Below, in pieces: positions 1-45,358 of a stretch of DNA of 45,358 nucleotides. The DNA is taken from positions 1 through 45,358 of the forward strand of contig JALSNX010000012.1 in the NCBI GenBank assembly GCA_026986775.1, read 5' to 3'. This DNA comes from Caldifarciminota bacterium (GTDB taxonomy: Bacteria; Hydrothermota; Hydrothermia; UBA1063; CAJXJZ01). The notes under the pieces were generated by a model. That model was not told where the DNA came from. It made no database searches and saw nothing but the letters and a program-made list of their open reading frames with translations. Position 1 is the first letter of the stretch; every line of letters begins with the position of its first letter. The translations under genes and the position numbers were made by a program.

Positions 1-100
1 TTATTAGAAGAAGGAGGGTACTATATTTTACTCGTTTCGTGTAGTTTTTATCATGAGCCAATGATATACCTTTCGTGTAGATTTTTAATGAGGCAACTCG
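1..100 (+). mobile_element. Probable insertion-element end at left edge
   Basis: No complete gene is present. The ten-base TTTCGTGTAG occurs twice, at 35-44 and 71-80, exactly 36 bases apart, each followed by a T-rich stretch and ATGAG-like sequence; the second copy continues into GAGGCAA (90-96). At the right edge, read on the minus strand, TTTCTTG and TTTCGTG are also 36 bases apart and the latter runs into GAGGCAA. Upstream of the repeats, frame 1 reads EEGGYY (7-24), like the GVYY just before the stop of the partial protein at the right edge. I infer that both edges carry inward-facing ends of related insertion elements. It could also be only a tandem repeat. Confidence 0.4.
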
Positions 101-105
101 TATAC

Positions 106-3017
<2,912 letters not shown>

Positions 3018-3021
<4 letters not shown>

Positions 3022-4412
3022 AGATAGTGCTTATACTCGTTTCCCTTCTCTGGAATATTAAAACCACCAGTGTTTTTACAGAAGATGAGTATCCTCTCAC
3101 ATACCTTAATATGCTACACATAAAAACCAGTAAGATGGCTGTGAGAAGGTTTATCTTTACCGGAGATTTTAGCGACTCATTGAAAATACAGGAAACAGAG
3201 AGGCGATTACGGAGCCTTGGTGTCTTCAGGGAAGTAAAGGTTGTAAAAAGAAATGATACGGCATTTCTTTTACTCCAGGACGCTTTTACCTTAAGCGCAT
3301 TTGTTGATTATAAGTTCTATAATACGAAGAAAGTTGTAACACTTGGAATTGAAGAAGACAATTTTATCGGTACCCTTTCAAAGGTAAATTTTTACTATTT
3401 TAAGAGATACGATAGAGACTATTTTCAGGGAGGATTTTCAATTCCTGCCTTTCCTGTAAAAGCTGTTGACCTTATTACGTCATTTCAGAGGGGTAAAGAC
3501 CTGAAAAAAGATATGATAATGCTTAATCCTTTTGTATCCCCATTAATGTCAGAATATCTAAATTTTCTCTATATAAGACAGAAAAAGGAAGAGTATCTTT
3601 ACAAAAACGGCAGTGTTTTTGATACGAGTCTGGTTGACTACAGACTGTACTCACTGAAAGCAGGTAAAGCGGTGAAGAAAAAATATACCTTCGTCCCCTA
3701 TGGTGCTCTTGAATACCTTAACACAAAGGATACAGTTTTTAAGCGTATTGGTGGAGGTGTTTATTATGTCCACCTCAGAACTTTAAAGACCAGGTTCATG
3801 CGCAGGTCGCTTTATAATGATTACTTATCCTCCGGCATTATAACCCGTCTGGAAATCTATCCACTTCTAAATAAAAATGAGAGGCTTTCAGTGTATTTTA
3901 ATCTTAAAAAGGCTTCAAAAAAGGTGTACTTTGATGGTACGTTGATTTATTCCCTCTCCCGGGGGTCTGGCTATATGAGGTGGAAGAATAAGCTCTATAT
4001 GAGGCTACCATGGAGATTCACACTCTTTGCATACTCTGATATGGGCATTATACACGATGTAACCACTGCTCTTTCTTATGAAAATATTCTGGTTTTTTCA
4101 CTCGGTGCTGACAATGGAATGTATGCCTATCTACCGCACTACTTTAATGGTAGAGAAATGGCACTTTTATATGCGGAGTTAAGATGCTTTGGCCCGTCAT
4201 TTAAAAAACTTGCTGGCTTTGGAGGAGCGTTGTTCTATGCTCTTGGAAATGCAGCAGAGAACATACGATATCTTCGTCGTTCTTTTGGTTTTTCTCTGAG
4301 GTTAGAAGCAGGGGTGCTGGGTCCCTCTGCCATCTATTCTCTCAATATAGGCTTTGAAGACTTACATACCCCACCACTTGTGTCTTTTGGTACTACCCTT
4401 GATTTTCAGTAA
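3018..4412 (+). CDS. BamA/TamA-like outer-membrane protein with one POTRA domain
   Basis: 464 residues with an N-terminal hydrophobic signal (about 1-18), one POTRA-like domain at about 30-92 (VRRFIFTGDFSDSLKIQETE, then RLRSLGVFREVKV), and a C-terminal half of alternating amphipathic strands typical of a 16-strand Omp85 barrel. The segment LGIEEDNFIGTLSKVNFYY resembles the first barrel strand of BamA/TamA. With a single POTRA it is much shorter than BamA (five POTRAs, about 800 residues), so it is probably a secondary Omp85 protein. It shares ATGA with the upstream GT39 gene, suggesting coupled translation and a role in surface assembly. Its 3' end overlaps rlmB on the other strand by 20 bases. 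Confidence 0.75.
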
Positions 4413-5106
4413 AGACCTTCCAGAGAGCAATAGAAACCGCCACATGGACATTAAGAGAGTTTATTTCCTCAGATTGCTCAATACTTACAACAAGGTCTGA
4501 TTTTTCCAGTATTTTACGGGACACTCCCCTACCCTCTGAACCTGCAACAAGGAGCATTGGAGATGGCAGATTAAGTTTTGAGAGAAAAGTGCCACCCCGT
4601 TCAAGGGATATCACAAAAAGTCCTCTCTTTTTCGCCTCTTTTATGAAGTTTGTCGGATTTGTAATGATGGCGATAGGAACCTTGAAGGCAAATCCTTCAG
4701 ATACCCGTATAACAGTTGGAGTGACTTTACAGGCTCTGTTTTTGGGAATGATTATTCCCTCTGCCCTGAATGCGGCAGCGCTTCTTATAATAGCGCCCAG
4801 ATTGACAGGGTCCTCCACATGGTCAAGATAAATTAGTGTCCCTGCATTCTGAAGAGTGGTATGCAACAGGTCAAAAGCGTTATGATAACGAAATTCCTCC
4901 AGTATTGCTACAACATCACGGGCCTTTTCAGTTTTTGCAATTTGCTCCAGTTCTTTTTGGGTTACCCTGCTTACGATTTTCTGGTTTTGCTCAACAAATC
5001 TCTTTATAATTCCACGTGGTGTGAAGGAATTCTTTAAATATAGAGATTTTATTTTTCCTCCGTATTTTAAAAGTTCCTCTACCTGATTTTTGCCATAGAC
5101 GATCAT
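4393..5106 (-). CDS. rlmB: SpoU/TrmH-family rRNA 2'-O-methyltransferase (RlmB-like)
   Basis: Predicted to methylate a ribose 2'-OH in 23S rRNA or tRNA with SAM. The 237-residue protein begins IVYGKNQVEELL, the RlmB-type substrate-binding domain, followed by the knotted SPOUT domain: motif 1 LDHVEDPVNLGAIIRSA, motif 2 LLVAGSEGRGVS and motif 3 VSIEQSEEINSLNVHVAVSI. Asn and Arg in NLGAIIR and Asn in SLNV are the expected catalytic residues. I choose the ATG at 5106 rather than one 25 codons upstream because it matches the family start and a -10 box ends seven bases before it. Divergent from the MFS gene; convergent with the barrel gene. Confidence 0.9.
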   Translation of the reverse strand: MIVYGKNQVEELLKYGGKIKSLYLKNSFTPRGIIKRFVEQNQKIVSRVTQKELEQIAKTEKARDVVAILEEFRYHNAFDLLHTTLQNAGTLIYLDHVEDPVNLGAIIRSAAAFRAEGIIIPKNRACKVTPTVIRVSEGFAFKVPIAIITNPTNFIKEAKKRGLFVISLERGGTFLSKLNLPSPMLLVAGSEGRGVSRKILEKSDLVVSIEQSEEINSLNVHVAVSIALWKVFTENQG

Positions 5107-5112
5107 GCGGGA

Positions 5113-5118
5113 ATTATA
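5113..5118 (-). promoter_or_regulatory. -10 box of rlmB (leaderless start)
   Basis: TATAAT on the minus strand ends seven bases before the A of the ATG at 5106, so the transcript should start at or next to the start codon. No convincing -35 is seen. Confidence 0.6.
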
Positions 5119-5165
5119 AGAGTAAGAGGGCGTTTTAAAAAGAAGAATGAGCGTGCCTTTACACT

Positions 5166-5171
5166 TATAAT
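5166..5171 (+). promoter_or_regulatory. -10 box of the MFS gene (leaderless start)
   Basis: TATAAT lies 8 bases before the ATG at 5180, which predicts a leader of 0-2 bases. There is no Shine-Dalgarno sequence in the gap. The box lies within the upstream extension of the rlmB frame, supporting the shorter rlmB start. Confidence 0.6.
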
Positions 5172-5179
5172 ATTGAGCC

Positions 5180-6316
5180 ATGAGTTTATTAAGAATAAAG
5201 AAAAATGTTCTTCTGGTGGGGTTGTCACTTTTACTGAGTCTTACTGCTGTGTTTTCCTTTTACCATCTTTTACCTGTATTTCTCATGGGTTATGGTTTTG
5301 AGGAGAAGAGTCTGGGGTATCTTTATACCTTTTTCCTTTTCACATATAATTTTGGACAGCTTATAGGTGGAATTTTTTTAAAACGAATATCCGCAAGGGA
5401 CCTTTATGCAACATCAACATTGCTCGTGGCTGTGTTGTTTCTTGCTCTTTACTTTCCCCTATCCAGAATTATGGTCGTTGTGGTCTTATTTTTCATATAT
5501 TTACTGTGGGGCATACAATTACCACCACAGGGAGTGATAGTACATGATGCGGAGAAAGACTCTGCACGGGCGTTTTCACAGATAGAATTTTTTGCGCTAT
5601 TCGGTATTCTAATAGGACCTTTTCTCGGATATGCCCTTTTAAAATACATATCCCTCAGGTCCGTTCTTCTTGTTGCTGGAGTCCTTGAGATTTTTGTGAC
5701 AGCGTTAAGGTGGTATGTCAAAAAAGAAAATACAGCTTCCTTTGAAGGTCTTAAATTTCCCGGTCCCAACAGGCGGATAGTACTCATTACCATATTCGTT
5801 TCCCTGGCATTTTTTGTATTTTATTCAACATCCGACGGTCCCTTTATTCCGGCAATTATGAAAAATGTTTTGAATCTGGATTTAAGAGGCATCTCCCTTG
5901 TATTCGGGGTTGCTACTTTCGTGTCAATAGCCTGCATACCTCTTTTCTATATCTCATCGGTTAAGTTTGGTATGTGGCGCGTAATGGGGTTATCAGTAAT
6001 TCTTCATGGTTTACTTGTCTGGCTGTGGTCAATGCACTACCCCGCCCTGTTTTTACTTATAATAGCTTTCGTGTCCGTTCAACCGGTATATACTTACTTT
6101 ATGCCGCTTCTTATGGATAATGTATCCCTGTCAGAGCGAGGCGGTGTTCTTGGCGTAGTCGGGTTTATAAGCGGCACAATAGGCTCTTTATCACCAATGT
6201 TATTGGCGCATAGTAAAAACCCATTTTTATACACCTTTGTGGTATCCATTTTCGCAGGGGTGCTGGTGCTGCTTTTTCCTTTGAAAAAACAGGGTTTTCA
6301 GGAAGGTGGTATATAA
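5180..6316 (+). CDS. Major facilitator superfamily transporter
   Basis: A 378-residue integral membrane protein with about eleven or twelve hydrophobic helices and the short charged loop between helices 2 and 3 (GGIFLKRISARDLYA) typical of MFS carriers. Helix 1 ends FYHLLPVFLMGYGF, as in drug/sugar MFS proteins. A basic cytoplasmic loop at about 170-200 divides the two six-helix halves. The substrate cannot be inferred. It is a single-gene unit with its own -10 box, divergent from rlmB, and ends just before the 16S promoter; the 3' end of the gene shows no intrinsic terminator. Confidence 0.85.
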   Translation: MSLLRIKKNVLLVGLSLLLSLTAVFSFYHLLPVFLMGYGFEEKSLGYLYTFFLFTYNFGQLIGGIFLKRISARDLYATSTLLVAVLFLALYFPLSRIMVVVVLFFIYLLWGIQLPPQGVIVHDAEKDSARAFSQIEFFALFGILIGPFLGYALLKYISLRSVLLVAGVLEIFVTALRWYVKKENTASFEGLKFPGPNRRIVLITIFVSLAFFVFYSTSDGPFIPAIMKNVLNLDLRGISLVFGVATFVSIACIPLFYISSVKFGMWRVMGLSVILHGLLVWLWSMHYPALFLLIIAFVSVQPVYTYFMPLLMDNVSLSERGGVLGVVGFISGTIGSLSPMLLAHSKNPFLYTFVVSIFAGVLVLLFPLKKQGFQEGGI

Positions 6317-6320
6317 CCTC

Positions 6321-6349
6321 TTGACAAATCGCACAGAGGGGGGTATAAT
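6321..6349 (+). promoter_or_regulatory. 16S rRNA promoter
   Basis: Consensus -35 TTGACA (6321-6326) and -10 TATAAT (6344-6349) with an ideal 17-base spacer that ends in six Gs directly before the -10 box. Start expected near 6356. It is the best sigma-70-type promoter in the window, as expected for rRNA. Confidence 0.9.
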
Positions 6350-6377
6350 ATTTACACTTGCAAACGAGGTGAGTTAC

Positions 6378-6389
6378 GCTCTTTGAAAA
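6378..6389 (+). promoter_or_regulatory. boxA-like antitermination site in the 16S leader
   Basis: GCTCTTTGAAAA in the leader, between promoter and processing stem, matches the boxA element of bacterial rRNA operons bound by NusB-NusE. Function is inferred from motif and position. Confidence 0.65.
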
Positions 6390-6392
6390 TGA

Positions 6393-6415
6393 AGTGGTGT
6401 GTTTCTGAGTGAGAG
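6393..6415 (+). repeat. 5' strand of the 16S processing stem
   Basis: These 23 bases are perfectly complementary to 8024-8046 downstream of 16S. The pair would form an uninterrupted 23-bp stem looping out the whole 16S, the usual RNase III substrate. Confidence 0.85.
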
Positions 6416-6422
6416 ATTACTC

Positions 6423-7998
<1,576 letters not shown>

Positions 7999-8023
7999 AA
8001 AGAGAAAAAAAAGGAAAAATTAC

Positions 8024-8054
8024 CTCTCACTCAGAAACACACCACTTTTTTTTT
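8024..8054 (+). repeat. 3' strand of the 16S processing stem plus T-tract
   Basis: 8024-8046 pairs perfectly with 6393-6415. The stem's last base begins a run of nine Ts (8046-8054), so the same element may also help end the 16S transcript. The T-run role is an inference. Confidence 0.75.
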
Positions 8055-8073
8055 ATCCACACAAATTTAACCT

Positions 8074-8102
8074 TTGATTCCCCACATTAATACCTTTATA
8101 AT
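8074..8102 (+). promoter_or_regulatory. Separate promoter for tRNA-Ile
   Basis: TTGATT (8074-8079), a 17-base spacer and a perfect TATAAT (8097-8102), 11 bases before the tRNA. It would make tRNA-Ile and the following genes independent of the 16S promoter. Confidence 0.75.
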
Positions 8103-8113
8103 TAGACTTATCT

Positions 8114-8187
8114 GGGCCTGTAGCTCAGATGGTTAGAGCGTACGCCTGATAAGCGTAAGGTCGGTGGTTCGATTCCACCCAGGCCCA
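8114..8187 (+). tRNA. tRNA-Ile (anticodon GAT)
   Basis: Acceptor GGGCCTG pairs with CAGGCCC; discriminator A; no encoded CCA. Anticodon stem TACGC/GCGTA encloses CTGATAA with anticodon GAT, which reads AUC/AUU. T arm GGTTCGATTCC is present. Its place after 16S matches a classical rRNA operon, but here a protein gene follows instead of tRNA-Ala and 23S. Confidence 0.95.
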
Positions 8188-8202
8188 TTATTAATAAAAG
8201 AA

Positions 8203-9096
8203 ATGATTAATACGCTTCTTGTATTGCTTTCCCTGCTTACACCACGTTCTTTTACTATGTTTGAAACGCCTATTAACTCTCTTCTTTCAAAGGCAACACT
8301 GTTTTTTTATCCATCTCTTGCAAGCGGGTTTGTCCCGGAGTTTTATGTTGACCCTTTCGGTAATGAGGGGTATTTTCTCATAAGCAAAGAGATAAATAAG
8401 GTGATGTTTGGGACAATGGCGTATGCATCCTCTTATGGTCTTTATTCCCTTGTCAGTATTCGCAGAAAGGCGAACAGTCTTGGTTTTGGCATAAACTATT
8501 CTGGAGAGCTTGAGGGCATTGATGCTTTTGTAATCTCATTTTCTCATAGAACGTCCAGTTTCGGATATGATGCAGGAGTGCTTGTAGAAAATAGATTTAC
8601 GCACGATTATATTTCGGGATATTTCCGGACTTTTAGAAATCTTGGTGACCAGACTGATATGCTTGTTGGACTCAGGGGAATTTCAGAAGAGCGTAAGGGC
8701 CTTGAAGGGTTTGCTGGTTTGATATTTTCCCCTGTTTCAGGACAGTACATAGAGTCTTTTCTGGGCTACTCGGCATGGTTGAGAAAATTTTATGTTTCCT
8801 TTGGTATGTCTCATCAGTTTTACAGAAATTTTGCCCTGTCGCTGGGCTTTTATTATCCACTTATGACCTTTGAGTCCACATCTCTTATGTCCAGATCCAT
8901 ACTTGAGGTGCCCGGTGTATTGCCTGCACACCCGGATTTTAGAATTGGGTTTGATATGCAGGATAACTCATCAATCTACACCTTAAGTCTGGCTCTGGAT
9001 TGCTCCGTTGTAAGAGATTTTCTTGAAAGTGGTCGGTTTGCGCCGAATACCTATGCATTCAGAACTGCCATCTCTGTTTATTTTTACTCTTTCTAA
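8203..9096 (+). CDS. Predicted outer-membrane beta-barrel protein
   Basis: 297 residues, family not recognised with certainty. The start at ATG 8203 gives a short signal-like hydrophobic N-terminus (INTLLVLLSLL); the open frame upstream only reads through tRNA-Ile. The rest shows alternating polar/aromatic strands with many Tyr, Phe and Gly residues (for example GFGINYSGELEGIDAFVISF) and a C-terminal VYFYSF ending in aromatic Phe, the usual outer-membrane barrel signal. It resembles PorV/UPF0164-type barrels such as the one at 12539. It lies 15 bases after tRNA-Ile and two bases before the RqcH-like gene, so it probably belongs to that transcript. Confidence 0.6.
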   Translation: MINTLLVLLSLLTPRSFTMFETPINSLLSKATLFFYPSLASGFVPEFYVDPFGNEGYFLISKEINKVMFGTMAYASSYGLYSLVSIRRKANSLGFGINYSGELEGIDAFVISFSHRTSSFGYDAGVLVENRFTHDYISGYFRTFRNLGDQTDMLVGLRGISEERKGLEGFAGLIFSPVSGQYIESFLGYSAWLRKFYVSFGMSHQFYRNFALSLGFYYPLMTFESTSLMSRSILEVPGVLPAHPDFRIGFDMQDNSSIYTLSLALDCSVVRDFLESGRFAPNTYAFRTAISVYFYSF

Positions 9097-9097
9097 G

Positions 9098-10318
9098 ATG
9101 TTTCCCTTTTCATACATTCATTTTACAAGGATGGTTAAGGAACTGGAAAAACTGAAGGAGAGCAGGTTATCCGGTTTTTTTTATGAGAAAAATAAGCGTA
9201 TAGGATATCTGGATTTTAACAGCAAAAAGCTATATTTTGACCTCACCCATCCTTATGTATCATTTTTCATTACAGAAAATATAGATGTACCTGCTATTTT
9301 TGAAAAAAAAGAAATTGGAATAGAGGGTCTTACTCTGGAGAAGGTAAAGGGAATAAAAAAAGACAGAGTGGTTTATCTCGTTCTCAGAAAAAAATCTCTC
9401 TTAAGAGTTGTTGCACTTGAGTTGACAGGAAAGGCCTCATATTTTCTTGTAATAGACGATGATGGTAAAATTGTAAGAAAATACCCACCATATCGGAGAA
9501 GAAAAAAAGGTGGTGATGTGGGAGAAGAATATCATTTACCTCCCAAAAATCCCAATGTTAATATTAAAAAGTACTTTCCCGTGTTACAGCATGTTGAAGA
9601 GGATGAGCTTTTAAGAAATTTTCTGGAAGCTGAGAGTTTTTACACTGATGGGAATACAATACTTCCTTTTGAGTTTGAAGGTTCAGTTTTTTGTGGAGGG
9701 TTTTCAGAGTGTATGTTTTCCCTTTATAGAAAACTCCGCTTCGGCTTTGTTAACGTAGAAAGCCATTTAGAGGTTCCCTATTATATTTATTACAAAGCTG
9801 CTTCCATGTTACAAAAGGGGTTAATTGTTCCTGTGGATAATGAGTTAAACATAGATGGGTACAGAATAGTCATACCCGGGACTATAAGGGACAGAGAGGA
9901 ATCCATTGAGTATCTGTATCGTCTCGGAAAAATTATGCGGCTGAATTCGGCTCTGAGAACGCATTCTAAAAGTGAGACGGCACGTGGTAGAAAAAGCAAG
10001 CTCATATCTCCCTCGGGGTATGAGGTGCTTGTCGGTCATTCAGCAAAAGAGAATAACAGGATAACATTTAACATAGCACGTCACGATGATACTTTTTTCC
10101 ATGTTCGTGATTATCCAGGCGCCCACGTTATATTGAGAAATCATGGTGAGCCCATTACAGAGGATGATATAGTTTTCTGCGCTCAACTTGCCAGGAGGTT
10201 TTCCAGGGCCAGAGGGGATTCGGTGGATGTTAGCTACACATCGGTGAAATACGTAAGGCCCATTCCAGGAAAGCCGGGAAAGGTCATTTTACTGAAAGAG
10301 AAGAGTGTGAGGGTATAA
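9098..10318 (+). CDS. rqcH: Short RqcH/NFACT-family protein
   Basis: RqcH binds peptidyl-tRNA on stalled 50S subunits and recruits tRNA-Ala to add alanine tails to stuck nascent chains. This 406-residue protein has an NFACT-N-like region (about 1-130) including the DR pair at D89-R90 (IKKDRVVYLV), which matches the Asp-Arg motif needed for tailing, and a clear C-terminal NFACT-R domain (YEVLVGHSAKENNRITFNIA, then FFHVRDYPGAHVILRNHG). The long central coiled coil of normal RqcH (about 570 residues) is essentially missing. The ATG at 9098 is two bases after the previous stop; the gene ends in TAATG shared with rsmG. Confidence 0.8.
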   Translation: MFPFSYIHFTRMVKELEKLKESRLSGFFYEKNKRIGYLDFNSKKLYFDLTHPYVSFFITENIDVPAIFEKKEIGIEGLTLEKVKGIKKDRVVYLVLRKKSLLRVVALELTGKASYFLVIDDDGKIVRKYPPYRRRKKGGDVGEEYHLPPKNPNVNIKKYFPVLQHVEEDELLRNFLEAESFYTDGNTILPFEFEGSVFCGGFSECMFSLYRKLRFGFVNVESHLEVPYYIYYKAASMLQKGLIVPVDNELNIDGYRIVIPGTIRDREESIEYLYRLGKIMRLNSALRTHSKSETARGRKSKLISPSGYEVLVGHSAKENNRITFNIARHDDTFFHVRDYPGAHVILRNHGEPITEDDIVFCAQLARRFSRARGDSVDVSYTSVKYVRPIPGKPGKVILLKEKSVRV

Positions 10319-10905
10319 TGTTCAACGCCATAGAGAGGGAGCTTTTAAGGAATAACATAAATATTGAAGAAAGGAAAGTTTTGAAATTGAAGGAATACTG
10401 GGATTTACTTCTTTTACATCAGAGAGCTCTTCATCTTTTTTCAAGGAAGGACCCTAATAAAGAACTTGCGAGGCAATTCTATGACATTATTCTTCTAAAT
10501 GTTTTTCTTCCGGAATATGAAGAGCTTATTGACGCTGGTTCTGGTGCAGGATTTGCTGGTGTAATACTGGCCATTCTAAACGAACAGAGAGACTATACGC
10601 TTGTTGAGCGTTCGGAAAAAAGAGGTAACTTTCTTGAGCTTGTTGCTGTGAAGCTTAATCTGAATAACGTTAGAATATTCAAGGGAAGTATTGAAATCTT
10701 TGAGTCAGATGCTGATGTTGTTGTTTCCAAGGCATCCTGTATGAGGAAGTTACTTGAGAAAAGACTTATTAACCTGGTAAAGGTCGGTGGAATTCTTGTA
10801 CACTTTACTGCTGTACCCCTACCTTCTCCTTATAAGAATTTTCCATTTTTTAATCCTTTCAGAGAGAAAGAAGCGTATCTTTCTGTAGTGGAAAGAGTTA
10901 TATGA
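10318..10905 (+). CDS. rsmG: 16S rRNA (guanine-527-N7)-methyltransferase
   Basis: Methylates N7 of G527 in 16S rRNA with SAM. The 195-residue protein has the class I SAM-binding motif ELIDAGSGAGFAGVILAIL (about 72-90), matching RsmG's DxGSGxGFPG, and the upstream KEYWDLLLLHQRALHLFSRK that fits the family's WNxxxNL region. The usual proline of GFPG is alanine here. The ATG overlaps the stop of the previous gene by one base. rsmG directly before parA-parB is the widespread origin-proximal arrangement. Confidence 0.92.
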   Translation: MFNAIERELLRNNINIEERKVLKLKEYWDLLLLHQRALHLFSRKDPNKELARQFYDIILLNVFLPEYEELIDAGSGAGFAGVILAILNEQRDYTLVERSEKRGNFLELVAVKLNLNNVRIFKGSIEIFESDADVVVSKASCMRKLLEKRLINLVKVGGILVHFTAVPLPSPYKNFPFFNPFREKEAYLSVVERVI

Positions 10906-10906
10906 A

Positions 10907-10922
10907 TGTTTCACGTGAAACA
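10907..10922 (+). promoter_or_regulatory. parS centromere site (ParB-binding)
   Basis: TGTTTCACGTGAAACA is a perfect 16-base match to the universal chromosomal parS palindrome. It starts one base after the rsmG stop and 65 bases before parA. ParB loads here as a CTP-dependent clamp. Confidence 0.95.
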
Positions 10923-10948
10923 CCATGCTTTTACTGGATGTGTCCTGT

Positions 10949-10977
10949 TTGTTAGTTTGAGGCGTCCACTATATAAT
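10949..10977 (+). promoter_or_regulatory. parA promoter (leaderless start)
   Basis: TTGTTA (10949-10954), 17-base spacer, TATAAT (10972-10977). The expected start near 10984 is four bases before the parA ATG, leaving no room for a Shine-Dalgarno site. Close to parS, so ParB may affect it. Confidence 0.65.
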
Positions 10978-10987
10978 TTTTATTGTT

Positions 10988-11740
10988 ATGGAGAAAATTG
11001 CAATAGCAAACCAGAAGGGCGGAGTAGGTAAAACCACTACAGCTGTAAATCTCGCACATGCTCTTGCAGAGGCTGGAAAGAGGGTGTTGGTTCTGGATAT
11101 TGACCCCCAGTTGAATGCCACGAGTGGTCTGGGAGTTGAAGAACGGAAGGAATCCAATATCTACCACTTTTTGATAGGTGAAAAGGATTTTAATGAGGTG
11201 AGCGTGATGGTGGATAATAATCTGTATCTTGTTCCTGGAACAAAAGACCTTGCCGGGCTTCAGGTTGAAATAGCCTACATAGACAGGTGGCAGACCCTGC
11301 TCAGAAAGAGGCTTAAAACCGTTAAAGATTTTGATTTTGTTGTATTTGATACTCCGCCATCTATCGGGCCTTTTACCATACTATCACTTGTGGCCGCTGA
11401 CTCTGTAATAATACCTGTCCAGTGCGAATACTATGCTCTGGAGGGTCTATCGCAACTCATAAAGACCATCAAGATGGTAAAAGACTCTTTTAATCCTTCA
11501 CTCAAAATAAAGGGACTTTTACTTACCATGTATGACAGAAGGGTGAATCTTTCCAGACAGGTTGAAGAGGAGGTGCGGAGGTACTTTGGCAGAAAGGTGT
11601 TTCGCTCTGTTATTCCAAGGAGCATACGTCTTGCAGAGGCTCCGAGTTTTGGTATGACCATTTTTAGATATGCACCGCATTCTGCGGGAAGTGAAAGTTA
11701 TAGAGAACTTGCAAGGGAGATTCTAAATGGGAAAAACTAA
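10988..11740 (+). CDS. parA: Chromosome-partition ATPase ParA/Soj
   Basis: A 250-residue deviant-Walker ATPase that binds the nucleoid and moves ParB-parS complexes. Visible motifs: KGGVGKTTTAVNLA (deviant Walker A, about 10-23, with the signature lysine), VLDIDPQLNATSGLG (A'), and FVVFDTPPSIG (Walker B). The length is that of chromosomal Soj without an N-terminal DNA-binding domain. The ATG lies ten bases after a -10 box and has no ribosome site. It overlaps parB by 14 bases. Confidence 0.96.
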   Translation: MEKIAIANQKGGVGKTTTAVNLAHALAEAGKRVLVLDIDPQLNATSGLGVEERKESNIYHFLIGEKDFNEVSVMVDNNLYLVPGTKDLAGLQVEIAYIDRWQTLLRKRLKTVKDFDFVVFDTPPSIGPFTILSLVAADSVIIPVQCEYYALEGLSQLIKTIKMVKDSFNPSLKIKGLLLTMYDRRVNLSRQVEEEVRRYFGRKVFRSVIPRSIRLAEAPSFGMTIFRYAPHSAGSESYRELAREILNGKN

Positions 11741-12536
11741 CAGGAGAAAATTGGGCAGGGGTCTTGGAGCCCTGTTGCCTGAGAGTAACCTTGAAGAGAA
11801 TTTTAGATATTTATCTGTTGATGCCATACAACCAAATCCATATCAGGTGCGTGAGGTGGAGGATGTTGATGACCTTATACCATCAATTAAAGAACACGGC
11901 ATCATTCAACCTCTTCTGGTAAGGAAGAAGAATGGTTCCTTTATACTGGTTGCTGGAGCAAGAAGGCTTAAAGCGGCAAAAGAATTAAAGATGGAAAAAG
12001 TGCCTGTCTATATTCTATCCATCGGAGAAAAGGAAGCTTTGGCGTTAACTCTTGTGGAGAATCTTAAAAGAGAGGACCTGAATCCCATAGAGGTTGCAGA
12101 GGGCTACAGGAGACTTATTGAAGAGTTTGGTCTTACTCACGAAGAGGTGGCAAGAATTTTTGGTAGGGATAGAAGCACGATAACCAATTCGCTGAGGTTG
12201 CTTAAACTAACAGAAGAGGTTAAGGACCTTATTAAACAGAAAGCCCTGCAGGAAGGTCATGCAAGACTTCTTCTTGGCCTTGAAGATAGTGAACAAATTC
12301 GTGTGGCCAGAGAGGTTGTTAAAAAGGAACTCAGTGTAAGGGACACGGAGATTTTAATCAGGAAGCTCAAAAATAGTAAAACAAGAAGAAAGAGCGCACC
12401 TTTAAAGGTTAAATCCGAACTTCTTGATGTTGATGTCTATGTGCACAGCGGCAAAAGGGGAGGAAAGATTGTTATAAAGTACAGAAGCAGAGAGGAGTAT
12501 GAGAAACTTAAAAAGGCTTTACAAATTGGAGGATGA
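11727..12536 (+). CDS. parB: Chromosome-partition CTPase ParB/Spo0J with GARR motif
   Basis: A 269-residue parS-binding protein. The N-terminus has the ParA-stimulating peptide RKLGRGLGALLP (7-18), then the CTP-binding domain with IIQPLLVRKKN (59-69) and residues 77-80 GARR, the helix-turn-helix (about 115-160, LTHEEVARIFGRDRSTITNS) and a C-terminal dimerisation region. In nearly all chromosomal ParB proteins residues 77-80 read GERR; codon GCA gives alanine in place of the glutamate needed for CTP hydrolysis. Overlaps parA by 14 bases, and its stop TGA lies within the ATG run of the next gene. Confidence 0.95.
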   Translation: MGKTNRRKLGRGLGALLPESNLEENFRYLSVDAIQPNPYQVREVEDVDDLIPSIKEHGIIQPLLVRKKNGSFILVAGARRLKAAKELKMEKVPVYILSIGEKEALALTLVENLKREDLNPIEVAEGYRRLIEEFGLTHEEVARIFGRDRSTITNSLRLLKLTEEVKDLIKQKALQEGHARLLLGLEDSEQIRVAREVVKKELSVRDTEILIRKLKNSKTRRKSAPLKVKSELLDVDVYVHSGKRGGKIVIKYRSREEYEKLKKALQIGG

Positions 12537-12538
12537 TG

Positions 12539-13351
12539 ATGAGTGGGATTCTTTTGACTCTTCTTGGGGCATTTTCCTTTCTTATGCCTCATGGAGGGAT
12601 GATTGTTAGCAATATGGGGTTTATGGGATACAACCCTGCCCGCATAAATGGCAATAGAATGATGGTAATGGGCAGGCTGGGAACACTTGATTCAAAAGAG
12701 GCTGTGCTTGAAGTTTCATCTGGAAAATCGTATTTCAGGGCGGCATATAAAAGTTTTGGAAAACTTGAGGTACGTGGTGAAGTCCCACAGGATGGGGAAT
12801 TTATAAGCTCGTATCCATATCTTTTTATGATGGAAGCAGGTGGTAATATTCCGCTTTCTCCCAATTTCAGAGCCGGTGCATCAATTCTGTTTTTTGAGCA
12901 GAGGGTAATGACAGAGGACCTGAGAGGCTATGCGCTAAGTCTGGGAGCGGAATATTTATACAGTAAAGTCTCAATAGGTGGCTATGTAAGAAACATAGGT
13001 CCCAGGGCAGGATATATGGCGAGCGAAAAATATGGCCTTCCCGTCACAGGCTCAGTATCGCTCACTTACAGGCAGAAGAAAAATCTTGTGTCTCTATCGG
13101 TTAACATGCCGAATGTGACACCTTCTGAAAGCACCATTTTTCTTGGATATTTGCGGAAGATATCAAAAACCATTAGTCTTGGTGGGGAAGTAGCCCTTGA
13201 GAATGATCTCTCCTTTGGCTACAGAACCACTTATCCCCTGCGTTTTATGCTACGCGCTAAAAAGAACAGGCTATCAGTTGGGTATCTCGTGGAAATCCCT
13301 GTAAGTGGCTTTAATTTGAGAAATAGCCTGTATCTGGGGGTGGGCATATGA
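12539..13351 (+). CDS. PorV/UPF0164-like outer-membrane barrel protein
   Basis: About 270 residues with an N-terminal signal-like stretch (SGILLTLLGAFSFLMPHGG) and a body of alternating amphipathic strands rich in Gly, Tyr and Ser, including LSLGAEYLYSKVSIGGYVRN, which looks like PorV/PorQ-type barrels. No enzymatic motif. Three consecutive ATGs occur at 12533, 12536 and 12539; GGAGG at 12528-12532 is best spaced for the third. The gene sits between parB and accA with a start/stop ATGA overlap at its end, so it is probably part of the operon although functionally unrelated. Confidence 0.6.
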   Translation: MSGILLTLLGAFSFLMPHGGMIVSNMGFMGYNPARINGNRMMVMGRLGTLDSKEAVLEVSSGKSYFRAAYKSFGKLEVRGEVPQDGEFISSYPYLFMMEAGGNIPLSPNFRAGASILFFEQRVMTEDLRGYALSLGAEYLYSKVSIGGYVRNIGPRAGYMASEKYGLPVTGSVSLTYRQKKNLVSLSVNMPNVTPSESTIFLGYLRKISKTISLGGEVALENDLSFGYRTTYPLRFMLRAKKNRLSVGYLVEIPVSGFNLRNSLYLGVGI

Positions 13352-14304
13352 GGGCTCTTGACTTTGAAAGGCCAATAGTTGAGATAGAAGAGCAGATAAA
13401 GGCACTTGAAAAGGAGGCCCAGGATAACAAGGTGGTAAAACAGGCTCTTATGCGCCTTAAAGAGAGGGCAGAGGAATTGAAACAGCACATTTATTCAAAT
13501 CTCACGCGATGGCAAACTGTGCAGATAGCCAGGCACCCGGACAGACCGCATGCAGTTTTCTACATTCACCATGTATTTGATGATTTTAATGAAATCCACG
13601 GAGACAGAAATTTCAGGGACGACCCGTCCATAATCACTGGATTTGCATTCCTTAATGGCAGGAAAGTTGCAATTATAGCTGAGGAAAAGGGACAGGATAC
13701 AAAGGATAAAATTTACAGAAATTTTGGGATGCCTCATCCTGAAGGATACAGAAAAGCCATGAGGCTTATGGACCTTGCTGATAGATTCAATATTCCCCTC
13801 ATTTCTCTTGTTGATACGCCGGGCGCCTATCCTGGCATTGGCGCTGAGGAACGAGGACAGTCTCAGGCTATTGCAGAGAGTATCAGAAAGATGCTGAAAA
13901 TTAAGATCCCATTTGTCTCGGTGATTATTGGCGAGGGAGGTTCAGGTGGAGCCCTTGCCATAGCAGTAGCCGATAGGGTACTTGCCATGGAGTATGCCAT
14001 CTATTCTGTTATATCTCCGGAAGGATGTGCATCCATTTTGTGGAAGGATGCAAAAAAGGCCAATGAAGCGGCTGAAGCCCTGAAGCTTACTGCAAAAGAC
14101 CTGAAAGAATTTGGAATTATTGATGACATTATACCTGAGCCACTTGGAGGGGCTCACAGGGATCCGGTGATGGCCATGAATAATTTTAAAGAATATGTTT
14201 TGAAGCATCTTGAGGAAGTGGAAAAACTTGAACCAGATAAACGCTTAATTCTCAGAAGAAAAAAATATGCCAGTATGGGTTCTTTTATAGAAAAGGAGGG
14301 TTAG
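13348..14304 (+). CDS. accA: Acetyl-CoA carboxylase carboxyltransferase subunit alpha
   Basis: Transfers carboxyl from biotin carboxyl-carrier protein to acetyl-CoA, giving malonyl-CoA for fatty-acid synthesis, as an A2B2 complex with AccD. The 318 residues contain the N-terminal helical EIEEQIKALEKEAQ region and the crotonase-like core, with FHEIHGDRNFRDDPSI-type sequence, the signature LVDTPGAYPGIGAEERGQ and GEGGSGGALAIAVAD oxyanion motif, and SPEGCASILWKDA. No accD, accB or accC is in the window. The ATG overlaps the upstream stop (ATGA). Confidence 0.96.
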   Translation: MRALDFERPIVEIEEQIKALEKEAQDNKVVKQALMRLKERAEELKQHIYSNLTRWQTVQIARHPDRPHAVFYIHHVFDDFNEIHGDRNFRDDPSIITGFAFLNGRKVAIIAEEKGQDTKDKIYRNFGMPHPEGYRKAMRLMDLADRFNIPLISLVDTPGAYPGIGAEERGQSQAIAESIRKMLKIKIPFVSVIIGEGGSGGALAIAVADRVLAMEYAIYSVISPEGCASILWKDAKKANEAAEALKLTAKDLKEFGIIDDIIPEPLGGAHRDPVMAMNNFKEYVLKHLEEVEKLEPDKRLILRRKKYASMGSFIEKEG

Positions 14305-14305
14305 C

Positions 14306-15013
14306 ATGAGGTTTAAAGGAGCAAAGATAAGATGGTTTGGTCACTCGGCATTTCAGATCTTAACACCAGAAGGTAAAAGTATTCTCATAGACCCGTGGTT
14401 TGATAATCCGTCAGGCTCACCCGGGTTCATTGATGAAATTGAAAAGGTGGATATTGTTCTCATAACACATGGTCATGGCGACCATCTCGGTAATGTTGTT
14501 GACATCTACAGGAGATTTAAGCCGAAGATTTATGCAATTTTTGAAATAAGTCAGTATCTTGCAGCCAGGGGAGTTGAGAGCGTTGGCATGAACATATCTG
14601 GATGTGTAACTGATTCTAAAATTACCATATGTATGACAGAGGCTGCACATTCATCAGCTGATATTGTTGATGGAAGGATTGTATATCTTGGAAATCCTGC
14701 CGGGTTTGTTATAACACTGGAGAATGGGTTTAAGATATATCATGCAGGTGATACAGGGCTGTTCGGGGGGCTTTCTATTATAGGCGAATTTTATAAGCCG
14801 GATGTGGTTATGCTGCCCATAGGTGGTCACTTCACCATGGGACCAGAAGAGGCTGCCTATGCCGTTAAACTCCTAAAACCGTCGTATATTATACCCATGC
14901 ATTATGGCACATTTCCTGTCTTAACAGGAACACCAGATGAGTTAATTGAAGCCCTTGACCCTGAGTATAAGGACAGGGTTGTGGTTATGGAGGTGGGAGT
15001 CTTGACGGAGTAA
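14306..15013 (+). CDS. UPF0173 metal-dependent hydrolase (metallo-beta-lactamase fold)
   Basis: 235 residues. The N-terminus GAKIRWFGHSAFQI and the metal motif ITHGHGDHLGN (about 52-62, HxHxDH) define the UPF0173 branch of metallo-beta-lactamase-fold hydrolases; later ligands are in HAGDTGLFG and PMHYGTFP. The substrate is unknown. A strong ribosome site AAAGGAGG precedes the ATG at 14306, just one base after the accA stop. Length is normal for the family. Confidence 0.9.
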   Translation: MRFKGAKIRWFGHSAFQILTPEGKSILIDPWFDNPSGSPGFIDEIEKVDIVLITHGHGDHLGNVVDIYRRFKPKIYAIFEISQYLAARGVESVGMNISGCVTDSKITICMTEAAHSSADIVDGRIVYLGNPAGFVITLENGFKIYHAGDTGLFGGLSIIGEFYKPDVVMLPIGGHFTMGPEEAAYAVKLLKPSYIIPMHYGTFPVLTGTPDELIEALDPEYKDRVVVMEVGVLTE

Positions 15014-15015
15014 AT

Positions 15016-15978
15016 ATGAAAAGGAAATATGGTGTCTCTTACTTCAGCTCTCGTGATTTAAGACATTTCCGTAGAGATGTAGAGGAAATTAAAGATGCTG
15101 GATTTTCATATATAGTCCACACATTCTCTGAGAGAGATATGGAGTTTTACAGCGAGAGTGTTGGAGAGCTTGTGAAATTGAGCAAAGAAATGGGCCTTAA
15201 TACGCTTGCCGACCCATGGGGTGTTCTGCGTCTTTTTGGTGGGGAGGAATATTCCAGGTGGATATATATATATCCAGAGATAAGACAAAGAAAACACGAT
15301 GGAAGTGAGGGGTATGGTGCGTGCCCAAATAATCAGAGAACCATAAGCTTACTGGAGGAATGGATTGATAAAGTTGCTGAACTGGGCTTTGATGGGATAT
15401 TCTGGGATGAGGTTCATCTTGATGATATTGCCTGTTTCTGCGAAGTCTGCAATGAATATTTTATAGATGAGTATGGTGGAAGGATGGATTTAGCCCCTTC
15501 TGTAATTCTAAGGGAATTTGGAGCTTCTTCAAAAAGACGACTGCTTGAACATCTTTTCAGCTATGCCAAAAAGAAGGGTCTTTCCAATACCCTCTGTGTT
15601 CTGCCAAATGCCTCTCTTGAAGAGCTTGAGTCGTATATATATCTCAGAGATCTTGATGTCTACTCTCTGGACCCCTATCCTGTAGTGCTTAAGAATAATT
15701 TCGTCGGGTTTATGGAAAAATATGTTCCATATCTTTTTGATAAAGCCAGGAGAAGAGGACTTACCACTGAACTATGGGTTCAGGGGTTTGCTCTGAAAAA
15801 GGAAGAGATCGGCTACATTGATTCATTTTTTTCACTTATTAAAAATGTAAAAGTAGATAGGGTGGCTATCTGGAGCTTCAGGGCCACCGAGAGTATGAGC
15901 TATATAAGGCCGGAAGAACCTGAACTTGTATGGAGGAAGTTTATTGAATATACACGGAGGGATGGCCGAGCGGATTAA
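15016..15978 (+). CDS. TIM-barrel protein resembling uncharacterised glycoside hydrolases
   Basis: 320 residues. The pattern AELGFDGIFWDEVHLDD (about 121-137) followed by CFCEVCNEYF (a CxCxxC...F cluster) is typical of putative glycoside hydrolases of the GHL group, where the acidic pair at the barrel strand end is catalytic. Other strands: GISYFSSRD-like N-terminus, LDVYSLDPYP and ELWVQGFAL. No signal peptide, so it is probably cytoplasmic. The substrate is not known. Its last seven codons and stop (TAA at 15976-15978) lie inside tRNA-Ser, so the CDS overlaps the tRNA by 23 bases. It starts two bases after the upstream stop. Confidence 0.65.
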   Translation: MKRKYGVSYFSSRDLRHFRRDVEEIKDAGFSYIVHTFSERDMEFYSESVGELVKLSKEMGLNTLADPWGVLRLFGGEEYSRWIYIYPEIRQRKHDGSEGYGACPNNQRTISLLEEWIDKVAELGFDGIFWDEVHLDDIACFCEVCNEYFIDEYGGRMDLAPSVILREFGASSKRRLLEHLFSYAKKKGLSNTLCVLPNASLEELESYIYLRDLDVYSLDPYPVVLKNNFVGFMEKYVPYLFDKARRRGLTTELWVQGFALKKEEIGYIDSFFSLIKNVKVDRVAIWSFRATESMSYIRPEEPELVWRKFIEYTRRDGRAD

Positions 15979-16047
15979 GGCGCGCGATTCGAAATCGCGT
16001 AACCCCTTAACAGGGGTTCGTGGGTTCGAATCCCACTCCCTCCGCCA
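15956..16047 (+). tRNA. tRNA-Ser (anticodon CGA)
   Basis: A class II tRNA with acceptor GGAGGGA/TCCCTCC, discriminator G and encoded CCA (16045-16047). Anticodon stem CGCGA/TCGCG encloses TTCGAAA with anticodon CGA, which reads UCG. A long variable arm with ACCCCTTAACAGGGGT pairing and T arm GGTTCGAATCC are present. The preceding protein gene ends inside it. Confidence 0.95.
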
Positions 16048-16059
16048 GTTTTAGATAAA

Positions 16060-16602
16060 ATGAGGACTTTTATTGCAATAGAACTTGAGAAAGAATCAAA
16101 AGATGTTGTTTACAAAGCACAGTCCAGACTCAGAAAAAAACTGAAAGGGGTTAAATGGGTGGAGTATGAGAATTTCCACATTACACTGAAGTTTCTTGGT
16201 GAGACTGATGAAAAGAAATTAGAAGGTGTAAAGAGAGTGTTGAAAGAAATTGGGGCTCAGGTAAAAAAGTTTGAAATAAGCGGTGGTGATTTTGGAGCGT
16301 TTCCATCACCCAGAAGGGCGAGGGTTCTATTTTTTGGTATTGATGAGGGTAAGACAGATATACTCAGGCTGTTTGAAAAACTTGAACGTAAACTGGGTAA
16401 TTTGGGCTTTGAACGTGATAATAAGCCCTATCACCCTCATGTCACTGTTGGAAGGGGAAAAAGGCGGTTTTTTGAGGTAAATGATTTTCTCGGACTTAAA
16501 GCTCCCTTTAAACAGAAGGTAAAGTCTGTAACATTGTTTAAAAGTACATTAACACCTGATGGCCCGATATACACTGTTATTATGAGAGGTGAGCTGGGAT
16601 GA
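16060..16602 (+). CDS. thpR: RNA 2',3'-cyclic phosphodiesterase (2H family)
   Basis: A 180-residue 2H phosphoesterase that opens 2',3'-cyclic phosphates to 2'-phosphates. The two catalytic HxT motifs are visible: FHITLKFLGE (about 44-53) and HPHVTVGR (about 126-133). The N-terminus MRTFIAIEL is that of the ThpR/LigT family and the length is normal. It begins 12 bases after tRNA-Ser and its stop overlaps the kdsD start (ATGA). Confidence 0.92.
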   Translation: MRTFIAIELEKESKDVVYKAQSRLRKKLKGVKWVEYENFHITLKFLGETDEKKLEGVKRVLKEIGAQVKKFEISGGDFGAFPSPRRARVLFFGIDEGKTDILRLFEKLERKLGNLGFERDNKPYHPHVTVGRGKRRFFEVNDFLGLKAPFKQKVKSVTLFKSTLTPDGPIYTVIMRGELG

Positions 16603-17570
16603 AAAAAGACGCTGTGAGTATAGGGAGAGAGGTTATTGAGATTGAAATAGATACTCTGAAGGAGCTTGCAAACTCACTGAATGATAGTTTTGAAAAGGCA
16701 TGTGAACTCGTATATAATACGCGGGGAAGGATAATTGTATCCGGTGTAGGTAAATCCGGTATAGTGGGTAAGAAAATTGCTGCTACCCTCACAAGTCTTG
16801 GAACACCTGCAATATTCCTTCATCCTACAGAATCACTCCATGGAGATCTGGGTATAATCTCAAAAGACGATGTTTTTATCGGTATTTCAAAAAGCGGTGA
16901 GTCAGATGAGTTTAGAATGCTCATTCCACTGGTTAAAAGAATTGGCATTCCTGTAATTGCCATTACCGCTTCTCTGGACTCTGAGCTTGCCCGTTTATCA
17001 GATATAACCCTCTATGTGCCTGTAAAGCGTGAGGCCTGTCCATATGACCTCGCTCCTACATCCTCCAGTACAGCAATGCTTGCCCTTGGGGATGCTCTTG
17101 CTATCTGTGTGATGAACATGAAGGGGGTTAAACTTGAAGAATTTGCTGCCTATCATCCGGGCGGGAGTATTGGAAAAAAAATATGGCTTCGTGTTGCAGA
17201 CATGATGCTCACAGAAGATGCACAGGTGCCGCGTGTTAGAGAAGATGCTTCCATGGAAGAGGTGATACTTGAGATGACCCGAAAAAGGGGCATAACAAGT
17301 GTTGTTGATGAAGAAGGAAAGCTGGTAGGTGTGCTTACTGATGGAGACCTGAGAAGGTTGCTCGAGAAAAAAGGGGGAAATATCTTCGGACTCAAGGCAA
17401 AGGACGTGATGAACAGTCACCCCAAAAGTATCGGGCCTGATAGTCTCGCAGTTGAAGCTGCAAGAAAGATGGAAAAATACGGTATAACTGCTCTTTTGGT
17501 GGTAGATGAAGAGAAAAAGGTCATTGGTATCATCCATCTTCATGACCTTATGAAGGCAAAAGTGGTATGA
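16599..17570 (+). CDS. kdsD: D-arabinose-5-phosphate isomerase
   Basis: Converts ribulose-5-phosphate to arabinose-5-phosphate, the precursor of Kdo for LPS. 323 residues: a SIS domain (about 30-180) with IIVSGVGKSGIVGKKIAATL, SLHGDLGII and SKSGESDE, followed by AAYHPGGSIGKK and two CBS domains (about 205-323). This is the normal KdsD/KpsF layout. ATGA overlaps link it to thpR before and lptC after, and the kdsD-lptC pair matches LPS operons in Proteobacteria. Confidence 0.94.
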   Translation: MKKDAVSIGREVIEIEIDTLKELANSLNDSFEKACELVYNTRGRIIVSGVGKSGIVGKKIAATLTSLGTPAIFLHPTESLHGDLGIISKDDVFIGISKSGESDEFRMLIPLVKRIGIPVIAITASLDSELARLSDITLYVPVKREACPYDLAPTSSSTAMLALGDALAICVMNMKGVKLEEFAAYHPGGSIGKKIWLRVADMMLTEDAQVPRVREDASMEEVILEMTRKRGITSVVDEEGKLVGVLTDGDLRRLLEKKGGNIFGLKAKDVMNSHPKSIGPDSLAVEAARKMEKYGITALLVVDEEKKVIGIIHLHDLMKAKVV

Positions 17571-18073
17571 GAACACTTTTTGTTATCATCTTAATAATAT
17601 TATCCCTTCTCTCCTGTAAAAAAGAAAGGTTTAATTCCACAATGAAAGAAGAGATTGAGGAAGGCATATACAATGTAAAAATAACGCAAAAAAACTATGA
17701 GCAAAAGAGTTTTGAGCTTTTTGCACGAGAAATCAGCTATTTTCACGACACATCCTTTGCAGATGATGTAAAGGTGGTATTTTTCAATCCAGAGGGTGAC
17801 ACTTCTTCCATACTCTTTGCAGATAAGGGATGGTATGTTGATAAAACCGGCAATGTGGGGGTATCCGGGAATGTACGTATTTTTGCCACAAGGGGGGACA
17901 CATTGCTTACAGACACACTCCTCTACGTGGATTCAACACACAAGATTATAGCACCCTCCAGGGTTGTTATATACCGAAACGGCGAAAAAATTCTCGGGAA
18001 AAATCTGAAGTCTGATCTAGAATTCAAAAAAGTGATTATAGGAGGAAAGGTAATTGGAAAAAGAAGCCAGTGA
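17567..18073 (+). CDS. lptC: LptC-like LPS-export lipoprotein
   Basis: 168 residues. The N-terminus MRTLFVIILIILSLLSCKK carries a lipobox LLSC, so cysteine 17 is the probable lipid anchor. The rest fits the LptC beta-jellyroll: VKITQKNYEQKSFELFAREI, ILFADKGWYVDKTGNVGVSG and VRIFATRGDTLLTDTLLYVD are typical of the LptC/LptA repeat. LptC connects the LptBFG transporter to the periplasmic bridge. The position directly after kdsD supports it. The lipoprotein form differs from the single membrane helix of E. coli LptC. Confidence 0.82.
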   Translation: MRTLFVIILIILSLLSCKKERFNSTMKEEIEEGIYNVKITQKNYEQKSFELFAREISYFHDTSFADDVKVVFFNPEGDTSSILFADKGWYVDKTGNVGVSGNVRIFATRGDTLLTDTLLYVDSTHKIIAPSRVVIYRNGEKILGKNLKSDLEFKKVIIGGKVIGKRSQ

Positions 18074-18341
18074 AGTTCAGAATAAAGAAGATTTCAGTGA
18101 ACTTATAGACAAACTGGCCAGGATGATTGTAAAGAGACGTCTCAGCGTTGTAGCCATTGTTATGCTTGAGAGTACCAAGCCACTTACTTTTCTTGGTAGC
18201 CAGCTCATGGTGTTCCTTGACCCCTTCATAAGTGTATTTTTTAAACCCGATGACTACAGAAAGTTCTATAAGATGATTGAGGACAGAAGAAATGTTGACA
18301 GGCTTATAGAGAGAATAGAATACTACGAGAATCTGGAATGA
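18054..18341 (+). CDS. Small conserved-looking protein of unknown function
   Basis: 95 residues beginning at TTG 18054, eight bases after AGGAGG at 18041-18046, which decides the start and supports that the gene is real. It is charged at both ends with an amphipathic centre (RRLSVVAIVMLESTKPLTFL, then GSQLMVFLDPFISVFF) and a C-terminal helical segment (KFYKMIEDRRNVDRLIERIE). No catalytic motif. I do not recognise the family, although similar small proteins occur in other bacteria as far as I recall. It overlaps lptC by 20 bases and the next gene by four (ATGA), so it is translated as part of the LPS-related operon. Confidence 0.7.
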   Translation: MEKEASEVQNKEDFSELIDKLARMIVKRRLSVVAIVMLESTKPLTFLGSQLMVFLDPFISVFFKPDDYRKFYKMIEDRRNVDRLIERIEYYENLE

Positions 18342-18949
18342 TACTTTTTCTTTCACTCTTATTGTTTGTTCCTGTGAGGATAAAATACCAGGGGGGAGGG
18401 GATTGGTACAACGACCCTGAGATACTCCCAAACCTTATGCGGGAGGTTAAATCAAGGGTACAGAATATAGATGTCAAGAGTGAAGAGGTCGTTCTTACCC
18501 TTGATGATGAGAGAATTTTTGAATATCCCTTCTTATTTATCACCGGACATGGTAATATCAGACTTTCAGAGGAGGAAGTGAATAACTTAAGGCGCTATCT
18601 CTACAATGGAGGCTTTCTATACATTGACGATGATTATGGTCTTGACAAATACATAAGAAGAGAGCTTAAAAAAGTATTTCCCCACAAAAGACTCGTAAAG
18701 GTGCCATTCTCTCACCCTATTTACCACATGTTTTATGACTTTCCCGATGGTCTTCCAAAAATTCATGAGCATTATAAGGGGCCACCGGAGGGCTATGGCA
18801 TATTCATAGATGGTCGGCTTGCTGTATTCTATACTTACAATACAAATATTTCCGATGGGTGGACCGACAGGCATAAAGACCCACCAGAAAAGATGGAAGA
18901 GGCATTCAGGATGGGGGTGAATATTATACTTTATTCCATCTCTTATTGA
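18338..18949 (+). CDS. DUF4159-domain secreted protein
   Basis: 203 residues with an N-terminal signal-like stretch ILFLSLLLFVPV, then the DUF4159 pattern: RIKYQGGGDWYNDPEILPNL, FLFITGHGNIRLSEEEVNNL, LRRYLYNGGFLYIDDDYG and HPIYHMFYDFPDGLP. The family has a glutamine-amidotransferase-like fold and is usually near MoxR ATPase and von Willebrand genes, or other envelope genes; its activity is unknown. The start overlaps the upstream stop (ATGA). It ends the long plus-strand operon; the -35 box of the next promoter overlaps its stop. Confidence 0.8.
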   Translation: MILFLSLLLFVPVRIKYQGGGDWYNDPEILPNLMREVKSRVQNIDVKSEEVVLTLDDERIFEYPFLFITGHGNIRLSEEEVNNLRRYLYNGGFLYIDDDYGLDKYIRRELKKVFPHKRLVKVPFSHPIYHMFYDFPDGLPKIHEHYKGPPEGYGIFIDGRLAVFYTYNTNISDGWTDRHKDPPEKMEEAFRMGVNIILYSISY

Positions 18950-18974
18950 TAGTCCACAGAGGTTAAAATATAAT
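18946..18974 (+). promoter_or_regulatory. Strong promoter with leaderless start
   Basis: TTGATA (18946-18951), 17-base spacer and TATAAT (18969-18974). The start should fall near 18981, three bases before the ATG at 18984. No Shine-Dalgarno fits, so the mRNA is probably leaderless. Confidence 0.75.
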
Positions 18975-18983
18975 TTGAATCTA

Positions 18984-20204
18984 ATGAAATCACGCAGAAC
19001 TTTCAGAAAGACGTTCAGGAAAAATACTACCTGGACAAAGAATATAAACAGTGAACTTTCAGAAAAGATTCAGGGACCATTACTTAAGGCAAAAGACCTG
19101 CTTGCCAGAGCAGGTATATACTATCCTGATTCATCTTGGCAGGCAAAATATGACAAGCTCTATAACTTTCTTAATGGCCTTGAACTCAATCCCTTTGTAA
19201 TTGCTGATGCTCTCAAAAATCCGTGGTTTCTGAGCTTTGGAGTGCAGATTGCGTCAAGTCTGGTTATTTACATACTGGATGCATTTTTTAAAGGCGGTGT
19301 AAATGAAGTAAAAAAACTTGCCGAGGAGAAAGGTCTCTTCCGTTTTCCAAAGGCAATGAGAATACTCATGAAATTATTTATTCCCGAACTTGAAGATGAA
19401 ATGGACTCTGATATAAAGAAGTCAATGATGGAAATACTCGTTGCACTGGAAAAATCTAACCTTATGAAAATGTCATATTTGCTTTACAAGATAACGAAGA
19501 AACACCATTCCAACTCACCTGATGTAACGGAGGTTGATATAATAAGATATGTGGAAAAGGCAGGACTTGTAATAATCCTCATTTACTATCTTTACATTGT
19601 AAACTGGCTTGTTGGAGCACCGGAAAATATTAAAAAGAGGGCCTCCCTTATCATTGCACGAAGGGGTGGAAAATCAGGAATTGATGATAAACAACTTGAA
19701 GGACATGTTAATGCAGCTTTAGGCAAGGAAGATCTTGCATGGATAAACTGGGCAACATATCACTTCCTTTCCATGTACAATGAAAAAGGAGAATCATTTT
19801 CAGAGATGAGAAATCTGATAGTTGAGCTCTTTGAAGAGTTTGCTGAGGAAAGCGGTACCACCCAGGAAGTAGAATCAGCCAGTACTGTGGAAGATGTGGC
19901 GACTGTTCCTGAGATGGGTGTTGATGAGGCCGCTGAAGAGAAGATTTTTGCACCACTTTCCCGCGTACTTTACAATTCAGGTCTTTCTCTCCTTTTGATT
20001 GACGCTATAATTTCAAGAGTTCTCATGAATGAGGGTCTGCATTATGAAATGGGTATTAAAGGGGATAGCATTGATGAAACAATACCTCATATAATGAGAA
20101 AACTCAGAACAAGCCTATATAAGATGGATATTAATGGCAAGGAGAGGGTGAAGGAACTTATAATCAAAGCACTTGAGAATCCTCTTGAGTTCTGGAAGCA
20201 ATAA
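18984..20204 (+). CDS. Large protein of unknown function
   Basis: 406 residues, not recognised. The N-terminus is very basic (MKSRRTFRKTFRKN). Three hydrophobic stretches are visible: about 89-106 (GVQIASSLVIYILDAFF), about 195-213 (VIILIYYLYIVNWLVGA) and about 338-354 (LSLLLIDAIISRVL). Between them is an acidic region (about 280-320, many Glu). It is predicted mostly helical, perhaps membrane-associated. It has its own promoter and is monocistronic. Its stop is one base from the end of the convergent DUF4097 gene. ATG 18984 is preferred over the in-frame TTG at 18975 because of the promoter position. Confidence 0.6.
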   Translation: MKSRRTFRKTFRKNTTWTKNINSELSEKIQGPLLKAKDLLARAGIYYPDSSWQAKYDKLYNFLNGLELNPFVIADALKNPWFLSFGVQIASSLVIYILDAFFKGGVNEVKKLAEEKGLFRFPKAMRILMKLFIPELEDEMDSDIKKSMMEILVALEKSNLMKMSYLLYKITKKHHSNSPDVTEVDIIRYVEKAGLVIILIYYLYIVNWLVGAPENIKKRASLIIARRGGKSGIDDKQLEGHVNAALGKEDLAWINWATYHFLSMYNEKGESFSEMRNLIVELFEEFAEESGTTQEVESASTVEDVATVPEMGVDEAAEEKIFAPLSRVLYNSGLSLLLIDAIISRVLMNEGLHYEMGIKGDSIDETIPHIMRKLRTSLYKMDINGKERVKELIIKALENPLEFWKQ

Positions 20205-20205
20205 A

Positions 20206-20877
20206 CTATTGTTTTTCTCTGAGTTTTAATGTTCCTGAAGTGACCTTAAGGTGTAGATAACCTTTCCCTTCTTTTTTTATTGTATCAGATTGATCTGGTA
20301 ATACTGCACATATTTTCTGATTAATTTGAGGAGCAATATACATATTACCAGACAGTACGCTTATCTTTCCATCACTCAGAACCTTTCCAAATTCCGCCCT
20401 GATATTTCCGCTGGAGATAGATGCTTTAAGGGTATCAACCTCAATGTCAGTTAGCTTCAGATTACCTGAAAGTACTTCAGCATGTAAGTTTTGAAACTTA
20501 CCCCTTATATCAGCATTGCCTGACATTATGGAAACTGCAAGCTTCTCTGCTTTCCCTTTTATATCCACATTACCGCTGGCTACTTCTATATTCAGTGTAG
20601 ATATAGAATCCAGGCCCAGTATTACGTCTGTCCAGCATTGAGAACAGGACATCTTAGGCTTTATTTCAAGAGTGAGTCTGTGTTTTCTGTTTTTTTTGCG
20701 GATTTCAAAGACATGGAGAGAGGTATCTTTTGAGTGCTCAAGAATTTTAAGGTAAGGTACAGATGATGGCACAACACGCACATTTCCCACCTGATTGTAG
20801 ATATGGATATTAAAAATGCCGTATATGGTGTCAGTAGTTACAAAGCTCAGAATTATGGCTGAAAGTAGCGTAAGCAT
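20206..20877 (-). CDS. DUF4097 (LiaG-like) secreted protein
   Basis: 223 residues. A signal-like N-terminus MLTLLSAIILSFVTTDTIYG is followed by a run of beta-helix repeats each containing a GN element: EVASGNVDIKGK, SIMSGNADIRGK, EVLSGNLKLTDI and SISSGNIRAEFG, the pattern of DUF4097/LiaG proteins. These are extracytoplasmic proteins of unknown activity that cluster with PspC and LiaI/LiaF genes in envelope-stress loci. The start at 20877 gives a signal peptide; the longer frame does not. It overlaps the upstream gene by 47 bases. Confidence 0.8.
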   Translation of the reverse strand: MLTLLSAIILSFVTTDTIYGIFNIHIYNQVGNVRVVPSSVPYLKILEHSKDTSLHVFEIRKKNRKHRLTLEIKPKMSCSQCWTDVILGLDSISTLNIEVASGNVDIKGKAEKLAVSIMSGNADIRGKFQNLHAEVLSGNLKLTDIEVDTLKASISSGNIRAEFGKVLSDGKISVLSGNMYIAPQINQKICAVLPDQSDTIKKEGKGYLHLKVTSGTLKLREKQ

Positions 20878-21148
20878 GGTCTTCTCCAATGGAGCTGGTG
20901 GTAATTTTCTCTTTCTCGCTGTAAAAATACACAACAAATGCTATAAGTACAAGCAGAAGGAATAGAAGGGTTTTCAAAAGATGGTTTTCCTTTATAATGA
21001 GATCCAGACCCCACAGCACAAGCACCAGAGGCCAGAGTTTCCAGAGACCAGAAACAAAGTCCCATGATATGAGATTCAGGTTGGCGAATAGAAACAGTAC
21101 GCCAAGAATTATCAGGATAACACCGAAGACTATTTTATCTGTTTTCAT
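20831..21148 (-). CDS. LiaI/LiaF-like membrane protein (DUF5668 type)
   Basis: 105 residues with two or three hydrophobic helices. KIVFGVILIILGVLFLFANL followed by LWKLWPLVLVLWGLDLIIKE is the typical DUF5668 helix pair, with the LWPLxLVxxG signature. An AGGAGG six bases upstream decides the ATG at 21148 over another ATG 15 bases before it. A second copy of the same helix pair ends the PspC protein just upstream. Placed between pspC and the DUF4097 gene, overlapping both. Confidence 0.78.
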   Translation of the reverse strand: MKTDKIVFGVILIILGVLFLFANLNLISWDFVSGLWKLWPLVLVLWGLDLIIKENHLLKTLLFLLLVLIAFVVYFYSEKEKITTSSIGEDHAYATFSHNSELCNY

Positions 21149-21521
21149 TCTTCCCCTCCTCAATGCCTTTAATCAGTATATAAAATCCCACTATTATCAG
21201 AAAAAGTGGCCAGATGAGTTTGAATGTAAGAAAGTGATAGAGTTCATTGAAAAATAAAACGAAACCTAACAGTATAAGGGTAATCCCCAAAAGCGTGTGG
21301 TTATGATTTTTATCATCTGTAGCTCCCTTCTTCTCGTCAGGTATAACAAGATAGAGTACTATGTAGAGCAAAACTGCTCCTTTAATTGAAACGAGTGCAA
21401 TGAATATAAAGATGAGACGGAGAAGGGTTGAATCAAGGTTAAAATATTCAGCTATTCCTCCTAAAACTCCACCGAATACTCTATCTCTTCTTGAGCGTGT
21501 CAGTCTTTTTGTTTCTGCCAT
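21135..21521 (-). CDS. pspC: PspC-domain membrane protein with C-terminal LiaF-like helices
   Basis: 128 residues. An N-terminal PspC domain (about 1-62) shows LTRSRRDRVFGGVLGGIAEY, then FNLDSTLLRLIFIFIALVS, standard in PspC. The C-terminal half has two more helices with TLLGITLILLGFVLFF and LIWPLFLIIVGFYILIKG, the same design as the next gene. PspC proteins respond to inner-membrane stress; no PspA, PspF or LiaRS regulator is visible here. Overlaps the preceding unknown gene by 41 bases and the next by 14. Confidence 0.85.
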   Translation of the reverse strand: MAETKRLTRSRRDRVFGGVLGGIAEYFNLDSTLLRLIFIFIALVSIKGAVLLYIVLYLVIPDEKKGATDDKNHNHTLLGITLILLGFVLFFNELYHFLTFKLIWPLFLIIVGFYILIKGIEEGKNENR

Positions 21522-21972
21522 TGTTCAAAAGTTCCCTTTTTAATGTCTTTTCTGTGAATACTCCGTAAATAGTATAATCCATGTCTGTAAGTGAGTCAAG
21601 CCAGGAATAGTTTAATCCAGCTTTCAGTAGCAGCTTTTTCACACTCTCTCTATTGGCCCCGGAAAGTTTGATGAAAAATGGTGTTTCTGGCGTTTTGAAG
21701 ATTATGATATTACCATGTTTATTTACTGAACGCCTTTTTCTGAGTTTTATCTTTATAAGCGCACCGTTTTTGAGTTTTTTGACATTTATTTCCTTTATGA
21801 GAAACCTTGGATAGTAGTAGTTTCCCGTTTCGTATGCTTCTATCTTACCACGGTACATGAGCTTTATCTGGCTATCATTCTCTGATATTATCCTGAATCT
21901 GGAGTTTTTAAAGGTCATTATACTGTCGTTTACGCTGAAAAATACAGCAAAGATAAGTATACTTATTACCAT
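21481..21972 (-). CDS. Unknown secreted protein, AMIN-like sequence
   Basis: 163 residues with an N-terminal hydrophobic stretch (VISILIFAVFFSV), then a beta-rich part: RFLIKEINVKKLKNGALIKI, with alternating residues followed by IIIFKTPETPFFIKLSG. That alternation resembles the AMIN domain of PilQ-type secretins and amidases, but similarity is weak and the protein is too short for a secretin. The C-terminal tail is basic and charged. It is third in a run of small overlapping genes that also includes PilM- and PilN-like proteins. The function is not established; this is one reading of limited sequence. Confidence 0.5.
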   Translation of the reverse strand: MVISILIFAVFFSVNDSIMTFKNSRFRIISENDSQIKLMYRGKIEAYETGNYYYPRFLIKEINVKKLKNGALIKIKLRKRRSVNKHGNIIIFKTPETPFFIKLSGANRESVKKLLLKAGLNYSWLDSLTDMDYTIYGVFTEKTLKRELLNNGRNKKTDTLKKR

Positions 21973-22319
21973 TTTCCACTCCTCTTGAATCTGGAAGTTC
22001 TCACTGAAAACGTGCTGTCCGTGATGTTGACATATATCTCAATTCCATTGAGTTTGAGTGTATCTTTTTCCTTTACAAAGTAATGTTTTCCGTTGATTGA
22101 AATGAGAGCAATCGTGGAATTACCTTTTCTTACAAGGCCTTCTGGTAAAATATCACTATTCAGTAAAATATGGGCTTCCTTCTCAATGGTGGTTATTCTT
22201 CTTTTTACATCCCTGTAAAGATAGATACCACCCAGAAAGAAAAGAATTAAAAAGAAGAGCAAAATAGAAACCGCAAACCTGCACTGAATTTCCCTGAAAT
22301 CAAGGTCAAGGTTATGCAT
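21966..22319 (-). CDS. Unknown single-pass membrane protein, PilN-like architecture
   Basis: 117 residues: short cytoplasmic N-terminus (MHNLDLDFREIQCR), one helix (FAVSILLFFLILFFLGGIYL, about 15-34), a short coiled-coil-like stretch (DVKRRITTIEKEAHIL), then a small beta-rich domain (IALISINGKHYFVKEKDTLK). The layout resembles a shortened PilN/GspL-type pilus assembly protein, but no diagnostic motif is seen. The start overlaps the upstream gene by eight bases and its end overlaps the next by seven, so it is part of a translated series. Confidence 0.5.
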   Translation of the reverse strand: MHNLDLDFREIQCRFAVSILLFFLILFFLGGIYLYRDVKRRITTIEKEAHILLNSDILPEGLVRKGNSTIALISINGKHYFVKEKDTLKLNGIEIYVNITDSTFSVRTSRFKRSGKW

Positions 22320-22914
22320 TTAACAACACTCCCTCCTCTATCATGAATTCTGTATCTTTAAAATCCACTGGTGGTTTGTATTGAATCTGTCTGTTGGAAA
22401 GGAATGTTAGATTGGCATTGCCGTCCTCATAGAATTCACCGATAAACTCGTCTAATTGACTGAATGAGACGAAGCTTGTGGCAAATACAGGAAAGCCTTT
22501 TTCAAAGGACAGAAGGTGTATCATCACATCCCCTTTATATACAACAAGGTGCCGTTCTATATCTGGTGCTGTAAAGCGATACAGGGTAAAAGGTGTGATG
22601 TATATGTGGCCAGCTTTTATACGATGTTTTTTAAGAAATGTTTTTATGTTATTGTAAGTTACGGCTTTAAGCATACCTACAAAACAGTGCCCGGATTGTT
22701 TTTTTGACCTTATAACCATGCTGTATTGGTTATATTCTTTTATAATGGCACGTTTTTTAAATGCTCCTCCTATACCCAGTCCTGGAAACATTGAAAAATA
22801 AATGGAATCCACTTTCACTTTATAAATCTCTTTAATAGTACCTGTCAGAATACTTCCGTTTTCTCTTAAGATACGTGTTGAGTTTGTATCAATCTCTATT
22901 TTCCTGACTTTCAC
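22312..22914 (-). CDS. Unknown protein, possible degenerate PilM-like fold
   Basis: 200 residues, no signal peptide. The order of elements suggests an actin-like PilM domain: a central ITPFTLYRFTAPDIERHLVV segment followed by KGDVMIHLLSFEKGFPVFAT and a third charged part, similar to the IGx..T / G..R-type strands of PilM/FtsA proteins. The classic phosphate-binding motif is not clear, so it may be degenerate or unrelated. It overlaps the large membrane gene upstream by 26 bases and the PilN-like gene downstream by eight. I call the function unknown. Confidence 0.45.
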   Translation of the reverse strand: MKVRKIEIDTNSTRILRENGSILTGTIKEIYKVKVDSIYFSMFPGLGIGGAFKKRAIIKEYNQYSMVIRSKKQSGHCFVGMLKAVTYNNIKTFLKKHRIKAGHIYITPFTLYRFTAPDIERHLVVYKGDVMIHLLSFEKGFPVFATSFVSFSQLDEFIGEFYEDGNANLTFLSNRQIQYKPPVDFKDTEFMIEEGVLLNA

Positions 22915-24031
22915 CCTTTTGCTCTTTTTCTGGAGTTATGACCTCTACTTCTTCTTCCTTTAGATAGTCTATCCCATCCTTATGCTTAGCTATGGCAAGA
23001 TATGAGAAAAGATGCCCCACAGAAATAATTGAGTATGCATAGGCAAGTGCCATGAAAAATGCAAGATAAAGAAAAACAGCAAAAATCACACCTGTAAAAT
23101 AAATCTCTTTTGGAACATGCACCATTTCAGGTACATTGTATATTATACTGTCAACCCTCAAAAGGCTCAGCCATGACTCTATTCTCGCAAAGAGTGGGGA
23201 CTGGGGAAAGTAGTACAGTGCTATTTTTTCCATGTTGGAAAATTGGTTGCCCAGGGCTATATTGAGACCAAATACCTTTTCCATAATCCATATAGCCTTT
23301 CCCTCTGCCCATATGAATATGGATACTCCTGTAAATGTGATTATTGCGAGAATGACTTCGTAAAAAATGGACCTGTGAATCTGCTCGTTGAGGATGGAGA
23401 AACTCTCAAATAGGACATCAAAGGTATCCGCATCCTGAGAGGAGAGTACAGCTGGAGCGAAGAACAGGGTAACAATTATGCCGAAAAACATGTAAATTAT
23501 GAAAAGTGAGGCAAAGAATGATAATGGAGTAAAAAGAACGAAGATTATTTTACCCACAATGGGAATTCGGGCTATTAACCCTAAAATTGTTCCACCTATT
23601 AAAAATAAAGCGATTATAAAGAGAATGGTAAATGGAGAGAAAATCAGAGGGGATCCCCTTTTCAGAGCATAAGAAATGGCGGCGTTTATTTCGTAAAATT
23701 CGTTTCCTTTAAGCTGTTCAAAGGTTATTTTTCCAATTGCAAGCTGGGTATATAGAAGGATAATTATTCCACCTATTATCCCAAAGATAAAAAGCACTGT
23801 TCCAGGAGTATTGAAGGATTCTCCCACCGGAATGGGAATAAAATGCCAGATACGCCATATTTCATTGAAGTATGCACCTGATACTATAAGAGCAAGATAG
23901 GTAAACACCCCATAAAAGAAGGTGGCAAGCATCATTCCCAGCATTCCAACCCATATTTTCTTTGCACTGAAGGCTAATTTCATTGCGCGTGGTATGTCTC
24001 TAAAACTATATGTGGGTTTATGCCACATCAT
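22889..24031 (-). CDS. Polytopic membrane protein of unknown function
   Basis: 380 residues with about seven hydrophobic helices, for example IWVGMLGMMLATFFYGVFTY, TVLFIFGIIGGIIILLYTQL and FTGVSIFIWAEGKAIWIM, and a charged C-terminal tail rich in Lys and Glu (about 352-380). The opening SFRDIPRAMKLAFSAKKIWV, an amphipathic helix before the first membrane segment, recalls DUF-type membrane proteins in Gram-negative operons, but I do not recognise the family. The first ATG follows a strong ribosome site AAGGAGGG, unlike the leaderless neighbours. It is the first gene of the seven-gene minus-strand envelope operon. Confidence 0.65.
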   Translation of the reverse strand: MMWHKPTYSFRDIPRAMKLAFSAKKIWVGMLGMMLATFFYGVFTYLALIVSGAYFNEIWRIWHFIPIPVGESFNTPGTVLFIFGIIGGIIILLYTQLAIGKITFEQLKGNEFYEINAAISYALKRGSPLIFSPFTILFIIALFLIGGTILGLIARIPIVGKIIFVLFTPLSFFASLFIIYMFFGIIVTLFFAPAVLSSQDADTFDVLFESFSILNEQIHRSIFYEVILAIITFTGVSIFIWAEGKAIWIMEKVFGLNIALGNQFSNMEKIALYYFPQSPLFARIESWLSLLRVDSIIYNVPEMVHVPKEIYFTGVIFAVFLYLAFFMALAYAYSIISVGHLFSYLAIAKHKDGIDYLKEEEVEVITPEKEQKGESQENRD

Positions 24032-24052
24032 ACCCTCCTTGTTACTGGATTT

Positions 24053-24058
24053 ATTATA
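24053..24058 (-). promoter_or_regulatory. -10 box of the minus-strand envelope operon
   Basis: TATAAT on the minus strand, 21 bases before the ATG at 24031, giving a short leader that holds AGGAGG. The -35 is unclear. It lies back to back with the promoter of the GT2 gene. Confidence 0.6.
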
Positions 24059-24088
24059 AAGTCTTTTAAATGCACAAACTTAATGGTT

Positions 24089-24094
24089 TAGAAT
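24089..24094 (+). promoter_or_regulatory. -10 box of the GT2 gene (leaderless start)
   Basis: TAGAAT (five of six to consensus) ends six bases before the ATG at 24101, so transcription should begin at or beside the start codon. No Shine-Dalgarno is present. Confidence 0.5.
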
Positions 24095-24100
24095 TAAGCC

Positions 24101-24778
24101 ATGACAGAATATATTATTATAAGCCCCGCATATAATGAGGCCAAAAATATAGAAAGATTTATAAAAGCAATTGAGCGAGTTGTTCCGAAAGAAAACTTTT
24201 TTATAATTGATGATGGCTCTACTGATGAAACCCCAGATATATTGAAAAAAAAGGGAGTTAACTTTTATTCCTTACCGCATAGAGGTAAAGGATTTGCAAT
24301 AAGGTGGGGAATTGAGTATGCTTTGAATATAAAAGCAAAATTTGTAATTTTTCTGGATTCTGACCTTCAGCATCCTCCAGAACTCATCCCCTTATTCATA
24401 GATAAACTCAGAAAGGGAGCCGATATAGTAATTGGTTCAAGATGGCGATACCTGCAAATGATGCCAAAAGACAGGTATTTATCCAATAGATTAACGACCT
24501 TTTTTGTATCACTTCTTGTGGGTCGGAGACTCTATGACACTCAGTCAGGTTTCCGTGGGTACAGAACTTTTATTTTAAGGGGCATTTCTCTTGGAACAGA
24601 AAGGTACGAAACTGAAACAGAGTTATTGATTAAACTGTTTTTAAGCCGTAAAGTAAGGAAGATTGATTACGTGGATATACCAGCCATCTATAACGGGGCT
24701 GAAAGCAATATTAGAAGAATGCAGGACACGTTAAGGTTTTTAAAAATGTATTTTGGATTGTTATGGAAAATAAGCTGA
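24101..24778 (+). CDS. GT2-family glycosyltransferase (polyprenyl-phosphate sugar synthase type)
   Basis: 225 residues. The GT-A fold is clear: N-terminal IISPAYNEAKNIERFIKAI, FIIDDGSTDETPDIL (DDG, nucleotide-binding), VIFLDSDLQHPPE (DxD metal site at about 86-88) and IVIGSRWR. No membrane helices, which fits dolichol/undecaprenyl-phosphate mannose or glucose synthases such as DPM1-like enzymes. It could feed lipid-linked sugar to the GT39 enzyme at 1717. Overlaps surE by 16 bases. Confidence 0.88.
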   Translation: MTEYIIISPAYNEAKNIERFIKAIERVVPKENFFIIDDGSTDETPDILKKKGVNFYSLPHRGKGFAIRWGIEYALNIKAKFVIFLDSDLQHPPELIPLFIDKLRKGADIVIGSRWRYLQMMPKDRYLSNRLTTFFVSLLVGRRLYDTQSGFRGYRTFILRGISLGTERYETETELLIKLFLSRKVRKIDYVDIPAIYNGAESNIRRMQDTLRFLKMYFGLLWKIS

Positions 24779-25509
24779 TACTTATATCAAATGATGATGG
24801 TGTAAATGCACCGGGAATAAGGTATCTGAAAGATGCCATGCGAAAGGTGGGGGATGTAATAGTTGTGGCACCTTCACATGAAATGAGTGCCTCAAGCCAT
24901 GCAGTCACCCTAAAGAAGCCCCTATATCTGGAAAAAATTTCTCATTCTACCTATAGCGTATCCGGAACACCTGCTGACTGTATAATTGCTGCACTGTTTC
25001 ACATACTGGACAGGAGTCCTGATTATATTCTTTCAGGTATAAATTTAGGTCAGAATTTGGGAGAAGATGTTTTCTATTCAGGGACGGTGGCCGCAGCGAG
25101 AGAAGGAGCACTTTACGGTGTTCGTAGTGCAGCTTTCTCACTGGTTATTAATAATCAGGATGAAATCATTCATTTTGAATCCGCAGCACTTATTGCAAAA
25201 GACATTGTACAAAGGATACTGAGCCTTTTACCTGCAGGAGTACTTTTGAACGTCAATATTCCAAATCTTCCGTATGATGAGGTAAAAGGCCTTAAGATTA
25301 CAAGACTTTCCACGCGTAGATATGTGGATGTGGTAAAGGAAGAACAGGGCTTTATTGTCATAGGAGGAAGGCCTGTGTGGAAGATGGAAGAAGGAACGGA
25401 TGTGGTTGCAGTCAAAGAAGGATATGTCTCAATAACTCCACTTTTAAGGGACCTTACGGACTATGAAGGGAAAAAAGAACTGGAAAAACTTGCTGGTGAG
25501 ATTGATTGA
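24763..25509 (+). CDS. surE: 5'/3'-nucleotidase SurE
   Basis: A 248-residue metal-dependent phosphatase acting on nucleoside monophosphates, often with a stress role. The N-terminal ISNDDGVNAPGI (D11-D12 metal ligands) and later SHEMSASSHAVTL, SGTPADC and ILSGINLGQNLGEDVFYSGT match the SurE signature in order. It is paired with pcm as in many bacteria; it overlaps pcm by 47 bases and the GT2 gene by 16. Confidence 0.96.
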   Translation: MENKLILISNDDGVNAPGIRYLKDAMRKVGDVIVVAPSHEMSASSHAVTLKKPLYLEKISHSTYSVSGTPADCIIAALFHILDRSPDYILSGINLGQNLGEDVFYSGTVAAAREGALYGVRSAAFSLVINNQDEIIHFESAALIAKDIVQRILSLLPAGVLLNVNIPNLPYDEVKGLKITRLSTRRYVDVVKEEQGFIVIGGRPVWKMEEGTDVVAVKEGYVSITPLLRDLTDYEGKKELEKLAGEID

Positions 25510-26119
25510 AGACACTATAATAAGGAGAGGCATAAAGGATGAACGTATTTTAGAGGCTCTCCGAAGGGTTCCCCGTCACATTTTCGTGCCAGGTGGTGAT
25601 AAAAACCCCGAAATTGCCTATACTGACCACCCTCTGCCAATAGGTTATGGGCAGACCGTATCCCAGCCCTACATGGTGGCATACATGCTTAAGGAACTGG
25701 AACTTACGCCCGAAAGTAAGGTGCTTGAAATAGGGACAGGTTCGGGGTACAACGCCGCTTTATTGGGATTACTGGCAAAAGAAGTTTATACAGTAGAGTA
25801 TATACCAGAACTTGCAGAACGTGCTGAGAAACTGCTAAAATCTCTGGATATTAACAACGTTCACGTTTTCAACAGGGATGGCTCTTTAGGGCTTTCAGAA
25901 TATGCTCCATATGACAGGATTATAGTAACGTGTGCTGCACCGGATATTCCAGATGCTCTTGTACAACAGCTTGCCACACCGGGCATTATGATTATTCCTG
26001 TAAATGAGGGATACTATGATATGCTGAAAAAGGTGAGAAAAAATGCCAATGGTAGTATAGAGATATTTGACCTTATGCCATGTGCTTTCGTCCCTATGCG
26101 GGGAAAATATGGATTTTAA
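25463..26119 (+). CDS. pcm: Protein-L-isoaspartate O-methyltransferase
   Basis: A 218-residue SAM-dependent enzyme that repairs isoaspartyl damage. Sequence signposts in order: RRVPRHIFVPGG, LPIGYGQTVSQPYMVAYM (the substrate loop with the conserved GQTxSQP), VLEIGTGSGYNAALLG (SAM motif I) and RDGSLG. The surE-pcm pair is common. The ATG at 25463 overlaps surE by 47 bases, and no later ATG precedes the family N-terminus. Its stop overlaps the convergent gene at 26116 by four bases. Confidence 0.96.
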   Translation: MKGKKNWKNLLVRLIEDTIIRRGIKDERILEALRRVPRHIFVPGGDKNPEIAYTDHPLPIGYGQTVSQPYMVAYMLKELELTPESKVLEIGTGSGYNAALLGLLAKEVYTVEYIPELAERAEKLLKSLDINNVHVFNRDGSLGLSEYAPYDRIIVTCAAPDIPDALVQQLATPGIMIIPVNEGYYDMLKKVRKNANGSIEIFDLMPCAFVPMRGKYGF

Positions 26120-27102
26120 AAGAACATTACGAGTATTCCCAATCCAAAGAACAGAATACCTGTAGCGAACTTTATGTAAGGAGTATCACTACCCAATCTT
26201 CTGGACACAGCCCTGTGTTCCATGAATATTGCAAGGAGTCCGATTATTATCAGGGGAATAAGGAAAAATACATTGTAAAGCAAAAGTAGCAACACTTTTG
26301 TTAATGTTAATCCCTCATGTCTTGATATATATGATATGGTTGGCAGGTAAATTTGCCCTGTGCATGCAAACTCTACAAATGATATGGAAAACCCCATAAT
26401 CAAAGAACCTGCAACAAGACCCTTATCAATGTATCTCCGTATAATAGAATGGGTTTTCTGTTTCTCCTGTAATGAAAGTCCCATATTTTTCGTTCCTTCT
26501 CCCCTGAGAATAAGTATTCCATCTTTTACACTAAAAATCCCCAGGGTTATGGCAAATAGGCCAATAGCGAACCTTAAAATGGTTTTAAGTAGTGTCACAC
26601 GATTTATGAAATCCAGCAGCCAGAAGAGCCCCATTCCTATGCTGAAGTATGCGATAAATATGCCCAGTGAAAAGAATATGAGAATTAAGAGACTTTCCTT
26701 TTTACCTTTTTTTCTGTAAGATAGAAATGCAATCAGAAATAAGAGAACAGTAAAGGCACATGGATTTATTCCATCTATTAATGCAGCAATAATAGTTGCT
26801 CCAAGAGTTAGTTTGAGATTTTTTTGTGTTATCTCAGATGTTATACTAAACTTCCTGCCTTCATGTTTTCTTATTATGGCAAGTAATACCTCTGGTTTAT
26901 CCGGAAGGTCATACAAAACTGTGTCACCTATGAGTAAGAAGGGTGGTTTTTTGTAGAGTTTTTTATTTTTAAGGGTATTTATGATTGCAAGGCCAAGACT
27001 ATCAAAGGACGAAACCTCCCTGACTTTGATACCTGTTTGCTTTTTAAGTTGCTCCAGTTTAACTGAAAATCTTGAACACTTACGACAGCCCGGAATGTAC
27101 AC
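26116..27102 (-). CDS. Thioredoxin-like plus CcdA/DsbD-type membrane protein
   Basis: 328 residues from GTG 27102. Residues 1-80 form a thioredoxin-like domain with the redox pair C6-C9 (GCRKC). From about 95 the protein has six hydrophobic helices of the CcdA/DsbD type with cysteine in GINPCAF (115) and again in EFACTGQIYLP. It would carry reducing power from the cytoplasm across the inner membrane. The frame is open upstream to a TAA that ends the preceding gene, and the upstream residues NEIFF fit a first beta strand, so GTG may not be the true start or the two genes may have been one. Convergent with pcm. Confidence 0.82.
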   Translation of the reverse strand: MYIPGCRKCSRFSVKLEQLKKQTGIKVREVSSFDSLGLAIINTLKNKKLYKKPPFLLIGDTVLYDLPDKPEVLLAIIRKHEGRKFSITSEITQKNLKLTLGATIIAALIDGINPCAFTVLLFLIAFLSYRKKGKKESLLILIFFSLGIFIAYFSIGMGLFWLLDFINRVTLLKTILRFAIGLFAITLGIFSVKDGILILRGEGTKNMGLSLQEKQKTHSIIRRYIDKGLVAGSLIMGFSISFVEFACTGQIYLPTISYISRHEGLTLTKVLLLLLYNVFFLIPLIIIGLLAIFMEHRAVSRRLGSDTPYIKFATGILFFGLGILVMFF

Positions 27103-27126
27103 AAAAAAGATTTCATTCGGATTTGC

Positions 27127-27480
27127 TTAATAGGATACATTTTTAGGTCGGGCACAGGTCCTGCATTCATTAATGGATACAGAAGGCAGGGTTTTAGTTC
27201 TGCTTTTGAGATTTATTTCAGGGAAACTGCCGTCGTAAAGCGTGTTTTTATAATAGAAAATCGGTATCTCATCTTCATGGACACCAAGCAGGGTTTCAAG
27301 GGAATCAAGTATGTTAATTACCGAATCTTCTTCCATGTTAAGAAGTTTAAAAGGCATTTTCTGAGGACAATCTTTGAGTGCTCTTATCACGTCTTTACAG
27401 TGAGGACAGTCTGGAGAATAAAAAACGTAAAGAGTATCAGGAAGTAAACACAGAAGTGCTGTAAGAATTAATCCGAGCAT
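27127..27480 (-). CDS. Thioredoxin-fold protein, CPHC motif
   Basis: 117 residues. After a signal-like N-terminus (MLGLILTALLCLLPDT) comes YVFYSPDCPHCKDVIRAL with C25-C28, the redox site of a DsbA/glutaredoxin-like protein; later IPIFYYKNTLYDG is the cis-proline strand. A further cysteine pair, ECRTCARP, lies near the C-terminus. It is probably exported or anchored. The next gene continues in the same frame directly after this gene's TAA (27127-27129). The start overlaps the upstream gene by 13 bases. Confidence 0.72.
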   Translation of the reverse strand: MLGLILTALLCLLPDTLYVFYSPDCPHCKDVIRALKDCPQKMPFKLLNMEEDSVINILDSLETLLGVHEDEIPIFYYKNTLYDGSFPEINLKSRTKTLPSVSINECRTCARPKNVSY

Positions 27481-28136
27481 ATAAGACCGCTTTTTCCCAA
27501 CTCACTGAGCCACTTCTTAATCCCACCCTCTATATAATAAGAATGCCTGTAACCAAGTTTTCTGAGTGATTTAACAGTGTTGCTCCCTTTTATACTATCA
27601 GGAGCAACTATGAAGATATAAGAGTCTTTATCAAAACTGTTTTTCCCTTTCAGGTATGAAAGAAGGGCGTCTTTATTGATGTTTTCAGAACCTGCGATGT
27701 GACATTTGACATACTCTCTATGTCTCCGTATATCAAAAATCATACCGTTTTTTATTCTACGAAATACATTAAGTGGTGTCTCGCTGTTTTTAAATATATG
27801 AGCCCTTATGGTTAATTTGAGATGTTTTTTCCCCTTTTTTTGAGTACTATAAAAGAGATATACTGATTTTGAGACAGGACCATAAAAACCGTACGTATTG
27901 ACTCTGACAGTTAAATCAAAGGTATCTCCAGGTAGAAGTACTTTCTTTGAGGTTTCCGTTGTTGTGCATCCACATGTTCTACGAATTTCAGTGATGATCA
28001 CTGTATCTTTTCCTGTATTTACCGCTCTGAAAGTATGAATGACTGGAGTACCTTCTTTTACATCACCCGCGTTAAATGTGGTACACCCAATCACCGATAT
28101 TGCAGACAGAATGTATATAATTGCATTTATGTTCAT
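27468..28136 (-). CDS. DUF1573-rhodanese lipoprotein with no catalytic cysteine
   Basis: 222 residues. The N-terminus NINAIIYILSAISVIGC carries a lipobox VIGC (C18). A DUF1573 domain follows (HTFRAVNTGKDTVIITEI, with TCGCTT), then a rhodanese fold (about 125-215: MIFDIRRHREYVKCHIAGS and YIEGGIKKWLSE). In the active-site loop (IFIVAPDSIKGSNTVKSL) the expected cysteine is missing; the loop has alanine-proline, so sulfur transfer is unlikely. It sits first in a three-gene redox unit, so it may be a binding scaffold. A promoter gives a leaderless start at 28136. Confidence 0.8.
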   Translation of the reverse strand: MNINAIIYILSAISVIGCTTFNAGDVKEGTPVIHTFRAVNTGKDTVIITEIRRTCGCTTTETSKKVLLPGDTFDLTVRVNTYGFYGPVSKSVYLFYSTQKKGKKHLKLTIRAHIFKNSETPLNVFRRIKNGMIFDIRRHREYVKCHIAGSENINKDALLSYLKGKNSFDKDSYIFIVAPDSIKGSNTVKSLRKLGYRHSYYIEGGIKKWLSELGKSGLICSD

Positions 28137-28142
28137 GCTTAA

Positions 28143-28171
28143 ATTATAACATACATTGGTTGTTTTTTCAA
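28143..28171 (-). promoter_or_regulatory. Promoter of the DUF1573-rhodanese unit (leaderless start)
   Basis: Minus strand TTGAAA (28171-28166), 17-base spacer and TATAAT (28148-28143). The box ends seven bases before the A of the ATG at 28136, so the transcript should start on the codon. Confidence 0.75.
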
Positions 28172-28229
28172 CGATACATGTGTTCCTGCGCAGTTAAATG
28201 CATGTTTTTATACTCTCATTCTCTTGGGT

Positions 28230-28258
28230 TTGAATTAATACTTCCTCTATCGTATAAT
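28230..28258 (+). promoter_or_regulatory. Promoter of the mnmE operon (leaderless start)
   Basis: TTGAAT (28230-28235), 17-base spacer and TATAAT (28253-28258). The ATG at 28266 is eight bases after the -10 box; an in-frame GTG at 28263 is only five. ATG at the transcript's first bases is preferred. Confidence 0.7.
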
Positions 28259-28265
28259 TATTGTG

Positions 28266-29588
28266 ATGCAGGAGACCATTGTAGTTGACGTTGCGGGGCA
28301 AATCCCTTTTTTCAGTCAGTTTCTTGTGATTGGACCTAAAACGCAAGTTATTCTTAAAAAAGTTTTTAATGTCGAACTAAAGTCGGGTGAGTATATAGAG
28401 ACGACTTTAATAGACCCACGCACAAAGAAAGAAGTTGACAGGGTGAAAATTATATTCCTTGATAAAGAAAGTTCCGGTATGGGAACTTCTATGGCTATAA
28501 TAATAGGCACCGGGGGCCATGTTATACCGGCTCTGGTTGAAAGAGCTATAGCCAAGGGGGGAGCGAGGATGGCCGCTCCTTATGAGATAATAAAGTACAG
28601 GTATCTTGCTGGTACAATTGACCTTTTAATGGCACATGGGTATTTTGACATGCTTAATGCGAGAACAGAAAGAGGCGTACAGATTGCAAGGCGAAGGTAC
28701 CTCGGTGAATTATCTCTGCGCTTTAAAGATATAGTTGAATCTATCAGGGAGATTGCTGCAGAAATAAATGGGATGGATGAGGAGAAAAGGAAGGCTATCC
28801 TCTCAAGGCTAAACGGTCTTTCAGGGATGATTCGCTTTCTTCATTCTCAGGGCATAAGGGGAATGGTCTACATTAAAGGGCTGGAGGTGGCCATAGTCGG
28901 CAGACCAAATGTTGGAAAGTCCACGCTTTTTAACAGGCTGGTTGGCAGAGAACGTTCAATAGTAACCCATATACCCGGTACAACCCGGGATATTATTTCT
29001 GAGGTGGTAGAGCTTGAAGGTGTTGCACTGAAGTTTCACGATACTGCTGGATTTAGAGAAACCGAGGAGTATGTTGAAAAAATAGGTGTGGAGAGAGCCA
29101 AGGAAATGGCAAACCTTTCTCATTTTGTGCTTTTTGTAATGGATGCCTCAAGTGGTCTCACAGATGATGACAAAAAGCTATGGAATATACTCAGAGGTGA
29201 GCGAATAGTGGTATTTAATAAGATAGATGAGGCGGGGGATATTGAGTCGTTTGAGGAACTTGAGAACCTCCACAGTTATCAGAATGTTTTTGTATCTGGA
29301 AGGACAGGTGAAGGGTTTGGTGACCTCATAAAGGCCATAAAGGATGAGATTAGAAAATACTTCCATATTACAGAAGACCTTGCTCTTACTAAAAGAGAAG
29401 GTGAATCTCTGAGGTATGTGCTTACAACAATAGAGGATGTAAGGGAGAAGCTCAGGGTGAAGGGCAATGAGATTGCCTCAAAGGCAAAACTGGAAAATGC
29501 CGCCAACCTTCTTGAGGATATAATGGGTATTTCCTGGAGGACTGAAACCAAGTTTAAGAACGCCTTGAAAGACGTCCTTGAGAAATGA
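28266..29588 (+). CDS. mnmE: MnmE/TrmE-like GTPase, divergent
   Basis: MnmE with MnmG modifies U34 of certain tRNAs. This 440-residue protein keeps the G domain: GRPNVGKST (212-219), GTTRD (238-242), DTAGFRETEEYVEKIG (259-274) and FNKID (317-321), with the potassium-binding Asn, and the helical domain motif RYLAGTIDLLMAHGYFDM. Two key regions differ: the N-terminal folate-binding part lacks the usual opening (ATPPGxGAIAIVR-like), and the C-terminus ends GISWRTETKFKNALKDVL rather than FCIGK, so the catalytic cysteine is missing. It may be a repurposed MnmE. It leads a plus-strand operon and overlaps purD by four bases. Confidence 0.8.
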   Translation: MQETIVVDVAGQIPFFSQFLVIGPKTQVILKKVFNVELKSGEYIETTLIDPRTKKEVDRVKIIFLDKESSGMGTSMAIIIGTGGHVIPALVERAIAKGGARMAAPYEIIKYRYLAGTIDLLMAHGYFDMLNARTERGVQIARRRYLGELSLRFKDIVESIREIAAEINGMDEEKRKAILSRLNGLSGMIRFLHSQGIRGMVYIKGLEVAIVGRPNVGKSTLFNRLVGRERSIVTHIPGTTRDIISEVVELEGVALKFHDTAGFRETEEYVEKIGVERAKEMANLSHFVLFVMDASSGLTDDDKKLWNILRGERIVVFNKIDEAGDIESFEELENLHSYQNVFVSGRTGEGFGDLIKAIKDEIRKYFHITEDLALTKREGESLRYVLTTIEDVREKLRVKGNEIASKAKLENAANLLEDIMGISWRTETKFKNALKDVLEK

Positions 29589-30853
29589 AGATTCTCGTTA
29601 TAGGAAAAGGTGGGCGTGAACACGCTCTTGGCTGGAAGGTATCTTCATCACCATTATGCAAAAAACTGTACTTTTTACCCGGAAATGGCGGAACAGCCAC
29701 AATAGGACAGAACATTGAAGGCGATTATAATGATTTTGATTTCGTAAAGAGTATAATTGATGATAAAGATATTGACCTTGTAATAGTTGGGCCCGAAGAC
29801 CCTATAGCAAATGGAATTTCAGATTATCTTTTGAATAGTAAATCCAGGATAATAGCACCTTCCTCTCAGGTTGCCTTTCTGGAGTCCTCTAAAATAATGG
29901 CAAAGAGGTTTATGAAAAAGTATAATATACCTACTGCTGAATTTCAGGTGTTTGTTGACTATAATGAAGCTGTCCGATATGTGAAGCAAATAAAAAAGTG
30001 GCCGCTTGTTATAAAAGCAGACGGTCTGTGCGGGGGAAAGGGCGTCGTAATTGCAGAAAATGCTGAGGATGCGTTAAATACTATTGATGATTTCATGAAA
30101 AATGGGAGGTTTGGGGCTGCTTCCAGACGCATTGTTGTGGAAGAATATCTAAAGGGCTATGAGTTTTCTGTTTTCGCCTTTGTTGATGGGGATGGTTATA
30201 CCATCCTGGGTGATGCCATTGATTATAAGCCAGCCCTTGATGATGATAGGGGACCGAATACAGGTGGTATGGGTAGTGTGTCACCATGTATTTTTCTAAC
30301 AGATGGAATGAAAAGGGAAGTTAAAGAGAAGATAATAGAAAGAACAATTCAGGGTCTTGGCAGTGAAGGCCTCCATTATAAAGGATTTCTGTATTTTGGA
30401 CTCATGTGGACGGAGGATGGGCCCTATGTGCTGGAATATAATGTTCGCATGGGAGACCCTGAAACACAGGCGCTGGTGATGGTTGATAGAAGGGACTGGC
30501 TTTTTCTCTTTACTGAGCCCTCTTCACTTAATGGGAAGTGGCCTTCCTATAATAGAACGTGCGTGGAGGTGGTTCTGGTATCAGAGGGGTATCCTTTAAA
30601 ATACGAAAAGGGATTTGAAATTCAAGGACTTGAAGATGTGAAAGATGCCACTGTGTTCCACGCAGGTACCCGTATCATGGACAACAAGTTAATAACATGG
30701 GGAGGAAGGGTTTTGAATGTCGTGGCATGCGGGAAAAGTTTGAGTGAAGCAAGGGAAAAGGTTTACAGGGAAGTGAAAAAGATAAGGTTCAAAAACATGT
30801 TTTACAGAAGAGACATAGGAGATGAGAAAAGATGGAAAGGTATATTGTCATAA
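29585..30853 (+). CDS. purD: Phosphoribosylamine-glycine ligase
   Basis: Second step of purine synthesis: ligates glycine to phosphoribosylamine with ATP. The 422-residue protein begins MKILVIGKGGREHALGWKV, the standard PurD start, and has KADGLCGGKGVVIA (ATP-grasp), the DYKPALDDDRGPNTGGMGS signature and EYNVRMGDPETQA. Full length for the family. The ATG overlaps the upstream stop (ATGA), and its 3' end overlaps purE by 22 bases. Confidence 0.97.
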   Translation: MKILVIGKGGREHALGWKVSSSPLCKKLYFLPGNGGTATIGQNIEGDYNDFDFVKSIIDDKDIDLVIVGPEDPIANGISDYLLNSKSRIIAPSSQVAFLESSKIMAKRFMKKYNIPTAEFQVFVDYNEAVRYVKQIKKWPLVIKADGLCGGKGVVIAENAEDALNTIDDFMKNGRFGAASRRIVVEEYLKGYEFSVFAFVDGDGYTILGDAIDYKPALDDDRGPNTGGMGSVSPCIFLTDGMKREVKEKIIERTIQGLGSEGLHYKGFLYFGLMWTEDGPYVLEYNVRMGDPETQALVMVDRRDWLFLFTEPSSLNGKWPSYNRTCVEVVLVSEGYPLKYEKGFEIQGLEDVKDATVFHAGTRIMDNKLITWGGRVLNVVACGKSLSEAREKVYREVKKIRFKNMFYRRDIGDEKRWKGILS

Positions 30854-31290
30854 TAGCTGGAAGTAAATCTGATAATGACCTTGTTTCGCTTGCAACGGAG
30901 CTCATGGAAAGGCATCATATTCCTCACAGGGTTTACTTTATTTCATCTCACAGAAATCTTGATAAACTCGTTAAAACTGTGAGGGAGGAAACAGAAAGGG
31001 GTGCAGGGGTATTCATTGCCATAGCAGGGCTTGCTGCCCATCTTTCCGGGGTTATTGCGGCATGTACAAACCTCCCTGTTATCGGTGTGCCCAAGGATGC
31101 CGGGAGTTTAGGTGGTATAGATGCACTCTTTTCAATGGTACAGATGCCCAAGGGTGTTCCTGTTGCCACTATGGGAATAGGTAAGCACGGACTTTATAAT
31201 TCCATAATTTACGCCCTTGAGATACTTGCTCTTACGGGTAAAGAATGGCAGGAAAAACTTATTGCAGTGAAAAATGAGTTTAATAAGTAA
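30832..31290 (+). CDS. purE: N5-carboxyaminoimidazole ribonucleotide mutase
   Basis: A 152-residue purine-pathway enzyme. IIAGSKSDNDLVSLATEL opens the family, FISSHRNLDKL carries the active-site His-Arg pair (normally SAHR), and IAGLAAHLSGVIAACTNLPV and SMVQMPKGVPVATMGIG follow. The HR pair suggests the class I enzyme that normally works with PurK; no purK is adjacent. GLAAHL replaces the common GGAAHL. The ATG overlaps purD by 22 bases, and purE in turn overlaps the next gene by 17. Confidence 0.93.
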   Translation: MERYIVIIAGSKSDNDLVSLATELMERHHIPHRVYFISSHRNLDKLVKTVREETERGAGVFIAIAGLAAHLSGVIAACTNLPVIGVPKDAGSLGGIDALFSMVQMPKGVPVATMGIGKHGLYNSIIYALEILALTGKEWQEKLIAVKNEFNK

Positions 31291-31759
31291 AAAAATCATA
31301 CCGCGGGACGTTTTGAAGAAACTGCTCAAGGAGAAAAAAGAGGAAGGCAAAACCATAGTCTTTACCAATGGTTGTTTTGATATTCTCCACAGAGGTCATG
31401 TTGAATATCTTGAATTTGCCAGTTCTTTAGGGGATATCCTTGTGATTGGAGTAAACAGCGATGAATCAGTAAAGAGACTAAAAGGTCCAGAAAGACCCAT
31501 AAACACCCTCACCGACAGAATGTATCTTCTTGCAGCCCTTTACATGACCGATTACATTACTGATTTTCATGAGGATACGCCCTATAATCTGATAAATGAG
31601 TTGCGTCCACATATAATTGTAAAGGCTGGAGATTACACTGAAGATGCTGTAGTAGGAAAGGATATCGTTGAATCGTACGGTGGAAAGGTGGTGATAGCAC
31701 CATATATTAACGGTTACTCTACAACTTCAATTGTAAAAAAGATGAAAAAGGAGGTGTAG
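31274..31759 (+). CDS. rfaE2: D-glycero-beta-D-manno-heptose 1-phosphate adenylyltransferase
   Basis: Makes ADP-heptose for the LPS inner core. The 161-residue single-domain nucleotidyltransferase has the TNGCFDILHRGHVEYLEFA motif (HxGH), GVNSDESVKRLKGPERPIN and YSTTSIVKKMK (ISSTTL-type C-terminal motif). This is the stand-alone form, lacking the kinase domain of fused HldE. It overlaps purE by 17 bases, an arrangement with no clear functional link. Confidence 0.93.
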   Translation: MSLISKKIIPRDVLKKLLKEKKEEGKTIVFTNGCFDILHRGHVEYLEFASSLGDILVIGVNSDESVKRLKGPERPINTLTDRMYLLAALYMTDYITDFHEDTPYNLINELRPHIIVKAGDYTEDAVVGKDIVESYGGKVVIAPYINGYSTTSIVKKMKKEV

Positions 31760-31760
31760 T

Positions 31761-32528
31761 ATGATTCTCCTCTTTCTCCTATCCGTCGTCAATATATCTG
31801 TGAGCATTGCCCCTCTTGCTGGTATTATGGAAGAAATAGGTGGTAATTACTTTAAATACGAGGTTATTTATCCTGTGTCTGCCAATCCTCATATGTATGA
31901 ACCGAGACCGAGGGACATTTTAAAGGTTAAAAAATCAGAGCTTTTTGTTTATTCTGGCAGAGCTGAGCCAGGTGCAGAGAAACTCTGTAGAATAGCCAAA
32001 AGATGCATAAGTATTGAAAAGAGATTGAATATTAAAAGAGATGTAAATCCACACATATGGCTCAGCCCCAAACTCGTCAAAGTGATGGCAGATTCCCTCT
32101 CTCTTGAATTATCCAGATTAGTTCCAGATAAAAAAGATATGTTCATGAAAAAAGCGAGCATGATGAAATTCAAAATAGACTCAATTCTGAAAAAACTGAA
32201 AGATAGCAAAAAAGGTACAATTCTTTTAATGCACGGTGCCTTTGTTCCGTTGTTTAAAGAATTGGGTTTCAATGTGTTGGTAGTCGCCAAAGAGCCGGGA
32301 ATGGAGCCCGGTGCAAGAAGGATAAAAGAACTTTCTGAGATGTTAAATCGCCAAAGAGTTTTATTTGGCGTGTGTGAGAGCAACAGGCCATGCACACCTG
32401 TTAAGATGCTTTCAAAAAGATATGGGTTTAAAGTTATAACACTTGACCCACTGTATACTGAGAGTTTTACAGATTTTCTGAGAAAAACGGTACTGACTGT
32501 AAAAAATGCGGCCAATAGCGGTAACTGA
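31761..32528 (+). CDS. znuA: Zinc/manganese ABC transporter substrate-binding protein
   Basis: Periplasmic metal-binding subunit of a ZnuABC-type transporter. Signal-like N-terminus ILLFLLSVVNISVSI; then SANPHMYEPRPRD (H44), DVNPHIWLSPKL (second His) and LLMHGAFVP (third His), the three metal ligands of cluster A-I proteins. At 255 residues it is shorter than usual (about 300) and has no His-rich loop. It does not carry a clear lipobox. A strong AAAGGAGG precedes the ATG at 31761. It overlaps znuC by 23 bases. Confidence 0.88.
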   Translation: MILLFLLSVVNISVSIAPLAGIMEEIGGNYFKYEVIYPVSANPHMYEPRPRDILKVKKSELFVYSGRAEPGAEKLCRIAKRCISIEKRLNIKRDVNPHIWLSPKLVKVMADSLSLELSRLVPDKKDMFMKKASMMKFKIDSILKKLKDSKKGTILLMHGAFVPLFKELGFNVLVVAKEPGMEPGARRIKELSEMLNRQRVLFGVCESNRPCTPVKMLSKRYGFKVITLDPLYTESFTDFLRKTVLTVKNAANSGN

Positions 32529-33285
32529 CCTTTCCATAGGGTATGGTGATAGGGTAATTGCAGATGGCATTAACTTTGTGCTTGAAAAAAATGACCTTGC
32601 CATTCTCATAGGACCAAATGGTGGAGGTAAAACCACACTTGTTAAAACGATTTTAGGAATAATTCCACCTCTTTCTGGAACAGTTGAAGTTCTGGGCTGC
32701 ACCGTAAAGCATGTGTGTCCTCACAGGAAGAGGATTGGTTATGTTCCTCAAATGGGACGTGTACCTGAACATTTTCCGGCTACGCTTTTAGACGTTGTTT
32801 TAAGCGGGCTTTTTCCCTATAAAGAGCGATTTGATAGAATAGGAAAAGAGGAGAAAGAACTCGCAATGCGAGCACTTGAAGAAGTCGGGCTTGTAGATAA
32901 AAAGGATGAACCTTTTGGTAATCTCTCTGGCGGGCAGCAGAAGCGTGGACTTGTGGCGAGGGCACTTATGGGACATCCAGATGCATTAATTTTTGATGAG
33001 CCAACAAGTGGGGTAGACATTGCAGCAGCAAGTGATTTCAGAAAAAAAATAATTGAGTTGCACAATAAGGAAGAAATACCGATTCTTCTGGTTACCCACG
33101 ACATAAATCCCTATATAGACCACCTGACAAAGATCATCGTCATAGGTAGGGGAAGATTCAGGGTTGGGAAACTTGATATACTGAGGGATATTGATTTTCT
33201 CAGGGAAATTTACGGGGAAAGTATCAAAGTCATTGAAGTGGAAGGTAAATTCTACCTTTTATCAGGAGATTTTCACAATGTTTGA
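32506..33285 (+). CDS. znuC: Zinc/manganese ABC transporter ATP-binding protein
   Basis: 259 residues. Walker A GPNGGGKTTLVK (about 37-48), Q-loop YVPQM, signature LSGGQQKRGLVARAL, Walker B ALIFDEPTSGVD and the switch His in LVTHD are all in order. It energises the uptake system with the flanking SBP and permease. Overlaps znuA by 23 bases and znuB by eight. Confidence 0.95.
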   Translation: MRPIAVTDLSIGYGDRVIADGINFVLEKNDLAILIGPNGGGKTTLVKTILGIIPPLSGTVEVLGCTVKHVCPHRKRIGYVPQMGRVPEHFPATLLDVVLSGLFPYKERFDRIGKEEKELAMRALEEVGLVDKKDEPFGNLSGGQQKRGLVARALMGHPDALIFDEPTSGVDIAAASDFRKKIIELHNKEEIPILLVTHDINPYIDHLTKIIVIGRGRFRVGKLDILRDIDFLREIYGESIKVIEVEGKFYLLSGDFHNV

Positions 33286-34075
33286 TTACCTTGCGCTTCC
33301 AGAGTATCAGAGGGCTTTACTTGCAGTATTGCTCTCAGGTATATTGCTTCCTGAAATTGGGGTTCTTATGGTGCTGGAAAGGTTTACCTTTGCAGGAGCA
33401 GGGATAACACACATAGCATTTTCCGGTGTAACACTATTTTTGTTGCTGGGGATAAATCCATTAATTGGAGCAATTACGTTTGCAATTCTTGCGGCCTTTA
33501 TGATGTGGCATTTTGTGGAAAACAGGGGGGTAAACCTTGATGCCAGTATGGGCATTCTTTTTGCGTTTTTTATGGCACTTGCAGTAATGTTTATGAGTGT
33601 GTATCGTGGCTATTCAGGTGAGGCTCTCTCATATCTTTTTGGTTCTGTTCTTACGGTGGATACTTTTGACATTGTCTTACTGGTAATAGTATTTTTTATG
33701 GTTCAGATTTTCCTTCTAATGTTTCATCGCGATATATTTCTTCTCCTGCTAAACAGAGAACTTGCAGAGGCAAGTGGAGTTAATGTCAGAAACATAAGAC
33801 TGTTTCTTCTTATTCTTATAGCGGTTGTTATTACCATAAGCATGAAGGTTATGGGTGCTCTCCTTGTGATAGGAATGGCTGTTATGCCGGCTGTTTCTTC
33901 CATGAAAATTGGACGTAGTTTTTTAACTGTTATTGTCTTTTCCGCTCTAATCGGAATTGCTGTTTCATTGCTTGGTTTTGTTGTATCACTTCTTTTGAAC
34001 ACACCACCAAGTGCCACTATCGTAATTGTCACATTCTTCATATTTGTTTTCGTAATGAGCCTCAAAAGAAATTGA
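33278..34075 (+). CDS. znuB: Zinc/manganese ABC transporter permease
   Basis: 265 residues and about eight hydrophobic helices, with ERFTFAGAGITHIAFSGVTL, a typical ABC-3 permease opening, and the EAA-like MGALLVIGMAVMPAV in the later half. The ATG at 33278 is chosen because AGGAG lies eight bases upstream and it starts MFDYLALPEYQRALL like the family; the longer frame only overlaps znuC. Ends eight bases before the convergent HD-GYP gene. Confidence 0.92.
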   Translation: MFDYLALPEYQRALLAVLLSGILLPEIGVLMVLERFTFAGAGITHIAFSGVTLFLLLGINPLIGAITFAILAAFMMWHFVENRGVNLDASMGILFAFFMALAVMFMSVYRGYSGEALSYLFGSVLTVDTFDIVLLVIVFFMVQIFLLMFHRDIFLLLLNRELAEASGVNVRNIRLFLLILIAVVITISMKVMGALLVIGMAVMPAVSSMKIGRSFLTVIVFSALIGIAVSLLGFVVSLLLNTPPSATIVIVTFFIFVFVMSLKRN

Positions 34076-34083
34076 TCTATCTC

Positions 34084-37020
34084 TCAGGAACTTATCTTAA
34101 GATTAGGATTTATCTCCAGAAGTTTTTCCACTGGTATTTTAAGAAAGGTATTTACCACATCCGGGTCAAACTGGACGCCACTCATTCTCTTCAATTCATT
34201 TATTGCCTTCCGGTACGACATGGCATCCCTATAAGGCCTGTCTGATGTCATGGCATCAAAGGCATCAACCACTGAAAAAATCCGGGCTTCAATGGGTATC
34301 TCTCTTCCCTTTAAGCCCATAGGATATCCTTTTCCATTCCACCATTCATGATGATGTAGTACAAGGGGTAGAGATGGTTTTAAAAAATTAATACCTTTGA
34401 GTATCTTGTACCCTATAACCACATGCTTTCTCATTACATCCCATTCTTCGTCTGTTAGCTTTCCGTGTTTAAGCAGTATATTATCCGGAATGCCTATTTT
34501 ACCTATGTCATGTAACAGTCCACCCCAGTAAATGAAATTGAGTTTTTCTTCATCTTTAATACCATGTTCTTTAGCAAGAAGGAGGGCATAGCTTGCGACA
34601 CGTTTGGAATGATGCTCTGTTTCGTGTTCTCTGTAATCAAGTGCAGAAGACAGTGCTTCCAGTGTTTCCACATAGGTTTTTTCAAGTTTGCCAACCAGCT
34701 CTTCAAGTTTTTCAAGGTTGTTGATATTTGTCAGAGTAATTGCAAGTTGTGTGGCTATTGTTGAGAGAAGACTCAGGGTATGTCCATTGAAATGGTTTTT
34801 CCGCGTTGATTGTAAAGCAATAACTCCCAGCACTCTGTTTTCAGCCATTAACGGAACGCCTATATAGGAATTATGGGGTTTATTACTAAGAGGAACAATT
34901 GGATAGGAGAGAGCCTCTCTATCCCAATCATTTATAATTACAGGCCGCTTCTGTTTTATAATCCATGCTGTAAGCCCCTGTGATTTTGATATGGGTACTA
35001 TTCTCTTTCTCTGCCTTACATTACCATCATAATCAATCTCAAGACTTATGTTGTTCTCATCGTCATACAGAGCTATGTAAAAATCCTCTATCCTGAACAA
35101 CGCCTTTGTAAGTTCAAAGGTCTTTTCAAACAACTCCTCCCTGTCTTTTGCCTCAGCTATTTCCATTGAGAAATTATACAAAAAGCCTATTTCTCTTAAT
35201 CTGAGGTCAACCTCCTTATAGAGTATAGAATTATGTATGATTTTACAGATAAAGTTTGCAGAAAACCTGAGAAACTCAAGTGTAGATTCAGAAAACTCCC
35301 CTGCTTTTTTCTGTACAAAAATTCCAGCTCGCTCCTTGCAATCGGAAAATGGCAGGAGTACAGAGCTGTATCCTCCAAAGGTAAGGGTTATCACATTCTT
35401 TGTGGCAAAGGCTCTGAGCATCTCATCGGGCTGGTCTTTTTTAGAAAGTTCTATTACTGGGTCATCGTACCTTTTAAGAAGAATAATACCCCTTTCATAC
35501 GTTGCAGCGTAAAAAGTAAAATCGTCTCCGAAGGCATTCTGGAGTATTACAAGACTTTTCCGAAGTATCTCGTCTCCGTCATACTGAGGTGTAAATTCTT
35601 CTATGAATCTATTAAGAATACGTAGACGGGACCTATCTTTCTGAACTTCCTCTTTGTAAAGTATAAGGGCAAGCTTTGATTCAGCCATCTTGCGGATCAG
35701 GTCTAAAAATGCAATCTCTTCCTGTGTAAAAGCATTTTTTCGTGTACTTTCAATATTTATAACTGCAACTACCTCACCCTCATACAGAAGAGGCAGAACA
35801 ATTTCGGACTGAAATATTTTCCTTTCTGGAAAACCGAGGTAGTAATCCTGTGATTTTTCTATATCGTTAACATAAACAACGTTTTTCGTACGTACAGCCT
35901 TTCCTATAATGCCCACATCAGTGGGCTGTTCGTAGTTGTTACATAAATTCATTCCTATTATGGTGAACTGGGATAAAAGACGAACCTTGTGTTTGCTGGG
36001 TTCGTGTATTAAATAGCTTATGTCATCATATTGACCGAATTCAAAGAGGGTTCTGGTAATTGTATCGGCGAGTTTCCTTTCTGTGGTAACGCCTTCAAGG
36101 CTTTTCTCCAGTGAGGTGATAAGAGAAGCCTTCATCTGGAAATCGTTACGCTGTCTGTTTCTCAAATAGTAAGTTGTCAGGAATGTCAGGACGTTGAGAT
36201 GCAGGTTAATACTGTGAGTTATCGCTGTAATCTTATCATAGGTAATGTTGACGACTACTGACTGCGAAGGTGATAGTGGAGTCTCCCTTTTGATTGTTTT
36301 TCTTATCATAGGATCAAAGCATTTCTGGTCTTTTGAGCTGTACTCCTCAAGTATTGTTATTTTTGTTCCGTTGTCAATAAATTCTATGCTAACACTGCAG
36401 AGTTCCTGAGAATTAATTAGACCTCTTGCATAGGAGAACAGAGAGCTCTGAGGGTCCTGATCGGATAAAGCAAGATTCAATGTACTCAGCGTTTTTACGT
36501 TGGAATTGGATACATTCTCTATTTTGTTCAGAGTTATTATGTGAAGAAGAATCGGGTAAAGTATCTTTGACCATCCCCGTGCCTTATTTATTTTTTCCTC
36601 ATCAAAGGGTTCTCTTGAATCTGCGTAAATGGCACCAAAGAAACTACCATCCAGTGTAAATATCGGTATGATTATAACCCTATCAACCTCAAAGGATAAA
36701 ATAAACTCCTTAATAAAATTGGGGTCATTTAAGGCATCATTGGTGTAATAAATGTCTTTATTTTTCAGTGCCTCCTGAAGGCCACTTTTTCTGTCAAGTG
36801 AGAACCGAAAAAGGCTCAATAGCCCGCCATTTTCAACCCCATAGGCTGTGGGAAGGGCTTTTACCGCCCTTTCAGATTCAAAATAATGGGCGTATAAGGT
36901 CTTGTTTGCCTCTAATGATAATGCAACTGTTTTTAGAAGGGTATACAGAGCATCTTCTGATGAAAGAGTGGCTATTTTGGAAAACTCTTCAAGAAATTTG
37001 CTGAATAAACTCTTTGGCAT
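34084..37020 (-). CDS. Multi-GAF HD-GYP signalling protein (probable cyclic-di-GMP phosphodiesterase)
   Basis: 978 residues, apparently soluble. Several GAF domains can be followed: about 15-160 (ending GSFFGAIYADSREPF), 305-460 (VGIIGKAVRTKNVVYVNDIE, then EVVAVINIES), a weaker one at about 470-600, and 615-775 (SQGLTAWIIKQKRPVIINDW, then RVLGVIALQS). The C-terminal HD-GYP starts near 799: the HD pair is in LLHDIGKIGIP (837-838), followed by HHHEWWNGKGYPMGLKG (GYP at 898-900) and SVVDAFDAMTSDRPY. All main metal and GYP residues are there, so the domain should be active. Signal sensed is unknown. Overlaps dxr by 32 bases. Confidence 0.88.
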   Translation of the reverse strand: MPKSLFSKFLEEFSKIATLSSEDALYTLLKTVALSLEANKTLYAHYFESERAVKALPTAYGVENGGLLSLFRFSLDRKSGLQEALKNKDIYYTNDALNDPNFIKEFILSFEVDRVIIIPIFTLDGSFFGAIYADSREPFDEEKINKARGWSKILYPILLHIITLNKIENVSNSNVKTLSTLNLALSDQDPQSSLFSYARGLINSQELCSVSIEFIDNGTKITILEEYSSKDQKCFDPMIRKTIKRETPLSPSQSVVVNITYDKITAITHSINLHLNVLTFLTTYYLRNRQRNDFQMKASLITSLEKSLEGVTTERKLADTITRTLFEFGQYDDISYLIHEPSKHKVRLLSQFTIIGMNLCNNYEQPTDVGIIGKAVRTKNVVYVNDIEKSQDYYLGFPERKIFQSEIVLPLLYEGEVVAVINIESTRKNAFTQEEIAFLDLIRKMAESKLALILYKEEVQKDRSRLRILNRFIEEFTPQYDGDEILRKSLVILQNAFGDDFTFYAATYERGIILLKRYDDPVIELSKKDQPDEMLRAFATKNVITLTFGGYSSVLLPFSDCKERAGIFVQKKAGEFSESTLEFLRFSANFICKIIHNSILYKEVDLRLREIGFLYNFSMEIAEAKDREELFEKTFELTKALFRIEDFYIALYDDENNISLEIDYDGNVRQRKRIVPISKSQGLTAWIIKQKRPVIINDWDREALSYPIVPLSNKPHNSYIGVPLMAENRVLGVIALQSTRKNHFNGHTLSLLSTIATQLAITLTNINNLEKLEELVGKLEKTYVETLEALSSALDYREHETEHHSKRVASYALLLAKEHGIKDEEKLNFIYWGGLLHDIGKIGIPDNILLKHGKLTDEEWDVMRKHVVIGYKILKGINFLKPSLPLVLHHHEWWNGKGYPMGLKGREIPIEARIFSVVDAFDAMTSDRPYRDAMSYRKAINELKRMSGVQFDPDVVNTFLKIPVEKLLEINPNLKISS

Positions 37021-38119
37021 ATTCCTTTACCTCTTTTATAATCTGTTCCACATCCTCCAGTGTTGTGGGCTTGCCCCTGCATCTATCAAAAGCTGATTCA
37101 ACGGTTCTGTAAATATCAGTAAACTTTATCCGATGCTGAAGGAATGCCGCCACTGCTATATCGTTGGCAGCATTCATGCAGGCTGGATAGGGCGTACCCC
37201 TTTTAAGTGCCTCATATGCGAGAGGAAGCAGGGGAAAACGAGAAAAATCAGGGGCTTCAAAGTCCAGGTGTCCAATTTTAAGAAAATCAACTTCTCTAAG
37301 GGAAGTGTTCTGGAGCCTTTCAGGGTAAAAAAGTGCGTACTGAATGGGAATTCTCATATCAGGATAAGACATATGTGCCATGAAGGCATTGTCCTTGAGT
37401 TTTACCATGCCGTGTATGATAGACTGTGGATGTATTATAACCTCAATCTTATCCGGAGGAAACCCGAATAAATAATAAGCTTCTATGACCTCAAGCCCTT
37501 TGTTCATTAAAGTGGCAGAATCTATTGTAATTTTGGCCCCCATATTCCATGTAGGATGCCTGAGGGCATCTTCCGGCCTTACCTTCTTAAGTTCTTTTTC
37601 TGGTACATTCCTGAAAGGACCACCTGAAGCAGTCAGTATAATGGAGGAGACCTCATCTTTTCTGTTTTCAAGCAACTGAAACAGAGCGGAGTGTTCTGAA
37701 TCAACGGGTATCAATAAGCCGGTTTTTATCTTATTAACAAATTCACCAAAAGCCACAAGAGTTTCTTTATTGGCAAGCAAAACTCTTTTATTGAGTTTTA
37801 GTGCCTGTAATGTTGGGTAAACGCCAATTGTCCCGAGGGTTGCAATAAGTACAGTGTCCACCTCTGGCAGAGATACCAGTTCTATAAGACCTTCCTCGCC
37901 ATGCAGAATACTGAGATCCTCACTTTTGAAGTTTATATCAGAGGTAATCACAGCATAAGAGGCTCCAAATTCCTGAGATATGGCTTCTATAGCCTGTACA
38001 TTTGTATGAACAGAAAAACCGATCAGGTTTACTCTATCCCTGAACCTGCGTACAACATCAAGGGTCTGTCTACCTATTGAGCCTGTTGCACCTAAGAGTA
38101 CTAAATTAATCTTTTTCAA
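36989..38119 (-). CDS. dxr: 1-deoxy-D-xylulose 5-phosphate reductoisomerase
   Basis: NADPH-dependent second step of the MEP isoprenoid pathway. 376 residues: NADPH motif LLGATGSIGRQTLDVV at the N-terminus, LLANKETLVAFGE, the active site IPVDSEHSALFQLL and TASGGPFR, and GMVKLKDNAFMAHMSYPDMR. Full length. It overlaps the HD-GYP gene downstream by 32 bases and the TlpA-like gene upstream by 14, so the three form one transcript. Confidence 0.96.
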   Translation of the reverse strand: MKKINLVLLGATGSIGRQTLDVVRRFRDRVNLIGFSVHTNVQAIEAISQEFGASYAVITSDINFKSEDLSILHGEEGLIELVSLPEVDTVLIATLGTIGVYPTLQALKLNKRVLLANKETLVAFGEFVNKIKTGLLIPVDSEHSALFQLLENRKDEVSSIILTASGGPFRNVPEKELKKVRPEDALRHPTWNMGAKITIDSATLMNKGLEVIEAYYLFGFPPDKIEVIIHPQSIIHGMVKLKDNAFMAHMSYPDMRIPIQYALFYPERLQNTSLREVDFLKIGHLDFEAPDFSRFPLLPLAYEALKRGTPYPACMNAANDIAVAAFLQHRIKFTDIYRTVESAFDRCRGKPTTLEDVEQIIKEVKEYAKEFIQQIS

Positions 38120-38609
38120 CTTTTCTCGGGTTGGTTTTCCGTGGTTTTCTTTCCTTTAAAAGCCTTTCTATATCGTTTATAAACTTATCCTTTGGGGTAT
38201 AACCAACATATCTCTGGCAGATATTGCCTTCGGGGTCTATTACAAATGTGGTGGGAATTGCCTGTATATTGCCAAATTTTGATACTATCTCCCTTGTCCC
38301 CATTGCTATGGGATAGTTTATGCCCAATTTTTTCATGAACTTTTTTACCTTGTTGGGATTACGCTCCAGCGCTATTCCTATAATTTCAACAAGGGAATCA
38401 GGATATTTCTTCTTTATATCTATGAAACCCGGTATTTCCATTCTGCATGGAGGGCACCACGTTGCCCAGAAATCAAGTATTACAACTTTACCTTTCTGCT
38501 CTTCAAGTGTAATCTCGCCAGCATTAAAGGTATTAACCTTGAGCTTTGGGCTCTGTATTCTTGCATTTTTCGGCATGCATGTTATTAAAGAAAGTATTAT
38601 AGCCCACAT
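38106..38609 (-). CDS. TlpA/ResA-like thioredoxin (exported)
   Basis: 167 residues. A short hydrophobic N-terminus (WAIILSLITCM) is followed by the redoxin fold with LDFWATWCPPCRMEIP (C52-C55) and cis-proline strand AIPTTFVIDPEGN. TlpA/ResA proteins reduce disulfides in the periplasm, for example in cytochrome c maturation. The LITC stretch is a poor lipobox, so signal anchor or plain secretion are possible. ATG 38609 is chosen because AAAGGAGG lies five bases upstream and a promoter fits; a longer frame begins further up. Confidence 0.85.
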   Translation of the reverse strand: MWAIILSLITCMPKNARIQSPKLKVNTFNAGEITLEEQKGKVVILDFWATWCPPCRMEIPGFIDIKKKYPDSLVEIIGIALERNPNKVKKFMKKLGINYPIAMGTREIVSKFGNIQAIPTTFVIDPEGNICQRYVGYTPKDKFINDIERLLKERKPRKTNPRKVEKD

Positions 38610-38637
38610 AAAAGCCTCCTTTGTTTCACATTTTCTA

Positions 38638-38666
38638 ATTTTATGGTAGCATGAAGGGATATTCAA
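38638..38666 (-). promoter_or_regulatory. Promoter of the TlpA-dxr-HD-GYP unit
   Basis: Minus strand TTGAAT (38666-38661), 17-base spacer and TAAAAT (38643-38638). The predicted leader of about 22 bases contains AAAGGAGG. Back to back with the promoter of the HEAT gene. Confidence 0.7.
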
Positions 38667-38673
38667 ATCGTTC

Positions 38674-38702
38674 TTGACAAACCCTCAATATGATATTAAA
38701 AT
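38674..38702 (+). promoter_or_regulatory. Promoter of the HEAT-repeat gene
   Basis: Perfect TTGACA (38674-38679), 17-base spacer and TAAAAT (38697-38702). The start is near 38709, with a 15-base leader containing GGAGAGG before ATG 38724. Confidence 0.75.
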
Positions 38703-38723
38703 ACAGAATAACGGAGAGGTAGA

Positions 38724-40109
38724 ATGAGTGTGTTAACTTTGTTCTTTCTTTTCTACAGTGAGGCATTTAAAGTAAAACTGGATAGCCTACTACTTAAGGG
38801 GGCATATCCAGAGGCATTGAAAATAGTGGAGGATAGTTTCAGAGAAAGTCCCAACAAACTTGAATTTGAAAAACTGAGGATTTATGTCCTTGCATATCAG
38901 GGTGCTGTATTTAAAGCAAGTAATGCCTACCTCAGACTTTACGAGGCAACACAAAGACATGAACCAGAACTGCTTCACTGGATTGCTCTTGGGATTTTCA
39001 ATACCGATAATGAGAAACTTGCCCGTTTTCTCGCGTTTCGTCTTCCCATCATACATGACATTGAGGCTGAGATGCCTCTATGCAGATTCATAAAGAGACT
39101 GGATAATGAAAAACGGCCGTTTTTCATAAAGAATTTAAACAAAATAGCAGATTCCAATGTCTTTGATATGGTTCTGGAATTTGCGGAAGAGGCTACCACG
39201 TATGATGAGGTTTTCACAATATCCCCTCTGCTTTCAAGGCTCTCCATGAGCACCGGGAGAAACGTCATAGACACCCTTGTTAAGTCATCTTCGCCCTATA
39301 CTGTATCCATAGGGCTGTGGGTCGCTGGTGATATGATGAAACCACCTGATGGGCTCTTTGATAGATTTATACAGTCTCCTAATACTCTCGTTTCAATGAT
39401 GGCGAAAATCGGCAGATTAAAGCATGTTCCTGATCCCGATGTATCCGTATTAAAAGAGTATGTTACAAATTCAGAGCCCGGCATAAGAAAGATACTTGCT
39501 TTTCATCTCGGTTTCTTTGGTTCAAAGGCAGAGCCTCTTCTTCTTAATCTCCTTGAAGATAAGGATGATGAGGTAAAACGAGAGGCTGCAAGGTCTTTAT
39601 TTTATATGGGAAATGAACGTGCCCTTACTCCTTTTGTGCAGGCTATTTCATATATGGACCCCAAAAAGAAAATCTGGGGTATAGACAATCTCGCCCTTGT
39701 GGCAGATTCGTCTGCCATATCTTACGTGGTTAAAGCTCTAAACGAATCTCCCTATCCTGCTGTAAGGGTGCATGCAATATGGGCTCTTGCAACTCTGGGG
39801 GGGAGTTCTGCTCGGTCAATTCTCGCCTCATTGCTTGCAAGTAACAACGAAATAGTTAGAAGAGAGGCTGCACTTGCTCTTGGTTTCATGGGAGACACAA
39901 GAAGTATTATACAGATTACAAGACTTGCAAGGTCTCAGGACCCTGTAACGAGAAAAAGAGCCTTATGGATTCTTACGAGGTTGGGAGACAGTAGGGGGTA
40001 TAAATACCTCCTTGATGGACTGTCAGATGAGAGCCTTGATGTCAGGGTCATTTCCGCTCTGGGGCTCTGGAGAATACTTAACAATTCTGACAGGGTAAAA
40101 AAGGAGTGA
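38724..40109 (+). CDS. HEAT-repeat protein, probably exported
   Basis: 461 residues. A short hydrophobic N-terminus (SVLTLFFLFYSEAF), a TPR-like front (GAYPEALKIVEDSFRESPN), then HEAT/PBS-lyase repeats of about 30 residues in the last half: DKDDEVKREAARSLFYMGN, SPYPAVRVHAIWALATLGG, SNNEIVRREAALALGFMGD, SQDPVTRKRALWILTRLGD and DESLDVRVISALGLWRIL. This builds a superhelical scaffold for protein binding; no enzymatic domain is seen. The start is decided by GGAGAGG. It is followed by the M20 gene after four bases, so they share a transcript. Confidence 0.75.
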   Translation: MSVLTLFFLFYSEAFKVKLDSLLLKGAYPEALKIVEDSFRESPNKLEFEKLRIYVLAYQGAVFKASNAYLRLYEATQRHEPELLHWIALGIFNTDNEKLARFLAFRLPIIHDIEAEMPLCRFIKRLDNEKRPFFIKNLNKIADSNVFDMVLEFAEEATTYDEVFTISPLLSRLSMSTGRNVIDTLVKSSSPYTVSIGLWVAGDMMKPPDGLFDRFIQSPNTLVSMMAKIGRLKHVPDPDVSVLKEYVTNSEPGIRKILAFHLGFFGSKAEPLLLNLLEDKDDEVKREAARSLFYMGNERALTPFVQAISYMDPKKKIWGIDNLALVADSSAISYVVKALNESPYPAVRVHAIWALATLGGSSARSILASLLASNNEIVRREAALALGFMGDTRSIIQITRLARSQDPVTRKRALWILTRLGDSRGYKYLLDGLSDESLDVRVISALGLWRILNNSDRVKKE

Positions 40110-40113
40110 ATAT

Positions 40114-41211
40114 ATGAGAGATAACATCAAAAACACGCTTTTTGACCTTATAAGAATTAAGTCTGTTGAAAACAATCCACAGGGGCTTATGGAGGTTGCT
40201 GAATATGTATGGAACAGACTGAAGCATGCTCCTCTTATAAAGAAATGGGAGCGTAACGGGAAGTATTCTGTTTACGCAAGTTTTAACGGTAGTACAACAA
40301 CAAAGATAGTTTTTGTGGGACACCTTGATGTGGTTGATGCTGAACCAGAACAGTTTGAACCAAAAATTGATGGTGACAGGATATATGGGAGAGGTGCACT
40401 TGATATGAAAGGTCCTTGTGCGGTGATGATAGAACTGGCAGAGAAATTGATAAAGAGCGGGAATAAACTTGATGTGGGCTTTTTATTTACAACAGACGAA
40501 GAGGTGGGGAGTGAAAACGGTGTTGCATACGTGCTGAAGGAGAACTTTATTTCGGCCGAATTTGCTGTTATACCCGATGGAGGGGTAAATTTCAACCTTG
40601 TCGTGGCTGGAAAGGGAGTTTTGCATTTTAAAGTTAAGTGCTACGGAAAAGCAACCCATGGCTCCCGTGTATGGGAGGGCGATAATGCCATAGAAAAATG
40701 CATAAAGGTCTTTTATGATTTGAAGAAATCGGGCCTATTTCCAGAAGAACCATGTGGCATAGAGGACCACTGGCATAACACAATAAATCTGGGCAGACTC
40801 ACTGGCGGTGATTCTGTGAATAGAGTTCCAGACCATGCTGAAATGTATATAGATACTCGTTTTATTGCACCTCTGACAGTAAAGGAGTTTACGGAAAAGA
40901 TAAAGTCCTATATTCCCGAAGACGCAGAATTTGAAGTAATATCGTATGGTGAGCCTGTTGAGACTCCACCCGACAATCCATATCTTCTGAAAATGAAGGA
41001 AAGTGTGGAGGAAGTTCTTAAAAGAGAAGTAAAATACGTCAAAGAGCATGGTGCTACAGATGCAAGATTTTTTGCAGAAAAGGGCATTAACTCTGTGATA
41101 CTTTATCCCATTGGAGGTAATATTCACGGAAAAGGGGAGTGGGTATCACTCAGTTCACTTGAAAACCTTTTCCTCATCTTTGAAAAGTTTGTGGAGAAGA
41201 CAGCAGAGTAA
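40114..41211 (+). CDS. M20-family metallopeptidase (ArgE/DapE/carboxypeptidase G2 type)
   Basis: 365 residues. Metal-site motifs are present: FVGHLDVVDAEP (His-Asp), GRGALDMKGPCAVMI (bridging Asp), TTDEEVGSENGV (catalytic Glu then Glu), IPDGGVNF and, near the C-terminus, NIHGKGEWVSL (His). The dimerisation insert begins near KVKCYGKATHGSR. The substrate could be an N-acyl amino acid or a dipeptide; DapE is possible but not shown. The stop joins thyX (TAAATG). Confidence 0.88.
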   Translation: MRDNIKNTLFDLIRIKSVENNPQGLMEVAEYVWNRLKHAPLIKKWERNGKYSVYASFNGSTTTKIVFVGHLDVVDAEPEQFEPKIDGDRIYGRGALDMKGPCAVMIELAEKLIKSGNKLDVGFLFTTDEEVGSENGVAYVLKENFISAEFAVIPDGGVNFNLVVAGKGVLHFKVKCYGKATHGSRVWEGDNAIEKCIKVFYDLKKSGLFPEEPCGIEDHWHNTINLGRLTGGDSVNRVPDHAEMYIDTRFIAPLTVKEFTEKIKSYIPEDAEFEVISYGEPVETPPDNPYLLKMKESVEEVLKREVKYVKEHGATDARFFAEKGINSVILYPIGGNIHGKGEWVSLSSLENLFLIFEKFVEKTAE

Positions 41212-41931
41212 ATGACGGTTTTTCACCCACCACTCAGAGAGTATATAAAAGGTGGAGGTTATGTTGAACTTGAGGAAATGTTAGGGGATGACCTCACTCC
41301 TGCGAGGGTCGCCCGTATTTCATATCTTTCAGAAGGCACAGAAGAGGCAAATAAGAAACTCTTAAAGAAACTCATAGATTTAGAGCATTTTTCTCCTTTT
41401 GAGCAGCAGGTTTTCAGGTTTTTCATAAAAGGTATTCCCATGTACATAGGAGAGCAACTTCTAAGGCACAGAATAGCAAGTCCCTTGAAAAGGTCATTCA
41501 GATACACACATCCTGAGAAGGGGGTTAAAGAAAAAAAGTGGAACGATGTGGACTTCTGGAATGGTCTCGTTCATGTGCCCCCTGAGTTTCTGGGATTGAG
41601 AAAACACCATATTGAAGATGAGAGAGACCTTCTTGATGAAATAATCAGACATTATCAGGCATCATTTGAACTATACAATAAACTCGTTGAAAAAGGTCTG
41701 AGAAAAGAGGCGGCAAGATGCGTATTACCGGCAGGATTGAGGACCACCCTTTACTGGACACAGAATATGCGTTCTATTATGAATTTTATGACATTAAGAC
41801 TCAATAAGCACGCACAGTGGGAGATGAGGGAGCTTGCAAAGGCAATGGCGAGATTACTTTTGAGAGTGGTGCCCATCACTTTTGGATACTTTTTAAAGAA
41901 AAATAACCTTGAAGAACTCCTTGAAGAGTGA
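41212..41931 (+). CDS. thyX: FAD-dependent thymidylate synthase ThyX
   Basis: Makes dTMP from dUMP with FAD and methylene-THF. The 239-residue protein has LEHFSPFEQQVFRFFIKG, the ThyX motif RHRx7S at 85-95 (RHRIASPLKRSFRY) and the C-terminal MRSIMNFMTLRLNKHAQWEM. In standard ThyX the motif reads RHR..S.NE.S.RY; here the NE positions are LK, an unusual change next to the substrate pocket. Starts directly after the M20 stop and overlaps maf by 23 bases. Confidence 0.9.
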   Translation: MTVFHPPLREYIKGGGYVELEEMLGDDLTPARVARISYLSEGTEEANKKLLKKLIDLEHFSPFEQQVFRFFIKGIPMYIGEQLLRHRIASPLKRSFRYTHPEKGVKEKKWNDVDFWNGLVHVPPEFLGLRKHHIEDERDLLDEIIRHYQASFELYNKLVEKGLRKEAARCVLPAGLRTTLYWTQNMRSIMNFMTLRLNKHAQWEMRELAKAMARLLLRVVPITFGYFLKKNNLEELLEE

Positions 41932-42499
41932 TATATTTGTTGCAACCAGATCACCAAGAAGAATAAAAATACTGTCTGATTTTGGTTTCCGTGTTAAATT
42001 CATTGACCCGTGTCCTGAAATTTCACATGCTAAAGACCCCAAAAAAAGAGCCATTGAAAAGGCGAAAAGCAAGATAGAATGTCTTGATATTGGTGGTATT
42101 CTTGTTGGATTTGATACTGTGGTTTCCATTGACAATGAAATTCTGGAAAAACCCCGTACTATAGATGAGGCAAAGGATATGCTCCTTAAACTATCCGGAG
42201 GATGGCACAGTGTAATAACAGGTATGGTTTTTAAAAATAACGGTGCTTACAGCCACTATTCCGTCATAACAAGGGTTAAATTTACGAAAATAAATGAGGA
42301 TGAGATAAACCTTGCCTTCTTAAAGTACAATCCCCTTGATAAAGCAGGAGCATATGCCATTCAGGAATTTTCAGGGATTTTTGTTGAGAGGATAGAAGGG
42401 GATTATTATAACGTTGTTGGACTGCCAGTGGCGAGATTTTATGCAATTCTGAGGTATCGTATGGGACTTAAAATGGAGAATATTCTATGTACTATATGA
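41909..42499 (+). CDS. maf: Maf-family nucleotide pyrophosphatase
   Basis: 196 residues. It hydrolyses non-canonical or excess nucleoside triphosphates. Visible: IFVATRSPRRIKIL (SxRR), VGFDTVVSIDNEILEKPRT (DT/D catalytic site with the EKP motif), SGGWHSVITGM and DKAGAYAIQEFSGIFVERI-type motif. There is no ATG near the family N-terminus; TTG at 41909 or 41921 is used, overlapping thyX. Overlaps the next gene by 13 bases. Confidence 0.9.
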   Translation: MKNSLKSDIFVATRSPRRIKILSDFGFRVKFIDPCPEISHAKDPKKRAIEKAKSKIECLDIGGILVGFDTVVSIDNEILEKPRTIDEAKDMLLKLSGGWHSVITGMVFKNNGAYSHYSVITRVKFTKINEDEINLAFLKYNPLDKAGAYAIQEFSGIFVERIEGDYYNVVGLPVARFYAILRYRMGLKMENILCTI

Positions 42500-42939
42500 T
42501 ATCTGATATAGTGGATAGCTGGGAAAAATTGTTTGGTAGAACGGTTACAGAGGAAAGTATAGTGCAGTATATAAATGGCTTATTTAAATCACCCAGAGTA
42601 AAGAAGGTTGAAACAAGTGGCCAGACAGAAGAGATTTATGAAGATTCAATTCGCCTTACTAAAAAGCAGATAGAATTTATTTTAGAAAGAGCCAATAGAA
42701 TTCAAGATATTTTAAATAAATACGGGGTGCAAGGGATATCCGATTTATTGAAACAGATTGACCGTGTATCCAGTGACGATATAGAAAATGTTTACAACTT
42801 AAGATATGAAGTTCTTGGAATTTTTCTATTTGATGTAAATGTGGTTTATTATGAAGTTTTAGGAAAGGAAACTTTTAATTCTTCATGGCTTCAAGATTAT
42901 GAACAAAACTGCAGTGACTTAAATTGTATGGATTTTTAA
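42487..42939 (+). CDS. Unknown small protein at the start of the accessory region
   Basis: 150 residues, not recognised, no signal peptide or membrane helix. Mainly helical, with a charged middle stretch (YEDSIRLTKKQIEFILERAN, about 51-70) and two cysteines at the end (NCSDLNCMDF). It starts inside maf, so it is either a late part of that operon or the first gene of the accessory segment. Nearby in-frame ATGs at 42487 and 42496 are both possible. The 340 bases after it carry only the promoter repeat. No family can be claimed. Confidence 0.5.
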   Translation: MYYMISDIVDSWEKLFGRTVTEESIVQYINGLFKSPRVKKVETSGQTEEIYEDSIRLTKKQIEFILERANRIQDILNKYGVQGISDLLKQIDRVSSDDIENVYNLRYEVLGIFLFDVNVVYYEVLGKETFNSSWLQDYEQNCSDLNCMDF

Positions 42940-43079
42940 TAAGAGAACTTTGAAAGAATAATAAAAACAACAGAACCTCATATATCACTTATATTTTCCG
43001 TTATTGTAGCCTCTGTCTGTACGGTTAGAATAATTAATCCGCTTTTGATAAGATTATTTTTGAGGAAGTGTGCAAACCG

Positions 43080-43218
43080 CTTAGATTTCTCCATAAGGAA
43101 AGTTTTTTAATGTTTCCTTAATTATACCTGCATGCATTTTTTCTCTTTTTTATAAGGTTAACCACAGCTCCCTTCTTGTGGTTATTTCAGAAATTATCAA
43201 AACTTGACAATCCCCCCC
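43080..43218 (+). repeat. 139-bp promoter repeat, copy A
   Basis: Aligns end to end with 44984-45122, both 139 bases long. The most similar parts are the first 40 bases (CTTAGATTTCTCCATAAG, then GTTTTT/AATGTTTC) and the last 30 (AGAAATTA, CAAAACTTGACAAT, C-tract). Copy A also contains an AAGGAAA/TTTCCTT inverted repeat and a perfect 8-bp hairpin (43159-43166 with 43177-43184). The 42940-43280 gap holds nothing else recognisable apart from this repeat, the promoter and a palindrome. Confidence 0.8.
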
Positions 43219-43230
43219 ATGTATTATAAT
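43204..43230 (+). promoter_or_regulatory. Promoter with C-tract spacer upstream of the lipoprotein-like gene
   Basis: Perfect TTGACA (43204-43209) and perfect TATAAT (43225-43230), but only a 15-base spacer instead of 17, and the spacer holds seven Cs (43212-43218). Adding two Cs by slippage would give ideal spacing. Copy B has five Cs. Phase variation is an inference. Confidence 0.65.
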
Positions 43231-43237
43231 AAAAATG

Positions 43238-43251
43238 TCACCTGCAGGTGA
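43238..43251 (+). promoter_or_regulatory. 14-bp palindrome at the transcription start
   Basis: TCACCTGCAGGTGA is a perfect palindrome placed right at the expected start (near 43237). It could be an operator or, in RNA, a 5' hairpin. It is not in the second repeat copy. Confidence 0.6.
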
Positions 43252-43280
43252 TAAAAATAAAACTTAGAAAGGAGGTAGCC

Positions 43281-44357
43281 ATGAGAGTGTTTAAAATATT
43301 GCTCATAGGTGTGATTGTAACTCTGGTGGTTGTGTTAGGGGATGGATGTAAATATATTAAATTAAACTCTGATGGGAATGACATTCATAATCTTGAGGGA
43401 ATTTCTGAGTTTGTGGAGAAAATAAATAGTGTGATTCCTTATACTTCGTATGATTTGTTGATTGGCAACAGTATATCTTTCCTACATGCAAACAATGTTT
43501 ACGTTAGCAAGCGAAAACTTTTAACCAAATCTCTTAACAGTGTTGAAATTGGAGATATTATAGGTGAAGTAACATCTTATGAAGATTCAACCCATTCTAT
43601 AACACTTGATACTTTTGGGTTGCACTATTATGTGATGGTGTCTGCTGATACTTCTTTTGGTAGTATATTTTTTACTAGCTCGAAGGAAGTTATTCTGATG
43701 ATGAACTGTAAGGTCTTTAAGGACTCTCTTGGGCAGACCGTAGAAGATGCGGCTATAATTTCGGGTGAAAAATTTAGTCAACAGGTACTGGCCCAGATGG
43801 TCAGAATAAACGATAGTATCATAAAGGGGAGATGGTTACTAAGAGATACTATGAAAGGTGTTTATGATACATTAAGTGCAACAATTAATTTAGAAGAGAA
43901 AGAAGTTCCTTCAGTGTATAATAATATGACGCAGTTTTTCATTGATAATAGATTTGTTTTTGTGGATTCATCATTTAAATTTCCAGTAGAAGTTATTGAT
44001 GAATTTTTGAAGGAAGTGTATGGAGATGAAAAGGCTACAGGAACAGGAAGTGCTATTTTGAGAGCTGCTTTAAGTGGTGCTGTGATATACGTTCTAATAA
44101 CAGAGTTTCATATTAATGTTCCCACGAATCTCTTTACAGCTGCTGGTTTGAGTGCTTTAAATGAGTTGTTGTTTCAGATGATGGAAAGTTTACTTTCTAA
44201 TCCTCCACCGGCAAGTTCTACTCCAGATTGGGACATGTACTGGCGTATGGTAGCAGAGTATCTGAGAGACCTCGGTTTTACATCGCCTCCGCCTCCACCA
44301 TTTTGTCCGGAGCCTTCTGATAATACATACTGGTGGTGGTATGGACAGCATGGATAA
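43281..44357 (+). CDS. Unknown lipoprotein-like or membrane-anchored protein
   Basis: 358 residues, not recognised. Start at ATG 43281 is decided by AAAGGAGG upstream. N-terminal helix ILLIGVIVTLVVVLGDGC with C23; GDGC is an imperfect lipobox, so lipid anchoring is uncertain. A beta-rich part (about 90-145) and a helical part follow; 257-278 and 286-305 form a hydrophobic, Gly/Ala-rich pair (SAILRAALSGAVIYVLITEF, FTAAGLSALNELLFQM) that could span or pierce a membrane. The tail is Pro- and Trp-rich (SPPPPPFCPEPS, then YWWWYGQHG). It is paired with a five-helix membrane gene 29 bases downstream. Confidence 0.6.
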   Translation: MRVFKILLIGVIVTLVVVLGDGCKYIKLNSDGNDIHNLEGISEFVEKINSVIPYTSYDLLIGNSISFLHANNVYVSKRKLLTKSLNSVEIGDIIGEVTSYEDSTHSITLDTFGLHYYVMVSADTSFGSIFFTSSKEVILMMNCKVFKDSLGQTVEDAAIISGEKFSQQVLAQMVRINDSIIKGRWLLRDTMKGVYDTLSATINLEEKEVPSVYNNMTQFFIDNRFVFVDSSFKFPVEVIDEFLKEVYGDEKATGTGSAILRAALSGAVIYVLITEFHINVPTNLFTAAGLSALNELLFQMMESLLSNPPPASSTPDWDMYWRMVAEYLRDLGFTSPPPPPFCPEPSDNTYWWWYGQHG

Positions 44358-44386
44358 TTTAAAATTTATAAAAGGGAGTAAATAAC

Positions 44387-44908
44387 ATGGCTGGCGAAAG
44401 GTTAAATAAAGCGTATAAAACCCTTTCAATAGTTTTTGCCATTGTGTTGACAGGCCTTACTGCATGGTGGATATTAAGTGGGGAAACGGGCTTTCTTGCC
44501 GATTTTTCCCTAATATGGTGGGTGGTTCTGTTTTTTATGGAAATTGAACATATCATGGAATGGGCTTTGGGTGGTAAACTTGTTAAGAGTGATAGATACA
44601 TCAATATAACGCTTCTTCTAATTTTTATATTCCTGTTATCCACACCATATTTGAAGAAGTTTTTCTTGTGGCGAGTTTATGTGCCAACAGGAAGTATGAA
44701 TGTGTGTTTAATTCTCTTGCTGTTTCTTCTTGTTGTGGTGGTTTATGGGACACTGTGGATTTCGGTTGCACACCTCCGCATAACCTATCTCAAGCGTTCG
44801 GGAAGAGAGATTACATTTTCGGAAAGACTAAAAATTGTCGCTGTGGTTTTAAGTGAATTTGTATTTGTTCTGGTGATGTTAAAGATGATGCAGTTTGCAT
44901 CGTGGTGA
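44387..44908 (+). CDS. Unknown five-helix membrane protein
   Basis: 173 residues with five hydrophobic segments at about 12-31, 41-61, 72-88, 106-128 and 149-169, joined by short basic loops. No known family signature. ATG 44387 is preceded by AAAGGGAG. It follows the lipoprotein-like gene closely and probably shares its promoter. Size and topology are similar to those of small immunity proteins for membrane-active toxins, but this is only a guess from architecture; a partner or transporter role is equally possible. Confidence 0.6.
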   Translation: MAGERLNKAYKTLSIVFAIVLTGLTAWWILSGETGFLADFSLIWWVVLFFMEIEHIMEWALGGKLVKSDRYINITLLLIFIFLLSTPYLKKFFLWRVYVPTGSMNVCLILLLFLLVVVVYGTLWISVAHLRITYLKRSGREITFSERLKIVAVVLSEFVFVLVMLKMMQFASW

Positions 44909-44983
44909 TTGTTTAACTTTATTCAGTTCTAAAATGAGAGTTGTATTGGAAAATATAGTAAAACATCTACTCTTAATTAATCC

Positions 44984-45122
44984 CTTAGATTTCTCCATAA
45001 GAGAAGTTTTTAATGTTTCTTTACTGCACCTAAATAATCGCTACCTGCTTTTCCGCGTTCGCATAAACACAGATTTCTTCTGTTTAATTATTTTAGAAAT
45101 TAACAAAACTTGACAATCCCCC
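44984..45122 (+). repeat. 139-bp promoter repeat, copy B
   Basis: Second copy of the 43080-43218 repeat with equal length. TTGACA (45110-45115) and a five-C tract (45118-45122) are kept, but the sequence after the C-tract is unrelated (CACGGGCGCCGTG hairpin) and no -10 box follows at a usable distance. A 5-bp ACAGA/TCTGT hairpin (45069-45083) takes the place of the copy A hairpin. No gene follows before the transposase fragment, so the copy looks decapitated. 44909-45253 holds nothing else apart from the inverted repeat. Confidence 0.75.
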
Positions 45123-45173
45123 ACGGGCGCCGTGTGGAAAGAGGGTATTTAAATAAAACGAAAGATACTAAAA

Positions 45174-45196
45174 TGGGAGTGCAAATTGCACTCCCA
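45174..45196. repeat. 23-base inverted repeat, possible terminator
   Basis: TGGGAGTGCAA and TTGCACTCCCA flank one central A; 11-bp perfect arms. On the minus strand it is followed by ATTTTAG, so it may terminate transcription coming from the transposase fragment at 45254-45358. It could also be part of the insertion-element end. Confidence 0.6.
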
Positions 45197-45199
45197 CCT

Positions 45200-45253
45200 A
45201 TTGCCTCACGAAAGAATCCACATGAAAAAGTGGTGTATAGTTCAAGAAAGAAT
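45200..45253 (-). mobile_element. Probable insertion-element end at right edge
   Basis: Read on the minus strand, TTTCTTG (near 45249-45243) and TTTCGTG (near 45213-45207) are 36 bases apart, as are the matching elements at the left edge; the second runs into GAGGCAA. It lies directly behind the stop of the partial transposase, as expected for the element's terminus. Confidence 0.45.
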
Positions 45254-45358
45254 CTACTCATAATAAACTCCTTTAACAGGTGTAGCTAAAGAATAAAGTT
45301 TTCTCTGAAGTTTTACAATATCTCTGTGAAGTTTAGCCGGGTTCAAAGTTTCATATTG
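45254..45358 (-). CDS. Probable transposase C-terminus, cut by window edge
   Basis: The last 34 codons and stop of a minus-strand gene that enters from beyond the window. The piece (YETLNPAKLHRDIVKLQRKL, then YSLATPVKGVYYE) has the N-P-x-x-L-x-R-x-I pattern that I associate with the ends of IS481-like integrase/transposases. Too short for certainty. Two repeats 36 bases apart follow it. Confidence 0.45.
   Translation of the reverse strand, partial: QYETLNPAKLHRDIVKLQRKLYSLATPVKGVYYE

Follow-up and report, generated by a model that had tools for sequence, protein, structure and literature searches.

CTP hydrolysis and the Box II glutamate in described ParB proteins

Hydrolysing chromosomal ParB CTPases carry one catalytic glutamate in Box II (E78 in Bacillus subtilis, E102 in Caulobacter crescentus) and a second in Box III (E111 and E135, respectively). 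In B. subtilis, E78Q and E111Q both bind CTP normally and close the gate without hydrolysing it, E78Q showing no appreciable hydrolysis, and Ala or His at either site gave similar initial results (PMC8494293). The C. crescentus E102A protein, whose Box II reads GARR, retains CTP binding, lacks hydrolysis and becomes locked as a clamp that comes off DNA about 15-fold more slowly (PMC8367383). M. xanthus E93A has been described as hydrolysis-defective (PMC9178275), and M. xanthus ParB deficient in CTPase activity can nonetheless load, its release then occurring slowly by spontaneous opening (PMC10770331). The PDB entry for M. xanthus E93A (7o0n), also a GARR protein, is titled as containing CDP and monothiophosphate, the products of CTP-gamma-S turnover, and the Q52A entry as containing intact CTP-gamma-S. 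Read literally, these titles mean that CTP-gamma-S was turned over in the crystal by the Ala mutant, which would be compatible with residual slow turnover when Ala occupies the site.

Plasmid ParBs lacking the Box II glutamate are already known. F SopB and P1 ParB have DGSRRR in Box II, with Ser at the Glu site, and SopB turns over about 14 CTP per hour by itself, rising to about 44 when its parS is present (PMC8357417). The SCP1 proteins ParB1, with Ser, and ParB2, with His, also hydrolyse CTP; the S109A and H110A substitutions lowered activity without abolishing it, detectable CTP binding was lost in ParB2 H110A, and the authors regard the chromosomal residues as "one solution" and not as a strict requirement (PMC13245405). 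Because such plasmid proteins, naturally devoid of the glutamate, hydrolyse CTP, a loss of turnover cannot be read from the sequence of this box.

An ordinary parABS locus with alanine at the Box II site

The window, the whole stretch of 45,358 nucleotides analysed here, contains a ParB of 269 amino acids (11727..12536, forward strand) that has Ala in place of the catalytic Box II Glu. Its start is overlapped by parA (10988..11740, forward strand), which encodes a Soj-type ATPase of 250 amino acids with the motif KGGVGKTTT. A perfect palindromic parS, TGTTTCACGTGAAACA, to which no strand is assigned, lies at 10907..10922, 65 bp from parA, and on its 5′ side is an rsmG/gidB-like gene (10318..10905, forward strand) whose TIGR00138 match of 92 bits narrowly misses the cut-off of 99.5. 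The gene rsmG/gidB is the usual neighbour of parAB, and the order rsmG-like, parS, parA, parB is the usual chromosomal arrangement. Within ParB, profile searches found ParB_N (E=3e-21) and HTH_ParB (E=1e-36), with PF02195 (75.7 bits), PF17762 (125.5 bits) and TIGR00180 all above their cut-offs, and a ParB_C dimerisation domain at the expected position that scores 19.2 bits, below its cut-off of 23.8. The ParA-binding and activating motif LGRGL, as defined in PMC12704722, occupies residues 9-13 (11751..11765, forward strand), and the parS-binding HTH domain residues 116-215 (12072..12371, forward strand). With the domains of a chromosomal ParB (the HTH-ParB of ParABS), an adjoining parA and a nearby parS, the locus is an intact, ordinary chromosomal ParABS system. 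Elsewhere in the window, positions 6423-8188 carry a full-length 16S rRNA gene and, after it, tRNA-Ile(GAT); since the window has no 23S or 5S rRNA match beyond them, the rRNA genes seem to be unlinked.

A second, Glu-bearing ParB hidden elsewhere was considered, and none was found in the genome (2.18 Mb, 98% complete), where the window ParB is the sole PF02195 protein. The parS is likewise the only match to its sequence in the window allowing up to three mismatches and in the genome allowing up to one, and each of the four genus members has a single parS, about 0.8 kb 5′ of parB.

Box II spans residues 77-80 (11955..11966, forward strand), and the codons GGA GCA AGA AGG encode G77-A78-R79-R80. 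If GARR were an artefact of sequencing or assembly, or if parB were damaged, a single base change, from GAA to GCA, would suffice. Against this, GARR is present in all four genomes of the genus, in proteins 67-76% identical to that of the window; the Ala78 codons are GCA, GCT, GCA and GCA, the flanking codons differ as well, and the frames are open in four independent genomes. GARR is therefore no sequencing error, and we consider this explanation refuted, with next to no probability left to it. Within the same order, the sister family has GERR at Box II. In a maximum-likelihood ParB tree built without the Box II Glu column, the four GARR proteins group together (SH-aLRT 99) beside four GERR sisters, with support of 98 for the joint group. 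Because the GARR proteins cluster beside these sisters, a single E-to-A change in the genus ancestor, from a GERR state, explains the distribution. In that sister family (f2, G004-G008), four of the five genomes have the canonical GERR ParB, and a search for TGTTTCACGTGAAACA allowing one mismatch found no parS in its genomes, where parS may have diverged.

The original prediction had read GARR from the same codons beside a perfect parS and ParA, and these readings hold. Its statement that Bacillus E78Q and Caulobacter E102A bind CTP without hydrolysis matches the published work cited above, and the comparison with related genomes that it proposed finds the change throughout the genus.

The CTP pocket and loss of the glutamate across the phylum

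The CTP-contacting residues of Caulobacter that could be placed on the alignment (Q58, R60, S74, G79, G101, R103, R104, N136 and R139), as well as the catalytic E135, all have equivalents in the four genus members when mapped by motif, not by structure superposition. In Caulobacter, mutation of R60, S74, G79, R103, R104, N136 or R139 abolishes CTP binding (PMC8367383). An AlphaFold model of the window ParB has the ParB fold with a mean pLDDT of 90 when an alignment is used, and only 62 from the single sequence. In the PDB, the closest folds are those of M. xanthus ParB and of Noc, several of these structures being nucleotide-bound, and the best sequence match is 7o0n, the M. xanthus GARR mutant. 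The second catalytic glutamate is also retained, as Glu111 (12057..12059, forward strand; Bacillus E111).

Other positions of the boxes have changed throughout the genus: P41V, R82K, A108T and Q114K. The sequence NPYQVR replaces NPxQPR, so that in Q40-V41-R42 (11844..11852, forward strand) the CTP-contacting Gln and Arg are kept and Val replaces the intervening Pro, which every one of the phylum's 87 Glu-type ParBs has. Lys114 (12066..12068, forward strand), giving ENLKR for ENLQR, is confined to the genus. The protein had been described as an otherwise normal ParB, which is not quite right for the pocket, because NPYQVR, ENLKR, K82 and T108 are specific to the genus. That several pocket residues are altered together could suggest that the pocket has decayed and that ParB has become independent of CTP, its role being reduced to binding parS and activating ParA. 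This is very improbable, as Q40, R42, S53, G58, G77, R79, R80, E111, N112 and R115 are strictly kept in proteins of 67-76% identity, and parS and parA are retained.

These changes may instead have come jointly with the loss of the glutamate, as two comparisons hint. The CTP boxes hold five of the six strongly conserved columns that changed throughout the genus (Fisher p=0.016), where strongly conserved means at least 75% in Glu-type ParBs, the value being 0.14 at 70% and 0.17 at 90%. A residue other than Pro at position 41 is confined to ParBs without the Box II Glu (4/14 families versus 0/18 Glu families, p=0.03). Both results, together with the SopB and SCP1 enzymes and the "one solution" view of the SCP1 authors, speak for a rewired pocket, in which V41, K82, T108, K114 or some other group would sustain hydrolysis at an ordinary rate and E78 would be one workable solution among several. 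However, the clustering test depends on its threshold and its rows are not independent, the related Bacillus and Caulobacter substitutions are inactive, and within the conserved CTP boxes the genus has gained no acidic residue that could compensate. The nearest acidic candidate is E43, directly after R42, a position that is acidic in 17% of Glu-type ParBs. We regard an ordinary-rate rewired pocket as possible, though unlikely.

The main weight of our findings lies on the pattern across the phylum; the loss of Glu in the genus is a real natural variant and no unique exception. A search of 147 genomes of the phylum gave 119 ParBs readable at the Box II site: 87 with GERR, 17 with GHRR, 8 with GSRR, 4 with GARR and 3 with GGRR. 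About a quarter (32/119) thus have His, Ser, Gly or Ala at the Glu site, belonging to 14 of 32 families, and Box II is uniform within each family, save for one divergent second match in f23. On a smaller tree of 91 rows, the Box II Glu needs at least eight changes, of which well-supported branches alone force two. Glu111, by comparison, is present in 119/119, and since His, Ser, Gly or Ala occur in 14 of the 32 families while Glu111 is invariant, the Box II position tolerates loss of its glutamate. Most systems of the phylum with a non-Glu ParB keep a parS. Outside the phylum, searches with patterns avoiding the Box II motif gave 80 ParBs, all with GERR, a narrow comparison in which 66 are from Bacillota.

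Within this survey, the GHRR ParBs of f14 (L144, L148, L149, L156-L158) and f4 (L142, L151, L152, L155) carry further pocket changes, N37S/G for example, and R82E in f14. In families f5, f7, f8, f12 and f30, most genomes have no close relative of the window ParB, some of them being more than 90% complete.

The loss of one glutamate in 14 chromosomal ParB families of a single phylum adds to what was known from plasmids. Since the other glutamate is never lost, natural variants with His, Ser, Gly or Ala could separate the roles of the two, and they bear on whether, and through which residues, ParB needs CTP hydrolysis.

Probable CTP turnover without the Box II glutamate and without SMC-ScpAB

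With an even chance of being right, in our view, the genus ParB is a working CTP clamp whose binding and gating are intact and whose hydrolysis is slowed or rerouted. E78 changed to Ala in the genus ancestor, accompanied by the other pocket changes. Loading at the single parS, CTP binding, N-gate closure and sliding would all continue, and E111 together with the remodelled pocket would sustain hydrolysis at a lower rate than that of GERR ParBs. Slower hydrolysis would then give longer-lived clamps and wider spread from one parS. CTP binding, slower hydrolysis and a longer clamp lifetime are thereby inferred. Because Glu is missing from about a quarter of the ParBs of the phylum, hydrolysis is probably slower or different and not simply absent, and the natural hydrolysis of CTP by SopB and the SCP1 ParBs supports this by analogy. 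Against this reading, the closest tested homologues, from Bacillus, Caulobacter and Myxococcus, favour absent over slow, because in them loss of the Glu alone removed measurable hydrolysis or left a protein described as hydrolysis-defective. Further, the Asp preceding the Gly in SopB and P1 ParB might compensate for the missing Glu there, and the window ParB has no Asp at that place; the lack of detectable CTP binding in SCP1 ParB2 H110A also counts against it.

If hydrolysis were nil, the clamp would bind CTP, close and come off the DNA solely through spontaneous opening, and a genus without SMC would partition its chromosome from a single parS with a naturally non-hydrolysing ParB, related families having lost the Glu several times. 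The exact GARR match to the clamp-locked Caulobacter E102A, the behaviour of Bacillus E78Q and E111Q, and the slow freeing of CTPase-deficient M. xanthus ParB by spontaneous opening after loading (PMC10770331) all agree with this. On the other side, E111 remains fixed in all 119 ParBs, SCP1 ParB1 retains CTPase activity with Ala at the site, and the genus has no SMC-ScpAB. Profile searches of the four genus genomes (G000-G003) found no SMC above the cut-off, no ScpA and no ScpB, and run on named controls and on two families of the same class, f4 and f10, these searches do detect ScpA and long SMC-like matches. Hydrolysis mutants of B. subtilis remain healthy as long as Smc is present, whereas without Smc parB(EQ) is nearly inviable, with 25-35% anucleate cells. 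As such cells barely grow, a locked clamp in a genus lacking SMC-ScpAB should be costly unless the system has been rebuilt. A hydrolysis-free system thus seems doubtful, about equally possible as the rewired pocket with an ordinary rate. The original prediction had proposed a partition system with slow or no CTP turnover. Slow turnover is plausible; given the SopB and SCP1 enzymes and the 32 ParBs of the phylum that have no Box II Glu, its absence does not follow from Ala at this site.

The genus combines two losses, of the Box II Glu and of SMC, that are almost lethal together in B. subtilis, and by that analogy either its ParB would hydrolyse CTP or its partition system would have been adjusted. 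We considered whether SMC serves as a backup that permits Glu loss. ScpA is present in 10/13 non-Glu families and in 11/16 Glu families (p=0.70), and as its presence is unassociated with Glu loss, such a backup fails to explain the losses; the GARR genus itself has no SMC-ScpAB. A genus-specific SMC-like protein was also considered and rejected: the best SMC match, L173 (1,052 amino acids), has no SMC match above the cut-off and only a sub-threshold AAA_15 match, and is instead an AAA protein with a long coiled coil. Outside f4 and f10, every member of the class searched likewise lacks ScpA.

Compared with described proteins, the window ParB shares the absence of Glu at the Box II site with F SopB, P1 ParB and SCP1 ParB1 and ParB2. 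SopB and the SCP1 proteins are measured CTPases, but all of these belong to distant plasmid subfamilies, and in SopB and P1 ParB the Gly is preceded by Asp and the ENLQR box is missing. VirB resembles the window ParB in having only one of the pair of residues with which chromosomal ParBs hydrolyse CTP, and it binds CTP and is a weak CTPase with a kcat of about 0.1 per min (PMC10770331), but it serves as a transcription anti-silencer instead of partitioning chromosomes. In M. xanthus, the natural ParB-fold protein PadC binds CTP without hydrolysing it, and its residue at the site is F348 instead of Glu; unlike a parS-bound clamp, it is a ParA adaptor, and the ENLQR motif is wholly absent. With the chromosomal ParBs of B. 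subtilis (Spo0J), C. crescentus, M. xanthus and T. thermophilus, the window ParB has in common its domain order, LGRGL motif, HTH, parS and gene neighbourhood. The CTP pocket of these CTPases, which include the best PDB matches in sequence and fold, is alike except at E78, and the window ParB differs in its Ala for the Box II Glu, in Val41 and Lys114, and in coming from a genome without SMC-ScpAB. The engineered M. xanthus E93A and C. crescentus E102A have an identical GARR box, but they are single laboratory changes in a protein adapted to GERR, whereas in the genus an old, naturally arisen change is joined by others in the pocket.
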